A stretch of 64,000 nt of DNA from Roseivirga thermotolerans (lineage in GTDB: Bacteria > Bacteroidota > Bacteroidia > Cytophagales > Cyclobacteriaceae): positions 806,001-870,000 of the forward strand of contig NZ_BNAG01000001.1 of NCBI RefSeq assembly GCF_014653175.1. The letters are read 5' to 3'. A program made the position numbers and the translations under genes. Under the pieces are notes generated by a model that searched no databases, was not told the DNA's origin, and worked only from the letters and a program-made list of their open reading frames with translations. Positions within the stretch are counted from its first letter, which is position 1. Each line of letters starts with the position of its first letter. Shown one piece after another: positions 1 through 64,000 of this stretch.

Positions 1-1
1 A

Positions 2-949
2 AACTTAAGGTCTACCGATCTGCAAAACAGGCGTTTCATTTACCTTGGTGTATTGGGTCTATTGCATGCTTACCTGCTCTGGTATGGAGACATTCTGTTT
101 ACACTGGCCATTTGCGGCCTGCTCATGTTTATTTTTCGAAGGAAAAAATCGGCCACACAATTGAGGGCAGGTGTTATCTTTCTGGTTATTGGCTCAGTTA
201 TTAGCCTAATTATTGGCTACTCCGTACCCGTGTGGGAACCCGGAGAATATGAAGCAGCCAAAGAAGAAATATGGGAGCCATCGGCCACGACTATTTCAGA
301 AGAGATAGACTATTATACCAGCCCTTGGGAACGCCAAATTCTTTATCGTGCACCTCAGGCTTTTAAGGTGCAAACTTCTCGGTTTGTGTTCCGCGATTTT
401 TGGAAATATAGCGGCATGATTCTATTGGGCATGGCCCTCTACCGAAGAAAAGTGTTCAAGGCCAAGCAATCTTCGAGCTATTATTACAAACTTATTGGTT
501 ATGGCTTTGGCCTGGGTCTACCTCTGGTTGTGGTAGGAGCCATGTTTCACTTCAACTTCGACTGGGATTTTAGGCTTAGCTACTTCTTCATTTCTCAGCT
601 CAACTACTGGGGCAGCATACTGATGGCATTGGGTTACATTGGGCTCATTATGCTGCTGTGCAAATCTTCTACCCGGGGTTTTATAGCCCGCAGACTCGCA
701 GAAGTTGGCCGCATGTCTTTAACCAACTACATATTAATGTCCATCATTTGCTCATTTATCTTTTATGGGCACGGCCTCTCTTTGTTTGGAGACATAGATC
801 GCTCATTGCTGGCCGTGCTTGTTCTGGGCATATGGGTAATTATTCTATTTTTCTCTGCCATTTGGCTCAGCTACTTCCGCTTTGGCCCACTTGAATGGCT
901 CTGGCGCTCGCTTACATATGGCAAAGTTCAACCCATGATAAAAACCTAG
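2..949 (+). CDS. DUF418 (YeiB-like) membrane protein, 5' end outside window
   Basis: The reading frame is open from the left edge (base 2), so the true start lies outside the window and the TTG at 53 is only an internal codon. What remains, about 315 residues, is a multi-pass membrane protein. The segment RRFIYLGVLGLLHAYLLWYG and the following GDILFTLAICGLLMF are typical of the conserved core of DUF418, a family of roughly 380-400 residues of unknown transport or modification role in the cytoplasmic membrane. The C-terminal part also fits the family (AEVGRMSLTNYI, then GPLEWLWRSLTYG near the end). Its stop overlaps the stop of the opposing glycosylasparaginase gene by four bases (CTAG). Family assignment is good; the function is unknown. 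Confidence 0.85.
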   Translation, partial: NLRSTDLQNRRFIYLGVLGLLHAYLLWYGDILFTLAICGLLMFIFRRKKSATQLRAGVIFLVIGSVISLIIGYSVPVWEPGEYEAAKEEIWEPSATTISEEIDYYTSPWERQILYRAPQAFKVQTSRFVFRDFWKYSGMILLGMALYRRKVFKAKQSSSYYYKLIGYGFGLGLPLVVVGAMFHFNFDWDFRLSYFFISQLNYWGSILMALGYIGLIMLLCKSSTRGFIARRLAEVGRMSLTNYILMSIICSFIFYGHGLSLFGDIDRSLLAVLVLGIWVIILFFSAIWLSYFRFGPLEWLWRSLTYGKVQPMIKT

Positions 950-1920
950 CCGCTGTAATGGCCAGCATCAATGAGGTCGTCTTGATCATGAGCCCTAACG
1001 GCAAAGTTGAAGCCTTTGTGAATTGAATAAGCACCGTACTCTCCATTCTTATTAAGCGCTAGAAACCCAACCTGAAGGTTTTTGTAGTCGTTAGGGTATT
1101 TTTTTACAATTCGGTTTACCGCCTGCTCACAGGCTTCTTGTGGTGAATATCCTTGCCGCATGAGCTCTACAATCATATGTGCTCCACATATTTTTATAAC
1201 AAACTCACCGAGTCCGGTAGCAGTGGCAGCGCCCACCTCATTATCTACAAAAAGCCCTGCTCCAATAATTGGCGAGTCTCCCACCCGGCCATGCATTTTC
1301 CAGGCGGCTCCACTGGTAGTACAAGCTCCGGAAAGATGGCCGTTTTCATCTAGTGCTACCATGCCAATGGTATCATGGTTTTCGATATTAATTTCTGGCT
1401 GATACTCCTGGTTTTCCAACCACTTCTTCCAGGCGGCCTCGGCTTTGGGTGTTAAGAGGTTTTCTTCTTCAAAGCCCTGAGATAGTGCAAAACGCTTGGC
1501 ACCTTCTCCCACCAGCATAACATGGGGCGTTTCTTCCATTACTTTTCGAGCTACCGATATTGGGTGCTTAAAGTTCTGCAGAAACGCTACCGAACCACAA
1601 TTATCGTTTTCATCCATAATGCAGGCATCTAATGTCACATTGCCGTCTCTATCAGGAAAGCCACCAATTCCTACAGTTGCATTATCCGGGTCGGCCTCGG
1701 TTACCATAACTCCTTTTTCCACGGCATCCAGCGCCCTCCCCTTATTGCTCAATACTTCCCAGGCAGCCGCATTGGCTTCTTTGCCGTGGTTCCAGGTAGA
1801 AATTACAATTGGCTTTTTGGGGCTTGGTTTAGTGCTACAGGCCAACCCTGAAACACTGGAGGTACTTACGGCTAAACCACCAAAAATGGTCGATTTTAGA
1901 AATTTGCGTCTGTCAGTCAT
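946..1920 (-). CDS. N4-(beta-N-acetylglucosaminyl)-L-asparaginase (glycosylasparaginase), Tat-type lipoprotein
   Basis: This is an Ntn-hydrolase of peptidase family T2 that cleaves the GlcNAc-Asn bond left after N-glycans are trimmed. The protein is made as a precursor and self-cleaves before the nucleophile Thr, here Thr184 in HDTIGMVAL. GDSPIIGAGLFVDNEVGAA and ATGLGEFVIK form the substrate and oxyanion region. The start was set at the ATG at 1920 because it gives a twin-arginine leader (DRRKFLKSTIFGG) followed by a lipobox-like SGLAC; a longer frame from 1986 would bury the signal. Export through Tat is usual for bacterial members. It is divergent from the GH20 hexosaminidase gene at 2015, which suggests shared use in glycoprotein breakdown (inference). 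Plain isoaspartyl peptidase activity is a less likely alternative. Confidence 0.9.
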   Translation of the reverse strand: MTDRRKFLKSTIFGGLAVSTSSVSGLACSTKPSPKKPIVISTWNHGKEANAAAWEVLSNKGRALDAVEKGVMVTEADPDNATVGIGGFPDRDGNVTLDACIMDENDNCGSVAFLQNFKHPISVARKVMEETPHVMLVGEGAKRFALSQGFEEENLLTPKAEAAWKKWLENQEYQPEINIENHDTIGMVALDENGHLSGACTTSGAAWKMHGRVGDSPIIGAGLFVDNEVGAATATGLGEFVIKICGAHMIVELMRQGYSPQEACEQAVNRIVKKYPNDYKNLQVGFLALNKNGEYGAYSIHKGFNFAVRAHDQDDLIDAGHYSG

Positions 1921-2014
1921 GGAAAAAATTTTTGTCAATTTATTAAAACCTTCCTTTTCCCGGCCACCAATTGTCAAACGTTTCATTTATTCCGGCTTCT
2001 GACTAAATTCCCCC

Positions 2015-4273
2015 ATGAAAAAATTTTTATCGCTTTTTGCCTTAGCCCTACTCATTTTTAGCTGCAATACTCCCAAACCTCAGGTTATCGAACCTGCCAT
2101 TGTTCCTCAACCTCAGCATATGGAGGTGGCCATGAACAAGCATTTTACGCTCAACAGCCAGCCTAACTTGCATACATCAAGCCCCAAAGCGCAGGGAGCA
2201 CTCCGTTTTCTTTCGGATTTTATGAAAGCCGCTAACTGGGAGTGTCAGGAAACCAAGCGAGACATGGCCGAAATTAGATTTGAAGAAACCGATGGCTTAG
2301 CCGATGAGGCCTACGAGCTTTCTGTAAATGCCACCGGCATTCATGTAAGAGCAAGCCATGAAAAAGGGTTTTTCTATGGCGTACAAAGTGTTATTCAGTT
2401 GCTTCCTCCCGGAAAGCAAATTGCCACGCTTCCCTATATGGAGATAAAAGATGAGCCTCGGTTTGCCTGGAGAGGACTCCATTTAGATGTAGGTCGCCAC
2501 TTTTTTCCGGTTGATTTTATCAAAAAGTATATAGACCTGATGGCTCTATACAAATTCAACACATTTCACTGGCACCTCACAGAAGATCAGGGATGGCGTA
2601 TAGAAATAAAAAAGTATCCCAAACTCACCGAAATAGGAAGCCAACGTAAAGAAACCATCTTGGAAAAAAACTTTGATCCGTATGTGGGAGATGGTAAGCC
2701 CTACGGGGGATTCTACACACAAGAAGAGATTAAAGAGGTGGTGGCCTATGCCAAAGAAAGACAAGTAACCATTGTGCCTGAAATAGAAATGCCCGGGCAC
2801 TCGCTGGCCGCTCTGGCCGCCTATCCCGAACTGGGCTGCGGACCCGGACCATACGAAGTGGGCACCAAATGGGGTGTTTATGACGACATTTACTGTCCTA
2901 GTGAACTCACTTTCGAGTTTTTAGAGAATGTGCTCACCGAGGTGATGGAGCTTTTCCCCGGAAAGTACATTCATGTAGGGGGCGATGAAGCACCCAAAAC
3001 CGTATGGAAAAAGAGTAAAGTGGCTCAGAATGTGATTAGGCGCGAAGGCCTGAAAGATGAGTATGAGTTACAAAGCTATTTCATTCAGCGCATTGAAAAA
3101 TTTCTGAACGCCAATGGACGGCAGCTTATTGGTTGGGATGAAATTTTAGAAGGCGGGCTTGCTCCTGGTGCAGCAGTGATGTCTTGGCGAGGAGAAGCCG
3201 GAGGCATTGAAGCTGCCGAAGCAGAGCATTATGTAGTGATGAGCCCTAATGCGGATATGTATTTCGACCATTATCAGGCCGAACCTTCCACCGAGCCTTT
3301 GGCTATTGGGGGTTACACTACCCTGGAAAGTGTTTATCATTATGAGCCTGTTCCGGCTGCACTAGATGAGGCGCATCATCAATATGTGTTGGGAGCGCAA
3401 GCCAATGTGTGGACAGAGTATATGAAAACCTCTGACCATGTAGAATATATGGTGTACCCGCGTGCAATAGCTCTGGCAGAGGTGGTCTGGACAAACCCTT
3501 CCAATAAAGACTGGGATCACTTTCAGAAAAAAATGAGCCATCAATACAAGCTGCTCGATGCCCGAAATGTAAACTATCACATTAGTGCTCCCCAGGGATT
3601 AAAACAGGGCCTTACACTCTCCAATGAATTAGAAATTCGCTTAAACGCTCCCTATGAAGAGGCCACTATTTATTATACTCTCGATGGCTCAGAGCCCGAT
3701 GAAAACGCATTGGAGTACAAAAAGCCCATTATGTTGAATCTGACCAATGAAGCCATAGAAGTAAAAGCCGTAACGGTAACGGCAGAAGGTAGAAAAAGTG
3801 CCGTGGTTAGTGGAAATTATAAAAAGGCCCAACTCCGGGAGGCAGTAAAGCCGCTAAAAGTAGACCGCGGCTTACAAGCGGAGCTTATAGAAGGAAGCTT
3901 TCAAAGAACTAGTCAGGTAAAGGGGAGCTCTACCATAAGCTATGTGGCCGAAACCATAGGTTTGCCTGCCGAAATACCCACGCAGTTCGGGCTGATAATG
4001 CAGGGCTTCATTAATGTACCACAAGACGGGGTTTATACATTTTATACTTCATCTGACGATGGAAGTATACTTTCTATTGGCGACCAAGTGGTGGTGAACA
4101 ACGATGGTTTGCATGGCGCACAAGAACGCTCGGGCGAAATTGCGCTTAAAGCAGGATATCACCCTATACTCATTAAATACTTTGAAGCTGGAGGTGGTGA
4201 AAGCCTGAAGGCTTTTATAGCCGGACCTGATATGCAAAAACAAGAGATTGCCTCAACCTTGCTGGGGCATTAA
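2015..4273 (+). CDS. Beta-N-acetylhexosaminidase, GH20, with C-terminal PA14 domain
   Basis: A secreted lipoprotein (leader ending LIFSC) that releases terminal GlcNAc/GalNAc from glycans. In order: an N-terminal GH20b-like domain to about residue 145; the GH20 TIM barrel from about 148 (RGLHLDVGRHFFPVDFIKKY, then FNTFHWHLTEDQGWR); the catalytic Asp-Glu pair at residues 324-325 in HVGGDEAPK; a chitobiase-type C-terminal domain (ATIYYTLDGSEPDE, about 548-600); and a PA14 domain (GVYTFYTSSDDGSILSIGD, about 620-740) probably used for carbohydrate binding. At 752 residues it matches Bacteroidota GH20 enzymes with this extra tail. The catalytic Asp and Glu are both present, so it should be active. 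The divergent glycosylasparaginase points to N-glycan rather than chitin use, but chitobiose remains possible. Confidence 0.95.
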   Translation: MKKFLSLFALALLIFSCNTPKPQVIEPAIVPQPQHMEVAMNKHFTLNSQPNLHTSSPKAQGALRFLSDFMKAANWECQETKRDMAEIRFEETDGLADEAYELSVNATGIHVRASHEKGFFYGVQSVIQLLPPGKQIATLPYMEIKDEPRFAWRGLHLDVGRHFFPVDFIKKYIDLMALYKFNTFHWHLTEDQGWRIEIKKYPKLTEIGSQRKETILEKNFDPYVGDGKPYGGFYTQEEIKEVVAYAKERQVTIVPEIEMPGHSLAALAAYPELGCGPGPYEVGTKWGVYDDIYCPSELTFEFLENVLTEVMELFPGKYIHVGGDEAPKTVWKKSKVAQNVIRREGLKDEYELQSYFIQRIEKFLNANGRQLIGWDEILEGGLAPGAAVMSWRGEAGGIEAAEAEHYVVMSPNADMYFDHYQAEPSTEPLAIGGYTTLESVYHYEPVPAALDEAHHQYVLGAQANVWTEYMKTSDHVEYMVYPRAIALAEVVWTNPSNKDWDHFQKKMSHQYKLLDARNVNYHISAPQGLKQGLTLSNELEIRLNAPYEEATIYYTLDGSEPDENALEYKKPIMLNLTNEAIEVKAVTVTAEGRKSAVVSGNYKKAQLREAVKPLKVDRGLQAELIEGSFQRTSQVKGSSTISYVAETIGLPAEIPTQFGLIMQGFINVPQDGVYTFYTSSDDGSILSIGDQVVVNNDGLHGAQERSGEIALKAGYHPILIKYFEAGGGESLKAFIAGPDMQKQEIASTLLGH

Positions 4274-4391
4274 CTACATGCCCAAAAAGGTTTTCTGAAG
4301 TCGATTTTCAACATTGCCCAAATAATGTTAAAAACAAGATTTCTAACCAGAGCTGGTTTATTTTAGAGAACTCAATCCATAAAAAAAGGTC

Positions 4392-5003
4392 ATGAAAACA
4401 CTTATTAAGAATAGCCTGCTACTTGGCGCCATTGCCTCTTTTGCCCTTTTGTCTTGCGACAATCGAACAGCCGAAGAAAAATGGGAAGCGCAGATTAGAG
4501 CTTTTTTCTATGAATATAAAGATGACAGCCAATCGTATGTGCCACTCAGATTTTACAAGGTTGATGCAGCATTTTTAAACAACCAGCAAACGGTTCAAAC
4601 CGCATTGCTAGTATTGCAAGATACTACCCGTCAAAGAGTAAAGCAGTTGCATTTGACCAACTTATCTGATAAGGTTGAGAGTATATCCGCTTTTACTCAG
4701 CCTTTCCAGATAGACCGGTTAGATGACTACCTGAAGCTTAGAGCTTCTGCCGAAGGTGAATTAAGGCGAAAACGAAAGTCATATTCAGAATCTTACCAGC
4801 TAGTATTGGCCAAAGAGGAGTTGGCCATTGAAACACTAGGAAAACTGCTGGGCCAGTTTAATCTTTCGATCTACAGCATTGATTTTGAAAACCAACCCAT
4901 TATCTACTTTCATGAATACAGAATAAATGGAGAAGACATGTCTGCTGTATTTGAGTTGGATAGGGAAAATAACCGCGTAATCTCATTTAAGGAGGTTAGT
5001 TAA
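4392..5003 (+). CDS. Hypothetical lipoprotein
   Basis: I do not recognise the family. The protein has 203 residues and starts with a clear type II signal peptide (SFALLSCDN, Cys at about residue 22), so it is probably a lipid-anchored envelope protein. The rest is soluble and of mixed alpha/beta composition, with a helix rich in Arg/Lys/Glu around residues 115-135 and an aromatic C-terminal part (QPIIYFHEYRINGEDM). It lies 118 bp after the GH20 gene on the same strand. A TATTTTAG box just upstream is close to the Bacteroidota -7 consensus, so it may have its own promoter. Confidence 0.7.
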   Translation: MKTLIKNSLLLGAIASFALLSCDNRTAEEKWEAQIRAFFYEYKDDSQSYVPLRFYKVDAAFLNNQQTVQTALLVLQDTTRQRVKQLHLTNLSDKVESISAFTQPFQIDRLDDYLKLRASAEGELRRKRKSYSESYQLVLAKEELAIETLGKLLGQFNLSIYSIDFENQPIIYFHEYRINGEDMSAVFELDRENNRVISFKEVS

Positions 5004-5093
5004 CAGCTACCGGTGATCAGGTATCAGGTCACTGACTATTCCCTGATAACAGATAACTTGTACCATTAAGAACCAACTCATCGTTAACATACA

Positions 5094-5465
5094 ATGCGTT
5101 TACTTGCTAACATCATTTGGATAATATTTGGCGGCTGGATGATTGCACTGGAGTATATCATTGGAGGTATTGCTCTTTGCATGACCATTGTGGGTATTCC
5201 TTTTGGCATTCAGTGTTTTAAACTGGCCATTCTCGGCTTTGCGCCTTTTGGTCAGGAAGTAAAGCCCGGCTCAGCTACTGGCGGATGTCTCTTTCTGCCA
5301 CTCAACATTATCTGGATAATATTTGGAGGCTTTTGGATATTCCTCACTCACCTCTTTTGGGGTCTTGTCTTCTGCATCACCATTATTGGTATTCCCTTCG
5401 GCCTACAGCACTTTAAGCTCGCAGGTTTAGCCTTTGCCCCGTTTGGGAGGGGGGGGGTAGTATAA
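5094..5465 (+). CDS. YccF domain-containing inner-membrane protein
   Basis: This 123-residue protein contains two copies of the YccF (DUF307) unit. Each has a hydrophobic stretch NIIWIIFGG.W followed by ITIVGIPFGIQ-type and FKLA.L.FAPFG segments (residues about 5-60 and 65-120). YccF proteins are small integral membrane proteins of unknown function, and the duplicated internal unit is normal for the family. The gene ends in a run of nine G (5449-5457) that encodes the last Gly residues; slippage there would only change the final few residues. It stands alone on the plus strand. Confidence 0.92.
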   Translation: MRLLANIIWIIFGGWMIALEYIIGGIALCMTIVGIPFGIQCFKLAILGFAPFGQEVKPGSATGGCLFLPLNIIWIIFGGFWIFLTHLFWGLVFCITIIGIPFGLQHFKLAGLAFAPFGRGGVV

Positions 5466-5528
5466 GAAAAAGTCCATTTCAAATTTCAATTGAAAGTTGT
5501 TTATTGCCCTGCATAAATTTCGATAAAC

Positions 5529-6419
5529 ATGGCAAAGTTTATAGCAGGCAAAGAACTTGTAGAAGCAGTCGATGAAATCATTTACAATGCAAAATCAAGA
5601 CTATTAATAATTTCTCCATACATAAGACTTGATAGTCACTTCAAAAAGCTCTTTGAAAAACATAGGAGCAACTCAGAAATAGAAATAATTATTGGCTTCG
5701 GTAAGAATGAAGAAAATGTTTCAAGAAGCCTAAATTATGAAGACTTCGAGTTCTTTAAAGACTTTCCAAATATCGGCATTGTTTACATTCCTAACCTGCA
5801 CGCCAAATACTACTCTAATGAAAAAATTGGTCTTGTAACCAGCATAAATCTTCTGGATTCCTCTTTCAAAAACAATATTGAATTTGGCGTTTTAGGAGAA
5901 GCTAGTCTATTAGGGAATGGTGATAAATTTGACTTAGCGGCATTTGATTATAGTATTAAAATACTCAAAGATGGCTATGCCGTTTTTGCTAGGAGACCAA
6001 ACTACAAGAAGAAGTTACTTGGCTTGGCAAAGGACTATGTTGGCTCTGCCGTTGAATGGGATATAATAGAAGACTTGATAAACAACAAAAGACTAGAAAG
6101 GCATAATATTTTCGAGTTTTTGGATAAAGAAAAATTCGTAACATTTGATCAGTCTCCAAAGCCCAAAAGACAAATGTCTGAACACCAATACAATGTTCAA
6201 AAAGTTAAAGACAGACATAGTCCGGTTAATGATGGTTACTGCATTAGGTGCAAAGAACAGATCGAATTAAATACTAATAAGCCTTATTGCTACAATTGTT
6301 TTCGGACATGGGCAAGTTATGCCAATGTGGATTACCCTGAAAATTTTTGTCACTCATGTGGAAAAGAAGAAAGAACGAGTATGGAAAAACCCAAGTGTTA
6401 CCCATGTTATTCCTCATAA
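5529..6419 (+). CDS. Single-HKD phospholipase D-like protein with C-terminal zinc ribbon
   Basis: Residues 1 to about 140 form a PLD-like domain. The opening FIAGKELVEAVDEIIYNAKS and LLIISPYIRLD are the usual first strands, and LHAKYYSNEKIGLVTSINL carries the HxK signature (His91, Lys93) followed by a Ser/Asn-rich turn. Only one HKD motif is present, so activity would require a dimer, as in the Nuc/BfiI nuclease group. Residues about 237-296 hold four Cys-x2-Cys knuckles (YCIRCKEQ, YCYNCF, FCHSCG, CYPCY), giving one or two zinc ribbons probably used for nucleic-acid or protein contact. The gene looks more A/T-rich in codon use than its neighbours and abuts a decayed restriction endonuclease gene, so an acquired defence or DNA-processing role is plausible but unproven. 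A TAAATTTC box near 5510 may be its promoter. Confidence 0.75.
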   Translation: MAKFIAGKELVEAVDEIIYNAKSRLLIISPYIRLDSHFKKLFEKHRSNSEIEIIIGFGKNEENVSRSLNYEDFEFFKDFPNIGIVYIPNLHAKYYSNEKIGLVTSINLLDSSFKNNIEFGVLGEASLLGNGDKFDLAAFDYSIKILKDGYAVFARRPNYKKKLLGLAKDYVGSAVEWDIIEDLINNKRLERHNIFEFLDKEKFVTFDQSPKPKRQMSEHQYNVQKVKDRHSPVNDGYCIRCKEQIELNTNKPYCYNCFRTWASYANVDYPENFCHSCGKEERTSMEKPKCYPCYSS

Positions 6420-6424
6420 TGCCA

Positions 6425-7300
6425 GTGTAATTCTCGCCCATATCCCTTAAAAACCTCTTCTTAATGTCACTGAACAAAGGAATCACTTGGATTATAAAGA
6501 TTGGACTGAGGTCTTCTAATTTCTTTTTTATGAAAGGCCAGTAGCCATTCAACTTTTCCAGTTGTACCATTCACTCTATCTGACACTATTAATTGATGAT
6601 AGTCATTTATGGTGAATGCTCCTAGATCAAATAGCTTATAATGAAGCTAGCACATTGCGAAACAATTTCTCTCAATGTCTGGACCTCCAGCTTAATGCCT
6701 TTTAATATGACCCGCTTCCAGTGCCAAAGGTTGATACCCTAACCTCAGATTAAATCCACAGACTGTACACTGATATTCGTATGCAATCAATACTTTATCT
6801 CTAAAAGCCGGGTCTCTTTTTTTCCGTCTACTCACAGTTTGATTAATTTCTTATAAACCAATTAATTGTGTTAAGAATTTATTCTTGCAGTGGCTCTGGA
6901 AAGAACTCTTCTACTACCTGATTGGCAATCTTAAAAATAGATTCTGGACATTTTTCAAAAACTCCAGGAAACAATGTCAAAACCCGCAGATATACTTTCT
7001 CTATTAAAAATGGTCTCCGAGTATCCGAAGATTTATTTTAACAATTCGGGTTTGTCCAGACACCAAATACCATCATTTTGAAGCCGAATAAATGGATACT
7101 CTAGTCTAGGTTTAGATGAGGTTCCATAACTAACAATAATTCCTTTAATTCCTCCTCCGAATCAGAAAAACTAATGGATTTATCACCCTTTTGAAGTTGT
7201 GTAAGGCATAAAGAATCAGCAACGGTTTATATGGGGCTCGCTTGTCTCTATTTTTCCAAGCCCCAACATTACCAAACTTCTTAATTATGTCACTCTGTTA
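6425..7300 (-). pseudogene. Decayed HNH restriction-type endonuclease (phosphorothioate-DNA-binding SBD-HNH family)
   Basis: No open frame survives, but reading the minus strand across frames restores a recognisable protein. From about 7290: KKFGNVGAWKNRDKRAPYKP and LLILYALHNF; in another frame KGDKSISFSDSEEELKELL; then EYPFIRLQNDGIWCLDKPEL; then FKIANQVVEEFFPEPLQE; then RRKKRDPAFRDKVLIAYEYQ with CTVCGFNLRLGYQPLALEAG and HIKRH; then LHYKLFDLGAF and finally FHKKEIRRP and EEVFKGYGREL. This is the order of the SBD-HNH family (sulfur-binding domain, then HNH) that cuts phosphorothioate-marked DNA. Damage includes at least two frameshifts and stops, for example at 6692-6694 (after HIKRH) and 6647-6649, both inside the HNH motif. 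It is certainly non-functional. Family naming rests on recall of conserved blocks. Confidence 0.75.
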
Positions 7301-7324
7301 TTTCTTAAATATATACCGATGAAA

Positions 7325-7372
7325 CATAGGAAAAGAAAAAAGCCAACTCTCTCTCGCAAGAGAAAGTTGGCT
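7325..7372 (-). terminator. Rho-independent terminator of the fad operon
   Basis: A 14-bp stem (7341-7354 with 7359-7372, one mismatch) with loop CGCA is followed on the minus strand by a T-rich run (complement of AGGAAAAGAAAAA at 7328-7340). It lies about 70 bases beyond the fadE stop, so it should end the operon transcript. Confidence 0.8.
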
Positions 7373-7403
7373 TGAGTTTTAACTGATTTCTAAGACTTAT
7401 TAG

Positions 7404-7423
7404 ACTCCCGTTTTCACGGGAAT
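7404..7423. repeat. Short palindromic hairpin of the ATTCCCG type
   Basis: ACTCCCGT-TTTC-ACGGGAAT forms a near-perfect hairpin followed by GACG. The same GTCATTCCCG/CGGGAATCT theme occurs inside the inverted-repeat element at 55062-55190, which suggests a dispersed palindromic repeat family in this genome. It lies between the fadE stop and the terminator. Confidence 0.5.
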
Positions 7424-7444
7424 GACGTTCTAAGCTTGTATTTA

Positions 7445-9253
7445 CTATCCAAAAAAGTAAGGATACTTACCTTTGGCGATCATGGTATTGGCTACTTGTC
7501 TGCGGAGCTCTTTAACGTTCACCAAGTCCATTTTAGTGAATCGCTTAAGACCCATTAGCATTACTTTTTGCTCATCGCCTTTGGTGAATGAGCCTATGGC
7601 TTCTTTAGCAGCTGCTATTACTCTATCAACAGCACCAGCCATATAGATCTGCGTCATGGCAATCTGATCCGTACATGCTTCCTCACCTTTTTGGCTCACC
7701 AGCTTTTCAGTTCTTAACATAGCCGACTCGCAAGCGTAAACCTCAATCAAAATATCGGCAAGGTTCATCATTACCTCCTGCTCGTCTTCAATCTTGTCTT
7801 GCAGTGCCATAGCAGCTTTTCCACCTACCATCAAGAATACCTTTTTCAAGTTCTTAATCACTTCTTTTTCACCGGCAAAAAGTACTGATTTATCGATGGT
7901 GGAGAATGTAGGCACAGAGGTCAGTTCCTTAGAAACGTCCATTGCTGGCCCATAAATATCTACCTCGCCCTTCATTGCGCGCTTCAACAACATGCCTACC
8001 ATAAGCATTCGGTTGATCTCGTTGGTTCCTTCATAGATCCGGGCAATACGAGCGTCACGATAAGCCCTCTCCATGGGGGCATCGGCCGAGTAGCCCATTC
8101 CGCCATATATCTGCACACCTTGATCCACCACATAGTCTAACACTTCCGAGCCATGGATTTTTGCTATTGCACATTCAATGGCAAACTGCTCCACTCCTTT
8201 TAGTTTGGCTTTTGCATCGTCCATGCCACCAGCAACCAGATCGTTGATTTTGTCTTCAATGTTTTGTCCGGCACGGTAGCACAAAGACTCTGCTACATAA
8301 GTTTTGGTGGCCATTTCGGCCAGCTTACCTTTAATGGCGCCAAAGCTGGATATAGAAACCCCAAATTGCTTGCGCTCATTGGCATAATTGGTGGCCTGAG
8401 ATATAACCGTTCGGCAACCCCCCAATACTCCGGCTCCTAGTTTTACACGGCCAATGTTCAAAATATTAACAGCAATCTTGAAACCGTTGCCTCGCTCAGA
8501 GAGCATGTTTTCTACGGGAACAGGACAATCGTTGAAAAATACCTGGCGTGTGGAAGAACCTTTGATACCAAGCTTTTTCTCCTCTTCGTTCATGGTGATT
8601 CCGCCAAAACTCTTTTCGACAATAAATGCGGTGAGATTCTTGTCGTCTTCAATCTTAGCAAACACGATAAAAATATCTGCAAAACCGGCATTGGAGATCC
8701 ACATCTTCTGTCCGGTAATGTTGTAGTGACTTCCGTCTTCAGAAAGTACAGCTTTGGTTTTACCGCTGTTCGCATCAGAACCTGCATCGGGTTCTGTCAA
8801 GCAATAGCAGGCAGCCCATTCACCGGTAGCCAATTTTGGCAGATATTTCTTCTTTTGCTCTTCGTTTCCATAGTAAAGAATAGGCAGAGTGCCTATACCT
8901 GTATGAGCCCCGTATGTGGTGGAAAATGAACCGGCCGCTCCAATAATATCGGCAATGAGCATGGAGGTGTTGAAGCTCATACCCATGCCGTTATACTGTT
9001 CTGGTACCGAAATTCCCAAAAGACCAAGATCTCCAGCTTTTTTGAAGATGCCTGGTACCAAATCCGGGTCTTTCATGGAGTCTATTTCATCGGCCTTGGG
9101 TGAAATTTCAGTATCTATAAAGTCCTGGCATGCTTGCGCCATCATCTTCTGTTCCTCAGAAAACTCTTCCGGAATAAAGACTTCGTTTGCTTCTGTTTCT
9201 CTGACGATGAACTCACCGCCCTTAATCGATTTCTTATCTACTGCGACTGACAT
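7445..9253 (-). CDS. fadE: Acyl-CoA dehydrogenase (FadE type)
   Basis: This FAD flavoenzyme introduces the trans-2 double bond in acyl-CoA, the first step of beta-oxidation. At 602 residues it has the long form with an extra C-terminal helical domain (about 440-602) seen in B. subtilis FadE-like enzymes. Visible signatures are ACYCLTEPDAGSDANS (FAD/substrate loop, about 150-165), GQKMWISNAGFADIF, and IARIYEGTNEINRML near residue 400-415, which carries the catalytic base Glu. It is the last gene of the fadN-fadA-fadE cluster, on the same strand, with a terminator after it. The start at 9253 is an ATG. Electrons presumably go to an ETF encoded elsewhere. Confidence 0.93.
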   Translation of the reverse strand: MSVAVDKKSIKGGEFIVRETEANEVFIPEEFSEEQKMMAQACQDFIDTEISPKADEIDSMKDPDLVPGIFKKAGDLGLLGISVPEQYNGMGMSFNTSMLIADIIGAAGSFSTTYGAHTGIGTLPILYYGNEEQKKKYLPKLATGEWAACYCLTEPDAGSDANSGKTKAVLSEDGSHYNITGQKMWISNAGFADIFIVFAKIEDDKNLTAFIVEKSFGGITMNEEEKKLGIKGSSTRQVFFNDCPVPVENMLSERGNGFKIAVNILNIGRVKLGAGVLGGCRTVISQATNYANERKQFGVSISSFGAIKGKLAEMATKTYVAESLCYRAGQNIEDKINDLVAGGMDDAKAKLKGVEQFAIECAIAKIHGSEVLDYVVDQGVQIYGGMGYSADAPMERAYRDARIARIYEGTNEINRMLMVGMLLKRAMKGEVDIYGPAMDVSKELTSVPTFSTIDKSVLFAGEKEVIKNLKKVFLMVGGKAAMALQDKIEDEQEVMMNLADILIEVYACESAMLRTEKLVSQKGEEACTDQIAMTQIYMAGAVDRVIAAAKEAIGSFTKGDEQKVMLMGLKRFTKMDLVNVKELRRQVANTMIAKGKYPYFFG

Positions 9254-9283
9254 TTTGGTAGGTATTTTAGTACATAGTATTGA

Positions 9284-9679
9284 GTATTGAGACAGATTCG
9301 ACTACCGAATTGATTTCTTCAGACTATAAATCATTCGCTGCAAACCGAGATAACCTGTTTCCAATTCCTCAAATGTTTGATCTTTTATAAAATTCAACTT
9401 GTTAGAGATAATTAACTGAGTATCCAGTTCACAAGAAGAGCCATAAGCTATCCCATGAAACTGATTGAATTCCCCATTCGCCCAGCTCCCTCCGCAATAT
9501 TGGAAGCGATGGAAACAGCGCTTCTTCTTATTTGAGAGGTCAATCCGTATTTTTCCTCTGGAGGCAATGCCTTTGTCTGTTTGTAAACTTCAACTGGAAA
9601 GTCTACTGACTGCTGCCAAACCTTTAATTCTCTGTAGTTGTGCATAGTGTTATTGTTTTTGATGAACTAGTCTCAATAC
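9284..9679. repeat. Inverted-repeat-bounded insertion carrying a broken four-helix-bundle gene
   Basis: GTATTGAGAC at 9284-9293 is matched by its reverse complement GTCTCAATAC at 9670-9679. The pair encloses the frameshifted four-helix-bundle gene almost exactly and fills the gap between fadA and fadE. The arrangement suggests a small inserted unit, but the repeats are only 10 bp and no target duplication is obvious. Confidence 0.4.
9302..9645 (-). pseudogene. Four-helix-bundle protein (23S rRNA IVS-type family), frameshifted
   Basis: The first 60 or so codons (from ATG 9645: MHNYRELKVWQQSVDFPVEV, then SQIRRSAVSIASNIAEGAGR) match the TIGR02436/S23 four-helix-bundle family, best known from intervening sequences in 23S rRNA genes. 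After EGAGR, near 9465-9475, the frame shifts, and the rest of the family continues in another frame as EFNQFHGIAYGSSCELDTQ, then LQRMIYSLKKSIR and a stop at 9302. The total of 344 bases is not a multiple of three. If read through it would be about 115 residues, normal for the family. Function of these proteins is unknown. This copy should be inactive unless frameshifting occurs. Confidence 0.8.
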
Positions 9680-9699
9680 CAGCTACCCAGTACTAGTTA

Positions 9700-10878
9700 C
9701 TAATTCAAGAATTCATAAATCCCTGCCACACCCTGGCCACCACCAACACAAGCGGTAACCATACCGTATTTGGCATTGCCTCTTCTCCTCATTTCGTTAA
9801 AGAGCTGAACGGACAACTTGGCACCAGAGCAGCCCAACGGATGACCCAGAGCTATTGCACCACCATTTACGTTTAGCTTACTTCGGTCTAGGTCTAGTTC
9901 TTTTATTACTGCCAATGACTGCGCTGCGAAAGCTTCGTTTAGTTCGATTAGGTCAAGGTCTGACTGCTTCAACCCTGCTTGCTTTAGTGCTTTCGGCACC
10001 GCCTCAACAGGACCAATTCCCATAATACGGGGATGTACTCCTACGGCTGTGTAGCTGACCATTCGAGCTATGGGCTCCAAGTTCAGTTCTTTAACCATTC
10101 GCTCAGACATTACCATCACAAACGATGCTCCATCAGACACCGGGGAGGAGTTTCCGGCTGTTACCTGGCCTCCTTGCGCGAAAACGGGTTTTAAACCTCC
10201 CAGTACATCCAGAGAAGTATCGGCTCGTGGCCCCTCATCTTCATCTACCGTGTACGTTTTCTCAGCCATTTTTCCCGATCCATCTACAAACTTTTCGGTC
10301 ACTTTAATGGGTACAATTTCATCAGTAAACTTACCGGCCTGCTGGGCTGCAATGGCTTTTTGATGTGACTCTAGAGCAAACTGGTCGGCTTCATCGCGAC
10401 TTATCTTGTACTCTTTTGCTACTTGCTCTGCCGTAAGCCCCATACTGAGGTAGTAGTCTTGATACTCGGTGGCCAGCTTGTAATTAAGGGCTGTTTTATA
10501 ACCCATTACTGGCACCATACTCATAGACTCAGTGCCTCCGGCAATAATACAATCGGCAGTACCTGAGTGTATTCTGGCCGATGCCAAAGCAATAGCTTCT
10601 AAACCTGAACCACAGTAACGGTTTACAACCATACCCGGAACCTGAATGGGTAAGGCAAGTAAGGAAATCATCCTCCCCATTTGCATACCCTGTTCTGCTT
10701 CGGGCACGGCATTACCCACTATTAAATCATCGACCCGGGTGGCATCGAAGTCTTTAATTTGCGAGACCAAGTGCTTAATCACATCTGCAGCCATATCATC
10801 GGGGCGAACGCTCTTTAAAACGCTTCGCTTACCACGACCTACTGCTGTTCTATATCCTGCAACTATATAAGCATCCAT
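9700..10878 (-). CDS. fadA: Acetyl-CoA C-acyltransferase (3-ketoacyl-CoA thiolase)
   Basis: This enzyme performs the last step of beta-oxidation, splitting 3-ketoacyl-CoA with CoA into acetyl-CoA and a shortened acyl-CoA. All thiolase catalytic elements are present: nucleophile Cys89 in [13 protein letters not shown], the His in [16 protein letters not shown] and the second Cys in [11 protein letters not shown] near the C-terminus. The 392 residues fit the family (about 390). It sits between fadN and fadE in the same direction, with a four-helix-bundle gene on each side. The order fadN-fadA-fadE is that of the B. subtilis fadNAE operon, which supports a degradative thiolase rather than a biosynthetic one. 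Confidence 0.94.
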
Positions 10879-10916
10879 ATTTTTAGATTTAAGATGTCGG
10901 ACATTTAGATGTCCAA

Positions 10917-11273
10917 CTAGTTGTTTCTTAGTTTTTTAATTAATGGAACAATCATTCTTACTATCTCAGATAGTTCAGAAGTGAATTGACCTAAAGTATC
11001 TTCAGACGAATTGCCTAAATCGCATAAAACGATCTGTTGACTTTCAGTCCTATGGGCTGAACCTAACGACATATTTAGAAATCTGGCAAAATCAATATCT
11101 GATCCTCTACCAGAACCTACAGCTATTGAAGACATACCTGAAACAGCACTACACTCCATTTGAGAACGCAAATTGTATTTCTCAGAATTAGGCCATTCAG
11201 TAGTCAACAAGTACACCTGCTTTACAAGCACCCTTGTTCTCTGCCAAACTCTTAACTCTTTGAAATTTTGCAT
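10917..11273 (-). CDS. Four-helix-bundle protein (23S rRNA IVS-type family)
   Basis: An intact 118-residue member of the S23/TIGR02436 family, recognised from MQNFKELRVWQRTRVLVKQV, SEKYNLRSQMECSAV and GSGRGSDIDFARFLNMSLGS. Several usually conserved positions differ from the common consensus (SGMSSIAVGSGRG where SIPSNIAEGSGRG is usual; SAHRTESQ where SAYELETQ is usual), so it may be drifting. Related proteins form pentamers of four-helix bundles and have no established role. It lies between fadN and fadA, 30-40 bases from each, and would be co-transcribed. A perfect hairpin, GGACAT-TTAG-ATGTCC (10899-10914), lies just after its stop. It is not a recent duplicate of the copy at 9302-9645; the sequences are quite different. 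Confidence 0.85.
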   Translation of the reverse strand: MQNFKELRVWQRTRVLVKQVYLLTTEWPNSEKYNLRSQMECSAVSGMSSIAVGSGRGSDIDFARFLNMSLGSAHRTESQQIVLCDLGNSSEDTLGQFTSELSEIVRMIVPLIKKLRNN

Positions 11274-11304
11274 AGCTCTTTATCTGATGTTTGAATACTG
11301 AAGC

Positions 11305-13689
11305 CTAATTGCGTAACGGTTTACCTTTGAATAAAATACTATGAATTCTTTCCAGGGTCTTTGGCTCGGCCGTCAATTCGACAAACATTTGCCGCTCCAA
11401 ATCGAGCAGGTATTGTTCCGATACTTCTTGAGGAGAGGTAAGGTCACCGCCACACATTATCCAGGCTAGTTTTTTGGCAATCTTAGCATCGTGTTCTGAA
11501 ATATAATTTCCCAGCAACATGCCATTGATTCCTGCTTCGAAAAGAGCAAGCCCTACCCTTCCATGTACTTTAATGTCTTTACGCTCAACCGGCTGGGTAT
11601 AGCCCGCTGCGTGCAGCTCAAGCACTTTTGCTTTTGCATCGGTGAGCAAGCGCGATCGATTGATGGTGATTCCATCTTGCGGACGAAGTATATTCATGGC
11701 CAGAGCCTCGTGAGCCGATGTGGCTACTTTGGCTGTGGCAATGTTCATGAATGCCTCTTGCAGTCGATTCAGCTCGGGGTCTCCGTCTTTAAGCGAATCG
11801 GACACGCGAAGGGTTAGCTCCTTTGTACCTCCACCACCAGGAATAAGGCCAACTCCCACTTCAACCAAGCCAATATAAGTTTCAGCATGTGCCTGAATTG
11901 CATCACAATGCAAAGAAAGCTCGCAGCCTCCTCCAAGGGTAAGGCCGGCAGGGGCGGCAACCACAGGAACAGAAGAGAACTTAGCTCTCTTCATGGTGTT
12001 TTGGAACTGAGCAACCATCAGGTTCACTTCATCAAACTCCTGATCGCCAGCAAACATAAAGAGCATGGCCAGATTGGCTCCGGCAGAGAAATTATCGCCT
12101 TCATTTCCTATGACCAGACCTTTATACTCTTTTTCGGCCATTGAAATTGCCGTTTCGATTCCTTCTATAACTTCTTGGCCAATGGCGTTCATTTTGGTGT
12201 GGAATTCGAGGCATAAAACCCCGTCTCCTATATCGAATAGCGATGCACCAGCATTGCCCCATACCTTGTGGGTTTCCCTAATGTTTTCGAGAATAACGAG
12301 GTCTTCTGTACCTGGAATAGTTTTGTAAGACTTAGATGGAATGTCATAATACTTCTTGATCCCATTTTCAATCTTGTAGAAGGAGTCGTTACCTGCCTCA
12401 ATCATTTCATATACCCAAGAGGCCGGTTTCATGTCCATGGCCTCCATTTGCTCAAGAACCTTTTTGGTGCCGAGTAGATCCCACGTATCGAAAGGACCCA
12501 TTTTCCATGCAAAGCCTGCACATACGGCCTGATCTATACGGTAGAGTTCATCAGAAATTTCAGGAATGCGATAGGTGATATATCTGAAAGTATCGAAGAA
12601 GGTTCGTCTATAGAACTCACCGGCTTTATCATCAAAGTTTACCAGTGTAACTATTCGTTTCTTCAAATCTTCCTCTTCTTTTACTGCCTCTAGTGCCTTG
12701 AAGTTCGCCCGCGTTCTTGGGCCATATTCAAAAGTTTTGAGGTCGAGCTCCAGGATTTCTTTATTGCCGTCTTTATCCTTAGTTTTCTTAAAATAGCCTT
12801 GGCCCGATTTATCTCCGAACCAACCTCTGTCGTGAACTTCTTTTACTATGTTGGGAAGCTTGAATGTATCTTTAGATTCATCGGCAGGCAGTCCACTATA
12901 TAGGTTATTGGCTACTTTTACTGTGGTGTCAAGACCAACAACATCCATGGTACGGAAGGTAGCAGACTTGGCTCTGCCTATTATAGGGCCGGTCATGCGA
13001 TCTACTTCGCCAACCGTAAGGCCCATATCCTCAATAGTGTGCATAGCCGACATAATGGCGTAAATACCAATACGGTTGGCTATAAAGGCAGGGGTGTCTT
13101 TACAGAGTACTGTTTCTTTGCCCAGATATAAGTCGCCATAGTGCATTAGAAAGTCTATTACCTCACTATCCGTTTCCGGGCCGGGAATAATTTCGAGCAA
13201 ACGGAGATACCTAGGGGGGTTAAAGAAATGTGTGCCGCAAAAGTGTTTTTTGAAATCATCGCTTCGCCCTTCGCACATCATGTGCATGGGTATTCCTGAG
13301 GTATTGGAGGTAATGAGCGTACCAGGTTTTCTGAATTTTTCCACTTGCTCAAAAACTGTCTGCTTTACATCCAATCGCTCAACGACCACCTCAATGATCC
13401 AATCCACATCTTTTATCTTTGGCATGTCATCTTCGAAATTTCCGGTGCTAATAAGGCTCGAAAATTTCTTGTCATAGATTGGCGATGGCTTGGATTTAAG
13501 GGCAAATGCCAAAGAGTCGTTCACAATTTTATTGCGAGCATTTTTGTCTTTCTTTTCTTGATCGGACAATTCTCGCGGAACGATATCTAATAAGAGCACT
13601 TGAACCCCAATGTTGGCAAAATGACAGGCTATTCGGGAACCCATTACTCCTGAACCCAGCACTGCAACTTTTTTAATAGCTCTTTTCAT
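11305..13689 (-). CDS. fadN: 3-hydroxyacyl-CoA dehydrogenase / enoyl-CoA hydratase (FadN type)
   Basis: A bifunctional beta-oxidation enzyme. The N-terminal NAD-binding 3HCDH domain begins with VAVLGSGVMGSRIACHFANI (about 8-28); STGNFEDDMPKIKDVDWIIE and FCGTHFFNPPRYLRLLEIIP follow, and a 3HCDH C-terminal domain lies about 200-440. A crotonase-type enoyl-CoA hydratase domain occupies about 490-680 (NFSAGANLAMLFMFAG, then APAGLTLGGGCELSLHCDA forming the oxyanion region). This order, dehydrogenase before hydratase, is that of FadN rather than of E. coli FadB. At 794 residues it matches FadN (about 790). It is the first enzyme gene of the cluster, 70 bp after a marR gene on the same strand. Confidence 0.93.
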   Translation of the reverse strand: MKRAIKKVAVLGSGVMGSRIACHFANIGVQVLLLDIVPRELSDQEKKDKNARNKIVNDSLAFALKSKPSPIYDKKFSSLISTGNFEDDMPKIKDVDWIIEVVVERLDVKQTVFEQVEKFRKPGTLITSNTSGIPMHMMCEGRSDDFKKHFCGTHFFNPPRYLRLLEIIPGPETDSEVIDFLMHYGDLYLGKETVLCKDTPAFIANRIGIYAIMSAMHTIEDMGLTVGEVDRMTGPIIGRAKSATFRTMDVVGLDTTVKVANNLYSGLPADESKDTFKLPNIVKEVHDRGWFGDKSGQGYFKKTKDKDGNKEILELDLKTFEYGPRTRANFKALEAVKEEEDLKKRIVTLVNFDDKAGEFYRRTFFDTFRYITYRIPEISDELYRIDQAVCAGFAWKMGPFDTWDLLGTKKVLEQMEAMDMKPASWVYEMIEAGNDSFYKIENGIKKYYDIPSKSYKTIPGTEDLVILENIRETHKVWGNAGASLFDIGDGVLCLEFHTKMNAIGQEVIEGIETAISMAEKEYKGLVIGNEGDNFSAGANLAMLFMFAGDQEFDEVNLMVAQFQNTMKRAKFSSVPVVAAPAGLTLGGGCELSLHCDAIQAHAETYIGLVEVGVGLIPGGGGTKELTLRVSDSLKDGDPELNRLQEAFMNIATAKVATSAHEALAMNILRPQDGITINRSRLLTDAKAKVLELHAAGYTQPVERKDIKVHGRVGLALFEAGINGMLLGNYISEHDAKIAKKLAWIMCGGDLTSPQEVSEQYLLDLERQMFVELTAEPKTLERIHSILFKGKPLRN

Positions 13690-13758
13690 CAGTTATAAGT
13701 TTTACTTCTAAGTGTGAGCATCCTGAAAGAAAGTATTTCTTCTTTTTGAGAATGCGTT

Positions 13759-14196
13759 TTATTGAAATATGCTTTTTGATTCTACGATCTGATTAATCTT
13801 GGCAATCACCTCAAAAAAGGCCTCCAGCTTTTCTGGAGCAATCGATTGCCTTACGGCTTCATTAAAACAGATGACCGTTTCCTTTGAAATTCTACGCTTT
13901 TCCTTTCCTAAATCGGTAAGAAAAATTCGTACAGAGCGTCCGTCATCCGGATCCTTCTGCTTGTAAATAACTCCCATCTCTTCCATGGATTTGAGCATGC
14001 GCGTTAAGCTTCTGCTTTCAAGACCCATGAGAGGAGCAATTTTAGTTGCGGGAGTCCCTTTTACCGGGTCAATATTTAAGACCACAAAGGCTTGCGATGT
14101 GGTGCTATTATGCTTGGCGGCTTCTTGATTGTACATTCGGTAAATCGCGTGCCAACAAGTTTTTATATGGTGATCTACTGTTTCTTCTCTCTTCAT
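13759..14196 (-). CDS. MarR-family transcriptional regulator
   Basis: This 145-residue protein has the winged-helix MarR layout. A dimerisation helix comes first, then TPATKIAPLMGLESRSLTRM (recognition helix region, about 62-82), the wing IYKQKDPDDGRSVRIFLTDL (about 96-116) and a C-terminal dimerisation helix. It heads the same-strand run marR-fadN-fadA-fadE, so it probably controls fatty-acid degradation in response to acyl-CoA, by analogy with FadR-like repressors (inference). A good Shine-Dalgarno-like AAGGAG lies just before the ATG, unusual in this window. A 12-bp palindrome upstream may be its operator. Confidence 0.88.
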   Translation of the reverse strand: MKREETVDHHIKTCWHAIYRMYNQEAAKHNSTTSQAFVVLNIDPVKGTPATKIAPLMGLESRSLTRMLKSMEEMGVIYKQKDPDDGRSVRIFLTDLGKEKRRISKETVICFNEAVRQSIAPEKLEAFFEVIAKINQIVESKSIFQ

Positions 14197-14234
14197 ATTC
14201 TCCTTGAAGGGTTACGAAGTTAGAAAAAATTTGT

Positions 14235-14246
14235 TATGCATGCATA
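14235..14246. promoter_or_regulatory. Candidate MarR operator palindrome
   Basis: TATGCATGCATA is a perfect 12-bp palindrome 39 bases upstream of the marR start, in the only intergenic gap before the fad operon. MarR proteins typically bind palindromes of this size in their own promoters. Assignment is by position only. Confidence 0.4.
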
Positions 14247-14300
14247 CTATTTTTTCTCAAGAAGCCGAATTTCTTTATCAGACTTGTGGGTATGACGGGG

Positions 14301-16967
14301 TTAGTTGAGTCGCTCCACCAGATAAATTGTAGTAAGTGTGGAGCTGATAATGGCGGCCAGTGTTCCGAAATTCTCGAGAAACTTGCCCGGTTCTCTCTCC
14401 TTTTTGGGTGGTTTGGCCGAAACGGTAATGATGCTTCCGTCAAGAACTTTGGGGTTGCTCAGCCAGCCCACTTTTCTGGTAAACCCATTGGACGAGGTTA
14501 TATAGATCTTGTGTGCATTCTTTGTTCTACCGCCTGCGTTTCTGATATATGCCTTTACTCCCTGGTTGAGCTGGTATTTTTGAAGGGATGGGTTGGCTAC
14601 TTCTCCTTCTACTTTCACGGTATAAAACGACTCTGGAATATAAATACTATCATTGGGTTGAAGTACAATATTGAATGCTTCATTTTGTTTGGTCATCAGG
14701 TCATCTATAGAAAGGGCAAGTTGTTTACCATCTCTGTAGAACTTTGCACCGGGCAAATAGGCATTTGGTGATATACCACCGGCTCGGGTGATTACCTCCT
14801 TGAGTGTTTCTTCTTTACTTCTCAGAAAGTAGTTTCCCGGAAACTTTATCTCACCACTCAACTTTACTTCTCTGGACTCCGAAGAACCCGGAATGAGGTC
14901 TACTGTAATATTATCGTTGTGCTGTAAAATGTAAGATCCGTCTGGTTTAGTAGTTGCTCCCAACAGATAGTCCATGTTTGTGGGTACTCTTCGCACCTGA
15001 GCGATCATATTGCCTGAAAAATCAAAATTTTCGCGGCTCACCGTCACCGAATCTCTAAATGCCGTGCGGACAAAACCGCCTGCTTGAAGGATCAGATCTT
15101 CAACCGTCATATCGTCTGTTAGCGCATAGCGACCTTCGTTCTTAACGGCTCCTCGAATGGTAACGTAGCTGTCGAGCACCTCATTGATATCTCGACTGTA
15201 CAGAATTACCCGATCTCTGGGCTTTAACACTGCATTGAATTTTTTATCTAAAACCTCATCAAGATTAAATGGTATCACCTGATACTCTGTCTTTCCTTCC
15301 TGATAGCGCAACAAATCTGCTCGGCTGGTAAGAATTCGATTTTTATATTCAAGGTCTTCTACATTGGCAGACATGAAAATGAGATCATAAAGTGAAAGGT
15401 TCTCTCTCCATAGAACGGTTTTCGGTTTGGATAAGAAGCCTTCTATAGAAACGGTTTCCAGTGTTTTGAGCTCCTGGGTGTTGTATACTTTCAGCGAGTC
15501 ATCAGGTTGAAGCTGGAAGTTGGGTTGTGAGCCTTCGCCTAACACCTCAGTAAGGTTTAAAGAAAGGAACCTGAGTTCTCCGCTACGATCGCGCCTGAAG
15601 AGATCTACTTTTTCGAAATAGGTATTGGGTCTGAGCCCACCAGCCGTTCCAATAAGATCTGCCACAGACATTCCTTCTGTATACTGATAGTCTCCCGGCC
15701 TGAATACGGATCCCGCAATGGTTACCATGTTGTCAAACTTATCCAGCACTTTATCGAAGAGTATCTGATCACCATCCTGCAACCTGAAATTCACCCCTTC
15801 CAAGAGCAAGTCATTATAATTGATCGTAATAATTTCCCGATCGAAAGAGTTGTCTTTTGAACGGCCTAGCAAAGGCCTTATTCGCTTAATAGTTACGGAC
15901 TGTGTGTGGGCTGTAGGTTTTAAACCACCGGCAAAGCCAATTAGGTCTATGAGTCCTTCATTGCCCTTGAGCTCATAGATTCCTTCACGATTTACCTCTC
16001 CCTCAATTGAAATGGCATTCATTCTACTCTGAATGAATATAACATCGTTACTCATTAGGCGAATATCTTCCGAAACAGCCCCTTTTATGAGGTAGTCATA
16101 GAGGTCTATGGTAGAAATGAACCTATTGTTTCTAAAAACTTTTACTTCTCTCAACGACCCGGTGGTTTTAATGCCACCGGAGGCATAAATGGAGTTGAGT
16201 GTAGTGGCAAATGAGTTGATCATTAATGAGCCGGGATTCTTTGATTCGCCCATTACCATTACCCGAATGGGTCTTAGTTTGGTGAGTGAAACATCAAGAA
16301 ATATGGCTGGTGGAGATTTCACCAGACCGGAATAAAACCTGGAAAGGTATTGCTTTAGTCGTTCATGGAGACTCTGGTATGTAACTCCAGATACGAACAC
16401 CTGACCCACGTTAGGAATAAACAGGTTTCCATTAATATCTACTTTCCCCTCGAATTGAAACTCTGCCTCGCCCCATAAATAAACTCTCAGTTCATCGCCC
16501 GGACCTATAATGTAGCCAGGATCTATGTTTCCCACCAGGGCTTGCTGGTTGGCATAAGGATTATTTGTAAAAATATCGTAGCCGAAATAGGGTAAGCCTT
16601 GAGGTTCTTTAATTTTAAGCGTGTCTTGAGGAATAATTTGATTGGCCTCATCGGTAAGTTCTGTAGTATAGTCAACCGTATCCAAGGTTATGCTGGTCAC
16701 CGGTTCTAAGGCTTCTTCCTGATTGGCTTTGGCTAGAATGTATTTTTTGAGGTATTCATCGTAATTGATTCCGTAAAGTCTGGCTTGTCGTCTTGCATCG
16801 GCTTCGGTCATTCCTCGTTTTCTCAGTTCAGCCTGAACTTCTTCATAGGTATTTATACCTCGCTTTTCCAGTTCATTCTTAATCTGCTGCTCGGTTTGAG
16901 ACTTGGCATCGATGGAGAATAAAAGGCAAAAAATAACGATAGCGATATGTAGCCGCTTCATTGGCAT
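14301..16967 (-). CDS. SLBB-domain polysaccharide-export-type protein
   Basis: An 888-residue envelope protein with an N-terminal signal peptide (VIFCLLFSIDAKSQ). After an Arg/Glu-rich helical region comes a Poly_export domain (about 145-235: YIIGPGDELRVYLWGEAEFQ, then VDINGNLFIPNVGQVFVSG). A series of SLBB beta-grasp repeats follows (for example MVMGESKNPGSLMINSF, VTIAGSVFRPGDYQYTEG, VKLSGEIKFPGNYFLRSKEE). A single hydrophobic segment (GTLAAIISSTLTTIYLVERL) ends the protein. Wza-like proteins form outer-membrane polysaccharide channels, and long multi-SLBB versions are common in Bacteroidota. No glycosyltransferase, Wzc or capsule gene is nearby, so the exported polymer cannot be named. The start may be 16967 or the second Met at 16961. 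Confidence 0.88.
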   Translation of the reverse strand: MPMKRLHIAIVIFCLLFSIDAKSQTEQQIKNELEKRGINTYEEVQAELRKRGMTEADARRQARLYGINYDEYLKKYILAKANQEEALEPVTSITLDTVDYTTELTDEANQIIPQDTLKIKEPQGLPYFGYDIFTNNPYANQQALVGNIDPGYIIGPGDELRVYLWGEAEFQFEGKVDINGNLFIPNVGQVFVSGVTYQSLHERLKQYLSRFYSGLVKSPPAIFLDVSLTKLRPIRVMVMGESKNPGSLMINSFATTLNSIYASGGIKTTGSLREVKVFRNNRFISTIDLYDYLIKGAVSEDIRLMSNDVIFIQSRMNAISIEGEVNREGIYELKGNEGLIDLIGFAGGLKPTAHTQSVTIKRIRPLLGRSKDNSFDREIITINYNDLLLEGVNFRLQDGDQILFDKVLDKFDNMVTIAGSVFRPGDYQYTEGMSVADLIGTAGGLRPNTYFEKVDLFRRDRSGELRFLSLNLTEVLGEGSQPNFQLQPDDSLKVYNTQELKTLETVSIEGFLSKPKTVLWRENLSLYDLIFMSANVEDLEYKNRILTSRADLLRYQEGKTEYQVIPFNLDEVLDKKFNAVLKPRDRVILYSRDINEVLDSYVTIRGAVKNEGRYALTDDMTVEDLILQAGGFVRTAFRDSVTVSRENFDFSGNMIAQVRRVPTNMDYLLGATTKPDGSYILQHNDNITVDLIPGSSESREVKLSGEIKFPGNYFLRSKEETLKEVITRAGGISPNAYLPGAKFYRDGKQLALSIDDLMTKQNEAFNIVLQPNDSIYIPESFYTVKVEGEVANPSLQKYQLNQGVKAYIRNAGGRTKNAHKIYITSSNGFTRKVGWLSNPKVLDGSIITVSAKPPKKEREPGKFLENFGTLAAIISSTLTTIYLVERLN

Positions 16968-17082
16968 GAATGATAAACTGTTTGGTTGAAGGGTACCTGA
17001 AAAAATCAGGGTATGTAAGATAGCAAAACTTATTTAAGTCAACCCAACGACAAAATAGAATTAATAAAAGAATAATTGAAGA

Positions 17083-17283
17083 TTAGAGAGATTCTACATT
17101 GAAGTCAGCCCCTTTTCCAAAGCTTATCAACGTGTAAAGCCTGTATTTTTCTAGCGTATTTATATCCTTCAACAGACAGTCTCCGTCTGCCATTATTTCC
17201 AGTATTTCAAATTCATATTGCTCCCCAAAATTGGTCAATTTGAATTTTTTGCCTACTCTGAGGTTATTGAATGAATATGCCAC
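17083..17283 (-). CDS. Small hypothetical protein (66 aa)
   Basis: The frame starts with GTG (17283) just 9 bases after the TPR gene and on the same strand, so it is probably translated from the same transcript. The protein is basic at the start and rich in alternating hydrophobic residues (VGKKFKLTNFGEQYEFEILE, then DGDCLLKDINTLEKYRLYTL), which suggests a small SH3-like beta-barrel. I recognise no named family. The tight spacing and the absence of any competing frame support a real gene. Confidence 0.65.
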   Translation of the reverse strand: MAYSFNNLRVGKKFKLTNFGEQYEFEILEIMADGDCLLKDINTLEKYRLYTLISFGKGADFNVESL

Positions 17284-17292
17284 TCTGGTATC

Positions 17293-19146
17293 TTAATTGT
17301 TAAAATCGCCTCGAAGCGTTCTAAATCGATTCCTCGCTTCGGCCACATAGATACTGCCTTTGAATCTGGTGAGCAAGTCATTGTACACTTTCATAGCCTC
17401 ATCACTTTTTTTCAGGTCTTCTTCTAAAATCACGCCCGTAAGATATAGGGCATCATCGGCTAGTATATCGTAAGAGTATTTTTCATTAATGAGTCGGAGG
17501 GCATTTAAGGCTTGCTCAAATTCACCTAACTGTCTAAGCGTTTGAGCTTTAAGCATCAACACCTCATCGGTTATCGAATGCCTGTCATATTTAGCCAGCA
17601 TGGAGTCCATAGCTGCCAAAGCTTCCGTTCTCTGGTTTTGAAAGATCATTAGTTCCACATTGGCATAATCTTGCATCACCACATCGGTGGAATCAAAAAC
17701 GGTATTGTTTTTAATAAGTATGCTGAGATCTAATGCATCGTTGGCAATTTCTCTGGAAGTGGCTAGCTTGAGTATATCTAAATGGCTTTGAGCGAGTTCG
17801 AATTCTCCTTTGAAGTATGATAGCTTGGCACTTTTTAGTTTCGCCATATAGCCAAGGGGTTCGTCTTTGAACATTCGCTCTACCTGACCATACAAGAGGA
17901 TTGACTCCCATGGCTGTTGATCGAGTAAATAAATATCGGCCAGATCCATTTTTGCCTCAGCCAAAATTCTATGCTTACCAATGGGTTGTTGAACCAGTTC
18001 GGTAAGTGTGGCTATTGCTGTGTCGATTTTATTAAGCTGAAAAGCCTGGAGAAGGGCTATTCTACGCTGAGCTTCCAGAGCCGTAAAGAGGTCTTTGGAT
18101 TCTTCTTTAAAGCTTTGATACTTACCAATAAGTTGCCGTACTCTCATTGTATCTACAGGATACGACTGTTTTATAACTTCTTCTTCTGCAAGTAATGAGT
18201 AGCGTTGGGCAAGCCGAAAATTCGGGCTTTCTTGGAAATCGGCAATGATATACTCAAATGCTTTAGCAGCATTTTTATAGTCCTTGTTCTCATAGGCAAT
18301 TATGCCCACATTCAAAATGTTATGGGCACGATTGTCCAATCTTCTGTCTAAGGCTCTGGCTTGCCGCAGAGCGGCCGAAAAATTTTTTTGCTGAAGGTGG
18401 GTCCAGATTAACAATTCATTGTACACTGGGTTTCCTGCTTCTTCCTGAATAAACTCATAAAGTACTCCTTCCAACAAATCCATGTCTTCAGGTTCTTCCA
18501 AATACCGCTGAAGAGAGTTTTTCACAAATCCCACACTGGTGGGTTGAGTTTTAGAAAAATGAAGGTACTCTCGTATCATTTTCTCTTTCTCACCCATCAC
18601 CCTGTATACCGTTGCCAAATCAAGAGCAAACATGTCGCTATCTCCAAATACCTTTCTGCCTACTTCATAGGTTTTAATGGCTTTTTCTCTAAAATCTTTC
18701 TGAAAAAGCATTTGTGCGAGTATTCGAATATTGTTTCGTTTTTGTCGTTCATCGCTGTCCTTTGCAATTTCCTCTATTAGTTGATCCAGGTGTTTGTCGG
18801 CCTGATCTTCTAATTTCATGGTCCGATATAGTACCGCCATGTCTACTTCATAGTTAAAATCATTGGGCAGTTGCCTGATGGCATACTTGAGGTATTTTTC
18901 GGCTTCATCGAAAGACTTTTCGGAAAGGAGTAGATTGAAATAGCTATCGTGGATAAGCGGTAAAATCTGACGGTTACGAGCCAGCTTTTCAAATTCAGCT
19001 TTTGCTTTTTCCACCTCGCCTTGCTGCAAATACTCTTCGGCCAATTGTATGGGGTTGGTAGACTGAGCAAAAAGGGCTGCAGCAAAGCCAAGTGCGACTA
19101 GGGTGGTAAGTCCGAAACGTCTGGGGTTTATCAACACTTTCAACAT
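17293..19146 (-). CDS. TPR-repeat secreted protein
   Basis: A 617-residue protein with a signal peptide (LVALGFAAALFAQS) and many 34-residue helix-turn-helix repeats. Examples are AEEYLQQGEVEKAKAEFEKL, FDEAEKYLKYAIRQLPNDFN, KDYKNAAKAFEYIIADFQES and GEFEQALNALRLINEKYSYD; TPR/tetratricopeptide character runs nearly the whole length. It should sit in the periplasm and act as a scaffold. No enzymatic domain is visible. It is followed 9 bases later by the 66-residue gene and preceded by the candidate replication origin. Confidence 0.85.
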   Translation of the reverse strand: MLKVLINPRRFGLTTLVALGFAAALFAQSTNPIQLAEEYLQQGEVEKAKAEFEKLARNRQILPLIHDSYFNLLLSEKSFDEAEKYLKYAIRQLPNDFNYEVDMAVLYRTMKLEDQADKHLDQLIEEIAKDSDERQKRNNIRILAQMLFQKDFREKAIKTYEVGRKVFGDSDMFALDLATVYRVMGEKEKMIREYLHFSKTQPTSVGFVKNSLQRYLEEPEDMDLLEGVLYEFIQEEAGNPVYNELLIWTHLQQKNFSAALRQARALDRRLDNRAHNILNVGIIAYENKDYKNAAKAFEYIIADFQESPNFRLAQRYSLLAEEEVIKQSYPVDTMRVRQLIGKYQSFKEESKDLFTALEAQRRIALLQAFQLNKIDTAIATLTELVQQPIGKHRILAEAKMDLADIYLLDQQPWESILLYGQVERMFKDEPLGYMAKLKSAKLSYFKGEFELAQSHLDILKLATSREIANDALDLSILIKNNTVFDSTDVVMQDYANVELMIFQNQRTEALAAMDSMLAKYDRHSITDEVLMLKAQTLRQLGEFEQALNALRLINEKYSYDILADDALYLTGVILEEDLKKSDEAMKVYNDLLTRFKGSIYVAEARNRFRTLRGDFNN

Positions 19147-19149
19147 GCC

Positions 19150-19498
19150 TTATATATTAAATTAAATATTAAATAATTTTTTATCATTTCTATTAGGGCT
19201 GTGTAAAAGTGGATAAGTGAGTTATCCATGTGGAAGAAATGAAAAGGTGTATGAAACGTTGATGAGTTCATGGTTATTCACACAAGCAGCTTTTTTAAGT
19301 TACTGATAGATAACATCTTATTGCTAACTGTTGATAACGTAGGCATTTTGTGGATATTGAGCATTAACTCTGAGGGGTGTGAATGAGTTATGGATATTAT
19401 GTGAATGGAGACTGTTGATATCTCTTTTGGGTACTAATTGGCGACTTGTTGGGGATAGTGAGTGAGGAATCCACAGACTTATCCATAGTTATTCACAA
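19150..19498. other. Candidate chromosomal replication origin (DnaA-box cluster)
   Basis: A gene-free 350-bp stretch. Sites matching the DnaA box TTATNCACA are perfect at 19274-19282 and 19489-19497 (both TTATTCACA). One-mismatch matches, on either strand, are at 19208-19216 (AGTGGATAA), 19329-19337 (TGTTGATAA), 19349-19357 (TGTGGATAT), 19378-19386 (TGTGAATGA) and 19479-19487 (TTATCCATA), with weaker ones at 19222 and 19467. An almost pure A/T tract (19151-19190) at one end could be the unwinding element. mnmG (gidA), a classic origin neighbour, and parS-like sites lie 2.5-4.5 kb away. Known: clustered DnaA boxes beside an A/T tract mark oriC. Inferred: this is oriC. Confidence 0.6.
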
Positions 19499-21109
19499 CT
19501 AAAAGTTGATGTTAGTATCTGTTGTTGCCCAGTTTTTTCGGACTTCTATTACTTTGGTTTGGTAGTAATTGTCGTAATAGAAATGAACGGGTTCAGGTGG
19601 AGTATTGGTGAGTAAATTACCAATATCGAAAAGTCCGTTGCCATTCACATCTTCAATAACTCGTATCATGTATCGTCCGGGAGGTAATTGTGTGAAGCTG
19701 TAATTTTTGTTGTAGCTCTGCTTAAGTATTTTTAGTGTGGTGGCATTTAGGAGCTGTACAATGATGTTTGGTTTGTTTGTTAGGACCTGACCTGAGATTG
19801 ATGCCAATTCTGATTCGGGTATAAACTTGAACGTTTGAGTGTATTGTTTGGAGGTATCTTGGTCTATGGATATGAAACTCCCTTTGCCTGCTGTAAAGTT
19901 TAATTCGGGGTTGGTATTACTCATATAATCACTTAGAGTAAGGTTGGTATACAGTTCCGTCTTGTACGGGTTGAATTGAAAATCTTGGCTGTTGAGGGGA
20001 ATGGTTCTAGTAGAATCTAGTTGAAGGATAAGACTATCAGCACGCAATTCCAAAATAGGTTTGCTAAACGCAAGAGTTAGGTGAGTGCCTTTTACTACAT
20101 TGGGTTTTTCCGGAACAGTGTTAACGGAGAAGGCTGTCTTTTCGAGTTTTGACTGTGTGAAGTATAGTTTCACAGTATCGCGGAGAGTATTGTTGATGGA
20201 GTCTTTTGCGGTATATATAAGAGGTACTGTATCGTTAAAATTCTGTTCGTACCGATAGAATCTTATTTTCTCTGGCCCTTGGGGCTGATAGTAAAAGTTG
20301 TCGTCATTCTCTATGCGGAAGTCCGTAATAGGTTTACTGAAAGTAATATCGAAATAGCTGGCATAGTGCCTGGCAGAGAGTCTGCGGAGGTCGGAGGTAT
20401 TCAGGTTTTGGACCGTAAAATTTATATTTTCTAAAGGGCTTTGCAGATTTAGCGTGTCAGGAAAAAAACCGTATCGTTCGTTTTTTGAATCTGCCTTATT
20501 ATTGTTGTTTTTGTCGTTGGTGGCATATATACGGTATTTACCTGAGGGCAGATTATTGAAGGTGTAGTTGCCTGTGGAATCAGTGAGTGCAAAATAAGAG
20601 GCCACACCATTCAATATATTGGTGGTATCTGAGGAAGGAAAAAGCGAAACAAGAGCGTTTTCCATGGGTTCCTGCGTGTATAGGTATTTAATGTTTCCAC
20701 TTATGCTGAGAGAGTCGATATAATCTCCGGTGCTGAAACTGATGTTTAGATTGTCTACGGGGTTGTTGTTGGTAATGTCTTTTATGGTCTTACCAAAAGA
20801 GATAGAGTATGTGGTATTGTCTTTAAAAGGTTCAAAGAAATAAAGCTCTACCTCGTTTTTCTTTACCCTTGCCCTGAAGCTGCCGGTTATTCTGGGGGTT
20901 ATTATTAAATCAGATTCTATGTTTTGTGTAGTTACCCACTCATCAAAGGTTAGAAGTATGGTTTGTCCTTTAAACTGTGTTTGCCCGGTAGTTGGAGTGG
21001 AGGAAATGAGCTTGGGTGGTGTGTGATCTTCTGGTCCTCCTGAGGGAGTACTCACGTTGGCACACCCAAAAACTGCAATGGCTATGATAAATAGGACTAT
21101 ACCTCTCAT
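19499..21109 (-). CDS. Ig-like (SbsA/Big_5-type) domain lipoprotein
   Basis: A 536-residue lipoprotein (leader ending VFGCANV, Cys at about 16) common in Bacteroidota. It opens with STPSGGPEDHTPPKLISSTP, which leads into a Big_5 Ig-like domain (FKGQTILLTFDEWV, then NTTYSISFGKTIKDITNNNP). A carboxypeptidase-regulatory-like repeat follows (TDSTGNYTFNNLPSGKYRIY). Another prealbumin-like fold closes the protein (YSFTQLPPGRYMIRVIEDVN). Such proteins sit at the outer membrane or cell surface, but their role is unknown. It overlaps the upstream methyltransferase gene by four bases (ATGA), so the two are translationally linked. Confidence 0.85.
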   Translation of the reverse strand: MRGIVLFIIAIAVFGCANVSTPSGGPEDHTPPKLISSTPTTGQTQFKGQTILLTFDEWVTTQNIESDLIITPRITGSFRARVKKNEVELYFFEPFKDNTTYSISFGKTIKDITNNNPVDNLNISFSTGDYIDSLSISGNIKYLYTQEPMENALVSLFPSSDTTNILNGVASYFALTDSTGNYTFNNLPSGKYRIYATNDKNNNNKADSKNERYGFFPDTLNLQSPLENINFTVQNLNTSDLRRLSARHYASYFDITFSKPITDFRIENDDNFYYQPQGPEKIRFYRYEQNFNDTVPLIYTAKDSINNTLRDTVKLYFTQSKLEKTAFSVNTVPEKPNVVKGTHLTLAFSKPILELRADSLILQLDSTRTIPLNSQDFQFNPYKTELYTNLTLSDYMSNTNPELNFTAGKGSFISIDQDTSKQYTQTFKFIPESELASISGQVLTNKPNIIVQLLNATTLKILKQSYNKNYSFTQLPPGRYMIRVIEDVNGNGLFDIGNLLTNTPPEPVHFYYDNYYQTKVIEVRKNWATTDTNINF

Positions 21110-21969
21110 TTACTCAAAATGTAGATTAAACTGCTATATTCTTTGTTTCGTTTGGCCTTTTGGTTGGATATAAATCCTTGTACCGCGGCCGGTACTATGG
21201 GGAACTTGCTTCCTTTATATTTTTCGCTCAACAAGCTCACATAGTAGCTATCGAAATACAACGGGTGGGTGGCTACAATATTTAAACCAAACTTTTTGGC
21301 TAGATGAGTAATACTTTTTTGGGAGAAATGATACAAATGTCTGGGTACGTCATAGCCTGCCCAAAATTGTTCATAGTGTTGGGCATCGTAGCTTTTATAA
21401 TTGGGGAGGGCAAGAATCAGGATACCATTTCTATCGAGCAAAGTGCATAGTTGCTCCAAGGTTTCATTCAGTGAATGCACATGTTCTAATACATGAAAAA
21501 GGGAAATACAATTGAAACAATCCTCGATTTGATTTAGCTCTTTAACCGGAAGGTCCCTGCTTGTGCTAATCTTTCTGGCTTGCTCATCCGGTTCTACTCC
21601 TGTTACCTCCCACCCCTTTTGGCTCATGTGTTGAAGGAATGAACCCACACCACAGCCATAGTCAAGTAGCTTTCCTTTAAAAGAGTATTTCTCTACTATG
21701 CGTTGCTTGTATTTTAAGTTTTGTGACTGAATAAGATTGTATAATCTATTGAACAGACTATTGATTTTGTCTCCATGAGATATGTAACTACCTGATTTAT
21801 AGTATTTTATAATATTATTCTCTTCTGGTCTGGGATTGGTAAAGAGAGTGTGGCACTGCCTGCAACCCTGCAATTGGAACACCTCTTGGGTACCGAAATG
21901 GTCTTTGACCGACTGGTGGTCTTCCAGCGAGTTTGAACCACAAATAAGGCAATCTCTAATTTCTTCCAC
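21106..21969 (-). CDS. Class I SAM-dependent methyltransferase with N-terminal zinc motif
   Basis: This 287-residue enzyme begins with two Cys pairs (DCLICGSNS and GCRQCHTLFTNPRPE), the usual zinc-binding cap of this methyltransferase group. The Rossmann SAM-binding domain follows: GKLLDYGCGVGSFLQHM (motif I), WEVTGVEPDEQARK and CISLFHVLEHVHSLNETL. Substrate unknown; relatives act on sugars, lipids or quinones. The start is GTG at 21969, six bases after the mnmG stop. It is co-directional with mnmG and overlaps the Ig-like lipoprotein gene downstream. Confidence 0.88.
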   Translation of the reverse strand: MEEIRDCLICGSNSLEDHQSVKDHFGTQEVFQLQGCRQCHTLFTNPRPEENNIIKYYKSGSYISHGDKINSLFNRLYNLIQSQNLKYKQRIVEKYSFKGKLLDYGCGVGSFLQHMSQKGWEVTGVEPDEQARKISTSRDLPVKELNQIEDCFNCISLFHVLEHVHSLNETLEQLCTLLDRNGILILALPNYKSYDAQHYEQFWAGYDVPRHLYHFSQKSITHLAKKFGLNIVATHPLYFDSYYVSLLSEKYKGSKFPIVPAAVQGFISNQKAKRNKEYSSLIYILSK

Positions 21970-21975
21970 CGTCTG

Positions 21976-23841
21976 CTATCTTCCCATATAAACCATTAGT
22001 ACAGATATGTCGGCTGGTGACACTCCACTTATTCTCGAAGCCTGACCTAACGTAGAAGGTCTAATTTTATTGAGCTTTTCCCTGCCCTCTGCAGAAAGTG
22101 CCGGAATCTGGGAGAAATCGATCGACATAGAAATTTTTAAATCTTCGAGCTCAGCCATTTTTTGAGCCAGCTTCATTTCCTTATCAATGTAGTCTTCGTA
22201 TTTGATGTGTATGTCTGCCGACTCAATTATTTTCTCATCATACTTATTGAGGTAGTTGGCATAGTCAGGACCAATTTCTTTAAGGTGATTAATATCAAGC
22301 TGGGGTCTCTTAACTAATTTATTCAAAGTAGTGCGGTGTTGAATACCTGCCGTACCATGTGCTTCTAGCATAGGATTGGCCAGTTCTGGATCTACTTTTT
22401 TCTGTTGAAGGTCATTAATGAGCAGGTTGAGTTGCCGTTGTTTTTCACGCATTTGCTCGAAGCGTTTTTCACTAGCCAGGCCTATGTCGTATCCTTTTTT
22501 TGTAAGTCTGAGATCCGCGTTGTCTTGGCGTAGTAGAATCCGGTGTTCGGCCCTGCTGGTAAACATTCGGTAAGGCTCATTGGTACCTTTGTTAATCAGG
22601 TCATCTATAAGCACACCTATATATGCCTCAGATCGTGAAAGTATAAATTCCGGCTGCTGAGTGACTTTTTGATGCGCGTTTATACCGGCAATGAGTCCTT
22701 GACATGCGGCTTCTTCGTAACCGGTGGTACCGTTGATCTGACCGGCAAAGAAGAGGTTTTCCACGAGTTTAGTTTCAAGAGTCTGGCTCAATTGGGTTGG
22801 TGGAAAGAAGTCGTATTCTATGGCATAGCCAGGTCTGAACATTTTGACTTGCTCGAAACCCGGTATTTTGCGAATAGCCTCATACTGCACATCTTCGGGT
22901 AGCGAGGTTGAGAATCCGTTGACATAGATTTCAACCGTGTTCCATCCTTCCGGCTCAACAAATATTTGATGTCGATTACGTTCGGCAAAACGGTTGATTT
23001 TGTCTTCAATAGATGGACAATATCTTGGACCTAATCCCTGAATACGGCCATTGAACATTGGTGATCGGTCGAAACCTTTTTCCAGTATTTCATGAACTTG
23101 AGGATTGGTGTAGGTGATGTAACAGCTTCTTTGTTGTTGCAAAGGACTGGTTTCATCACTAAAAGAGAACTTTTCAGGCTTTTCATCTCCGGCTTGTTCT
23201 TCCATCAACTGGTAATTGAGCGATCGTCCATCTACACGAGGTGGTGTTCCTGTTTTCATTCGTCCGGCTTCAAAACCGAGGCTTACCAATTGTTCGGTTA
23301 TGCCTTTAGAGGCTGCTTCACCTGTTCGGCCACCACCAAACTGTTTTTCTCCTATATGGATGATACCGTTGAGAAATGTTCCGGAGGTTAGGATTACAGC
23401 TTGGGCTTCAAACTGTATGCCCATCCCTGTAGTAACTCCGGTTACACGATCACCAGACGTGGTGATTCCGGTGACCATTTCCTGCCAAAAGTCTACGTTT
23501 GGGTTGCGTTCAAGGGCAAGTCGCCATTCCTCTGCAAATCGCATCCTGTCGTTTTGAGTTCGAGGACTCCACATGGCAGGCCCTTTGGACTTGTTGAGCA
23601 TGCGAAACTGAATCATAGACTTGTCCGAGATTATTCCGGACATACCACCAAGGGCATCTATTTCACGTACAATCTGACCTTTAGCCACCCCCCCCATTGC
23701 CGGGTTACAAGACATTTGGGCAATTGTGTTCATGTTCATGGTTATAACCAGAACCTTAGAACCCATTGTTGCGGCAGCATGTGCTGCTTCACAACCTGCA
23801 TGACCGGCACCAACTACTATGACATCGTATTTAGGATACAT
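21976..23841 (-). CDS. mnmG: tRNA uridine-5-carboxymethylaminomethyl modification enzyme MnmG (GidA)
   Basis: With MnmE, this FAD enzyme makes the cmnm5U34 modification in the wobble position of several tRNAs. The N-terminal dinucleotide fold shows VVGAGHAGCEAAHAAATMGS. Family motifs include SCNPAMGGVAKGQIVREIDA, RMLNKSKGPAMWSPRTQNDR, GLGPRYCPSIEDKINRF and GQINGTTGYEEAACQGLIAG. The C-terminal helical domain ends with SRISGVSPADISVLMVYM. At 621 residues it is full length. Its promoter region holds two parS-like palindromes, and gidA genes commonly lie near oriC. Confidence 0.98.
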   Translation of the reverse strand: MYPKYDVIVVGAGHAGCEAAHAAATMGSKVLVITMNMNTIAQMSCNPAMGGVAKGQIVREIDALGGMSGIISDKSMIQFRMLNKSKGPAMWSPRTQNDRMRFAEEWRLALERNPNVDFWQEMVTGITTSGDRVTGVTTGMGIQFEAQAVILTSGTFLNGIIHIGEKQFGGGRTGEAASKGITEQLVSLGFEAGRMKTGTPPRVDGRSLNYQLMEEQAGDEKPEKFSFSDETSPLQQQRSCYITYTNPQVHEILEKGFDRSPMFNGRIQGLGPRYCPSIEDKINRFAERNRHQIFVEPEGWNTVEIYVNGFSTSLPEDVQYEAIRKIPGFEQVKMFRPGYAIEYDFFPPTQLSQTLETKLVENLFFAGQINGTTGYEEAACQGLIAGINAHQKVTQQPEFILSRSEAYIGVLIDDLINKGTNEPYRMFTSRAEHRILLRQDNADLRLTKKGYDIGLASEKRFEQMREKQRQLNLLINDLQQKKVDPELANPMLEAHGTAGIQHRTTLNKLVKRPQLDINHLKEIGPDYANYLNKYDEKIIESADIHIKYEDYIDKEMKLAQKMAELEDLKISMSIDFSQIPALSAEGREKLNKIRPSTLGQASRISGVSPADISVLMVYMGR

Positions 23842-23859
23842 ATGTTTTCTATAACCAAC

Positions 23860-23913
23860 TGTTCCACGTGGAACAATAAGTGTATTTGAAGACTTAAAGT
23901 TTCACGTGGAACA
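23860..23913. promoter_or_regulatory. Pair of parS-like ParB-binding sites
   Basis: TGTTCCACGTGGAACA (23860-23875) is a perfect 16-bp palindrome fitting the widely conserved parS consensus TGTTNCACGTGNAACA. A second site, AGTTTCACGTGGAACA (23898-23913), differs at the first base and mixes the two half-site forms. They lie 38 bp apart in the 80-bp gap between ybeY and mnmG. ParB loads at such sites to organise and segregate the origin region. No parA/parB gene is in the window. Confidence 0.75.
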
Positions 23914-23921
23914 CTAATGTT

Positions 23922-24353
23922 TTAAATATGAAGCAAAGATAAGCAAGCTTCTTCTCTTTTTCTCATGGCCTGTTTTTGCTCAGGAGTTTTGTCGCCTTGT
24001 CCTAATAGGTGGAGTATACCGTGGATCATTACACGGTGTAGTTCTGTGGAGAAATTGGATTGGTGTTGTCTGGCATTATCCTTTACACGATCGATCGATA
24101 TATATATATCTGAACACAGCCCTGGATCATAGTCGTCTGTGTTGTCAAACGTGATAATGTCTGTGTAGTAGTCATGATTGAGGTATTGCCTATTAATGTT
24201 CAGTAAATAGTCATCAGAACAAAAGATGTAGTTGATTTCTTCGATAGCTCGATTTTCCGATTGTACAATGGAATGTATCCACTGACGCAACTTGGTCTTA
24301 TGCTTAAGGGTGTAAGAAATGTCTTCAGTGAAGAAGTTGATTTCACCTGACAT
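23922..24353 (-). CDS. ybeY: rRNA maturation endoribonuclease YbeY
   Basis: A zinc-dependent RNase acting in 16S rRNA 3'-end maturation and ribosome quality control. The 143-residue protein shows the UPF0054 signature HRVMIHGILHLLGQGDK near residues 105-121. The first two metal His (HGILH) are present, and the third ligand position falls in GQGDK, as in many Bacteroidota members where His is replaced. Also seen are FCSDDYLLNINRQYLNHDYY and TDIITFDN, a conserved strand. It lies 4 bases after the RsbW-like gene stop, co-directional. Confidence 0.93.
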   Translation of the reverse strand: MSGEINFFTEDISYTLKHKTKLRQWIHSIVQSENRAIEEINYIFCSDDYLLNINRQYLNHDYYTDIITFDNTDDYDPGLCSDIYISIDRVKDNARQHQSNFSTELHRVMIHGILHLLGQGDKTPEQKQAMRKREEACLSLLHI

Positions 24354-24357
24354 AGTG

Positions 24358-24759
24358 TTAGTCGAGATAAAAGGTTAACTCCACTGTACGCCCCTCATCT
24401 TTGAATTGAATCTCATCAGCCAGGTTTTTCATTATAAATATTCCCCGGCCTCCTACTTTCTCGAGGTTTTCAGGTGCCGTGGGATCTGGTAGGTTTTTGT
24501 GATCAAAACCAGGGCCTTCATCGGTAATGGAGAAGATTACTTGTCCTTCGAGAAGATTGGCGCTAAGTCGTACATTCTTTGTCTTATCGGTTTTGTTACC
24601 ATGGAGAATGGCATTATTTACCGATTCTACTACGGCTATCATAATGTTGCCATACACATCGTCTGTTAGATGGTACTTTTCCTTAGCGTTGTCTATAAAA
24701 CTCTCTACAATACGAATGTTCTCAACGAGAGAGGGTATTTCGATACTTATGTGCTTCAT
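24358..24759 (-). CDS. RsbW-like ATP-binding (anti-sigma/serine kinase type) protein
   Basis: A 133-residue GHKL ATPase of the HATPase_c_2 type. The N box is VYGNIMIAVVESVNNAILHG, the G1 box FSITDEGPGFDHKNLPDP and the G2 region GGRGIFIMKNLADEIQF. Family members act as anti-sigma factors or partner-switching kinases. No anti-anti-sigma (STAS) or sigma gene is adjacent, so its partner is unknown. It sits between the DUF4175 gene (9 bases upstream) and ybeY (4 bases downstream), all on one strand. Confidence 0.9.
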   Translation of the reverse strand: MKHISIEIPSLVENIRIVESFIDNAKEKYHLTDDVYGNIMIAVVESVNNAILHGNKTDKTKNVRLSANLLEGQVIFSITDEGPGFDHKNLPDPTAPENLEKVGGRGIFIMKNLADEIQFKDEGRTVELTFYLD

Positions 24760-24768
24760 GCAATGAAC

Positions 24769-27700
24769 TCAGTTCTTTTCTTTGATCCGTTTGAAGTATT
24801 TATTGGTTTCTTTCTTGTAATATGGATTGAGCTTTGCCGGAATTGTCCTTAATAGTTCAATTTCTTTTTCTTTGGCTTTTAGATATTCGTTGAGTGAAGG
24901 TGGAATTGATAGCTCGAAATCGCGCGCTGTTTTGGCCTCACGCTCATCATCTTCTCCCCTCTCTCGCATGGAGTTTTCTGCATCCAGAAGCCTTGTAAGT
25001 ATCTCTTGCTGACGTTCAATGGTCTCATCAGTGATATTTTTATTGATGAGGTCCCATTCGTTTTGCTCCATTTGTTCAAAAAGCTTCTCAATTTTTTCGC
25101 CTAATTTATTTCCGTCCATGCCTGTTTCAAAGTTTTCGAGCGCATTTCTTAGTCGTTCCTGCTGAGCAGCCATACGAGCTAGTTCTTCCGATAGCTCTCT
25201 GCCACTTTTTCCACTTCCTTTCAGGTCTTTAATTTGTTGGCTTAGCTGTTTTTGAAGTTCCGATAGACCTCCTGGCTGAGGTTTGTTCTTTTGATCTTTG
25301 CCCTGGCCATTACTCATTTGACTAGCCATTTGCTGTTGCATCTGCTGCAATACATCATCGAGCAATAAGGCAAGGTTGTTTATGGAGGTCATGGTAAACT
25401 GTTGTTTACCGATTACTTCGTTGATGCGTTTCTCCTTGAGTGATTCTATGGCACCATCCATTTGACGATTCATTTCGGAAAGCTCTTTCATTATGAAGGA
25501 GGATATCTGAAAAACGCGTTGAGAAAGGGCAACAAGGCTGTCTTGAATAATTTGCGAATCATCTTTTAGTTTAAGTTGTTCTTGTCCGAGCTTAACAACT
25601 CGAGGGTCGCCCTCTCTTATTTCTTTGAAAGATTCCATTAGCTCTTCCTGGTTAAAGGAAAGGGTAACCAGATTATCTACAAGATCGCGGAGGTTGTCCA
25701 TATTTTCCATTTGCTGCTCCATTTGCATATTGCTTTGAACAGACTCCAAACTTTGCTTGAGCTGCTGCATCTTCTCGCCTGCCCGTTGCTGCGACTTTAC
25801 GGCCCGTTGCTGAGGGCTCTGACCATCTTCAGAATTCTTTTCGTCTATCTCCAGGGCATCTTGCGCATCTTGCTGGTCTTGCTGTATTTCCTCTAACTGC
25901 TCGCGGGCATCTTTGGGCAGATCGTCCGGATTTTTACGATTCTTGTTAATCTCATTGAGCTTGTCTATTTGCTCTTTGAGTTTGTCGATGTCTTCTTTTT
26001 CTTGCTTCTGTTCCTGGGCCAATTCTTCTTCGGTTTTAGAAGACTCTTCCGTTTCTTTTTGTAGCTGTTGCTGGTCTTGAATGGCTTCGTCAAGCTGCTC
26101 CAGTGTTTCATCCAATGTCATTTCAAACTGAAGCTTTTTAAAGAGTTCCAGAGTTCTCTCCAGGTCTTCTTCCAAATTGCCGCTATTTTGCTGCAATTCT
26201 TCCATTTTTTCTCTAAACTCCTCAATATCAGACTGTTCTTCTAACAACTGACGTAATTCGTCATAGAGCTTTTTGGTTTCTTCATCGAGCACATTGTTCA
26301 TGATTTCCTGAAGCTGCTCCATTTTTTGCTTTATCTCTTCACTTTGAGGATTGAATTGATCGAGTTTTTGATTATTGAGTCGATTTTCCTTTTTCAGTTC
26401 CTCAACTTTATTGGCAAGCTTTTCCTTTTGTTCAAGAATTTCCTGCATTAGCTTTTCGTCTTGCCAATCCATCTCTTTTTTGGTCTTTAACCTTTCGTCA
26501 GCTTGCTGAATTTTTCTGTTCAGCTCCTCAGCTTCTTTAAGGGTGTTGTCAATGGATTGTTGAATAGCCTGACTCGACCTTTCTATGTCTTCTTCTAACT
26601 CTTCTTTAGGTGGAATTTTAAAGGTATAAGCAGCAGATTTAGATGATTTATAGCCATTAACTCCATCATTGTCAGACACTTGCATATAATAAGTAAGCTC
26701 AGCTCCGGCCTTTACTTTTGCCGTATCAAGCTTAAAAATATGATAGTAGGATTGATCGAGTGTGGCAGGGTTGAACAATACCTCTTCCGTTTCATAATTT
26801 TCTCCATCGTAGCTATAAAAAAGGGCTAGAGAAGAAAAGCCATAATCATCTTCAATTTTGCCACCTAAGACAATGTTGCGGTAAAGAACAGTGTCTTGAT
26901 ACTGATCCAGTACGATTTCAGGGTTGCGATCTTTAATTACCTCAATCTGAAATTTTAAGGAGTCTTTGTTGGTACTGTGTTCGTTGAAAAGTCTGATAGA
27001 GTAAGCTCCTGAAAGCTTAAGCTTATCTTCGGCCACAAACTGCTGCCCTGATTTTTTCTGCGCCTGCAATGTTTTGGAGGCTGACTCAAAAAAGAGATTT
27101 ACACCATTGGCATTTGCTGCAGAAATGTTCCACGTGGCTATTGTGCCTTCTGGTATGGTGAGGTTTCCGGAGTTTTTAACCGACTCATTGGCTATGCGGG
27201 TATAGTCTGGATAATCCAACTCAATGTGGAATAAAGAGATACTAGGTCGGGCAAAGGCTTTTACGGTATAGGTGGGCGATACTACACCTTCTGCTTCAAC
27301 TACAAAAGATGTATTGTTTTGCAGGCGATTGATTTCATATTCGAACAAGCCGGGACCTGTTTTAATAGTTTTGATTTTTCGGCCGTTAAGCCTTATGAAT
27401 AAGTCTTGTGGAACGGCTCTTCCCTCTGTCTTCACACGAACGGTAAAGGGTTCGTCTTTATAGCCTGTAAGGGCATCTCGGTCTATAAAAATGTTGAATG
27501 GAGCCTCTGGTATAAAATCGCTACTGTAGCTAATGATGCGCGTAGAACTTTCGGTAATGAACTGCGGAACAAAAATGAGCAGTAGTATTAAGACAGTAGC
27601 AGGTAAAAAGCTGTATTTGAGATACTTCTTATTGGCCGAAAGATCGATGGCACTGGCGAAAGGGAATTTTTGAATCTGTTGGCTTTTTTGCCGAATGCTC

Positions 27701-28086
27701 GCCACCAACAGATCACTTTGTTTGTCGCTTAGTTTTTCTAGCTGGATTACATTGAGCAATTTATCGGAAACCTCCGGAAAGAACTTACCAATCTGAATGG
27801 CAGCCTCTTCATTGCTCATTTGTTGTTTATGATTGAACATGGACAACAAGTGCCTGAATACCAAGACAATAAATGCTACCAATGCGCCAAACACAAATCC
27901 GTAAAAAAGTAGGGCACGGCCTGTTTTTGAGAGGTGTGCAGAAAACTCAATGGTATTAATTAGTAGAAAAGATAGTAACAGAATGCCGATTAGAATAAGA
28001 CTACCTCTAATGGCTTTATTCTTATAGTATTTTCTCTTGTAATCGTTTAACTGTCTTATCAAGGACTCATTAGAACCCATAAGCAT
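24769..28086 (-). CDS. DUF4175 family giant membrane-anchored coiled-coil protein
   Basis: At 1105 residues this is one of the largest proteins here. The N-terminus has two membrane helices (about 28-46 and 56-80) and a third at about 150-170 (YSFLPATVLILLLIFVP). An extracytoplasmic beta-rich region (about 180-490) follows, with Ig-like stretches such as YKDEPFTVRVKTEGRAVPQD. Residues about 500-900 are a very long Gln/Glu/Lys/Leu-rich coiled coil. DUF4175 proteins are widespread in Bacteroidota and of unknown function; an envelope tether or spacer is a reasonable inference. The start may be 28086 or the Met two codons later (28080). A parS-like core lies inside the gene at 27126. Confidence 0.85.
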   Translation of the reverse strand: MLMGSNESLIRQLNDYKRKYYKNKAIRGSLILIGILLLSFLLINTIEFSAHLSKTGRALLFYGFVFGALVAFIVLVFRHLLSMFNHKQQMSNEEAAIQIGKFFPEVSDKLLNVIQLEKLSDKQSDLLVASIRQKSQQIQKFPFASAIDLSANKKYLKYSFLPATVLILLLIFVPQFITESSTRIISYSSDFIPEAPFNIFIDRDALTGYKDEPFTVRVKTEGRAVPQDLFIRLNGRKIKTIKTGPGLFEYEINRLQNNTSFVVEAEGVVSPTYTVKAFARPSISLFHIELDYPDYTRIANESVKNSGNLTIPEGTIATWNISAANANGVNLFFESASKTLQAQKKSGQQFVAEDKLKLSGAYSIRLFNEHSTNKDSLKFQIEVIKDRNPEIVLDQYQDTVLYRNIVLGGKIEDDYGFSSLALFYSYDGENYETEEVLFNPATLDQSYYHIFKLDTAKVKAGAELTYYMQVSDNDGVNGYKSSKSAAYTFKIPPKEELEEDIERSSQAIQQSIDNTLKEAEELNRKIQQADERLKTKKEMDWQDEKLMQEILEQKEKLANKVEELKKENRLNNQKLDQFNPQSEEIKQKMEQLQEIMNNVLDEETKKLYDELRQLLEEQSDIEEFREKMEELQQNSGNLEEDLERTLELFKKLQFEMTLDETLEQLDEAIQDQQQLQKETEESSKTEEELAQEQKQEKEDIDKLKEQIDKLNEINKNRKNPDDLPKDAREQLEEIQQDQQDAQDALEIDEKNSEDGQSPQQRAVKSQQRAGEKMQQLKQSLESVQSNMQMEQQMENMDNLRDLVDNLVTLSFNQEELMESFKEIREGDPRVVKLGQEQLKLKDDSQIIQDSLVALSQRVFQISSFIMKELSEMNRQMDGAIESLKEKRINEVIGKQQFTMTSINNLALLLDDVLQQMQQQMASQMSNGQGKDQKNKPQPGGLSELQKQLSQQIKDLKGSGKSGRELSEELARMAAQQERLRNALENFETGMDGNKLGEKIEKLFEQMEQNEWDLINKNITDETIERQQEILTRLLDAENSMRERGEDDEREAKTARDFELSIPPSLNEYLKAKEKEIELLRTIPAKLNPYYKKETNKYFKRIKEKN
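27126..27141. promoter_or_regulatory. Degenerate parS-like site inside DUF4175 gene
   Basis: TGTTCCACGTGGCTAT keeps the left half and full CCACGTGG core of the parS consensus (12 of 16 positions) but lacks the right arm. Its clustering with three other such cores within 5 kb is the main reason to list it. ParB may bind weakly, or it may be chance. Confidence 0.35.
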
Positions 28087-28168
28087 TATGCGTTAGCCTA
28101 CCTTAATTACGCAAATAGTTTCTAAAGGATTGTAAAACAATTGATAAACAGGCAAATAAACTTTGTGT

Positions 28169-28927
28169 TTAGTCTATTTCCAGTACAATAGGACAATGGT
28201 CTGAATGCTTGGCCTCGGGCATTATATAGGCATTTTTCAATCGATCCTTTAATGGTGAGGTAGCCATATGGTAGTCGATACGCCAGCCTTTGTTGTTGGC
28301 CCGGGCATTGGCCCGGTAGCTCCACCAGGAATATTGATGAGGTTCTTGATTAAACACCCGGAAGGTGTCAATGAAGCCTGAATCAACGTATTTGGTTAAC
28401 CAGGCACGCTCTTCAGGTAAGAAGCCTGATGAATTTTTGTTTGAAACCGGGTTGTGAATGTCTATTTCCTTATGAGCAATGTTGTAATCTCCACTAATAA
28501 TAAGGTTGGGGATTTGCTTTCTTAAATCATCAACATAATCTTGAAAGAAGTCGAGCCACTGGTATTTAAAGTCTTGTCGAATATCTCCACTGGTTCCACT
28601 GGGCATGTAAACCGACATTACAGAGAAGTCGTTAAAATCGGCTCGAATAACCCTTCCTTCATTATCATAGGTTTCATTTCCACAGCCATGTTCCACGTGG
28701 TTGGGTTTTGTTTTGCTAAGAATTGCAACACCGGAGTAGCCTTTCTTTTCTGCGTTTTCCCAGTACATATAGTAGCCCATTTCTTCATAGAAGTTTTCTA
28801 CTTGATCTGGCATGGCCTTTAGTTCTTGCAAGCAAAGAATATCCGGGTTTGCTTCTGCGAGCCACTCTTTAAAACCTTTATTAATAGCAGCTCGAATGCC
28901 GTTTACGTTGTAGGAGATTATTTTCAT
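28169..28927 (-). CDS. xth: Exodeoxyribonuclease III (XthA/ExoA type AP endonuclease)
   Basis: A Mg-dependent AP endonuclease and 3'-5' exonuclease of base-excision repair. The EEP-fold signatures are complete: MKIISYNVNGIRAAINKGF at the N-terminus, ILCLQELK (metal Glu), YSGVAILSK, LIISGDYNIAHKEIDIHNP (catalytic Asp/Asn), FIDTFRVFNQEPHQYSWWS and RIDYHMATSP, ending with AKHSDHCPIVLEI (catalytic His). The 252 residues fit. It overlaps the upstream 121-residue gene by four bases (ATGA). A parS-like core lies at 28689. Confidence 0.96.
   Translation of the reverse strand: MKIISYNVNGIRAAINKGFKEWLAEANPDILCLQELKAMPDQVENFYEEMGYYMYWENAEKKGYSGVAILSKTKPNHVEHGCGNETYDNEGRVIRADFNDFSVMSVYMPSGTSGDIRQDFKYQWLDFFQDYVDDLRKQIPNLIISGDYNIAHKEIDIHNPVSNKNSSGFLPEERAWLTKYVDSGFIDTFRVFNQEPHQYSWWSYRANARANNKGWRIDYHMATSPLKDRLKNAYIMPEAKHSDHCPIVLEID
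28689..28704. promoter_or_regulatory. Degenerate parS-like site inside exonuclease III gene
   Basis: TGTTCCACGTGGTTGG matches the parS consensus over the first 12 positions only. It is the fourth CCACGTGG-type core seen between 23.8 and 28.7 kb. Functional value is uncertain. Confidence 0.3.
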
Positions 28928-29289
28928 GCTTGTATTACTAATTCAAATTCTCTCTCAAAATACTCTAATACATGCATTTTGAGAAGCTTTTCCTGGTCCA
29001 GCAGATCGAACCGGGGTAATTTTTTAATGAGTTTCCAGTGTGGCCAGCCGTCTGCATCGTGGCCTTGCAGCTCATAGTATCCTGAGTAGCTCAGTACTTT
29101 GCAAATAGCTATGTGCATGAGGTCTTGCTTTTCCTCTTTGCTGAACTGTGAGGGCCCGCGGCCTAACTCTTGTACCCCAATAAGAAAAAGAACACCATTC
29201 AGGTCTTTAGGGCGTTTGCCAATCACTTCTTGTATAGATGCCATTAACTTTGCCCACCTTACATGGAGTTCAAGATCCTTCTTATACAT
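28924..29289 (-). CDS. Conserved hypothetical protein (121 aa)
   Basis: I recognise no named family. The 121-residue protein is soluble with no signal peptide, mostly helical, with a central motif GVQELGRGPSQFSKEEKQDL and an aromatic stretch YYELQGHDADGWPHWKL. It overlaps exonuclease III by four bases at its 3' end and the CMD-family gene by eight bases at its 5' end, so the three genes form one tight operon. The coupling to a repair gene is positional only. Confidence 0.75.
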   Translation of the reverse strand: MYKKDLELHVRWAKLMASIQEVIGKRPKDLNGVLFLIGVQELGRGPSQFSKEEKQDLMHIAICKVLSYSGYYELQGHDADGWPHWKLIKKLPRFDLLDQEKLLKMHVLEYFEREFELVIQA

Positions 29290-29632
29290 TCTCTTCCGAT
29301 TGAAGTGCTTCCCAGTATTCTACAGCTCTTCTAAGGTGCGGTATTACAATTGATCCGCCAATTAGGTTGGCAATTGAAAAGGCCTCATACATTTCGGCAG
29401 TAGTAATCTTGAGTTCGTGGCATTTCCCCAGATGGTATTTGATGCAATCATCGCAACGAAGCACCATAGAGCAGGCTAAGCCCACAATTTCCTTAGTTTT
29501 TACATCCAGTGCTCCCTCAGCGTAGGCGTTGGTGTCCAGATTAAAGAAGCGCTTCAGCACTTTATTGTCGGCCGCCATGATCTTTTCGTTCATTTTGGCT
29601 CTGTAGTCATTAAATTCTTGAACTATACTCAT
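29282..29632 (-). CDS. Carboxymuconolactone decarboxylase (AhpD-like) family protein
   Basis: The start was placed at the ATG at 29632 (MSIVQEFNDYRAKM); the frame runs 22 codons further upstream, but that extension overlaps the divergent comF gene. The 116-residue protein is a CMD/AhpD-fold protein. The redox motif is in LRCDDCIKYHLGKC (Cys-x2-Cys with a nearby His), which in AhpD relatives gives peroxidase-linked thiol chemistry. Family members form helical oligomers. The substrate is unknown, and a role in oxidative stress is the usual guess. Confidence 0.9.
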   Translation of the reverse strand: MSIVQEFNDYRAKMNEKIMAADNKVLKRFFNLDTNAYAEGALDVKTKEIVGLACSMVLRCDDCIKYHLGKCHELKITTAEMYEAFSIANLIGGSIVIPHLRRAVEYWEALQSEENV

Positions 29633-29651
29633 ATTAATTTGATTAAATTGG

Positions 29652-30353
29652 ATGAATATGAAAATCAAGGAATACTGGAATGATTTTCTTTCTCTCATTT
29701 ACCCCAATCTGTGTTTGGGATGTGATGATCCACTTCCACAGGGAAGCAAATATATATGTCCTAAGTGTCATTACAACCTGCCCAAGACGAATACTCACGC
29801 CTTAGAAAGGCATACTTTTCAGGAAAAGTTCATGGGCTTGGTGCCTTTCAGCCATGTGTTGGTGTATGCTTACTTTATTAAGAATGGTATAATGCAGCAC
29901 GTATTGCACGCTTTGAAATACAACGACAATCAGGAGATTGGTATAATGTTGGGCCGGTGGTATGGCCATGATTTGCTTCTAGGCGGTTATGCCGATGCTT
30001 TTGATGCTATTGTTCCGGTGCCATTGCACCCAAAGAAACAGGAGATAAGAGGGTACAATCAGGCGTATTGCTTTGCGCTTGGCCTTTCGGAAGTATTAAA
30101 AACTCCGGTGGTTGAACATGGCCTCATTCGCACTAAACATATCGATAGCCAAACCAAGAAAGGCAAAGTGAACCGAATTTTAGATGTTGAAGGAATTTTT
30201 GAGGTTCAGGAAATAGATCGGCTGAAGGATAAACGCGTGCTTTTGGTCGATGATGTGCTGACCACAGGTTCGACACTGGTGGCTTGCGCTACACCTCTTC
30301 TGGCACTGCCTTGCCAGGCATTAAGTGTGGCCGTTATGGCAGGCGTTAAGTAA
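29652..30353 (+). CDS. comF: ComF family phosphoribosyltransferase-like protein
   Basis: A 233-residue protein with a double zinc-ribbon N-terminus (NLCLGCDDPL and YICPKCHYNL). The C-terminal phosphoribosyltransferase domain carries the PRPP-binding motif RVLLVDDVLTTGSTLVAC. Family motifs VPVPLHPKKQEIRGYNQA and LIRTKHIDSQTKKGKVNR are also present. ComF is needed for late steps of natural DNA uptake in transformable bacteria, but its biochemical role is unclear. The start may be the Met at 29652 or the one at 29658. It is divergent from the CMD gene with a 19-bp gap. Confidence 0.93.
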   Translation: MNMKIKEYWNDFLSLIYPNLCLGCDDPLPQGSKYICPKCHYNLPKTNTHALERHTFQEKFMGLVPFSHVLVYAYFIKNGIMQHVLHALKYNDNQEIGIMLGRWYGHDLLLGGYADAFDAIVPVPLHPKKQEIRGYNQAYCFALGLSEVLKTPVVEHGLIRTKHIDSQTKKGKVNRILDVEGIFEVQEIDRLKDKRVLLVDDVLTTGSTLVACATPLLALPCQALSVAVMAGVK

Positions 30354-30370
30354 ACTTAAAGCATGTGGTA

Positions 30371-30400
30371 ATAAAAAAGGCGGTTTCAACAACCGCCTTT
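30371..30400 (-). terminator. Rho-independent terminator of the GldJ-like gene
   Basis: A perfect 10-bp stem, AAAGGCGGTT (30376-30385) with AACCGCCTTT (30391-30400), and 5-base loop. On the minus strand it is followed by a run of T, from the A-run at 30373-30378. It lies 23 bases past the stop of the gene at 30423. On the plus strand it may also stop comF read-through, though the T-run there is short. Confidence 0.85.
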
Positions 30401-30422
30401 AGCAATGCTTTTTCGTATAAGC

Positions 30423-32000
30423 CTATTTTCTTCCTCCAAACACTTTGCCTACTATGCCATTCGATTGGTCGAGCTGTTGTGTACCAATCGAAATCATGGC
30501 ACAACGGAAGCCAATGGTGTTGGTGGCTTTGTCTAAATCTAAGTATCTGCGCGTACCTGGAGCCATCCAGTAGGCCACATCTTTCCACGAACCACCTTTA
30601 TAAACTTTTGCTCTGTCGTTTATCAATGATCTATACTCAAGGCTTTGGTTGGCAGCCACACTGTCTCGGGTTCTTACAGTTTGCCACCCATAATTAGTTT
30701 CGGGGTCACTGGTGCCGTCTTTTCTTACAGGGTTCAGGTCATCAAAATCGCCAAACGAAAGAGGTCTGTAGGTGTCGAAAACCCACTCACTCACGTTACC
30801 GGCCATATTGAATAAGTTAAAATCGTTAGGCTCTCTGTTGCCCACTGGCTCGGGTATTACGGAAGCATCGTTGTTCACATTTCCGGCAATACCGGCATAG
30901 TCACCACGGCCTCTTTTGAAGTTGGCTAGTAATTCGCCTCTCTTTTTACCGTAAGGGTTTCTTACGCCTCGGCCATCCCAAGGGTAAATTCTTCCGTACT
31001 CTTCGTTCTCGTCCAGGTAAACCGTTCCTACAGTAGCTTTTGCAGCGTACTCCCACTCGGCTTCATTGGGTAGTCTAAAGTCTGGCAAATAGATACCTCT
31101 TTCAATAAATCTTCTTCTGTTTTGTGGCAGGTTAATGTATTCCACAACCTCTTGCTGAAACTCGTCAAAATCGGCTATCTCTATTACCTGACCCTGGCCT
31201 GCAGCATTTACAGTACCAATAGGTTGCCCACCAATAGCTAATTGATATTCTCCGGTAGTCTGATCTTTGACCAGAAACTCTTCCAGAAACTCTGCCGGAA
31301 GATCATCATAATCCATTTCAAAGATGAGCTTCAGGTTTACAAAGTCTGTTCTCCATTTGCAATAGTCTACAACTTGTCTCCACGATACACCAACAACCGG
31401 GTATTTATTAAAACCGGGGTTGCTGTAGTAGTTTTCTGAATACACGTCATTAAAGGAGAAGTCACTGGCCCAAACATCATCGTCTGGTATAATGTCTTCG
31501 TAATTCTGTGGGTTGCTTTTGCTGTGAGTAGGCCCTGTGTAGTCAGGAATCCATGCCTGAGGAGGGTTGCTCAGGTTCTGATTATCATCATCGTTGGGGT
31601 CTAGTATACTCACGTTCTTGGGAAGAGACAGGGGCTGAGGGTTGTACTGAAACCACACGTATTCCTTCCAGTTGCTATTGGTTACCTCCGTTTCGTCCAT
31701 AAAGAACGAGTTTACAGTAACCGTACGTTCAATATTGTCTCTGGAGCCATACAAGTCTTGTTCGAAAGACCCAAGTATAGTTCTACCGCCTTGAATGAAC
31801 ACCATTCCCGGAGGATTAGGTAGTTCTTTGTCGTCATACGGGCGGTAACCCAGAAGATCTTTTTTTGTAGCATACTCCTCGCCTGTTGCAGCACTGATAT
31901 TGTCTTTTTTGCCGATACCGAGAAGTGAACAGGAACTGGCTGAGCAGAGAACCATTAAACCCAATAGTCCTGCTTTTATCTGACCCACGCTTGTTTTCAT
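30423..32000 (-). CDS. gldJ: GldJ/GldK-type FGE-sulfatase-fold lipoprotein (gliding / type IX secretion)
   Basis: A 525-residue lipoprotein (lipobox ASSC, Cys24) with a formylglycine-generating-enzyme (SUMF1) fold. Seen are PGMVFIQGGRTILGSF, FFMDETEVTNSNWKEYV, YPVVGVSWRQVVDYCKW, FRLPNEAEWEYAAKA, FNMAGNVSEWVFDTYRP and YKGGSWKDVAYWMAPGTRRY. The last block and the long insert before FRLPNEAE fit GldJ, the outer-membrane lipoprotein needed for gliding and for stability of the GldK/type IX secretion ring. GldK is the alternative; against it, no gldL, gldM or gldN follows. The catalytic Cys residues of true FGE are not evident, so it is probably structural. A strong promoter is seen at 32060-32092. 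Confidence 0.75.
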   Translation of the reverse strand: MKTSVGQIKAGLLGLMVLCSASSCSLLGIGKKDNISAATGEEYATKKDLLGYRPYDDKELPNPPGMVFIQGGRTILGSFEQDLYGSRDNIERTVTVNSFFMDETEVTNSNWKEYVWFQYNPQPLSLPKNVSILDPNDDDNQNLSNPPQAWIPDYTGPTHSKSNPQNYEDIIPDDDVWASDFSFNDVYSENYYSNPGFNKYPVVGVSWRQVVDYCKWRTDFVNLKLIFEMDYDDLPAEFLEEFLVKDQTTGEYQLAIGGQPIGTVNAAGQGQVIEIADFDEFQQEVVEYINLPQNRRRFIERGIYLPDFRLPNEAEWEYAAKATVGTVYLDENEEYGRIYPWDGRGVRNPYGKKRGELLANFKRGRGDYAGIAGNVNNDASVIPEPVGNREPNDFNLFNMAGNVSEWVFDTYRPLSFGDFDDLNPVRKDGTSDPETNYGWQTVRTRDSVAANQSLEYRSLINDRAKVYKGGSWKDVAYWMAPGTRRYLDLDKATNTIGFRCAMISIGTQQLDQSNGIVGKVFGGRK

Positions 32001-32059
32001 TTTAGTATTCTTTTCCTAAGTCTAGGTGAAATTTGAACTTGCTAATATAAACTTATGTG

Positions 32060-32092
32060 CAAATCTATCACAATCCAGACGGTCAATTCAAA
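32060..32092 (-). promoter_or_regulatory. Bacteroidota-type promoter of the GldJ-like gene; rest of the 32001-32304 gap has no gene
   Basis: On the minus strand TTTG (32092-32089) is followed after exactly 21 bases by TAGATTTG (32067-32060). This is the primary-sigma consensus TTTG-N19-21-TAnnTTTG of Bacteroidota. The predicted transcript start is near 32056, giving a leader of about 55 bases. The rest of the 304-bp gap up to the histidine kinase at 32305 holds no gene that I can see, only an A/T-rich stretch and a TTTCTTTG box (near 32292) that may serve the kinase. Confidence 0.75.
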
Positions 32093-32304
32093 GGGTGAAC
32101 GCCCGGTTTGCCTATAATATTTTCAAAATTAGCCAGATTTATTGTACAACTGTTTGTTTTATAAGGTCTTTGCTTATTCGTAATGATATAATAATATGCC
32201 TGTCTAGAAAAAGGCTGGCGGGCATAATTGTCATTTAATCAGGGCATAAAACCACTCAGTCAATTCGCAAGGGGGCTTAGATGTAGATGTATTTTCTTTG
32301 AATT

Positions 32305-33456
32305 ATGAATAAGAATAAACTGTATTGGATTCTACAGTTTGGCGGGTGGACGGGTCTCATGCTCACCAGCTTTATGACTATGGCTATGTTTTTGCCATTT
32401 GTCACGGCTTTTGGGGTCAATACCATTACCATATTGCTATCGGTTCTCACCAGCCACTTGTACAGAGAGTATGTAAAAAGCAAAAACTGGAAAGAATTAA
32501 AGGTGGCTCGCCTGGTACCCAGGGTTTTTCTGGCCAGTATAATTCAGGGTACTATAATGTCTGTTCTTAGTTTGGGTGCGCTCATAGGTGCTCTTCTTTT
32601 AATGGCCAAGGTAGACCCCAGCGCCATGGATAAGGTAATGGGTATTCCGGAAATGGAAGGAGTTGATGAGGCTACTTTAGAAAAAATCAGAGCGGCTACT
32701 CAAAAAGGCTTTACTAGCAGTAAAATTCTGGTGTTCCTAATTAGTTATGTGGGTAGCTATGCCGTGTATTTCATCAGCTGGTCTGCCCTGTACTTTGCCT
32801 ACCAGTATTTACAGAAAACCAGGGAGGTAGAAATAGAAAAGTGGAAACTCTCAGCTTCTATTAAAGATGCCGAACTGAACGCCTTAAAAGCGCAGATTAA
32901 TCCACATTTTATATTCAATAGCCTCAATAATATTCGATCGTTAGTGGTCGAAGACTCTGAAAAGGCCAGAGATTCTATTACCCACCTCTCCGATCTTCTA
33001 AGGTTTTCCATTCAATTCGATCAGTACGAAAAGGTATCATTAGAAAAAGAACTGGAGGTAGTAAAAGACTACCTCAACCTGGAAGCCATACAGCTGGAGG
33101 AAAGGCTCAAGTACAGGTTCATCATAGACAAACAGTCTAAAGAAACCATGATTCCGCCCATGATAATCCAAACACTGGTGGAAAACGCTATTAAACACTC
33201 CATTAATAACTTGCCGAATGGTGGTGAAATAATTGTGGAATCAAAACTGAATCACGAGTTTGTAAATATTTACGTGAAAAACACCGGCCAGCTGAGGCCT
33301 CATGCAGCCACAAAGGGCCGAAGAAGAGGCATTGGTATAAGCAACTCAAAAGAAAGACTGCGGCTGTTGTATGGAGAACAGGCCAGCCTGACCATTGAGA
33401 ATATGAACGAAAATATGGTGTGCGCCACCGTGAAAGTACCGCTAAACTTTACTTAG
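32305..33456 (+). CDS. LytS/YehU-type sensor histidine kinase
   Basis: A 383-residue membrane histidine kinase of the His_kinase (PF06580) type. The N-terminal half has about four membrane helices (to about residue 165). The phospho-acceptor region is LKAQINPHFIFNSLNNIRSL with His201, and the HATPase region shows MIIQTLVENAIKHSINNLPN and RRGIGISNSKERLRLLYG. No dedicated sensor domain is seen; signal sensing would be by the membrane part. It is followed after 3 bases by its LytTR response regulator and forms a classic pair with it. Confidence 0.93.
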   Translation: MNKNKLYWILQFGGWTGLMLTSFMTMAMFLPFVTAFGVNTITILLSVLTSHLYREYVKSKNWKELKVARLVPRVFLASIIQGTIMSVLSLGALIGALLLMAKVDPSAMDKVMGIPEMEGVDEATLEKIRAATQKGFTSSKILVFLISYVGSYAVYFISWSALYFAYQYLQKTREVEIEKWKLSASIKDAELNALKAQINPHFIFNSLNNIRSLVVEDSEKARDSITHLSDLLRFSIQFDQYEKVSLEKELEVVKDYLNLEAIQLEERLKYRFIIDKQSKETMIPPMIIQTLVENAIKHSINNLPNGGEIIVESKLNHEFVNIYVKNTGQLRPHAATKGRRRGIGISNSKERLRLLYGEQASLTIENMNENMVCATVKVPLNFT

Positions 33457-33459
33457 ACT

Positions 33460-34182
33460 ATGAAGACACTGATTATAGACGATTCTCGCCTGGCCAGAAA
33501 TGAGCTCAAGAGACTGCTCAAAGAATTTGACAACGTGCACATTGTTGGTGAGGCAGCCAATGTAGACGAGGCCATTGAAAAAATAGCCGAACTGAAGCCT
33601 GAACTTATTTTTCTCGATATTCAGATGCCCGGCAAAAGTGGGTTCGATTTGCTGGAGGAGCTTGAAGCGGTGCCTGAAGTAATATTCTCTACAGCGTACG
33701 ATGAGCATGCTCTTAAAGCGTTTGAATACAATGCGCTGGATTACCTGGTGAAGCCTGTAGAAAAACAGCGACTTGCAGGAGCTGTCTCTAAAGTGTTCGA
33801 TAAGATTAAAAAGAAGCAGAAGGAAGAAGAAAGGGCAGATGATGTACTGACCATTCACGATCAGGTTTTTGTAAAAGATGGTGAGAAGTGTTGGTTTGTG
33901 CAGCTATCAGACATTCGTTTGTTTGAGGTGAGTGGCAACTATACCACTGTATATTTTGGCGATTGTAAACCTATGATTACCCGTACACTCAACTATCTGG
34001 AGTCGCGCCTGGACGATAAAACATTCTTTAGAGCCAATCGTCAGCAAATCATAAACCTAAAATGGATTGAGCGAATAGAGCCTTGGTTTAGTGGTAGCCT
34101 TCGTATTTATCTGAAAGGAGGAGAAGAAATAGATGTTTCCAGAAGACAAACGCTTAAGTTTAAGGATCTAATGAGCTTTTGA
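33460..34182 (+). CDS. LytTR-family response regulator
   Basis: A 240-residue regulator with an N-terminal receiver domain (IIDDSRLARNELKRLL, acceptor Asp53 in LIFLDIQMPG, Lys in LDYLVKPVEK). The C-terminal LytTR DNA-binding domain (about 130-240) shows RLFEVSGNYTTVYFGD and FFRANRQQIINLKWIERIE. LytTR regulators bind paired direct repeats in target promoters and control surface or extracellular functions. It is co-transcribed with the histidine kinase upstream. The next gene begins inside its stop codon, so that protein is the obvious candidate for a partner or target. Confidence 0.94.
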   Translation: MKTLIIDDSRLARNELKRLLKEFDNVHIVGEAANVDEAIEKIAELKPELIFLDIQMPGKSGFDLLEELEAVPEVIFSTAYDEHALKAFEYNALDYLVKPVEKQRLAGAVSKVFDKIKKKQKEEERADDVLTIHDQVFVKDGEKCWFVQLSDIRLFEVSGNYTTVYFGDCKPMITRTLNYLESRLDDKTFFRANRQQIINLKWIERIEPWFSGSLRIYLKGGEEIDVSRRQTLKFKDLMSF

Positions 34183-34769
34183 TGGCCGTAAAAATAGATT
34201 TGCGAAAGGCGGGTTTTGAATTTTTTTCCATTGTGGTGGCCGTTGTATTGGCCATGACCCTCACCGAGTGGCGACAAGATTACCTTAATAAAAAACTTGC
34301 CCAACAGTCGCTGCTAAATATTATTGAAGAGGTGCAGGAAAACAGGCGAGAACTTATGGAAGACTCCGCCAAAATTTCCCAGGATATGGCTTTTATAGAC
34401 CGTTGGCTTCAGGCTCAGAACAATGCTTCTAATGAAGATTTCGGGGTTCATTTTTCATTCTCTTTTTTGAGTAAATCGGCACTTGAGGTGGCCAAAATTA
34501 ATAATTCGCTTACCTACCTTCCCAATGAAGTAAACATGCAAATCGCAGAAGTCTATGCGGCACAGAACTTCTATTCAGGCAATGCCATAAAGCTGTTCGA
34601 TATTATGGGGGCTATGGGCCGTGCGGAGTCTAAAGAAAACGCAGAAGCCTTTGCAGATAAAGCACGACAGTTGAGGTTTCATCTCGGCCTCATTCATAAC
34701 ACCATTAAGGCATACCTTGGGGAGTCGCAGCAGTTTTTGGAGAACCACCGGGCTATTCCAACATCTTAG
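34182..34769 (+). CDS. Hypothetical membrane-anchored protein
   Basis: The start is the ATG at 34182, overlapping the TGA of the response regulator by one base (TGATG), so translation is coupled. The 195-residue protein has one N-terminal membrane helix (FEFFSIVVAVVLAMTL) followed by a helical domain rich in charged residues. This resembles the layout, though not clearly the sequence, of other small Bacteroidota single-pass proteins (DUF6090-like). I do not recognise the family. Its 3' end overlaps the opposing mfd gene by 17 bases. Confidence 0.7.
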   Translation: MAVKIDLRKAGFEFFSIVVAVVLAMTLTEWRQDYLNKKLAQQSLLNIIEEVQENRRELMEDSAKISQDMAFIDRWLQAQNNASNEDFGVHFSFSFLSKSALEVAKINNSLTYLPNEVNMQIAEVYAAQNFYSGNAIKLFDIMGAMGRAESKENAEAFADKARQLRFHLGLIHNTIKAYLGESQQFLENHRAIPTS

Positions 34770-37700
34770 TGAGCCAGTCTTTGGCTTCATTTACGGTAAG
34801 TACCTCATCGATCTTAAGAATAAGGCGGGTTTTATATTCTTTCATTTTGCAGCGCTTAGGGTGTTGCTGAATAAAGGCTATAATCTTACCAAATGTTTCT
34901 GACTGGAAGTAGGCCTCTTTATCCGAAGGCATAAAGTGGCATTTCATAGACTCGTTTTTGATAATCACTTTTTCAAAACCAAGTTTTTCGGCTACCCACC
35001 GCAACCTAACGGTTTGAATCAGGTCTTGAACCGAGTCGGGTATAGGCCCAAATCTATCCTTTAGATTCTTTATAAATCGCTCGAGTTTTTCTTCAGATTT
35101 AATATTATCCAACTTGGCGTACAGACCAATTCTTTCGGTGGTGTTAGATACGTAAGTGTCTGGTATTAGAATTTCAAGGTCGGTTTCAATGGTGCAGTCC
35201 TGAGCAACAATTTGGGCTGCCTCTTTCACTAAATCGCCCATAAAAAGGTCGCGGAATTCTGTTTCTTTGAGTTCCTGAACGGCCTCATCGAGAATTTTGT
35301 GATACATGTCGAAGCCCAGGTCCGAAATAAAACCGCTTTGTTCAGCTCCCAGTAAGTTACCTGCTCCGCGAATGTCGAGGTCTCGCATCGCTACCTTAAA
35401 ACCATCACCCAAATCGGAAAATTCCTCTAAGGCGCTCAGGCGTTTACGGGCATCGCTGGTCAGACCAATAGTAGGCGGAGTAAGGAGGTAGCAAAAGGCT
35501 TTTCGGTTAGAGCGGCCCACTCGTCCCCGCATTTGATGGAGGTCGGAAAGGCCGAACATATGGGCATGGTTGATGATGATGGTGTTGGCATTGGGTATAT
35601 CCAGTCCTGATTCTATAATGTTGGTAGAAACCAGCACATCATACTCCCCTTCAATGAACTTAACCATTCGTTTCTCAAGCAGTGAGCCATCCATTTGGCC
35701 ATGAGCAATACCAATTCGGGCATCCGGAACCAGCCGCAGAATGATGTTGCCTACCTGCTCAATATCATTAATACGATTGTGTACAAAAAACACCTGGCCC
35801 CCTCTTCTCAGCTCAAAGCTCACCGCATCGCGAATAAGCTCATCGTTAAACGTGTGTATTTCGGTAGTAACCGGTTGCCGGTTGGGTGGAGGTGTAGCAA
35901 TTACGCTAAGGTCTCGAGCCCCCATGAGCGAAAAGTGCAACGTGCGCGGAATTGGGGTAGCGGTTAGTGTGAGTACATCTACATTTACCCGCAGCTCCTT
36001 GAGCTTATCTTTCACCTTTACCCCAAACTTTTGCTCCTCATCTATTATGAGCAGGCCAAGATCTTTGAACTGAACATCTTTGTTCACAATACGGTGGGTG
36101 CCAATGAGTATTTCGGTTTTTCCTTCTTTTACCCGTTGCAGCGTTTCTTTAATTTCCTTGGTGGTTTTAAAACGGTTAATGTACTCCACCTTAACCGGAA
36201 AGTCGGCTAGCCGCTCGGAAAAGGTTCTAAAGTGCTGCATGGCCAAAATAGTTGTTGGCACAAGTACTGCCACCTGTTTGCCATTGACCGCAGCTTTGAA
36301 GGCTGCACGAACGGCTACTTCGGTTTTTCCAAAACCTACATCGCCACAAACCAATCGGTCCATTGGATGTGGTTGCTCCATGTCGGCTTTTACATCTTCA
36401 GTCGCTTTGGCCTGGTCTGGGGTATCTTCGTAAATAAAAGAAGACTCCAGTTCTGCCTGCAGGAATCCGTCTTGAGAATAGGCAAAACCAGATGCTTTTT
36501 TGCGCTTGGCATAGAGTTCAATAAGGTCTTTGGCAATATCCTTAACCTTGCCTTTTACTCTTTTTTTCTTGTTTTCCCACTCGGGAGAACCCAACTTACT
36601 TATACTTGGAGGGGCTCCCTCTTTACCCGTGTACTTCGAAATTTTGTGAATGGAGTGCACACTTACGTAGAGCAAGTCGTCATCGCGATAGACCAGTCGA
36701 ATAGATTCTTGCATTTTGCCGTTCACATCGACCTTTTCCATACCTGCAAAGCGGGCAATGCCGTGGTCAATATGGGTTACATAGTCTCCCGGCTGAAGTG
36801 AGCGTAGCTCTTTAAGTGTAAGTGCTTTAGACTTCGAATGCTTGGTTTTGGTTTTGTATTTGTGAAACCTATCGAACAGTTGATGGTCGGTATAGCAAAG
36901 TACTTCCCTGTTTTTGTCTATAAAACCGCTTCGCAAACCAATGTTCAAAGGTTGTACTTCTAACGATGGATCGAGTTCTCGGAAAATGGTTTCCAACCGG
37001 TTAAACTGCGCCAACGATTCGGCTGCCACACAGAGGCTAAAGTTTTGTACTTGCCACTGCCCCAGATTCTCTACAATCAGGTCGAAGTTTTTATTGAATG
37101 AGGTTTGAGGTTCGGCCTCAAAGCGCAATTCAAAGTCGGTATTTAAATAGAATCGGTTGCCAAACTCTATTTGTTGAAAACCTTTCAGCTCTTCTTCAAA
37201 AGTGTGTGTTTGTTCAAACAGTTCTTCTGGGCTAAGCACCACTTGGGTGCCGCTTGCAGCTATAACTTCCGAAAAATTGCCGCTTGCCTTTTCAAAGTAC
37301 TTGGCAATGGTATCTAGCGTTTGCTGGTAGTCTTTGAACCAAATTTTTGAGTTTTTAGGAATAAAACTCAGAAAAGACTGGCGGGTTTCCTCCAACAGTC
37401 GTGTCTGAACGTTAGGAATAATGTTTATCTCCTTTATACTCTCCTGGCTCAATTGCGATACCGGATCGAAGGTTCGAATACTCTCTATTTCGTTGCCAAA
37501 AAGCTCAATTCTATATGGCAGATCATTGGCATAGGAGTAAACATCTACAATTCCCCCTCTTACCGAAAACTGCCCGGCTTCATACACAAAGTCAGTGGGT
37601 TCAAAGTCGTAGGTTTGAAGCAGCTCGGTCAAAAAAGGTACATCCAGTTGCTCACCCACCTTGGCCGAAAAAGTATTTTTAGATAAGGATTTTTTGTTGA

Positions 37701-38103
37701 TTACTTTTTCAGTAAGGGCTTCCGGGTAGGTCACAATTAGCTCACCAGTAGAGGCCTTATGGTTAATTCGGTTGAGAATCTCTGCCCGCATAAGAATGTT
37801 GGCATTCTCGGTTTCATCGAACTGGTAGGGCCTTTTGTATGAGGTAGGAAATAGCAGTACCTCTTTTTCTCCAAGCAGGTTTTGCAAGTCGTTGTGAAAA
37901 TAGGCAGCCTCCTCCTTGTCGTGCATTACAAATATGCAGGTTTGCTTGTTGAGCTGATAAACAGCTGTGGCAATTACGGCATCGAGACTTCCCACCAAAC
38001 CTTTTAATCTGATATGCGATGTTTCGTTGGGCTTTATGCGCTCGGCAATGGTTTGAACCACGGAGTCTTCCCTATAAATCTTAATGAAATCTCTAACCTT
38101 CAA
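34753..38103 (-). CDS. mfd: Transcription-repair coupling factor Mfd
   Basis: A translocase that pushes stalled RNA polymerase off damaged DNA and recruits UvrAB. The 1116-residue protein shows a UvrB-like N-terminal region, then the RNA-polymerase-interacting domain (QPGDYVTHIDHGIARFAGM, about 460-480). Superfamily-2 helicase motifs follow: LVCGDVGFGKTEVAVRAAFK (Walker A), LLIIDEEQKFGVK (DEEQ), VLTLTATPIPRTLH and HQMRGRVGRSNRKAF. The C-terminal TRCF domain ends the protein. The only start consistent with upstream stops is TTG at 38103, with a TACATTTG promoter box 22 bases before it. Convergent overlap of 17 bases with the gene at 34182. Confidence 0.98.
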   Translation of the reverse strand: MKVRDFIKIYREDSVVQTIAERIKPNETSHIRLKGLVGSLDAVIATAVYQLNKQTCIFVMHDKEEAAYFHNDLQNLLGEKEVLLFPTSYKRPYQFDETENANILMRAEILNRINHKASTGELIVTYPEALTEKVINKKSLSKNTFSAKVGEQLDVPFLTELLQTYDFEPTDFVYEAGQFSVRGGIVDVYSYANDLPYRIELFGNEIESIRTFDPVSQLSQESIKEINIIPNVQTRLLEETRQSFLSFIPKNSKIWFKDYQQTLDTIAKYFEKASGNFSEVIAASGTQVVLSPEELFEQTHTFEEELKGFQQIEFGNRFYLNTDFELRFEAEPQTSFNKNFDLIVENLGQWQVQNFSLCVAAESLAQFNRLETIFRELDPSLEVQPLNIGLRSGFIDKNREVLCYTDHQLFDRFHKYKTKTKHSKSKALTLKELRSLQPGDYVTHIDHGIARFAGMEKVDVNGKMQESIRLVYRDDDLLYVSVHSIHKISKYTGKEGAPPSISKLGSPEWENKKKRVKGKVKDIAKDLIELYAKRKKASGFAYSQDGFLQAELESSFIYEDTPDQAKATEDVKADMEQPHPMDRLVCGDVGFGKTEVAVRAAFKAAVNGKQVAVLVPTTILAMQHFRTFSERLADFPVKVEYINRFKTTKEIKETLQRVKEGKTEILIGTHRIVNKDVQFKDLGLLIIDEEQKFGVKVKDKLKELRVNVDVLTLTATPIPRTLHFSLMGARDLSVIATPPPNRQPVTTEIHTFNDELIRDAVSFELRRGGQVFFVHNRINDIEQVGNIILRLVPDARIGIAHGQMDGSLLEKRMVKFIEGEYDVLVSTNIIESGLDIPNANTIIINHAHMFGLSDLHQMRGRVGRSNRKAFCYLLTPPTIGLTSDARKRLSALEEFSDLGDGFKVAMRDLDIRGAGNLLGAEQSGFISDLGFDMYHKILDEAVQELKETEFRDLFMGDLVKEAAQIVAQDCTIETDLEILIPDTYVSNTTERIGLYAKLDNIKSEEKLERFIKNLKDRFGPIPDSVQDLIQTVRLRWVAEKLGFEKVIIKNESMKCHFMPSDKEAYFQSETFGKIIAFIQQHPKRCKMKEYKTRLILKIDEVLTVNEAKDWLTKMLE

Positions 38104-38124
38104 AACCTGAATTCAAATGGCTTG

Positions 38125-38132
38125 CAAATGTA
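38125..38132 (-). promoter_or_regulatory. mfd -7 promoter box
   Basis: TACATTTG on the minus strand is a perfect TAnnTTTG match, 22 bases upstream of the TTG start of mfd. No good TTTG was found 19-21 bases further upstream. Confidence 0.5.
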
Positions 38133-38232
38133 ACGAATTCTCAAGTTGAACACTGAAAAGCATAAAAACCTCTTAAGGAAATTAATTGTTTCAATTGCCA
38201 ACCCTTTCGTTTATTTAGATGTTAATGTGGCA

Positions 38233-38859
38233 ATGAAAACCCAGAAGGAAAAGCTGAACCTGAGCAAAGAGGCCTTTAGAAAAATGGAACGTATGCACCC
38301 GCACGAAGTGCTTGTATATGTATCTATGGTTGGCAGTGCGGTCATATTCCTTTTTACCATCATTGCCTTCACGGCTTCTCGCCCTGCCCAGGTCGAATTC
38401 TTCAAGTTTGAGTTTCCCAAATTCTTTATTCTCAGCACATTCATATTGTTATTGTCAAGCTACTGTGTTACCCGGATTATGCCTCTATATGAGCAAGATA
38501 ACTTACCCAAGCTTAAGCAGTGGCTTGGAATAACCTTTCTGTTGGGGCTGATTTTTGCCTGCTTTCAGGTGGTAGGGTGGAAGGAATTACAAGCTCACAA
38601 CATTCTCTTTACCGGAGAGCGTTCGGGTGCTTATCTGTATGTAATCTCGGGGCTACATGTAATACACATGGCTGGTATTATGGGTTTTTTGCTCTATCTA
38701 CTGCTGGAGTGTCATAAAACCTCAAAAGATGTGGTAAGGCATCTGGTATATTCAACCAACCCCTATCAAAAGATAAAATTCAGGATTTTGTCAAATAGCT
38801 GGCATTTTGTAGATGCGGTGTGGGTGGTTATTTTCTTCTACTTTCTGTTCAGTTTTTAG
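38233..38859 (+). CDS. Cytochrome c oxidase subunit III-like protein, isolated
   Basis: The frame is open from a TTG at 38146, but the ATG at 38233 (MKTQKEKLNLSKEAF) is the better start; the earlier one would nearly touch the mfd promoter. The roughly 208-residue protein has five membrane helices and the subunit III hallmarks. These are HPHEVLVYVSMVGSAVIF, a central LKQWLGITFLLGLIFACFQ, and ISGLHVIHMAGIMGF with HFVDAVWVVIFFYFLFSF at the end. Subunit III is part of haem-copper oxidases in the respiratory chain. No other oxidase subunit is nearby, so it must pair with partners encoded elsewhere or be an orphan copy. Confidence 0.85.
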   Translation: MKTQKEKLNLSKEAFRKMERMHPHEVLVYVSMVGSAVIFLFTIIAFTASRPAQVEFFKFEFPKFFILSTFILLLSSYCVTRIMPLYEQDNLPKLKQWLGITFLLGLIFACFQVVGWKELQAHNILFTGERSGAYLYVISGLHVIHMAGIMGFLLYLLLECHKTSKDVVRHLVYSTNPYQKIKFRILSNSWHFVDAVWVVIFFYFLFSF

Positions 38860-38885
38860 GCTGTACTTTTTAAACTTTCCAACCG

Positions 38886-39545
38886 CTAAACTCCATCGTT
38901 TTTATCTGACTTGAGCTTAGACATTTCTTTTTTTAACAGAACCTTTAGTTCTTTTATCAAATAGACTAGTGGGCCTATTAATGGAATGACAACAATTAAA
39001 GCATGCCTCAGGTTGAGTAACGTTTTTCGTGCCAAAAGAACCAATACACTTATTAAAACCAACCAATAGTGCAGATTCCATATGTATTGAATGGCCAAGA
39101 AGGGTTTAGAAATTACAGGAATTTCATGAAACTCGTGATTTATTGAAAATCCGCTGGTATCATCTACATCAACAAATAGGCTTCCAACTATTGTAATAGG
39201 AGCTGAGAAGATATCCTTTCCTAAGTGTGTTTTTGTGAGTACTGCCGATAATTCATACCTATAGTGATGATTATCAATCTTATTTTTAGATAAAGAGATT
39301 GATTTTAGTTCATAACCGAGCAGAGGTTGAGCATTGACTTTAACGGTTTCTAAATACAAATCATTTTGCAAAAGTTTATAAGAGTAAATAACCATTATGT
39401 CTAACAGACCAAATTCGATAAACTCTGTTCTTTCCGCCTTATAAGCATCAAAAGGTAATACCACCGACTTTTGAGCCATTCCATGACTGAGGGTTAAAAA
39501 AAGGACTAAGGAAAATGCCAAAGTCCTTTTGGGCTTTAAGTACAT
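38886..39545 (-). CDS. Hypothetical exported membrane protein
   Basis: Start placed at the ATG at 39545 (MYLKPKRTLAFSLVLF), which begins a signal peptide; seven more upstream codons are open (to 39566). The mature part is an extracytoplasmic beta-rich domain followed by two C-terminal membrane helices (YWLVLISVLVLLARKTLL, then IVVIPLIGPLVYLIKEL) and a charged tail. I recognise no family. It is alone on the minus strand. The gap upstream (39546-39770) holds only a weak 8-bp hairpin near 39634-39655. Confidence 0.6.
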   Translation of the reverse strand: MYLKPKRTLAFSLVLFLTLSHGMAQKSVVLPFDAYKAERTEFIEFGLLDIMVIYSYKLLQNDLYLETVKVNAQPLLGYELKSISLSKNKIDNHHYRYELSAVLTKTHLGKDIFSAPITIVGSLFVDVDDTSGFSINHEFHEIPVISKPFLAIQYIWNLHYWLVLISVLVLLARKTLLNLRHALIVVIPLIGPLVYLIKELKVLLKKEMSKLKSDKNDGV

Positions 39546-39763
39546 ATAATCATTAGGGTTACTCATTTAGATCGCATTTGTTAGATTTCAGTATACTAGC
39601 CACAAGCTGTGTCCTCACAGCGTCTTTTTACAACCATTTGTGAAGATACAAATGGAGGCAGGGTTCAGAAATACCTCTTGCGACTTAAGTAACCCTATAA
39701 TCTTATTGTAATCAATCAATTAGCTATTGTAATGAAAAATGGCTCTACCTGTTTAAGTTTTTC

Positions 39764-39797
39764 CACAAAAAAAGGCCGCGTGACCAAACGCGACCTT
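39764..39797 (-). terminator. Rho-independent terminator of repeat-protein gene A
   Basis: AAGGCCGCGT (39772-39781) pairs with ACGCGACCTT (39788-39797), one mismatch. On the minus strand it is followed by a run of seven T, from the A-run at 39766-39773. It lies about 30 bases past the stop at 39828, closing the B-kinase-regulator-A cluster. Confidence 0.8.
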
Positions 39798-39827
39798 AAG
39801 CAATAGACTTATGAAGAATGCTTTACC

Positions 39828-41051
39828 TTAGTTAAAGGTTATTTCTTTAATGTCTTCCCAGAGGATGTACTTTGGGTCTCCATTCACAAAAACAATAACT
39901 CCGTCATTGTCTTCGCTTACATCGCGAGACTCTCCCAGTATTAGCTCCTCACCACTTTTCAGTACAACCAGTGAGTTATCATAGTTTTTGGGCACAATGC
40001 TTTTTACCGATTCAAAGGGAATAATATAGCTGACATCATGGTCTTCTCCCTGAAGCATCTCAAAGGTGTAGGCCTCATCCAGATCGTAGATTATTTCTCC
40101 CGAAAGGGTTTCGCCACGGGTGGTTGTTACTGTGCCCGATAGCTTCTTGAGCCCAGCAAAATCTCGGTAAGTCTTCAGATTGGCCGGAGCTTCTGAGAAA
40201 GTCACTTTTTTAAACTCTCTCCAGGGGATGTCTATCCGGCCAAACTCAGTAGTCACTATAATGCCTCTATTGCCTGAGTTTACATCGTTAGACCCCCGCA
40301 AATACATATCTCTGCCCGACTTGGTAATCACCCGGCTTCCGGAACCTTCTCTTTCTATGGAGGCCAGGTTGCCAAACTCTATTTTTACATCGCCATCACG
40401 AGAGTCGCCATCCAATATGTCAGTAGTCAGTCGCTCATCATGGTCCCATTGAATCACCCCTGTGTATTCTCCTCCGTAAAATTGCACCGTACCATATAAA
40501 GGTTCTCCGAGCTTTGAAGAAAGCTTGTTGGGAGTGTCCATAAATTCAACTTTCTCAATTCTGCTCCAGCGAATTTTGGTTTCTCCAAATTCCTGATCCA
40601 TCACATAGATGTCTGTGTTAAAGTCGTTCGATCCGTCTTCTACATACATTGTTTCGCCATTGCGCATAGTAAGCCGTACTTCAGATCTGCGGTTCATCTC
40701 CATAGATGATATATCACCAAAACGAGCCTGAAATTCATGAGTGGTTTCATATTCATCGCGGCTGCCCCAGCTTATCCAAACCCCGCCCCAGCGGTTATTA
40801 TCTCTTATTTTTTCTCTCAGCCTTGAGCGATCTTCCCGGCTCAGGTAACGATAATTGTCATTGCCTTCTTTGTTTCCATTAAAGAGGTCGGTCCAGAAGG
40901 CTTCTTCTTTACCCCACCTGATTTGACCGGTGTAACTTTCTCCGCTTATGGTTGTAACCTTGCCGTAAATAAGTGATTGCTGGGCTTGTGCCGAAAAAGA
41001 GAGGCACACGGTAAGTAGTGATAGTGTTAAGATTCTAAATTTTGAGTTCAT
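39828..41051 (-). CDS. Three-repeat secreted protein A (paralogue of the gene at 42993)
   Basis: Start taken at the ATG at 41051 because it begins a Sec signal peptide (LTLSLLTVCLSFSAQAQ). The mature protein consists of three repeats, residues about 26-171, 183-286 and 303-407. Each has a first half of type YGTV...G..YTG.IQWD.DE....LDG and a second half with I.F..L.SI, then MYLRGSNDV, then N.GI.V and I.W..F..VTF. Repeat 1 carries a charged insert (SREDRSRLREKIRDNNRWGG). The short V.G..Y.G.I strands suggest SH3- or Sm-like beta folds. I recognise no family. It shares about half its sequence with the protein encoded at 42993 and lies on the other side of a LytS/LytTR pair. No membrane anchor or lipobox is seen, so it is probably periplasmic. 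Confidence 0.75.
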   Translation of the reverse strand: MNSKFRILTLSLLTVCLSFSAQAQQSLIYGKVTTISGESYTGQIRWGKEEAFWTDLFNGNKEGNDNYRYLSREDRSRLREKIRDNNRWGGVWISWGSRDEYETTHEFQARFGDISSMEMNRRSEVRLTMRNGETMYVEDGSNDFNTDIYVMDQEFGETKIRWSRIEKVEFMDTPNKLSSKLGEPLYGTVQFYGGEYTGVIQWDHDERLTTDILDGDSRDGDVKIEFGNLASIEREGSGSRVITKSGRDMYLRGSNDVNSGNRGIIVTTEFGRIDIPWREFKKVTFSEAPANLKTYRDFAGLKKLSGTVTTTRGETLSGEIIYDLDEAYTFEMLQGEDHDVSYIIPFESVKSIVPKNYDNSLVVLKSGEELILGESRDVSEDNDGVIVFVNGDPKYILWEDIKEITFN

Positions 41052-41136
41052 GACCTTTTGTTTTAATTGACTCTTCAAAAATGCCACCCTTTGGTTTCCT
41101 GGCCAATGAAGAAGGGGCATATCGGGGTATGACATC

Positions 41137-41148
41137 ACCGAATCGGGA
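41137..41148 (-). promoter_or_regulatory. Shared 12-mer upstream of repeat-protein gene A
   Basis: On the coding (minus) strand TCCCGATTCGGT lies 86-97 bases upstream of the gene A start. The identical 12-mer lies 99-110 bases upstream of paralogous gene B (44354-44365). Its core CCGATTCGG is an inverted repeat. It may be the binding site of the LytTR regulator encoded between the two, or a remnant of the gene duplication. Confidence 0.4.
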
Positions 41149-41202
41149 CTGAAGCCAACCGAAGCGGTCGGTCCGTTTGGGTTGTACCAATGTTAGTCGG
41201 AA

Positions 41203-41964
41203 CTAACTATCGAGCCACTGCTTAAACAGGGGTGTTTTTTCGGAGCTAATTACAATATCATCTTGTGCATCGGGCTCCAGCTGAAGCTTAACCCTCCCTT
41301 TAAAGTAGGGGTGAATGTCACTTACGGCATCGAAATGAACAATGTATTTTCTGTTTACTCTGAAGTAGTTTTTCGGATTGATAAGGCCTTCCAGCTCTTC
41401 AAGTGGCTGATCGAGCGGTAGTTTTTTACCTTCGAAAGTAACCAAATAGGTGAGCTTGTCTTGGGAAAAAAAGTAGGCAATTTGCTCTACCGGAATGGCT
41501 TTAATACGCTGGCCAAACTTTACCAGAAAGCGAGATTTATACTCAACACTTGTTCCCTGAATTACTTGCCGAATTTGGTCTATGTCTAGCGGAGAAACCA
41601 CCGCTTCGGCTTGCCGTTCTTCAAGTTTTAACAACGCATTGGCAAGCTTTTCTTTTTGAATGGGCTTTAACAAATAATCTACACTGTTTACCTCAAAAGC
41701 CTTTATGGCGTACTCGTTGTATGCTGTTGTGAAAATTACCGGGCACTTAATGGGTTTTTGCTCAAATATTTCGAAGCTCGAACCGTCTAATAACTGGATA
41801 TCGCTAACCAGAAGGTCGGGCTCGGGGTTATTGTCTAGCCAAAGCAGGGCGGCTTCGACCGATTTAAGCGAAGCCACTACCTCTGCTTGAGGTTTTAACT
41901 CCTGAATTAATTCAATGAGTCGCTCGGAAGCCAGCTTTTCATCTTCAAATACAACAACCCTCAT
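41203..41964 (-). CDS. LytTR-family response regulator of the repeat-protein cluster
   Basis: A 253-residue regulator: receiver domain with VVVFEDEKLASERLIELI, acceptor Asp55 in LLVSDIQLLDGS and the Lys region VDYLLKPIQKEK. After a linker, a LytTR domain (about 148-250) has AYFFSQDKLTYLVTFEGKKL and FRVNRKYIVHFDAVSDIHPY. It starts 3 bases after the kinase stop (at 41968) and is surely its partner. Its two flanking genes encode paralogous repeat proteins, the natural candidates for its regulon. Confidence 0.94.
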   Translation of the reverse strand: MRVVVFEDEKLASERLIELIQELKPQAEVVASLKSVEAALLWLDNNPEPDLLVSDIQLLDGSSFEIFEQKPIKCPVIFTTAYNEYAIKAFEVNSVDYLLKPIQKEKLANALLKLEERQAEAVVSPLDIDQIRQVIQGTSVEYKSRFLVKFGQRIKAIPVEQIAYFFSQDKLTYLVTFEGKKLPLDQPLEELEGLINPKNYFRVNRKYIVHFDAVSDIHPYFKGRVKLQLEPDAQDDIVISSEKTPLFKQWLDS

Positions 41965-41967
41965 GCG

Positions 41968-42978
41968 TTAGTCTTCTAGTTCAATCAATGGAATTTTTAC
42001 TATAAAGCTATCGGTATTCTCAAAAACCTGAACTTTCTTATCTGTAAAGTAGGAGTACCTCCTTCTAATATTGTCCAGACCGGAGTTGTTGCTGTTTTTG
42101 ATCTCTGTTTTCTTGGGCTGGTAATTGTTCTTAACAGAGATGAATCCGTTTTGACTGGATACATAGATTTTTAGAGGTCTAAGCTCAGAAATAGCGTTGT
42201 GCTTAATGGCATTTTCTATGAGCATTTGCAGGGTAAGCGGTGGTATCAGCTTCAGATGGTCTTCTTTGCGCACGTCTATAAAAGTCTGAATGGTGTCTTC
42301 AAAACGTATTTCGAGCAAATAGAGATAGGAGGCAATAAACTTCAGTTCATCGTTTAGGGTTACCAGCTCCTCTTTACTGCTTTGTAGAATATTGCGGTAT
42401 ACATCGGCAAACTTTTCCAAATAGCTTTGCGATAGGTTCTTGTCTTTGCTGATGAGTGAAGACAGAATGTTGAGGTTATTGAATAAAAAATGCGGATCTA
42501 AATGGTTCTTAAGTGTGGTTAATTCGGCTCTTATGGTTTCTTTTTGAAATTGCTCAGAGGCAAGCTGAGCGTTTTTCCAGTTGCTTAAAAACTGAATACC
42601 GAAGTTTATGGAAATGGTGGGTAACAAAATTAATGTGCCCAGCACGTTCATGGTAATGAGTTGCTGTTGGTTAGGAGGGTCTACAGTGAGCCCCAGCTTG
42701 AGTCCCAGATAACTAATATTGATGATGAGCAGAGACAAAAGAATGCCCAACCCCAATTGCCAATAAAAGCGTTTGTTTCCGTATTTAAGCCAGGGTAGTT
42801 TTTTGTCGAGCTTTCGGGTGAGTAACCAATTGCACAGCCAAACGAGAGCCAGAGTAATAGTTATCAGGCCTGCAGTAAGGTACAGTTCTCTTTCGGCATC
42901 GGTGAAATAAAGACTAAGAAATACCCCTGCCGTTAGCACCAAGGCCAATACGAGTTGTATGATTAGCTTTCTGGACAT
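41968..42978 (-). CDS. LytS-type sensor histidine kinase of the repeat-protein cluster
   Basis: A 336-residue kinase with four membrane helices in residues 1-130 (IIQLVLALVLTAGVFLSLYF first). The His_kinase motif has His163 in LKNHLDPHFLFNNLNILSSL, and the ATP-binding domain shows LTLQMLIENAIKHNAISELR and GLDNIRRRYSYF. The DPHFLFNNLN form, with Asp instead of Asn before Pro, occurs in other members. The sensor would be the membrane part itself. Gene B ends 14 bases upstream and the regulator follows after 3 bases, so B-kinase-regulator probably form one operon. Confidence 0.93.
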   Translation of the reverse strand: MSRKLIIQLVLALVLTAGVFLSLYFTDAERELYLTAGLITITLALVWLCNWLLTRKLDKKLPWLKYGNKRFYWQLGLGILLSLLIINISYLGLKLGLTVDPPNQQQLITMNVLGTLILLPTISINFGIQFLSNWKNAQLASEQFQKETIRAELTTLKNHLDPHFLFNNLNILSSLISKDKNLSQSYLEKFADVYRNILQSSKEELVTLNDELKFIASYLYLLEIRFEDTIQTFIDVRKEDHLKLIPPLTLQMLIENAIKHNAISELRPLKIYVSSQNGFISVKNNYQPKKTEIKNSNNSGLDNIRRRYSYFTDKKVQVFENTDSFIVKIPLIELED

Positions 42979-42992
42979 GATCTCAGGAAAAG

Positions 42993-44255
42993 TTAATCAA
43001 AAATTACCTGATCGATCTTGGACCAACGAATATAAATGGGTTGTGCGTTGCGCGAAGGAAAAACCAGAATACCATCATTTTCCCGGCTCACATCCCGGCC
43101 TCCTCCCAATAGTAGGGTTTTACCGTTTTTTAGGATTACGCTGGAATAGTTATAGTTCTTGGGAATAATGGATTTGATGTGTCGAAAAGGGATCTGATAG
43201 CTCACATCGTCATCGTTTCCATCCAGTATTTCAAACTCCCAGGCTTCATCGAGGTCATAGGCCAACAGACCCTTGTGTTCATCGCCCTCAATGGTAACCA
43301 CTGTACCGGAAAGCCCTCTGGGGTTTGGAAAATCTGAGTAGCCCAGCTTCCAGTCGGTTTGTGGTTCAATTATTTCCAGCTCATAAAAATCGCGCCATGG
43401 AATCAGTATTCTTCCCATTTCAGGGTCAAAAACCACTACACCGCGGTTTTCAGGGTTCACATCGTTAGAGCCGGTGAGGTAGAAATTACGACCAGAGTGT
43501 AACAACACCTCTACTCCGCTACCTCTACGTTTTATCCGCTTAATACTTCTGAAGGGAATGTCCTTTTTGCCATCTCGATCTTCACCATTTAGTATTTCAT
43601 CCAAAAAACGCTCATCTGTGTCCCACTGAATCAAACCCTGGAACTCCCCTTTTCTTCCCGCATTTACTTTGCCATATATGGGTTCGCCAAATCCCGGCTT
43701 GGTGCTTGCCGGTGCCTCCGAAAAGCGCACTTGTTTTATTCTGTCCCAACGTATGGCAAATTCGCCCAACTCAAAGTCAAATACTACAACACTACCACCT
43801 ATATCGGTATAATAACCACTATTGCCGCTGGCCTCAAAAACCACCCCGTTTTTGAGCTGAACTTTGGCTTTAGACCGGCCTATGGGCTCTATAGATTTAA
43901 TATCTCCAAATTGTATGTCGAACTGATGCTCGGTGCGCGAATATTTGTCTTCCCAAATGCTCAAAACCCCAAGGTCTAATCCCAGCCATGAAGAACCTTC
44001 TCCCTGCTGGCGATTAAGTTCTTCGATTTGTCGTTTGGATAGGTACTTTAAAAAGTCGTTGCTGCTTTTTGAGGCATTGAATAGTTCTACCCAATACACC
44101 TCGTCAGTGCCCCAGCGTATGGGGCCTTTGTACACATCGCCCCCAACCGTTTCTACTTCGCCATAAATAAAGGCTTTAGCATTTTGGGCTTTGGCTTCGG
44201 CCATGAGAATAAATAACCCAATACCCACCCCTACTACGAGCAATATGTTTTTCAT
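42993..44255 (-). CDS. Three-repeat secreted protein B (paralogue of the gene at 39828)
   Basis: Start set at the ATG at 44255 (MKNILLVVGVGIGLFIL), which gives a signal peptide ending EAKAQ. Like protein A it has three repeats. The first begins FIYGEVETVGGDVYKGPIRW, the second PIYGKVNAGRKGEFQGLIQW and the third LSGTVVTIEGDEHKGLLAYD. The second halves contain FYLTGSNDVNPENRGVVVFD and LLLGGGRDVSRENDGILVF. The GSNDVN and DLDEAWEFEILDGNDDDVSY blocks are nearly the same in A. No known domain is recognised. The gene has a TACGTTTG promoter box and lies directly before the LytS/LytTR pair on one strand. Confidence 0.75.
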   Translation of the reverse strand: MKNILLVVGVGIGLFILMAEAKAQNAKAFIYGEVETVGGDVYKGPIRWGTDEVYWVELFNASKSSNDFLKYLSKRQIEELNRQQGEGSSWLGLDLGVLSIWEDKYSRTEHQFDIQFGDIKSIEPIGRSKAKVQLKNGVVFEASGNSGYYTDIGGSVVVFDFELGEFAIRWDRIKQVRFSEAPASTKPGFGEPIYGKVNAGRKGEFQGLIQWDTDERFLDEILNGEDRDGKKDIPFRSIKRIKRRGSGVEVLLHSGRNFYLTGSNDVNPENRGVVVFDPEMGRILIPWRDFYELEIIEPQTDWKLGYSDFPNPRGLSGTVVTIEGDEHKGLLAYDLDEAWEFEILDGNDDDVSYQIPFRHIKSIIPKNYNYSSVILKNGKTLLLGGGRDVSRENDGILVFPSRNAQPIYIRWSKIDQVIFD

Positions 44256-44292
44256 AAGTTGTTGACCTTTGTGTTGCTTTGAATGCATACTA

Positions 44293-44365
44293 CAAACGTA
44301 GGCACTCAGTTACCAAAGAAGAACCGGATGAGATTGGACAGGCGTTTTCAATGACCGAATCGGGA
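44293..44365 (-). promoter_or_regulatory. Promoter region of gene B with shared 12-mer
   Basis: TACGTTTG (44300-44293 on the minus strand) is a perfect -7 box about 38 bases upstream of the ATG; a -33 TTTG at the usual spacing is not seen. Upstream, 44365-44354 carries TCCCGATTCGGT, identical to the site before gene A. The lack of a -33 element would suit an activator-dependent promoter. Confidence 0.5.
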
Positions 44366-44380
44366 TATTGCAAGGTTCAA

Positions 44381-45463
44381 TTAGTTCGGAAACTGGCTTG
44401 CATCTAACCCGGGTATAATTCGGAGTGCATTTTTGTAATACACCTTCTTCAGTATTTCATCGGGCAGACCCAGTCCGTACATGCGCCAAAAGGCGTGATA
44501 CTTTTTATAGTATGGGAAGTATTCGTCTTTGGTTTCAAGCACTCTAAAATAAGTATGATACTCCTCTGGGTTGTAGGCATCCTTGCCAAAAAGAACCCTG
44601 TCTTGGTACTTCTGAAAAAAAGCATTGGCCATTCTTGGCTGTCGGCCAAGTTCGGCAATCACCGCACCAATTTCTACCATCATGTTGGGCATTTCGTCTA
44701 AAAGCTGGCCCAGCTTGGCCAGGTCATTGGCAAACCAGCCCATATGAGCAGCTATAAAAATGGTATTGGGGTGCTTTTTAAAAACATTGTGTTGTTCCTG
44801 AATGAGTGTTTCCCACGGAGCCGGATCATCGGCTTCCCGTTTTCTACGCGGATGAGTTTTAAGCTCTAGCCATCTTTCATTATTGGCATCGAAGGGTTCC
44901 CAAAATTGTTTGGGGTCTGCCGTGTGAATGAGCACAGGAATGCCCAACTCACCGCATTTGGCCCAAACCGGATCGAGCCTTGGATCGTCTACTGCCACCC
45001 TGTTGCCATCACTATCTTTTACAGAAAAGCCTAAGCTTTTGAAAATCTTAAGCCCTTTTGCGCCCTGAGCCACATCGCGCTCTAGTTGTTCTGCCGCTCG
45101 GGTGCCCCACTCACCATCAAAATTGTTGAAGTTGAGGTTGGCGAAAACCACAAAACGCTTAGGTTGGTTAGCCTCAATATTGGTTACTGCATCGGCTATG
45201 GCTTTTCCGCTTCCTCCAGAAAGGTTCACCATCAGGCCCATGTTCAGACTATCCATCTGTGCTGCTAATTCGTTGAGGTTGCGTTCGCCCATTCGCCATT
45301 GGTGACTGTGCACATCGATAAACGGATACTTGGCCCTTTGTACAGGGTTTTCCGGAACTACCAGCGATGAGGGTGGATTGTATTCTTCAAAGGAAACGGT
45401 TTGTGCGGAGACGGTGGTGGCTAGCAGGGAAATGGCCACAACAGAAAGAAAAGTCTTCTTCAT
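44381..45463 (-). CDS. Secreted amidohydrolase-family (TIM-barrel) metal-dependent hydrolase
   Basis: A 360-residue protein with a signal peptide (VVAISLLATTVSAQ). The amidohydrolase-2 fold opens with YPFIDVHSHQWRMGER, metal-binding His-x-His. It continues with GAKGLKIFKSLGFSVKD, ELGIPVLIHTADPKQFWEPF (His ligand), TIFIAAHMGWFANDLAKL (His) and DRVLFGKDAYNPEEYHTYF (catalytic Asp). All metal ligands expected for the family are visible. Relatives are decarboxylases and hydrolases of small carboxylic compounds; the substrate here is unknown. It stops about 90 bases before the gene B promoter region. Confidence 0.88.
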   Translation of the reverse strand: MKKTFLSVVAISLLATTVSAQTVSFEEYNPPSSLVVPENPVQRAKYPFIDVHSHQWRMGERNLNELAAQMDSLNMGLMVNLSGGSGKAIADAVTNIEANQPKRFVVFANLNFNNFDGEWGTRAAEQLERDVAQGAKGLKIFKSLGFSVKDSDGNRVAVDDPRLDPVWAKCGELGIPVLIHTADPKQFWEPFDANNERWLELKTHPRRKREADDPAPWETLIQEQHNVFKKHPNTIFIAAHMGWFANDLAKLGQLLDEMPNMMVEIGAVIAELGRQPRMANAFFQKYQDRVLFGKDAYNPEEYHTYFRVLETKDEYFPYYKKYHAFWRMYGLGLPDEILKKVYYKNALRIIPGLDASQFPN

Positions 45464-45556
45464 AGCGAGTCGTTTAAGGCTTATTCGTAATTGCTGTAAA
45501 TATGTTTTTTAAGCTGACAATAAGCATGTAATTTATTCACTTCAATCGGATAAGAC

Positions 45557-46315
45557 ATGGAAATTTCTTTAAGTGGGAAGGTGGTTTTGGTTACAGGTGG
45601 CTCAAGGGGCATTGGTGCGGCTATTGCAAAGGCTTGCTCAGACTCAGGAGCTAAAGTGGCCCTGCATTACAACACGAATAAAGCCCAAGCCAAGGAGGTA
45701 TTAAAAGGGTTGAACGCTGAATCAAGAGCGTTTCAGGCCGATTTAGGAAATACCGATTCACTTATTCAGTTGTTTGAACAAGTAGTTGAGCATTTTGGGA
45801 AGATTGATGTGCTGGTCAATAATGCGGGTATTGCTATTTCATCAGACATGGAAGGCTCTAACGAGGCTTGGGTAAAAGATTGGGATACTACTTTTGCTGT
45901 GAATACTCGTGCTCAGGGCCTATTGTGTAAGCTTGCTATTGACCACTTTGCCAAAAATGGTGGAGGTAGAATAATTAATATTTCATCGAGAGCAGCCTTT
46001 AGAGGAGATACCGGAGATTATTTGGCCTATGGAGCTTCTAAGGGGGCTATTGTGGCCTTGACCCGATCAATAGCACGGCACTATGGTAAGCAGAATATTG
46101 TGGCTTTTAATATTGCTCCCGGATTTGTGCGGACGGACATGGCCCAGGATTTCATGGATCAGTATGGTGAAGAATTTGCTTTAAGCGATATTGCATTGAA
46201 TAAGCTTACGGAACCGCAGGATTTAGCTCCAATGATAGTGCTTTTAGCCTCTGGAATGGCAGACCATGCCACTGGCTGCACTATTGATATTAATGCAGGG
46301 AGTTATGTGCATTGA
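45557..46315 (+). CDS. SDR-family oxidoreductase (FabG-like)
   Basis: A 252-residue short-chain dehydrogenase. The cofactor motif is LVTGGSRGIGAAIAKA, followed by VLVNNAGIAIS. The catalytic Ser/Tyr/Lys are found in INISSRAAFRG and YLAYGASKGAIVAL, and the C-terminal region has NIAPGFVRTDMAQDF. It is the classical SDR length. It could be a ketoacyl-ACP reductase, but the gene is not among fatty-acid synthesis genes, so the substrate is open. The DNA glycosylase gene tag follows 11 bases later. Confidence 0.9.
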   Translation: MEISLSGKVVLVTGGSRGIGAAIAKACSDSGAKVALHYNTNKAQAKEVLKGLNAESRAFQADLGNTDSLIQLFEQVVEHFGKIDVLVNNAGIAISSDMEGSNEAWVKDWDTTFAVNTRAQGLLCKLAIDHFAKNGGGRIINISSRAAFRGDTGDYLAYGASKGAIVALTRSIARHYGKQNIVAFNIAPGFVRTDMAQDFMDQYGEEFALSDIALNKLTEPQDLAPMIVLLASGMADHATGCTIDINAGSYVH

Positions 46316-46326
46316 ATTCTAAATAA

Positions 46327-46890
46327 ATGAAAAAACGTTGCACCTGGTGCGAAAACACCTTTGACGAATATATAAGGTATCATGATGAAGAATGGGGTGT
46401 TCCTGTTCATGATGATCGGGTTCACTTTGAGTTTCTTATTCTGGAAGGCGCTCAGGCAGGCCTGAGTTGGGCGACTATTCTAAAAAGAAGGGACGGCTAT
46501 CGCGCAGCATTTGCAGATTTTAACCCTGAGGAGGTAGCACAATTCAGCCATGAAAAAGTGGAGGCCTTGTTGCTCGATCCGGGTATCATAAGAAATAGGC
46601 TTAAGGTCCAAGGTACGGTAGTTAATGCACAGAAGTTTTTAGAGGTTCAAAAGGAGTTTGGCTCTTTCGACAATTATGTTTGGTCTTTTGTAGGAGGAAA
46701 ACCAATTGTGAATGCCCGCAAAAACATGAAAGATGTGCCCGCAACTACGCCAGAGTCTGATGCGCTGAGTAAAGACCTGAAAAAAAGAGGGTTCAAGTTT
46801 GTAGGAAGCACCATAATGTATGCCTATATGCAAGCTTGCGGTTTGGTAAATGACCACACAACCGACTGTTTTCGCTACAGTCAGGTTTAG
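46327..46890 (+). CDS. tag: DNA-3-methyladenine glycosylase I
   Basis: It removes 3-methyladenine from alkylated DNA. The 187-residue protein shows the Tag signatures: KKRCTWCENTFDEYIRYHDE at the N-terminus (zinc-binding Cys, catalytic Glu region), EEWGVPVHDDRVHFEFLILE, EGAQAGLSWATILKRRDGYR, and at the end FKFVGSTIMYAYMQACGLVN followed by the His-containing DHTTDC. Zinc ligands Cys4, His18 and the C-terminal His and Cys are all present. It is on one transcript with the SDR gene, and its stop overlaps that of the opposing lipoprotein gene by four bases. Confidence 0.97.
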   Translation: MKKRCTWCENTFDEYIRYHDEEWGVPVHDDRVHFEFLILEGAQAGLSWATILKRRDGYRAAFADFNPEEVAQFSHEKVEALLLDPGIIRNRLKVQGTVVNAQKFLEVQKEFGSFDNYVWSFVGGKPIVNARKNMKDVPATTPESDALSKDLKKRGFKFVGSTIMYAYMQACGLVNDHTTDCFRYSQV

Positions 46891-47357
46891 TTTTCAATAC
46901 TTAGCACTACTTCTTTTCGGCTTAGCTTAACAGACCACATCCCCACTATTTGCTGCTGGTGTACCATGGGAGTAGTATATAAGAGAGTTTGCCCGTTGTC
47001 AAGCTTCTGAACATTAGAGGTTGAGGCTACACTATTCTTTCGGTTGTAGTCATACGCTTTGAATACGGCCAATTCCTTTCCGGTGGGTTGCTCGCCCCTA
47101 TCGAAAAAGTAAAACGATACGTTGGCCTTTGTTGAGTCCACTTTGGCCTCCAAACCGGCCTCCGTTTCTTCCAGTAAAAAGCCTTTGGCCAGTGCGTTGC
47201 CTATTTCCATGGCCTTTTCCAATATTTGAGCATCAGAAACCACCTTAATCTCACGAGCCTCCATCTCTTTCTGTACCTGAGAGGTATCTATCTTCTGATT
47301 ACTACAGGCCAATAGCACTCCCAAGAGAATAAAAGAAGAAAATACCTTGTACTTCAC
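46887..47357 (-). CDS. Hypothetical lipoprotein
   Basis: The frame is open to a TTG at 47375, but that codon overlaps a TACCTTTG promoter box. A GTG at 47357 (then KYKVFSSFILLGVLLACSNQ) gives a proper type II signal peptide (lipobox LLAC), so it is preferred. The mature protein of about 135 residues is soluble. Its helix KVVSDAQILEKAMEIGNALA and the later TPMVHQQQIVGMWSVKL may resemble the DUF3365/Tll0287 sensor fold, but I am not confident of this. Convergent with tag (four-base stop overlap) and divergent from prfA. Confidence 0.6.
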   Translation of the reverse strand: MKYKVFSSFILLGVLLACSNQKIDTSQVQKEMEAREIKVVSDAQILEKAMEIGNALAKGFLLEETEAGLEAKVDSTKANVSFYFFDRGEQPTGKELAVFKAYDYNRKNSVASTSNVQKLDNGQTLLYTTPMVHQQQIVGMWSVKLSRKEVVLSIEN

Positions 47358-47372
47358 GACAGCATGTTTTTG

Positions 47373-47410
47373 CAAAGGTAAACAGCTATTGGTTTTGTTT
47401 GTTAATTTTG
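47373..47410. promoter_or_regulatory. Divergent promoter boxes for prfA and the lipoprotein gene
   Basis: On the plus strand TAATTTTG (47403-47410) lies 20 bases before the prfA ATG. On the minus strand TACCTTTG (47380-47373) serves the lipoprotein gene. Both match the -7 consensus TAnnTTTG exactly; -33 partners are weak. Confidence 0.55.
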
Positions 47411-47429
47411 CAGCCTAATACTAAAGTCT

Positions 47430-48500
47430 ATGATCGATAAACTAAAGGCAATTAAAGGAAGGTTCGAGGAGGTTTCTCAATTAATTGTGCAGCCCGATGC
47501 AATGGCTGACATGAAGGCCTACTCAAAACTGAATAAAGAGTACAAAGACCTCGAAAAGATTGTCAAAAAGTTCGATGAGTATCAAAACGTCATAGACAAC
47601 ATTAAGTCTACCAAAGAGTTGCTCAAGACAGAGAAGGATGAGGATTTCAGGGAAATGGCCAAAGCCGAACTGGACGATTTTGAGCAGCGACACGAAGAGC
47701 TGGAAGAAGAACTTAAAATGATGCTCATACCCAAAGACCCGGACGACCATAAAGATGTAATTATGGAAATAAGAGCCGGAGCTGGTGGCGATGAGGCCGC
47801 AATTTTTGCCGGAGACCTGTACAGGATGTATGAGCGATTTATTGACTCTAAAGGATGGCAAAGAGAGCTGATAAGCTTGAACGAGGCTGCTTCCGGTGGC
47901 TTTAAAGAAATTGTTTTTAGTGTTTCTGGCGAAGATGTTTATGGCACACTCAAGTTTGAATCTGGTGTACACCGGGTTCAGAGGGTTCCTGTTACCGAAT
48001 CGCAAGGCAGGGTACATACCTCGGCTGCCTCAGTGGCCGTGTTACCCGAAGTGGAGGATGTAGATGTTCATCTGGACATGAAGGATGTGAAGAAAGACAC
48101 CTACCGAAGTTCAGGAGCAGGTGGTCAGCACGTAAACAAAACCGAATCGGCCGTACGCCTCACGCACATTCCTACCGGTATTGTGGTTGAGTGTCAGGAT
48201 GGCCGCTCTCAACACAAGAATTACGACAAGGCTTTGACTGTGCTTCGTTCCAGACTTTATGAGATGGAGCTTAAGAAGCAACAAGACGAAATTGCAGGAG
48301 CTCGAAAATCACTTGTAGGTTCGGCCGATCGTTCCGACAAAATAAGAACCTACAACTACCCTCAGGGAAGAGTGACAGACCATAGAATTGGCTACTCAGT
48401 TCATAACTTGCCTACTGTAATGGACGGGGAGTTAGACGATTTTGTAGAAAAGCTGAGAATAGCTGAAAACACCTCCAAGCTGGAGGAAAGTGCTCAATGA
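47430..48500 (+). CDS. prfA: Peptide chain release factor 1
   Basis: It terminates translation at UAA and UAG. The 356-residue protein carries the universal GGQ at residues 231-233 (SSGAGGQHVNKTESAVRL) that triggers peptidyl-tRNA hydrolysis. It also carries the anticodon-mimic tripeptide PVT at 187-189 (RVPVTESQGRVHTSAASV; PxT marks RF1, SPF would mark RF2). The helical N-terminal domain is normal. Bacteroidota RF1 often uses PVT rather than PAT. The yjbQ-family gene starts inside its stop codon. Confidence 0.98.
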   Translation: MIDKLKAIKGRFEEVSQLIVQPDAMADMKAYSKLNKEYKDLEKIVKKFDEYQNVIDNIKSTKELLKTEKDEDFREMAKAELDDFEQRHEELEEELKMMLIPKDPDDHKDVIMEIRAGAGGDEAAIFAGDLYRMYERFIDSKGWQRELISLNEAASGGFKEIVFSVSGEDVYGTLKFESGVHRVQRVPVTESQGRVHTSAASVAVLPEVEDVDVHLDMKDVKKDTYRSSGAGGQHVNKTESAVRLTHIPTGIVVECQDGRSQHKNYDKALTVLRSRLYEMELKKQQDEIAGARKSLVGSADRSDKIRTYNYPQGRVTDHRIGYSVHNLPTVMDGELDDFVEKLRIAENTSKLEESAQ

Positions 48501-48922
48501 TTTATTTCCAAAAGGAAATAACGTTACCACCTTACCCCAGAGGTTTTCATCTGATTACCGAACAGGTATTGTCTCGCTTGCCCGAGCTGAATCGGTTGCA
48601 AACCGGACTGCTCCATGTGCACATTAAACACACTTCGGCCAGTCTTACTATTAATGAAAATGCCGATCCTACAGTGCGGGCCGATTTCGAAACTCATTTC
48701 AATATGTTGGTTCCTGAAGAGGCCACACACTATCAACACACCTTCGAAGGGCCCGATGATATGACTTCTCACATTAAAGCGTCATTGCTGGGTCCATCAG
48801 TGACTATTCCCATTACCAGAGGCCGATTGAACCTGGGTACATGGCAGGGAATTTACTTATGCGAACACCGAAACCGTGGAGGCTCAAGGAGCCTGGTGCT
48901 TACGGCACATGGTACTACCTGA
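48497..48922 (+). CDS. YjbQ family (UPF0047) protein
   Basis: A 141-residue protein of the secondary thiamine-phosphate synthase (UPF0047/YjbQ) family. Conserved blocks are RGFHLITEQVLSRL, LLHVHIKHTSASLTINENAD, EGPDDMTSHIKASLLG and LGTWQGIYLCEHRNRGGSR. The His, Asp and Glu residues of the shared metal/active site are visible. Family members suppress thiamine auxotrophy weakly, but their true role is unknown. The ATG overlaps the prfA stop by four bases (ATGA), so translation is coupled. Confidence 0.94.
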   Translation: MIYFQKEITLPPYPRGFHLITEQVLSRLPELNRLQTGLLHVHIKHTSASLTINENADPTVRADFETHFNMLVPEEATHYQHTFEGPDDMTSHIKASLLGPSVTIPITRGRLNLGTWQGIYLCEHRNRGGSRSLVLTAHGTT

Positions 48923-48944
48923 AAAGGAGCCCGTGTTGTTTACA

Positions 48945-49940
48945 TCAGGTTTTACCCTCATTGGTTTTTAGCCCGGCATAAGTGGCTGAACTAATGCCCA
49001 TCAGCCCGAGTATGCCCGAATCAAGGTCGGGCATTTCAAACTTGGTTATTACCTCAAACACAAAGAAAATGCCTATAAAAAAGGTAAAAACCACGCTTTG
49101 GAAGCGCTGAATGTTGATACCGTTTTCATCAGACAGAATTTGAAAGAGGAACGTCTGGTTTTTATGAATCGGTTCTTTCGTTTGTGCCTGGGCAGTTGCA
49201 CCACTCTGTTCCAAAGTGCGCATTTTGCTTATGTCAATGGTTTGAGCCGCTGCGGCTGTTCCCGCACTAATTCCGATAAGTATAAGCGTGTCTCCTGAAA
49301 GAGGCACAAGAATGCCGCTATCCGACCATAAGGCAATATAACAGCAAATAACAATCATAGTCCACCAGGCCAATTGCACACGAGAAAGGCTGTACTTTGT
49401 ACTGTTAATGCCCTTGAGAAAGTAATTCTTTCGTACCAGGCTGAAGAAAACGAAAATAATGAGAAGAATAATGCCTCTGCCCACCCAGCTTCTAATGGGG
49501 AAGTAGGGATCGAAATCGATGAGTATGTTTGCCTCGTCCATATGAATGTGTTGGCCGCTGCTGTTGCCAAAGCTCATTCTTACTTTCACTTCGTGCACTC
49601 CCCAACTATTTATTTCCCGGCTGAGAAGACCACGAAGAGTATCAGCCTCATAAATCTGAAAAACCACAGAGTTGTTAGTTACATATTTGGCCGGAAAGGA
49701 GGTCATTCGGTAACCATTGATGTAAAGAAAAAGCTCTTGCGGTTCGCGCAGAGCCAGGCTGTCCGGTTTTTCGAAACGAAACTCAATCAAATCGTCCATA
49801 AATACCTCTTGCGGATTGCCACGACCCGGTTCGAGCACCTGAACAGATTTGAGGTTAATATGTTGAAAAGCGGACTGTGGGGTTTGTGATTGGCCTGTAA
49901 AAGAAAACAATAAGAAAAGGCCCAGGATAAAAAGTCGCAT
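48945..49940 (-). CDS. Conserved membrane protein of unknown function
   Basis: The start is set at the ATG at 49940 (MRLFILGLFLLFSFTG), which yields a signal peptide ending GQSQ; 13 more codons are open upstream. An extracytoplasmic domain of about 120 residues is followed by four or five membrane helices. The motifs YSLSRVQLAWWTMIVICCYI and LILIGISAGTAAAAQTIDIS in the middle, and GILGLMGISSATYAGLKTNE at the end, recur in an unnamed membrane-protein group in other phyla (recollection). Role unknown. It is convergent with yjbQ and followed upstream by a small XRE regulator on the same strand. Confidence 0.75.
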   Translation of the reverse strand: MRLFILGLFLLFSFTGQSQTPQSAFQHINLKSVQVLEPGRGNPQEVFMDDLIEFRFEKPDSLALREPQELFLYINGYRMTSFPAKYVTNNSVVFQIYEADTLRGLLSREINSWGVHEVKVRMSFGNSSGQHIHMDEANILIDFDPYFPIRSWVGRGIILLIIFVFFSLVRKNYFLKGINSTKYSLSRVQLAWWTMIVICCYIALWSDSGILVPLSGDTLILIGISAGTAAAAQTIDISKMRTLEQSGATAQAQTKEPIHKNQTFLFQILSDENGINIQRFQSVVFTFFIGIFFVFEVITKFEMPDLDSGILGLMGISSATYAGLKTNEGKT

Positions 49941-50000
49941 AGTGAAGTGTGTTTTGCTTAGGTAAGGTAGCAAAAACACTTCAATAATTTTAATCTATGG

Positions 50001-50210
50001 TTAGTGCTGGTAGTCTACCGGCTCCAACTCAAAAAGTTTGTTTACCGTGGTATTGAATATTTCGGAAATTTTAAGAGCCAGGGCGGTAGACGGAGTGTAT
50101 TTACCCCGCTCTATAGCGTTAATGCTTTGTCGGGAAACACCAACCATTGTGGCCAGCTGCTCTTGGGTGATCTTTTTCTTCTTTCGCTCTACCTTCAGGG
50201 AATTCTTCAT
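50001..50210 (-). CDS. Small XRE-family transcriptional regulator
   Basis: A 69-residue helix-turn-helix protein of the Cro/XRE type found singly in many bacteria: KKITQEQLATMVGVSRQSIN followed by AIERGKYTPSTALALKISEI. The recognition helix lies around residues 25-35. Such short regulators often control a neighbouring membrane protein; here the gene is 60 bases upstream of the membrane-protein gene at 48945, on the same strand. That link is inference. Confidence 0.92.
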   Translation of the reverse strand: MKNSLKVERKKKKITQEQLATMVGVSRQSINAIERGKYTPSTALALKISEIFNTTVNKLFELEPVDYQH

Positions 50211-50369
50211 TCGATGAGGTTTATTTTCGCTGTGAAATTAGAAGCAAAACCGCCTTGACTTATCCTGAAACTGGTTAACTTTTTATTACATTTTGAGCCG
50301 CAGAATGCCTTGTGTGTTACACCCCTGTTAAAAAACTATGAACCACTTCTTAACATGAAGCTTTTGCCA

Positions 50370-50377
50370 TATCTTTG
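50370..50377 (+). promoter_or_regulatory. -7 promoter box of the 46-codon gene
   Basis: TATCTTTG matches TAnnTTTG exactly and lies 20 bases before the ATG at 50398. No TTTG partner at 19-21 bases is evident, though TTCTTAAC lies near that position. Confidence 0.55.
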
Positions 50378-50397
50378 CGACCTAAACAATTAGAGAT

Positions 50398-50538
50398 ATG
50401 TTATTCGACCCACCAATTGCTAGCGGAGCCAATACTTTCATTTGGATTGTAGTAATCCTGATTGCTTTTGTAGGCGCAATTTCACAGCACGATGCTCTTT
50501 TCAAAGGCAAGAAAAAGAAAGAAGACGAGAGTCACTAA
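50398..50538 (+). CDS. Small single-pass membrane protein (46 aa)
   Basis: A short frame from ATG 50398 to TAA 50538. It encodes an N-terminal MLFDPPIASGANTF, one membrane helix IWIVVILIAFVGAI, then SQHDALFKGKKKKEDESH, a basic/acidic tail on the cytoplasmic side. Support comes from a perfect -7 promoter box 20 bases upstream, a typical helix-plus-positive-tail pattern, and a four-base stop overlap (CTAA) with the opposing gene, as seen at other convergent gene pairs here. No family recognised. The gap 50211-50397 holds nothing else. Confidence 0.6.
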   Translation: MLFDPPIASGANTFIWIVVILIAFVGAISQHDALFKGKKKKEDESH

Positions 50539-51083
50539 AGACTCTTTAAAAGCCCATAATAGTCTAGCATAGTAATATGAAAGGCCTTACGGCTGGTAGT
50601 ATCTGCTAGTATGGGTATGTATTCTGAATCTTGCTTGAGGTAAAATTCACACCCTCTTTCTAGTTGATCTAAAACTTGAGCGGCAAACTCAAGGTGCTTT
50701 TTTCTGTCCCCTTGTTCAAAGAAGATAAGGCCTCTAATTCCTTCATAGTCGCGCCATAATAGTTCGAACTCATCAGGATGTTTTATATAGGCATTGGGTT
50801 CAACAATTATTTCGCTTTGCTTGTATTTCCAGTCAATTAAAATGCAAAGATTTATTATTGGCCTGGACTGATCGAGCACCCGCTCTTTCAACCTTAAAGC
50901 AAGCTTCATTCGGTTTTCAAAAGTGTCTCGGTCATAAGAGGGAATTCTATTGAACTTAAAATAATTGAGGTTATAATTCGTCAGCTTTAAATCAATGATC
51001 TCCTGATCGAATTTTGGAGTCTTTTGTTTTTGGCAACTAAAGGTGATGACTAAGATAAAAATGGCGAGAGCTCGGAAATGCAT
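50535..51083 (-). CDS. Hypothetical lipoprotein, tandem paralogue 1
   Basis: A 182-residue lipoprotein (leader ending VITFSCQKQ). It is a diverged duplicate of the gene immediately upstream (51097), which has the same length. Shared elements include RLKERVLDQSRPIINLCILI against RLKKRVKESEEPVLNLSIVN, DWKYKQSEIIVEPNA against NWRYDEAYILLEPNS, KHLEFAAQVLDQLERG against NQLDFAAKVYEQIQNG, and TSRKAFHITMLDYYGLL against KSREAFRVTMFDYFRLT. No known domain recognised. The two genes are 13 bases apart and probably co-transcribed. Confidence 0.75.
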   Translation of the reverse strand: MHFRALAIFILVITFSCQKQKTPKFDQEIIDLKLTNYNLNYFKFNRIPSYDRDTFENRMKLALRLKERVLDQSRPIINLCILIDWKYKQSEIIVEPNAYIKHPDEFELLWRDYEGIRGLIFFEQGDRKKHLEFAAQVLDQLERGCEFYLKQDSEYIPILADTTSRKAFHITMLDYYGLLKSL

Positions 51084-51096
51084 TAGAGTGAGTGTG

Positions 51097-51645
51097 TCAA
51101 TACTCTAAAGTTAGCCGAAAATAATCGAACATGGTAACTCTGAAGGCTTCTCTGCTTTTCGAATCAATTAAGAATGCCTTTTTTACTCCATCCTTCATTA
51201 TATAGAACTGACTTCCATTTTGTATCTGTTCATAGACTTTGGCTGCAAAGTCTAACTGATTCTTCTTGTTTCCTCCTTCTAAACGGATTTCTCCACTTTT
51301 TCCATCTTCATTTTCCCAAATAACCTTTATATCGGACAACGAGCCTGCGGCTGAATTAGGTTCAAGCAGAATGTAGGCTTCGTCATATCTCCAATTATTA
51401 ACAATACTGAGGTTCAACACGGGCTCTTCCGATTCTTTAACTCGCTTCTTAAGTCGATAGATTTCCAGTTTGGCTTCTTCCATTACCTCTACATCGTAGT
51501 AAGAACGCCTTACGTTTTTGAAGAATAGCTTAGAAGATTCATCGGTTTTAAAGCCAATAGTTGTCTGATTAACTTTCTTGTCTTTTGCCGGATTGCAAGC
51601 GGCAATAACAAGCAAGCTCAACAGCAATAAGGACAACCTATTCAT
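51097..51645 (-). CDS. Hypothetical lipoprotein, tandem paralogue 2
   Basis: A 182-residue lipoprotein with leader LLSLLVIAACNPAK (lipobox IAAC). It is about one-third identical to the next gene downstream. The family is not recognised. Both proteins have a charged helix near residues 55-75 and a C-terminal motif REAFRVTMFDYFRLTLEY. They are presumably anchored in the outer or inner membrane facing the periplasm. Co-directional with the decarboxylase gene upstream, 24 bases away. Confidence 0.75.
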   Translation of the reverse strand: MNRLSLLLLSLLVIAACNPAKDKKVNQTTIGFKTDESSKLFFKNVRRSYYDVEVMEEAKLEIYRLKKRVKESEEPVLNLSIVNNWRYDEAYILLEPNSAAGSLSDIKVIWENEDGKSGEIRLEGGNKKNQLDFAAKVYEQIQNGSQFYIMKDGVKKAFLIDSKSREAFRVTMFDYFRLTLEY

Positions 51646-51669
51646 CTGAAATGGAACCTAATGATTGTT

Positions 51670-53100
51670 CTAAAGTTTGATTTCGCTCGCTGTTTCTTGA
51701 ATCAATCGCCAGGCGTTTTCCACATGAAACGCCTCTAAATTGGTGTTTCCAAAGGCTAAACGTAAAACAAACTTTCCTTTTAGCTTAGTTTGTGTGAAAA
51801 ACAACTTGCCGGAATTGTTGATCTTATTCATGATGGCTTCGTTCAGTGCGTCAAGCTCAGATTCTTCTCCTTTGGTATACCTGAAGCAAACGGTGTTCAT
51901 AGGAACGGGAGCCATCAGCTCGAAGTCGGCATAAGCATCAATCTCCTTGGCCAACCACTTTCCGAGCATAATATGCTTTCGGATTTTCTCCTGAATGCCT
52001 TCGACTCCAAACTCACGAATGACAAACCAGAGCTTGAGTGCCCGGAACCTTCGGCCAAGGGGAATTCCCCAATCGCGATAGTTCTTCACCTCACCATCTA
52101 CCGAGGTTTTCAGGTAGTCTGGAGTAATGGTGAAGGTATTGACTAAACTTACCGGGTCTTTCACAAAGTATGCTGTGCAGTCAAAATTGGTGAACATCCA
52201 TTTGTGCGGGTTAAAAACGAAAGAATCGGCTTTTTCAATGCCTTCAGACATCCAGCGCATTTCAGGAAGTACCAAGGCTGTTCCAGCATAAGCTGCATCT
52301 ACATGATGCCAGATATTGTGCTTCAGGCAAACGTCCCCAATCTCATCAATAGGATCCACAGCCGTTGTGCTGGTAGTACCTATGGCTGAAACCACACATA
52401 GCGGAATATATCCAGCAGCTTTGTCGGTTTCAATGAGCTCTTCAAGCTTTTCAGGGATCATGGCGTAGCCATCATCTACTTCTACCTTTCTCAAAGCCTC
52501 AATCCCAAAACCAGCAATTTTTACGGCCTTGTCTATAGATGAGTGAATTTGCTCTGAGGAGTAAATGGTAAATTTTCTTTCATCGAAGCCCTTTTCGTTG
52601 ATGCTGTAATTAGTGGCTTTCTCCCTTGCAGTGAGCAGTGCACACAGTGTAGCGGTGGAGGCCGTATCTTGAATAACACCTGTAAATGACTCTGGCAAGC
52701 CCAACATTTCGCGTAGCCAATTCATCATTTGTTCTTCCAGTTCTGCTGCGGCAGGCGAAGTAAGCCATTGCATGCATTGTGCTCCCAAGGTGCTCATCAG
52801 CATTTCGGCCAAAACAGAGCCTTTGCTTTTATTGGCTGGGAAATAGGCCATAAAGTTGGGGCTCTCCCAATGCGTAATGCCAGGCATGATTATGTCATTG
52901 AAGTCCTTCAACATTTGGTCGAAAGACTCAGGCTGGTTGGGTGCTTTAGTAGGAATTTGTTTCAGAATGTCTCCGGGTTTTACCTGAGACATTACTGGGT
53001 AATCTTCAACCGATTCAAAGTAATCGGCCATCCAGTCTACCAGTTGGTGTGCGTGTTTTCTAAAGTCTTCAGTGTTCATTCCGATACGCTTATCTGCCAT
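51670..53100 (-). CDS. Group II pyridoxal-phosphate-dependent (aromatic amino acid) decarboxylase
   Basis: A PLP enzyme of the aromatic-L-amino-acid/tryptophan decarboxylase type. The start is the ATG at 53100 (MADKRIGMNTEDF), 13 bases after a TAACTTTG promoter box; earlier start codons lie upstream of that box. Seen are WESPNFMAYFPANKSKGSVL, GVIQDTASTATLCALLTARE, HVDAAYAGTALVLPEMRWM (PLP-binding Asp-x-Ala) and FVFNPHKWMFTNFDC with the PLP Lys. At about 476 residues the length is right. Substrates could be Trp, Phe, Tyr or DOPA; this cannot be fixed from sequence alone. Confidence 0.92.
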   Translation of the reverse strand: MADKRIGMNTEDFRKHAHQLVDWMADYFESVEDYPVMSQVKPGDILKQIPTKAPNQPESFDQMLKDFNDIIMPGITHWESPNFMAYFPANKSKGSVLAEMLMSTLGAQCMQWLTSPAAAELEEQMMNWLREMLGLPESFTGVIQDTASTATLCALLTAREKATNYSINEKGFDERKFTIYSSEQIHSSIDKAVKIAGFGIEALRKVEVDDGYAMIPEKLEELIETDKAAGYIPLCVVSAIGTTSTTAVDPIDEIGDVCLKHNIWHHVDAAYAGTALVLPEMRWMSEGIEKADSFVFNPHKWMFTNFDCTAYFVKDPVSLVNTFTITPDYLKTSVDGEVKNYRDWGIPLGRRFRALKLWFVIREFGVEGIQEKIRKHIMLGKWLAKEIDAYADFELMAPVPMNTVCFRYTKGEESELDALNEAIMNKINNSGKLFFTQTKLKGKFVLRLAFGNTNLEAFHVENAWRLIQETASEIKL

Positions 53101-53112
53101 ATTGTCCGATAA

Positions 53113-53120
53113 CAAAGTTA
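53113..53120 (-). promoter_or_regulatory. -7 promoter box of the decarboxylase gene
   Basis: TAACTTTG on the minus strand fits TAnnTTTG exactly. It would place the transcript start about nine bases before the ATG at 53100, a very short leader; the Met at 53079 is the alternative start if a longer leader is needed. Confidence 0.5.
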
Positions 53121-53173
53121 GCATATATGTTGCAGGCCTTCTGTCGTAATTTTTACTAAAACCAAAATAGACG

Positions 53174-53767
53174 ATGAAGAAAAAGTGGATAGTACTGATT
53201 GTGGTAGCGCTCCTGCTACTCATCGGTTATTCGAGTATTAAAGGAACATACAACACTATGGTGACCACAGAAGAGTCCATTAGCGCCTCTTGGGCTCAGG
53301 TAGAAAACCAATATCAAAGAAGGGCCGACCTTATTCCTAACCTGGTAAATACAGTAAAGGGATATGCCGATTTTGAGCAAGAAACCCTTACCCAGGTAAT
53401 CGAAGCCAGAGCTAAGGCTACATCTATTAGCGTAGACCCTAACAGCTTAAGCCCGCAGGCTATTGATAACTTTGAGCAGGCACAGCAAGGATTAAGTTCT
53501 GCTTTGGGTCGATTGTTAGTGACTATTGAACGATACCCTGACTTGAAGGCTAGCCAGCAGTTTCAACAGTTGCAAGTTCAACTGGAAGGTACCGAAAACA
53601 GAATTGCCGTGGAAAGGAGAAACTTCAATGAACAAGTACAGAGCTACAATACGTACATTAAAACGTTTCCTAAAAATATATATGCCAACCTCTTTGGTTT
53701 TGAGTCCAAGGGGTATTTTCAGGCAACTACAGGAGCAGAGAAGGCACCAGAAGTAAGTTTTGACTAA
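53174..53767 (+). CDS. LemA family protein
   Basis: A 197-residue protein with one N-terminal membrane helix (IVLIVVALLLLIGYSS) and the LemA helical domain: YNTMVTTEESISASWAQVEN, YQRRADLIPNLVNTVKGYAD, YPDLKASQQFQQLQVQLEGT and ENRIAVERRNFNEQVQSYNT. LemA proteins are of unknown role, and their genes very often accompany TPM-domain genes, as here. The next gene begins in its stop codon (TAATG). Divergent from the decarboxylase gene. Confidence 0.96.
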   Translation: MKKKWIVLIVVALLLLIGYSSIKGTYNTMVTTEESISASWAQVENQYQRRADLIPNLVNTVKGYADFEQETLTQVIEARAKATSISVDPNSLSPQAIDNFEQAQQGLSSALGRLLVTIERYPDLKASQQFQQLQVQLEGTENRIAVERRNFNEQVQSYNTYIKTFPKNIYANLFGFESKGYFQATTGAEKAPEVSFD

Positions 53768-54207
53768 TGGCTGAAGCACATTTTACATCGGACCAGAAGC
53801 GCAGAATCAAAGCAGCCATTCAAGAGGCTGAGCTAAATACCAGTGGCGAAATTCGCGTGCACCTGGAAAACCATTGTAAAAAAGACAATGTGTTGGACAG
53901 AGCGGCTCAGGTTTTTGCTCAGCTAAAAATGCATGAGACGGAAGCCAGAAATGGTGTACTCATCTACATGGCCATTAAGGACCACAAATTTGGCATCATA
54001 GGCGATGGCGGTATCAACGCTAAGGTGGAGCCGGACTTTTGGGATATTACCAAAGAAAAAATGGTAAAACATTTTAAGGAGGGCAATTTTACAGAAGGCT
54101 TAGTGGAGGGCATTTTATGTGTAGGTGAAAGGCTAAAGGAGTTCTATCCTTACCAGAAAGGCGACATTAACGAATTATCGGACGATATCTCATTTGGCAA
54201 AAACTAA
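53767..54207 (+). CDS. TPM-domain protein without signal peptide
   Basis: A 146-residue soluble TPM (TLP18.3/Psb32/MOLO-1) domain protein: IQEAELNTSGEIRVHLENHC, VFAQLKMHETEARNGVLIYM, HKFGIIGDGGINAKVEPDFW. TPM domains act in membrane-protein quality control in chloroplasts (Psb32, TLP18.3), with phosphatase activity reported for some. No export signal is visible, so this copy probably stays in the cytoplasm or at the membrane face. It is the middle gene of lemA-TPM-TPM. Confidence 0.92.
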   Translation: MAEAHFTSDQKRRIKAAIQEAELNTSGEIRVHLENHCKKDNVLDRAAQVFAQLKMHETEARNGVLIYMAIKDHKFGIIGDGGINAKVEPDFWDITKEKMVKHFKEGNFTEGLVEGILCVGERLKEFYPYQKGDINELSDDISFGKN

Positions 54208-54208
54208 T

Positions 54209-55027
54209 ATGCGGAACTTACTAGTAATACTATTTATATCGATCAGCAGTTTAGGGTTTGCACAAACAGGAATTCCGGATGCGCCAAACCCTCCTCGTTT
54301 GGTTAATGATTATACAGGCCGAACACTGTCTCAGCAAGAACTACAAGCCTTAGAGAATAAGATGTTGGGCTATGAAGACTCAACCTCAACTCAAGTGGCA
54401 ATTCTTATTGTAGAGTCACTGAATGGTTATGAGGTGGTAGATTTTGCGCAGAGAACTGCTGAGAAGTGGCAAGTAGGTACGGCCAAAGACAATGGGGTTT
54501 TCATTGTTGTTTCTATTAATGATCGAATGGCCGCCATTGTGACCGGCTATGGAATGGAAGGCTCTATTACCGATGCAGCAACCTATACGATTCGCGAAGA
54601 ATATATGAACCCAAGATTTAGAGAAGGCAACTTCTATAAGGGTTTGGATGATGCTACCGATGTCATATTCAAATTGGCCTCTGGAGAATTCAAAGCGGAA
54701 CAATTTGGACAGAATAGAAAAAGAAACTCAGATGGAGAAGGTGGTTCAGGAATTCCATTTTTCTTCTTATTCATTCTGTTCTTCTTTATCATACCTGCTA
54801 TTGTGGGTAGAAAAAGAGGCCGAGGAATTGGCTCCAGAGGCTTGCCATGGTGGGCATGGCTAATGATGGGCAACTCCATGGGCAGAAGAAGAGATGACGA
54901 CTGGGATAACTTCCGCGGTGGCGGTGGTATATTCGGTGGCGGCTCTGGTTTTGGCGGAGGAGGCGGAGGCTTCGGTGGTTTCGGAGGCGGCTCCTTTGGA
55001 GGTGGGGGTTCCGGAGGCAGCTGGTGA
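54209..55027 (+). CDS. TPM-domain exported protein with Gly-rich C-terminus (YgcG type)
   Basis: Start at the ATG at 54209, one base after the previous stop; it gives a signal peptide (NLLVILFISISSLGFAQ). The TPM domain occupies about residues 25-165 (NDYTGRTLSQQELQALENKM, VGTAKDNGVFIVVSINDRMA). One membrane helix follows at about 180-200 (GIPFFFLFILFFFIIPAIVG), and the tail is Gly/Ser/Phe-rich (FGGGGGGFGGFGGGSFGGG). This is the YgcG/TPM_phosphatase architecture usually found beside LemA. The two TPM proteins plus LemA likely act together at the membrane (inference). Confidence 0.93.
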   Translation: MRNLLVILFISISSLGFAQTGIPDAPNPPRLVNDYTGRTLSQQELQALENKMLGYEDSTSTQVAILIVESLNGYEVVDFAQRTAEKWQVGTAKDNGVFIVVSINDRMAAIVTGYGMEGSITDAATYTIREEYMNPRFREGNFYKGLDDATDVIFKLASGEFKAEQFGQNRKRNSDGEGGSGIPFFFLFILFFFIIPAIVGRKRGRGIGSRGLPWWAWLMMGNSMGRRRDDDWDNFRGGGGIFGGGSGFGGGGGGFGGFGGGSFGGGGSGGSW

Positions 55028-55061
55028 GTCAGTCAATCGGTTAATCAGGAAATTAGATATT

Positions 55062-55190
55062 GAGGCTGTCTCAAAAGCTAACTGTCATTCCCGACCCCGA
55101 TCGGGAATCTCCTAAAACGGACTTCAAAAGCATTTAGAGATTCCCAGTTAAGCTGGGAATAACGATAACGGTAGTTTTTGAGACAGCCTC
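55062..55190. repeat. MITE-like inverted-repeat element with two inner hairpins
   Basis: A 129-bp unit bounded by GAGGCTGTCTCAAAA (55062-55076) and its perfect complement TTTTGAGACAGCCTC (55176-55190), with weaker pairing continuing inward. Inside are two perfect 8-bp hairpins, ATTCCCGA...TCGGGAAT (55087-55108) and ATTCCCAG...CTGGGAAT (55140-55160). No coding capacity. It fills the gap between two convergent genes and ends two bases before the response-regulator stop, so it can act as a two-way terminator. The ends look like terminal repeats of an insertion sequence; no clear target duplication is seen. Confidence 0.7.
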
Positions 55191-55192
55191 TT

Positions 55193-55861
55193 TTATTTGA
55201 TGACCAGTGATTTCAGCTTCTCATATCCTTCTGTATTAATTGGCACTTGGTGCTCCCTAACTTTTGCTTGGTGTTTTTCCAGCTTTTCTACGAGCTGTGA
55301 ATTAATGATAAACGACCGATGCACCTGAACAAAGCTTTCCGGTATTTGGCCTAAAACTTCCTCAAAAGTCATTCTGGTGAGCGTGCTACGCTCCTTTTCC
55401 ACCAACTTGAGATAGTTGCCTTCTCCTTTAATAAAAAGCAAATCCTGAAAGTTGATGCGTATATACTCATAACCAGACTTTACAAAGAAGTAGTCTTCCT
55501 TTGCTTGTTTTAGACCCTCTTTCACTTTCATTACTGCTTTCAGAAAGCGACCAAACTCAAAGGGCTTCAGTAAATAATCCACTGCATTGTGTTCATAGCT
55601 TTCCACCGCATATTCGGAATAAGCAGTGGTAAAAATGATCTGAAACCTGGCATCGGTTGCTTTTAGCAGGTCGAGGCCAGAGATATCCGGCATATTGATG
55701 TCCAGAAAGATCAAATCTACTTTATTGTTTTGCAGAAAGTCTAAAGCGGCAAAGGCATCGGTAAATGATTCTTCCAGTTGCAGGAAGGGGATTTTGGAAG
55801 CATGTTCTTCTACCACCTTTAAGGCAATAGGCTCATCATCTATGGCAATGGCTCTAATCAA
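55193..55861 (-). CDS. LytTR-family response regulator
   Basis: A 222-residue regulator with receiver domain (IAIDDEPIALKVVEEHAS, acceptor Asp54 in LIFLDINMPDISG, Lys in VDYLLKPFEFGR). The LytTR domain (about 118-222) shows DLLFIKGEGNYLKLVEKERS and FVQVHRSFIINSQLVEKLEK. It begins with TTG at 55861, overlapping the kinase stop by four bases (TTGA). It is the partner of the kinase upstream. Its 3' end abuts the inverted-repeat element. Confidence 0.93.
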   Translation of the reverse strand: MIRAIAIDDEPIALKVVEEHASKIPFLQLEESFTDAFAALDFLQNNKVDLIFLDINMPDISGLDLLKATDARFQIIFTTAYSEYAVESYEHNAVDYLLKPFEFGRFLKAVMKVKEGLKQAKEDYFFVKSGYEYIRINFQDLLFIKGEGNYLKLVEKERSTLTRMTFEEVLGQIPESFVQVHRSFIINSQLVEKLEKHQAKVREHQVPINTEGYEKLKSLVIK

Positions 55862-57393
55862 TTGACTTCAATTTTAAGGTTGGCTTCAAAGCTTTCTTCA
55901 TTCTCAAATAGCTGGAAAAGGTGCTTGCCTGGATATAACATGGCAAGCCTTTGCCTTACATTCTCCAGCCCAATGCCACTCTCTTCTTCGGTAGATTTCA
56001 GCTTTTTATGATTACTGTTTTTCACATTCAAATGAATGGCTTCTTTGCTACAGCTCAATTTAATCTCAATCCATGAATTATGATGAGCACTGACCCCATG
56101 CTTAAAGGCATTTTCAATAAAAGGAATAATAAGCATAGGGGTTATTTTACCCTCGCAGGCTGTGTCAATCTCATACTCCAATCTCACTTTTTCATTTCCA
56201 TCAACCCTTAGTTTTTGAAGCTCAATGTAGTTTTCCACGTATTCAAACTCCCGGCTGATTTCAATAGTATCTTCCACATTTTCGCGAAGCATAAAGCGCA
56301 TCATTTCACTAAGCTTTTGAATACCCGTTGAGGTTTTCGGGCTACTTTCTTCCAGTGCCAAACCATACAAGCTATTGAGGGAGTTGAAGAGAAAATGCGG
56401 GTTGATTTGTGATTTGAGTTGTGAAAGACTAGAGTCCTTGTGTCGAAGTTCTAGCCTCAGAGCTTGATTTTTTCTTATGTATTTTGAATAAAAGCTGAAT
56501 TGAAGTAACGATTCAGATAGAATGAGTACAAAAAGAACGGTTGAAACTATCAAAAATGATGGAATGGTATAATTCAAATAGCGGTCACCAAAATGAAGGT
56601 TTAGTTCAGTTGAGAAATATATAATAGCTGCACCGCCTGATGTCATTATGATACATTGCGAAATCTTACTCCAAAAGTTCTTAAAACTCAACTGATCATT
56701 TACGCTAAAAGCTTCAAGAAATAGATAGGACATAGTAAAGGTTACTAAGGCAAATAGCAACGAGGTTGGAATCATTAGAGCGATTTGTGAAGGAGTTTCA
56801 CCAACATTTACGAGTATATTTATGATGAGAATCAGTAGAAACTGAACGGTATAAAGCAACACCCAAAAATCCGAACCTAATACTCTAAATAGTTTCCCTT
56901 TTTCATTGTTTAAGTATTGAAGGCTGTTTCTTATCAATAGCCCCAAAGAAACAGCAAAAAATGAGTGAACAGTTTGCCTTAAGAACAAATGGGAGAACAT
57001 ACTAATTTCTGAGGCAGCCACCTGACCATTATAAGGAGTGATTGAAAAATAGGGATTTGTAGCCTTTATAATCATCGAAAAAATCAGCCCTAGAACCATA
57101 GATATTAAAACAAGTATGGGCAAGGAGGCCTGCCACCCTATCTTTTTATTTAGGGGTTGATATATGTGTTTAAATGATAAGTAGGCAATGATCAGGTAGA
57201 CCGTATATTCCGAGAATTTTTGAATTTTGAATGTCAATAGTTGATTAGCGATAAGTGCATCGTCATTGATCAGTTGTGATATTCTCCTTTGGTATTCTAG
57301 ACCATGTAATGCGTTAAGCTGAAAATATTTTTCTGCAAAAAATAGTACTACTGCAACGAGCACCAGAACCTTTAAGATTATAGATTTTTTCAT
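55858..57393 (-). CDS. LytS/YehU-type sensor histidine kinase
   Basis: Start at the ATG at 57393 (MKKSIILKVLVLVAVVLFF); eight more codons are open upstream. The 511-residue kinase has about eight membrane helices in its first 300 residues, more than the other two kinases here. The acceptor motif is LKSQINPHFLFNSLNSLYGL (His near residue 340), and the ATPase region shows MLIIPFIENAFKHGVSAHHN and GIGLENVRQRLAMLYPG. It is translationally coupled to its LytTR partner. The long membrane part presumably senses an envelope or membrane signal. Confidence 0.92.
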   Translation of the reverse strand: MKKSIILKVLVLVAVVLFFAEKYFQLNALHGLEYQRRISQLINDDALIANQLLTFKIQKFSEYTVYLIIAYLSFKHIYQPLNKKIGWQASLPILVLISMVLGLIFSMIIKATNPYFSITPYNGQVAASEISMFSHLFLRQTVHSFFAVSLGLLIRNSLQYLNNEKGKLFRVLGSDFWVLLYTVQFLLILIINILVNVGETPSQIALMIPTSLLFALVTFTMSYLFLEAFSVNDQLSFKNFWSKISQCIIMTSGGAAIIYFSTELNLHFGDRYLNYTIPSFLIVSTVLFVLILSESLLQFSFYSKYIRKNQALRLELRHKDSSLSQLKSQINPHFLFNSLNSLYGLALEESSPKTSTGIQKLSEMMRFMLRENVEDTIEISREFEYVENYIELQKLRVDGNEKVRLEYEIDTACEGKITPMLIIPFIENAFKHGVSAHHNSWIEIKLSCSKEAIHLNVKNSNHKKLKSTEEESGIGLENVRQRLAMLYPGKHLFQLFENEESFEANLKIEVN

Positions 57394-57554
57394 GCTTTTT
57401 ACTTCAACATTAACCAATCACCGTTCTCCATTCCACCAAATGTGACCAACCACAACCTAAAAGTGACGAATTTCTAACAATGCTATGCTGAGTAGAATTA
57501 AGTCGTAAATTCACCCCCAATCAACGAATAACCAATTACCTAATTGACCAAACA

Positions 57555-57971
57555 ATGAATACTCCGTTTCACTTAGCATTCCCTGTCAAGGACATCGAAT
57601 CTACCAGAAGCTTTTTTGGCGACTTACTCGGCTGCGAAATTGGTCGCTCTACCGATAAGTGGATCGACTTTAACTTCTTCGGCCATCAACTGAGTGCGCA
57701 TGTAAAGCCAGAAGAGCTAGCCCAGGCCAATACCAATGCTGTTGACGGTAAAAACGTACCTGTCCGTCATTTTGGAGCTGTTTTAGAATGGAACCAATGG
57801 CATGAGCTTTCAGAAAAGCTTAAGCAGCACGGCATCGATTTCGTGATAGAACCCTACATCCGTTTTGAAGGAGAAGTTGGCGAACAAGCCACTATGTTCT
57901 TCTTAGACCCAAGCGGAAATGCACTGGAGTTTAAGTCGTTCAAAGACCCATCTCAGATATTTGCTAAGTGA
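57555..57971 (+). CDS. VOC-family (glyoxalase/bleomycin-resistance fold) protein
   Basis: A 138-residue protein of two beta-alpha-beta-beta-beta modules: [20 protein letters not shown] and [20 protein letters not shown] first, then [20 protein letters not shown] and [18 protein letters not shown]. Metal ligands His (HLAFPV), His (RHFGAVL) and Glu (ALEFKSF) are in the usual places, so it may be a metal-dependent lyase, isomerase or dioxygenase. Substrate unknown. It stands alone between two minus-strand clusters. Confidence 0.9.
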
Positions 57972-58008
57972 CAAAAAAGTGACCGTATAGAAGACCTTCT
58001 ATGCCTCG

Positions 58009-58707
58009 TTAGTAGGCCGCAAAGTATTCTTCCAGTTCTTTTAAGGTAGAACTGCTAGTTTGAATATCCTGTTTTACCACTCCTTTTTCCAGTAATACAA
58101 TGCGTTCGCAAACCTCAGTTACATGGTTAAGATCGTGGCTGGAGATAAGCATGGTCAACTGATGGTTTTCTTTCCAGTCTCTCAGCAAGTTTTTCAATCT
58201 AATTTGAGTGGTTGGATCTAAGTTGGCAAAAGGCTCATCGAGCAATATGACCTCCGGTCTACCCATAAGTGCAGCAGCAATACCCACCTTCTTTTGATTA
58301 CCTTTAGAGAGGTCTCTGATGTACTTGTTTTTGCCAACAATTTCACCATTAAAAAGGGCTTCGAATTGGCTCAGAAACTCTTTGAGGTCTCCCTGGGAGT
58401 AATCGTGCAAAGAGGCCACAAACTCAAAATACTCGTCAGGAGTTAGGTAGTCAATCAAAAACGACTCATCCAGAAAAGAACCGGTATAGTACTTCCAGTC
58501 TTCGGTTTGGCTCACATTAACTCCCTTAGAAAGCACCTCTCCCGAACTGGCTCTTACCAGATCCAAAATCATTCTAAAAAAGGTTGTTTTACCGGCTCCG
58601 TTGTTACCTACCAACCCAAAACTCTCTCCCTTGCCAATGACAAGTTCAGGAATATCGACTACGGTTACACCCTTGTACTGTTTTGTAAGTCGTTTTACGT
58701 TAATCAT
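58009..58707 (-). CDS. ABC transporter ATP-binding protein
   Basis: A 232-residue ATPase: Walker A in FGLVGNNGAGKTTFFRMILD, signature RDLSKGNQKKVGIAAALMG, Walker B VILLDEPFANLDPTT and switch His in MLISSHDLNHV. It belongs to the ABC-2 type exporter group. It follows the DUF5687 permease gene by 13 bases on the same strand, so the two form the transporter. Substrate unknown. Confidence 0.96.
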   Translation of the reverse strand: MINVKRLTKQYKGVTVVDIPELVIGKGESFGLVGNNGAGKTTFFRMILDLVRASSGEVLSKGVNVSQTEDWKYYTGSFLDESFLIDYLTPDEYFEFVASLHDYSQGDLKEFLSQFEALFNGEIVGKNKYIRDLSKGNQKKVGIAAALMGRPEVILLDEPFANLDPTTQIRLKNLLRDWKENHQLTMLISSHDLNHVTEVCERIVLLEKGVVKQDIQTSSSTLKELEEYFAAY

Positions 58708-58720
58708 GTCTTATTCGAAT

Positions 58721-60196
58721 TTATTGAGCCCTGAATCCTGCTGCTATTTTGTGTCTGTTTTTGACGAACGATTGGGCTATATAGTTCAACCACTTATCGC
58801 GAAGTATAAACCCTGTCAGACCCACAACACCCAGCGTTATGAGTCCATAATCTTCTATGTCCAATATTATAAATGGAACAAAAACCAGGTATGGCAAAAA
58901 TATGATCGGTAGTGCCATCAAGAACTGGGCTGCCCCAACCCCTTCGTAGTTAAAGGCTGCGCGTTTGCTCAGGTCAATTTTTTTGGGGCTAAAAAGAGCA
59001 ATTCGCATAACCAAAAACACATTGACTCCAATGTTAAAAAGGAAGCAAACCAGGTTAATGAAGACAATCTTCATTCCGAAATAGGCATAGCCCAACGAAA
59101 GCACAAAGGCTATAGCGCTAGTAGCTACAAACAGGTAGTACTTGGCTTCAAAGTATTGATGAAAGGTAACTTTTCGGGTAAGTACAAAATCGAAGTAGCT
59201 GCTTTCCCAACTCAGTAAAAACTGCCCATACTGAATAAAGAAAATACCCGTAATAAAAATGCCTACAAATAAGAATATCCAGCTCATTTGTTGATACTGC
59301 TCCTCGGGATAAAAGATGAGTCCATAGAGTAGCAAAAAACTGGCAAGAAACACCGCACTTTTAGGGCGTTTGTGTCTCAAGATTAATTTAAGCTCCAGAG
59401 CAATGAGCTCTCCTACACGGCCAAAACGTTTAAGAAAAGCAAAATCTCCGGCAATTTTCGATGTCTTCTTTTTGGTAGATATCTCCTCCGGATAGGTATT
59501 GGCCGCCAGAAAGCGGTAGTTGGCATTGTAGGCAACAAACCACAGCAATAATGGAATCAATGCATAAACAGGCTGACCAAGCAAACCATTGAAGAGTGTA
59601 GCGGAAAGCTCAGAGAGCGAAAATACTTCATAGTAGTCTGCAGCCCCCACAGCCATAAATAGGCCTGCTATTACCAACAACAGATTGGGCTGTTCATTAA
59701 GCTTTTTCTTGAATAGTATAGTGAGAAAGTGCAGAGTAAAAACAAGGCTAATAATGGCCAGAAGCCAGCCAAGACCGGGAAGAATCCCCGCTTCGGGTAC
59801 AACAGTGCTTAATGTAAAAGGCAGAAAAATGAGTATTCCAAGAAAATTAAAAACACTCAGGTGGCTTTTTCTGAGCATAAAGTGCAGCATTTTCTTTTTG
59901 CGCATGGGTAGGTGCAAGTAGGGCTGAATAGCCAATACCGGCACATTTTGTAAAAAGAATCGCAAGAAAAACTCAAAAGCAAAATAATAAATGACAAAAC
60001 CACTCACCACCTCTATAGGGCTTTGCCCGGGAAAAACCGACTCCAGTATTTTGGGCAAGAAAATACCCACCAGTAATACATAGAACAGCAACATTAAAGC
60101 AGCGAAGCCCAGAAAAACATTAGCAATAAGGTTTTTGGCCCAAATGGGAGATCTTAGTTGCTGTTTAAAAGAATGGCTGAGTAGTGTTTGAATCAT
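58721..60196 (-). CDS. DUF5687 family ABC-2-type permease
   Basis: A 491-residue protein with about ten to twelve membrane helices, fitting DUF5687. This Bacteroidota permease family is nearly always next to an ABC ATPase, as here. It opens LLSHSFKQQLRSPIWAKNLI, followed by VNVFLGFA-type helices, and the motif LPMRKKKMLHFMLRKSHLSV near residue 95 recalls the coupling region of ABC-2 permeases. The M28 peptidase gene ends six bases upstream of its start, suggesting a shared transcript. Confidence 0.88.
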   Translation of the reverse strand: MIQTLLSHSFKQQLRSPIWAKNLIANVFLGFAALMLLFYVLLVGIFLPKILESVFPGQSPIEVVSGFVIYYFAFEFFLRFFLQNVPVLAIQPYLHLPMRKKKMLHFMLRKSHLSVFNFLGILIFLPFTLSTVVPEAGILPGLGWLLAIISLVFTLHFLTILFKKKLNEQPNLLLVIAGLFMAVGAADYYEVFSLSELSATLFNGLLGQPVYALIPLLLWFVAYNANYRFLAANTYPEEISTKKKTSKIAGDFAFLKRFGRVGELIALELKLILRHKRPKSAVFLASFLLLYGLIFYPEEQYQQMSWIFLFVGIFITGIFFIQYGQFLLSWESSYFDFVLTRKVTFHQYFEAKYYLFVATSAIAFVLSLGYAYFGMKIVFINLVCFLFNIGVNVFLVMRIALFSPKKIDLSKRAAFNYEGVGAAQFLMALPIIFLPYLVFVPFIILDIEDYGLITLGVVGLTGFILRDKWLNYIAQSFVKNRHKIAAGFRAQ

Positions 60197-60202
60197 AACG
60201 GT

Positions 60203-61108
60203 TTAGTTAAGAGCCGCATCCAGGGCTAAAATGCAGTCCAAAATGGCGTGCACCGCCTTTATGTAGAAATCCTTATTAACGTTCTCAAAATCATCGGTAG
60301 GCTTGTGATAATGCTCATGATCTTCTACACCAAAGTAGAGAAAAGGGATTCCCTTTTTATGAAAAGGGCCATGGTCCGAAGAGTTGGTCCAGTCGTCATT
60401 GCCCAGGTCGGGAGAGTCATGTCCAAACTTGAGCTGCAGAGGCAATACATTCACTTCCTGAATAATAGGTTTTAACTGAGGGTAGTGGTGCGTACCGGCT
60501 ACGTAAAGCTCATTTTTATCGTTCATGCTGATCATGTCCATGTTAATGTTCAGCTTGATCATCTCTTGCGGAATGCTAGGGTCATTTACAAAAGCTTTAG
60601 CCCCTTGCAAGCCCATTTCCTCGGCATCAAGCGCGGCAAACACCAGCGTATGTCGGGGTTTGTAACTCTGAAAATATTCTGCCAGTGCCAATAAGGCAGC
60701 CACTCCGGAAGCATTATCATCGGCACCATTGTACACCACCCCATCACGAACACCCAGATGATCGAAGTGAGCAGTTATAACAAAGGCAGTTTGTTGTTCA
60801 CCTTTAATGTAGCCCACAATGTTTTCGCCCTGAATGGTATCGCCTCTGGAGGTGGTAAAAGAAAAGGGGTGCCTGAAGTCATCCTGAAGGCTCTTCAGGC
60901 GCATATTTTCCATTTGCTTAATAATGAATCTTCGGGCGGCCTCGGCTCCATTGGTTCCGGTTCTTCTGCCTTCGGCTGCGTCATGAGAAAGTTTTCTCAA
61001 GTCTTCTAGCATAAATTCTGTATCCAGCCGATCTAACTGGGCCTGGCTCTTGAGGGAAAACAGACAAAAGAGAAGAGAAAACAGAATGAAATTTGAATAC
61101 CTTTGCAT
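60203..61108 (-). CDS. Secreted M28-family zinc aminopeptidase
   Basis: Start at the ATG at 61108 (MQRYSNFILFSLLFC), which gives a signal peptide ending KSQAQ; a longer frame would overlap the divergent gene. The 301-residue peptidase has the M28 zinc ligands: VITAHFDHLGVRD (His, bridging Asp nearby), NGADDNASGVAALLALAEY (Asp), FAALDAEEMGLQGAKAF (catalytic Glu and Glu ligand), NINMDMISM (Asp) and a C-terminal His in EDHEHYHKPTDDFENV. It should remove N-terminal residues from peptides outside the cytoplasm. Operon with the DUF5687 exporter genes. Confidence 0.93.
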   Translation of the reverse strand: MQRYSNFILFSLLFCLFSLKSQAQLDRLDTEFMLEDLRKLSHDAAEGRRTGTNGAEAARRFIIKQMENMRLKSLQDDFRHPFSFTTSRGDTIQGENIVGYIKGEQQTAFVITAHFDHLGVRDGVVYNGADDNASGVAALLALAEYFQSYKPRHTLVFAALDAEEMGLQGAKAFVNDPSIPQEMIKLNINMDMISMNDKNELYVAGTHHYPQLKPIIQEVNVLPLQLKFGHDSPDLGNDDWTNSSDHGPFHKKGIPFLYFGVEDHEHYHKPTDDFENVNKDFYIKAVHAILDCILALDAALN

Positions 61109-61191
61109 CGTTATGGGAGTTGTAGAAAGCATATTGCTATCTGGTTGCTGATTCGATCCTTTCTTAAACATAATCAATACCTTAACAAGAT

Positions 61192-62247
61192 TTGCGCTCA
61201 TTTGCCTACAAATTTCTGTTCATTACCTCTCTGCTAACCATCGCTTTGGTTGGCCATGCACAAACCGATATCAAAAATATTCTTGAGAACCTTAAGCTCA
61301 ATCAAGCCCTTTATCCTCCTGAAGATATTTTACAGACAAAATCAGTTGTACTTTTTTCTGTGCCGATGGATGATGACGCGACCGAATGGCAGAATATGCT
61401 CGATGAAATGCAACAGTTTTTTGCAGAAGTGGGGGTAGATGCTGTGGCTTATTTACCGCTCAATAATTACGATGTGGGTATGCACACCCCCCAGGCTTTT
61501 CCCGAGTTTATCAAAACCAGAGGTATAGAAAATCTCATTATCTTTTCAGCACCACACCTTAAAGGGCCTTATTTCATAGCCATATTGCCCTTTAACAAAC
61601 AAAACACCCTCTACAACCCCGGTACTTCTGCTTTTGCCCGATTAGCTTCCGATCCCAAAACGGTATGGCAAGAACTGGGCTCCTATTTTAAGACCGACCA
61701 GTTTAGGAGAACCAACCTGCTGGTGAATGAAAATCCGGAAATGTTTTACCCCACCGTTGCGCCAGGTTTGATAGCCCGGTCTATTCCGTCACAGGTGGCA
61801 GAGTTCAAAATTGCTCTAAAGCCTTACGATGCTCAAAGAGGCCAAAAGGAACCAGTTTACAGATTACACCATAGCCATATTTTTGCAGCCGACTCTTTGC
61901 AACAAGTCTTGATGAGGCAAAACCAGGTCCTGGAAGCTCTGGCGGCCGACACTACTAACACCATGGCACTGGTAGATCGTGCAGCCACTTCAGCCGAATT
62001 GAGGAGAGCCGGGTTTATCTATGAGCTGCAAATGGTTCAAGGAACGGAAGAAGAGGTAAGCAAGTGGATTCCTTTTCCAAACCGGACAAAGACCGGAAAG
62101 CAAAGGGTGTATAAATTCTATTTGAATGACCTTCGAACCAACACCATTTATGTTGGAAAAGAGTGGGATGCCTCGGGCGACTGGTTTTTGGCGCTTGCCC
62201 GTTTTGTGGAACAAATTAGACTTGCCGCTACTCAGAAAGGCAATTGA
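61192..62247 (+). CDS. Secreted protein of unknown function
   Basis: The only start that keeps the signal peptide (FLFITSLLTIALVGHAQ) is a TTG at 61192; a stop lies three codons upstream. The 351-residue mature protein is soluble. The N-terminal part resembles a Rossmann-like domain (KSVVLFSVPMDDDATEW, then LIIFSAPHLKGPYFIAIL), while the C-terminal part has WIPFPNRTKTGKQRVYKFYL and NTIYVGKEWDASGDWFLAL. I recognise no family. It is divergent from the M28 peptidase gene upstream and 80 bases before a second M28 gene, possibly one peptide-use cluster (inference). Confidence 0.7.
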   Translation: MRSFAYKFLFITSLLTIALVGHAQTDIKNILENLKLNQALYPPEDILQTKSVVLFSVPMDDDATEWQNMLDEMQQFFAEVGVDAVAYLPLNNYDVGMHTPQAFPEFIKTRGIENLIIFSAPHLKGPYFIAILPFNKQNTLYNPGTSAFARLASDPKTVWQELGSYFKTDQFRRTNLLVNENPEMFYPTVAPGLIARSIPSQVAEFKIALKPYDAQRGQKEPVYRLHHSHIFAADSLQQVLMRQNQVLEALAADTTNTMALVDRAATSAELRRAGFIYELQMVQGTEEEVSKWIPFPNRTKTGKQRVYKFYLNDLRTNTIYVGKEWDASGDWFLALARFVEQIRLAATQKGN

Positions 62248-62327
62248 GAACGGTTATTTTCCACACATCCCAAAATTGAGCCTACTATTTGTACGGATAC
62301 CTATCTTTAACAAAAACCAATGATAAA

Positions 62328-63875
62328 ATGAGGACAGTAAAAGTATTTTTTGTGTGCTTATTGCTATGCACATACTCCGCATTTGGGTTTCAAAACACCC
62401 AAATCGATTACAATGCACTTTATAAAATAAAGGATGAAGGCCTGAACAACAGCCAGGTGATGGACATTGCCTGGAACCTCACCGATAGGATTGGACCTAG
62501 ACTTACGGGTTCAGAAGGTTTAAAAAGAGCTTACGATTGGACGGCCGCTCAAATGAAGGAGTGGGGTCTTTCTAATGTGAAAATAGAGCCATGGGGTGAG
62601 TTTGGAGAAGGCTGGGACGTAAGAAAATCTTATCTGGCCATGACAGTACCATACTATCAGGCGTTAATCGGTATTCCAAAAGCCTGGACACCGGGCACCA
62701 ACGGACCTATTTCGGCCGAAGCGATATATGTAGACGTAAGTTCCGAAGCCGATCTTGCTCAATACAAAGGCAAACTCAAAGGAAAGGTAGTTTTAATGCC
62801 CACCAACATTGAAGCAAAAACCACTTTTGAGGCAGATGCCACCCGTTGGACGGAAGAGCAGCTGCAAGACATGACCACCGAAAGAGTGAGTAATGCGGAT
62901 GGTTCTTTTAGCCAAAGAAGAATATCAGACTTCAGAAGAGCAGCCAACTTGAGAAATGCCGCCTATCAAATGTTTAAAGACGAAGGAGTGGCCATGGTGC
63001 TCAATACACACAGAGGAGGAGGACAAGGTACTTTCTTTACTTCTAATGGTGCTCGCAGAGAGGAGAACCCCCTTCCTGAAATGGAAATAGCTCCGGAACA
63101 TTACAACCGAATGGTAAGACTTTTGGTGAAAGGTGAGCCGGTTAGAATAGAAGCCGACACAAAAACCGAATTTCACACCAAAGACCTGCAGGGCTACAAT
63201 GTAATTGCAGAAATTCCGGGTTCAGACCCTAAGCTTAAAGACGAAGTAGTAATGCTTGGTGCCCACCTCGATTCTTGGTTTGCGGGCACAGGAGCCACAG
63301 ACAACGCGGCTGGTTCGGCCACCATGATGGAGGCCATAAGAATACTTAAAGAGTCGGGCGTGCCGTTAAAGAGAACTGTGCGAATTGCTCTTTGGAGCGG
63401 TGAAGAGCAGGGTCTTTACGGTTCAAGAAACTATGTTCAGAAAGAATTTATGAACAATGGTATGCCTAACAAAAAGCACGAGCAGTTTTCGGCCTACTAC
63501 AATATGGACAATGGAACAGGAGCCATCAGAGGTATTTACCTTCAGGGCAACGAAGCCATTCGTACCATTTTCACCGAGTGGTTCAAGGTCTTTGAAGACA
63601 TGGGTGCCAGTACTGTAACCATTAGAAATACCGGAGGAACCGATCACCAGGCTTTCGATGGTATTGGTTTGCCGGGCTTCCAGTTTATTCAAGATCCTAT
63701 AGACTACGGTACAAGAACCCACCACACCAATATGGATTTGTACGAAAGACTACAGGCAGCCGACTTGAGAAAAAATGCGGTGATCATTGCTACAATGGTA
63801 ATGCAAACCGCCAATATGGATCAGAAAATGCCTAGAAAGCCTAAGGTATTTGATAACCTTAACAGAAGCAGATAG
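62328..63875 (+). CDS. Secreted M28-family peptidase with PA-type insert
   Basis: Start at the ATG at 62328 (MRTVKVFFVCLLLCTYS), giving a signal peptide. The 515-residue protein begins with LTDRIGPRLTGSEGLKRAYD, typical of this subgroup. A protease-associated domain lies about 110-260 (AQYKGKLKGKVVLMPTNI), then the M28 core: VVMLGAHLDSWFAGTGATDN (His, Asp), ALWSGEEQGLYGSRNYVQ (Glu pair), YYNMDNGTGAIRGI (Asp), GGTDHQAFDGIGLPGFQF and a final His in RTHHTNMDLYERL. All zinc ligands are present. It is an aminopeptidase or glutamate carboxypeptidase type exopeptidase; specificity unknown. Confidence 0.94.
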   Translation: MRTVKVFFVCLLLCTYSAFGFQNTQIDYNALYKIKDEGLNNSQVMDIAWNLTDRIGPRLTGSEGLKRAYDWTAAQMKEWGLSNVKIEPWGEFGEGWDVRKSYLAMTVPYYQALIGIPKAWTPGTNGPISAEAIYVDVSSEADLAQYKGKLKGKVVLMPTNIEAKTTFEADATRWTEEQLQDMTTERVSNADGSFSQRRISDFRRAANLRNAAYQMFKDEGVAMVLNTHRGGGQGTFFTSNGARREENPLPEMEIAPEHYNRMVRLLVKGEPVRIEADTKTEFHTKDLQGYNVIAEIPGSDPKLKDEVVMLGAHLDSWFAGTGATDNAAGSATMMEAIRILKESGVPLKRTVRIALWSGEEQGLYGSRNYVQKEFMNNGMPNKKHEQFSAYYNMDNGTGAIRGIYLQGNEAIRTIFTEWFKVFEDMGASTVTIRNTGGTDHQAFDGIGLPGFQFIQDPIDYGTRTHHTNMDLYERLQAADLRKNAVIIATMVMQTANMDQKMPRKPKVFDNLNRSR

Positions 63876-63908
63876 CTTGTAAACTACTGCAAGTAAAACT
63901 CATTATAG

Positions 63909-63943
63909 ACTGCCGACTCTGCCAAGGGTCGGCAGTTGTTTTA
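63909..63943 (+). terminator. Rho-independent terminator after the second M28 gene
   Basis: A perfect 9-bp stem, ACTGCCGAC (63909-63917) with GTCGGCAGT (63928-63936), is followed by TGTTTTA on the plus strand. It lies 34 bases beyond the stop of the peptidase gene. Confidence 0.8.
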
Positions 63944-64000
63944 TATGCCATTGCCCACAGGTTTAGGCCTTTAAAAAAAGCCACCTATTAAGTCAGACTA

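What the first reader, a model, noticed from the sequence alone, without database searches (positions are those of the whole stretch)
19150..19498. Candidate replication origin with clustered DnaA boxes
Seen: two exact TTATTCACA boxes and at least five one-mismatch boxes in 350 gene-free bases, next to a ~40-bp A/T tract. Known: oriC regions combine DnaA boxes with an A/T-rich unwinding element and often lie near gidA/mnmG, which is 2.5 kb away here. Inferred: this window contains oriC of the chromosome.
Basis: partly seen in the sequence, partly recalled or inferred. Interest (0 to 1): 0.7.

Follow-up and report, generated by a model that had tools for sequence, protein, structure and literature searches.

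The report
Chromosome replication origin beside mnmG
This short gene-free stretch is very probably where this Bacteroidota bacterium starts copying its chromosome; it has the standard parts of a bacterial origin, lies about half a megabase from the dnaA gene, and is a well-supported example of a known kind rather than something new.

Summary
Confirmed: window 19147-19498 is very probably oriC. The gap holds 2 exact and 6 one-mismatch DnaA boxes; 5000 dinucleotide shuffles reached at most 5. The exact boxes alone are near chance; the cluster is not. Cumulative GC skew over 280 contiguous kb is lowest at window 18849, about 300 bp from the gap. The two best parS-like palindromes of the genome lie 4.4 kb away, upstream of mnmG. 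dnaA is 530 kb away.

All 39 family relatives examined that keep the Ig-like neighbour have a box-rich gap: 330 boxes in 40 gaps (window included) against 18 in as much other intergenic DNA. parS is upstream of mnmG in 40 of 40. It fits the published basal unwinding system.

Against: skew in two of three sampled relatives places the origin only to within 0.1-0.6 Mb, and a family model finds this site best in the genome at only E = 0.03. Origins near mnmG and away from dnaA are already reported for Bacteroidota.

The parts
19147..19498 (.). oriC intergenic region (352 bp, 33.5% G+C), between the TPR gene and the Ig-like-domain gene
   Evidence: 8 DnaA boxes against 0.77 expected; conserved position in 39 of 39 relatives with the Ig-like gene
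19150..19184 (.). 35-bp pure A/T tract, candidate DNA unwinding element
   Evidence: A/T-rich DNA in the same place after the trios in the aligned relatives
19181..19217 (-). Tandem-box/trio element read on the minus strand: TTATCCACT overlapping TTTTACACA by one base, spacer GCCC, then TAA-TAG-AAA trios running into the A/T tract
   Evidence: same layout scoring 17 or more of 20 in 35 of 39 relatives, same orientation in 39 of 39; 1 of 800 mononucleotide-shuffled gaps reached 17
19200..19208 (-). DnaA box TTTTACACA (1 mismatch), trio-proximal
19208..19216 (-). DnaA box TTATCCACT (1 mismatch)
19274..19282 (+). DnaA box TTATTCACA (exact)
   Evidence: a box of the same orientation aligns here in several relatives
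19329..19337 (-). DnaA box TTATCAACA (1 mismatch)
19349..19357 (-). DnaA box ATATCCACA (1 mismatch)
19378..19386 (-). DnaA box TCATTCACA (1 mismatch)
19479..19487 (+). DnaA box TTATCCATA (1 mismatch)
19489..19497 (+). DnaA box TTATTCACA (exact), beside the stop codon of the Ig-like gene; a box at this place recurs in many of the aligned relatives
23860..23875 (.). parS-like palindrome TGTTCCACGTGGAACA just upstream of mnmG
   Evidence: one of only two places in the genome within 2 mismatches of the recalled parS consensus; site in this position in 40 of 40 relatives
23898..23913 (.). second parS-like site AGTTTCACGTGGAACA
17293..19146 (-). TPR-repeat protein gene, left neighbour; the element points towards it
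   Evidence: Pfam TPR families
19499..21109 (-). Big_5 (bacterial Ig-like) protein gene, right neighbour, transcribed towards the gap
   Evidence: Pfam PF13205
21106..21969 (-). methyltransferase gene
   Evidence: Pfam PF13489
21976..23841 (-). mnmG (gidA), between parS and oriC
   Evidence: Pfam PF01134

Best explanation
The gap is the chromosomal origin of replication. Inferred mechanism: DnaA binds the box cluster; from the tandem boxes at 19200-19216 an ATP-DnaA filament runs along the minus-strand trinucleotides (TAA-TAG-AAA) into the adjoining A/T tract and opens it; helicase is loaded and two forks leave. ParB bound at the parS pair 4.4 kb away, upstream of mnmG, would load SMC and help separate the new origins. 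Shown here: the boxes, the A/T tract, the ordered element, its conservation and orientation, the parS pair and the skew switch. Inferred from known systems: DnaA binding, unwinding, helicase loading, ParB binding.
For: 8 boxes against 0.77 expected. Skew negative in 13 of 13 sampled C1 stretches to the left and positive in 10 of 10 to the right; contiguous cumulative minimum at window 18849. G047, a complete relative: local minimum over 160 kb at 1,425,842, about 7.5 kb from its element. Box-rich gap in 39 of 39 relatives with the Ig-like gene: 330 boxes in 18,314 bases against 18 in 18,132 bases of 53 other intergenic stretches, exact boxes 79 against 1. Tandem-box/trio element at 17 or more in 35 of 39 relatives, and in all 15 relatives without a TPR hit. 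parS upstream of mnmG in 40 of 40. A model built from 35 relatives without the window ranks this site first in the genome.
Against: No experimental data. Skew is weak (0.01-0.1), only contig C1 was sampled, and the whole-genome minimum could not be computed. In relative G036 stretches on both sides of the gap (790-870 kb) are negative and the switch lies between about 1.0 and 1.3 Mb, against an element at 0.84 Mb; in G028 it lies between about 6.09 and 6.40 Mb, against 5.78 Mb; in G047 the coarse 20-point minimum is at 0.85 Mb, although the contiguous stretch fits. Model E-value is only 0.03, with 150 of 1448 candidates scored. Four of 39 relatives (L045, L058, L065, L071) score 15 for the element, as shuffles do; the score was designed after looking at the gaps.
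Confidence: 0.95

Rival explanations
1. The boxes are a DnaA-regulated promoter region of the TPR gene, or a DnaA-titrating cluster, not the origin.
For: DnaA boxes also occur upstream of dnaA in this genome and as a 12-bp-spaced array on C2, so box groups outside origins exist here; the TPR promoter must lie in or near the gap.
Against: In 15 of 39 relatives no TPR gene is found beside the gap (one of these is cut by a contig end) and an AMP-binding enzyme, a MarR regulator or another gene stands there, yet boxes and the trio element remain in 15 of 15. Skew switch and parS are not explained.
Confidence: 0.03
2. The true origin lies at dnaA, 530 kb away, as the start-at-dnaA convention of many assemblies assumes.
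For: Three boxes (one exact, two with one mismatch) lie about 110-150 bp upstream of dnaA; one of the weaker model hits (E 0.83) is there.
Against: Skew does not change sign near C1:295 kb in the sampled stretches; 4 boxes in the best 352-bp stretch there against 8 in the gap; the parS sites are at mnmG; dnaA is 0.86-2.4 Mb from mnmG in 5 of 5 complete relatives, positions and distances by my arithmetic.
Confidence: 0.01
3. The origin is nearby but not this gap, for example at the parS sites or another gap within some tens of kb.
For: GC skew alone cannot resolve below several kb, and parS is 4.4 kb away.
Against: No other 352-bp stretch of the window has more than 3 boxes, and the ordered tandem-box/trio element is conserved here.
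Confidence: 0.01

Closest known systems
mnmG-adjacent oriC of Flavobacteriaceae (Mariniflexile litorale, PMC11278836; Algorimicrobium, PMC12843772), predicted by Ori-Finder 2022 and GC skew
   Same: Same phylum, next to mnmG; in the first paper the start at dnaA was reported not to align with the skew plot (passages)
   Different: Other family; I did not compare sequences. One figure legend in PMC11278836 labels mnmG as ter, against its own text.
Basal unwinding system (BUS) of Bacillus subtilis oriC and predicted counterparts (PMC8287927, passages)
   Same: Tandem DnaA boxes, short spacer, at least three consecutive trinucleotides with central A, then A/T-rich DNA
   Different: Not beside dnaA; boxes deviate by one base; function untested
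Cytophaga hutchinsonii oriC plasmids (Xu et al. 2012; only the reference-list entry seen)
   Same: By its title, replicative oriC plasmids in a Bacteroidota species of the order Cytophagales (order recalled)
   Different: Paper not read; its origin position and sequence were not compared
parS-marked origins in gut bacteria, including Bacteroides caecimuris (PMC10197239, passages)
   Same: parS cluster plus GC skew mark the origin, with read coverage in support, and origin and dnaA need not coincide
   Different: Mapped with Hi-C and coverage there; only sequence here
E. coli oriC beside gidA (mnmG)
   Same: Origin near mnmG (passage on the gidA-mioC origin)
   Different: Here two genes lie between, and mnmG and its followers are transcribed towards the origin

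Membership tests
Bacterial chromosomal oriC | Cluster of DnaA boxes in an intergenic region above chance | tested here: met
   8 against 0.77, maximum 5 of 5000 shuffles; 0.35 per 350 bp in other intergenic stretches against 6.31 in the gaps
Bacterial chromosomal oriC | A/T-rich unwinding region beside the boxes | tested here: met
   35 bp pure A/T at 19150-19184; melting itself not tested
Bacterial chromosomal oriC | At the GC-skew minimum | tested here: met
   Own contig: sign switch and minimum about 300 bp away, on sampled C1 only. Relatives: G047 locally yes, G036 and G028 only to within 0.1-0.6 Mb
Bacterial chromosomal oriC | Initiates replication (copy-number peak, autonomous replication) | not testable with these tools
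   No reads, no bench
Basal unwinding system (DnaA boxes plus DnaA-trios) | DnaA box with few mismatches, at most 16 bp from at least three trinucleotides with central A (rule in PMC8287927 passages) | tested here: met
   Boxes with 1 mismatch each; 12 bp from the outer box, 4 bp from the inner; TAA-TAG-AAA, the next triplet TGA breaks the rule. Applied by eye, not with the authors' program
Basal unwinding system (DnaA boxes plus DnaA-trios) | DnaA-dependent strand separation at the trios | not testable with these tools
   Needs biochemistry
parS (ParB centromere site) | 16-bp palindrome near consensus, near the origin, with a ParB gene in the genome | tested here: met
   Two sites within 2 mismatches of TGTTTCACGTGAAACA, the only ones in the genome; at 3 mismatches hits do not exceed the reversed control (22 against 41 places). 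ParB gene at C3:699414. ParB binding untested

The most novel reading that the evidence does not exclude
In this family, and perhaps in much of Bacteroidota, parS, mnmG and the origin form a conserved unit in which the mnmG - methyltransferase - Ig-like genes are transcribed from the parS side straight towards the origin, with no terminator-like site seen between them here (simple scan), so that read-through transcription helps open or time the origin. The gene order parS-mnmG-Ig-origin outlasts loss of the gene on the other side, which this would explain.
Probability: 0.1. Interest if true: 0.5.

Novelty: new member of a known kind. Interest (0 to 1): 0.25.

Why it matters
It fixes the origin of a genome whose dnaA is half a megabase away, and supplies a conserved signature (parS pair upstream of mnmG, box cluster about 2.5 kb downstream of mnmG, tandem-box/trio element) that could place origins in draft genomes of related Bacteroidota. 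Two complete relatives' records (G028, G047) begin at dnaA (dnaA at bases 391 and 509), about 1.0 and 1.4 Mb from their inferred origins. It does not change the picture of how bacterial origins work.

Tried and rejected
Origin at dnaA: rejected on skew, box count and parS position. Promoter or titration cluster of the TPR gene: rejected because the gap content persists in 15 of 15 relatives without a TPR hit. Box density over the whole window as evidence: no excess. Exact boxes as evidence: near chance. Coarse 20-point skew of complete relatives: gave only approximate positions, and in G036 and G028 not at the gap. A search for papers with 'Cyclobacteriaceae' and 'oriC' gave none, which says little, as the library is open-access only. 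Rival clusters: the 5-box stretch at C1:1362853 lies in and beside an ORF.

Full report
What is there. The window is bases 806001-870000 of contig C1 (1.38 Mb) of a 4.21-Mb, 12-contig genome. The 352-base gap 19147-19498 lies between a TPR-protein gene and a Big_5 (Ig-like) protein gene, both on the minus strand, with a methyltransferase gene and mnmG further right. It holds two exact and six one-mismatch matches to TTATNCACA. Shuffling the gap 5000 times gave a mean of 0.77 and at most 5 matches; 400 permuted motifs gave at most 4; elsewhere in the window the best 352-base stretch has 3, and in 603,486 bases of the genome held here the next best has 5. Two exact boxes by themselves are close to chance (and my arithmetic). 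A 35-base run of A/T lies at 19150-19184.

Position on the chromosome. All 13 sampled stretches of C1 up to 825.3 kb have negative GC skew and all 10 beyond it positive (the sign at 760 kb is marginal, -0.006). Over the contiguous stretch C1:690001-970000 the cumulative skew is lowest at 824849, window 18849. Only C1 was sampled, so this is not a whole-chromosome minimum. dnaA is at C1:294835-295320, 530 kb away.

parS. A scan with the recalled parS consensus found only two places within two mismatches in the genome, window 23860-23875 and 23898-23913, directly upstream of mnmG; at three mismatches hits do not exceed the reversed control (22 places against 41). A ParB gene is present on contig C3. 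In 40 of 40 relatives fetched, at least one site with no more than one mismatch to TGTTNCACGTGNAACA lies within about 120 bp upstream of mnmG, and 38 of 40 have two or more sites with up to two mismatches in the 1 kb held. In the 29 loci examined of the 79 other genomes of the wider draw, 3 of 3 of the same family or order and 13 of 15 of the same class have a site (up to two mismatches) upstream of mnmG, and in 11 of 11 from other classes it lies just downstream instead (for loci L189 and L198, cut by contig ends, the printed offsets are wrong and the sites are within 200 bp).

Conservation of the gap. The family search covered 60 genomes including this one, 58 with mnmG; I fetched the region downstream of mnmG for 40 of the 57 relatives. 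One (L060) ends at a contig end before the Ig-like gene; in 39 of 39 others the Ig-like gene is present and a gap of 212-1006 bases follows it, with 3 to 14 boxes. Over the 40 gaps including the window there are 330 boxes in 18,314 bases, 79 of them exact; 53 other intergenic stretches of 150 bases or more in the same loci have 18 in 18,132 bases, 1 of them exact. The densest permuted motifs (198, 118) are partly shifted or overlapping versions of the box; the median is 30.

The ordered element. Reading the minus strand from the Ig-like side, the gaps end with two tandem DnaA boxes, a short spacer, TAATA-type trinucleotides and A/T-rich DNA. Scored as TTATCCAC - ATCCACA - TAATA (maximum 20), the window has 18 and 35 of 39 relatives 17 or more, all 39 on the same strand; of 800 mononucleotide-shuffled gaps one reached 17. 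Four relatives (L045, L058, L065, L071) have 15, which shuffles also reach. The score was made after looking at the gaps, so the shuffle comparison favours it. As an independent check, a sequence model from the 35 relatives, without the window, was run on the whole genome: the window site is the best hit, but with E = 0.03, next 0.12, and only 150 of 1448 first-look candidates were scored. In the window the element is TTATCCACT/TTTTACACA, GCCC, TAA-TAG-AAA. It satisfies, by eye, the rule for DnaA box, spacer of at most 16 bp and at least three central-A trinucleotides given in passages of PMC8287927.

Which neighbour matters. In 15 of 39 relatives no TPR hit is found in the fetched stretch; one is cut by a contig end, and two tested neighbours there are an AMP-binding enzyme and a MarR regulator. 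All 15 keep the element with scores of 18-20. The gap content is therefore not tied to the TPR gene.

Complete relatives. Sampling 20 stretches each: G047's 20-point cumulative minimum is at 0.85 Mb with two near-zero stretches after it, but a contiguous 160 kb has its minimum at 1,425,842, about 7.5 kb from its element. In G036 stretches on both sides of the element (790-870 kb) are negative and the switch comes between about 1.0 and 1.3 Mb; in G028 it comes between about 6.09 and 6.40 Mb, the element being at 5.78 Mb. These two place the origin only roughly. dnaA lies 0.86-2.4 Mb from mnmG in 5 of 5 complete relatives (circular distances by my arithmetic).

Known background. Passages of PMC11278836 and PMC12843772 report Ori-Finder/skew origins at mnmG in Flavobacteriaceae, the first noting that the start at dnaA does not fit the skew (a figure legend of the first labels mnmG as ter). 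Passages of PMC10197239 report origins at parS clusters, supported by coverage, not always at dnaA, in gut bacteria including a Bacteroides. The finding is therefore a new, well-supported member of a known kind.

Verdict. oriC, confidence 0.95. The mechanism (DnaA filament from the tandem boxes along the minus-strand trios into the A/T tract; ParB at parS) is inferred from known systems.

Noticed in passing
G000:C2:360769-360813 (locus L167, outside the window): Four same-strand DnaA boxes at an exact 12-bp period (three exact, one with one mismatch), about 130 bp upstream of a gene that looks like glnS (name recalled from the protein, not tested). Two exact boxes so spaced occur in 8 of 60 family genomes, this one included, reversed control none; absent from the same-genus relative G057, and the G025 hit falls in its origin gap.
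   Followed up: partly
G000:C1:295841-295877 (locus L001): Three DnaA boxes (one exact, two with one mismatch) about 110-150 bp upstream of the likely dnaA start, suggestive of autoregulation.
   Followed up: partly
L185-L211, around mnmG: Across the wider phylum parS-like sites lie upstream of mnmG in most same-class genomes looked at (13 of 15) but just downstream of it in 11 of 11 from other classes.
   Followed up: partly
G000:C3:699414-699926: The only ParB-family hit of the genome is on another contig, C3, not beside parS or the origin on C1.
   Followed up: no
L035-L044, L049, L050, L056, L061, L068, left of the gap: In many relatives the TPR gene beside the origin is not found and other genes stand there, e.g. 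an AMP-binding enzyme (L037) or a MarR regulator (L050).
   Followed up: partly
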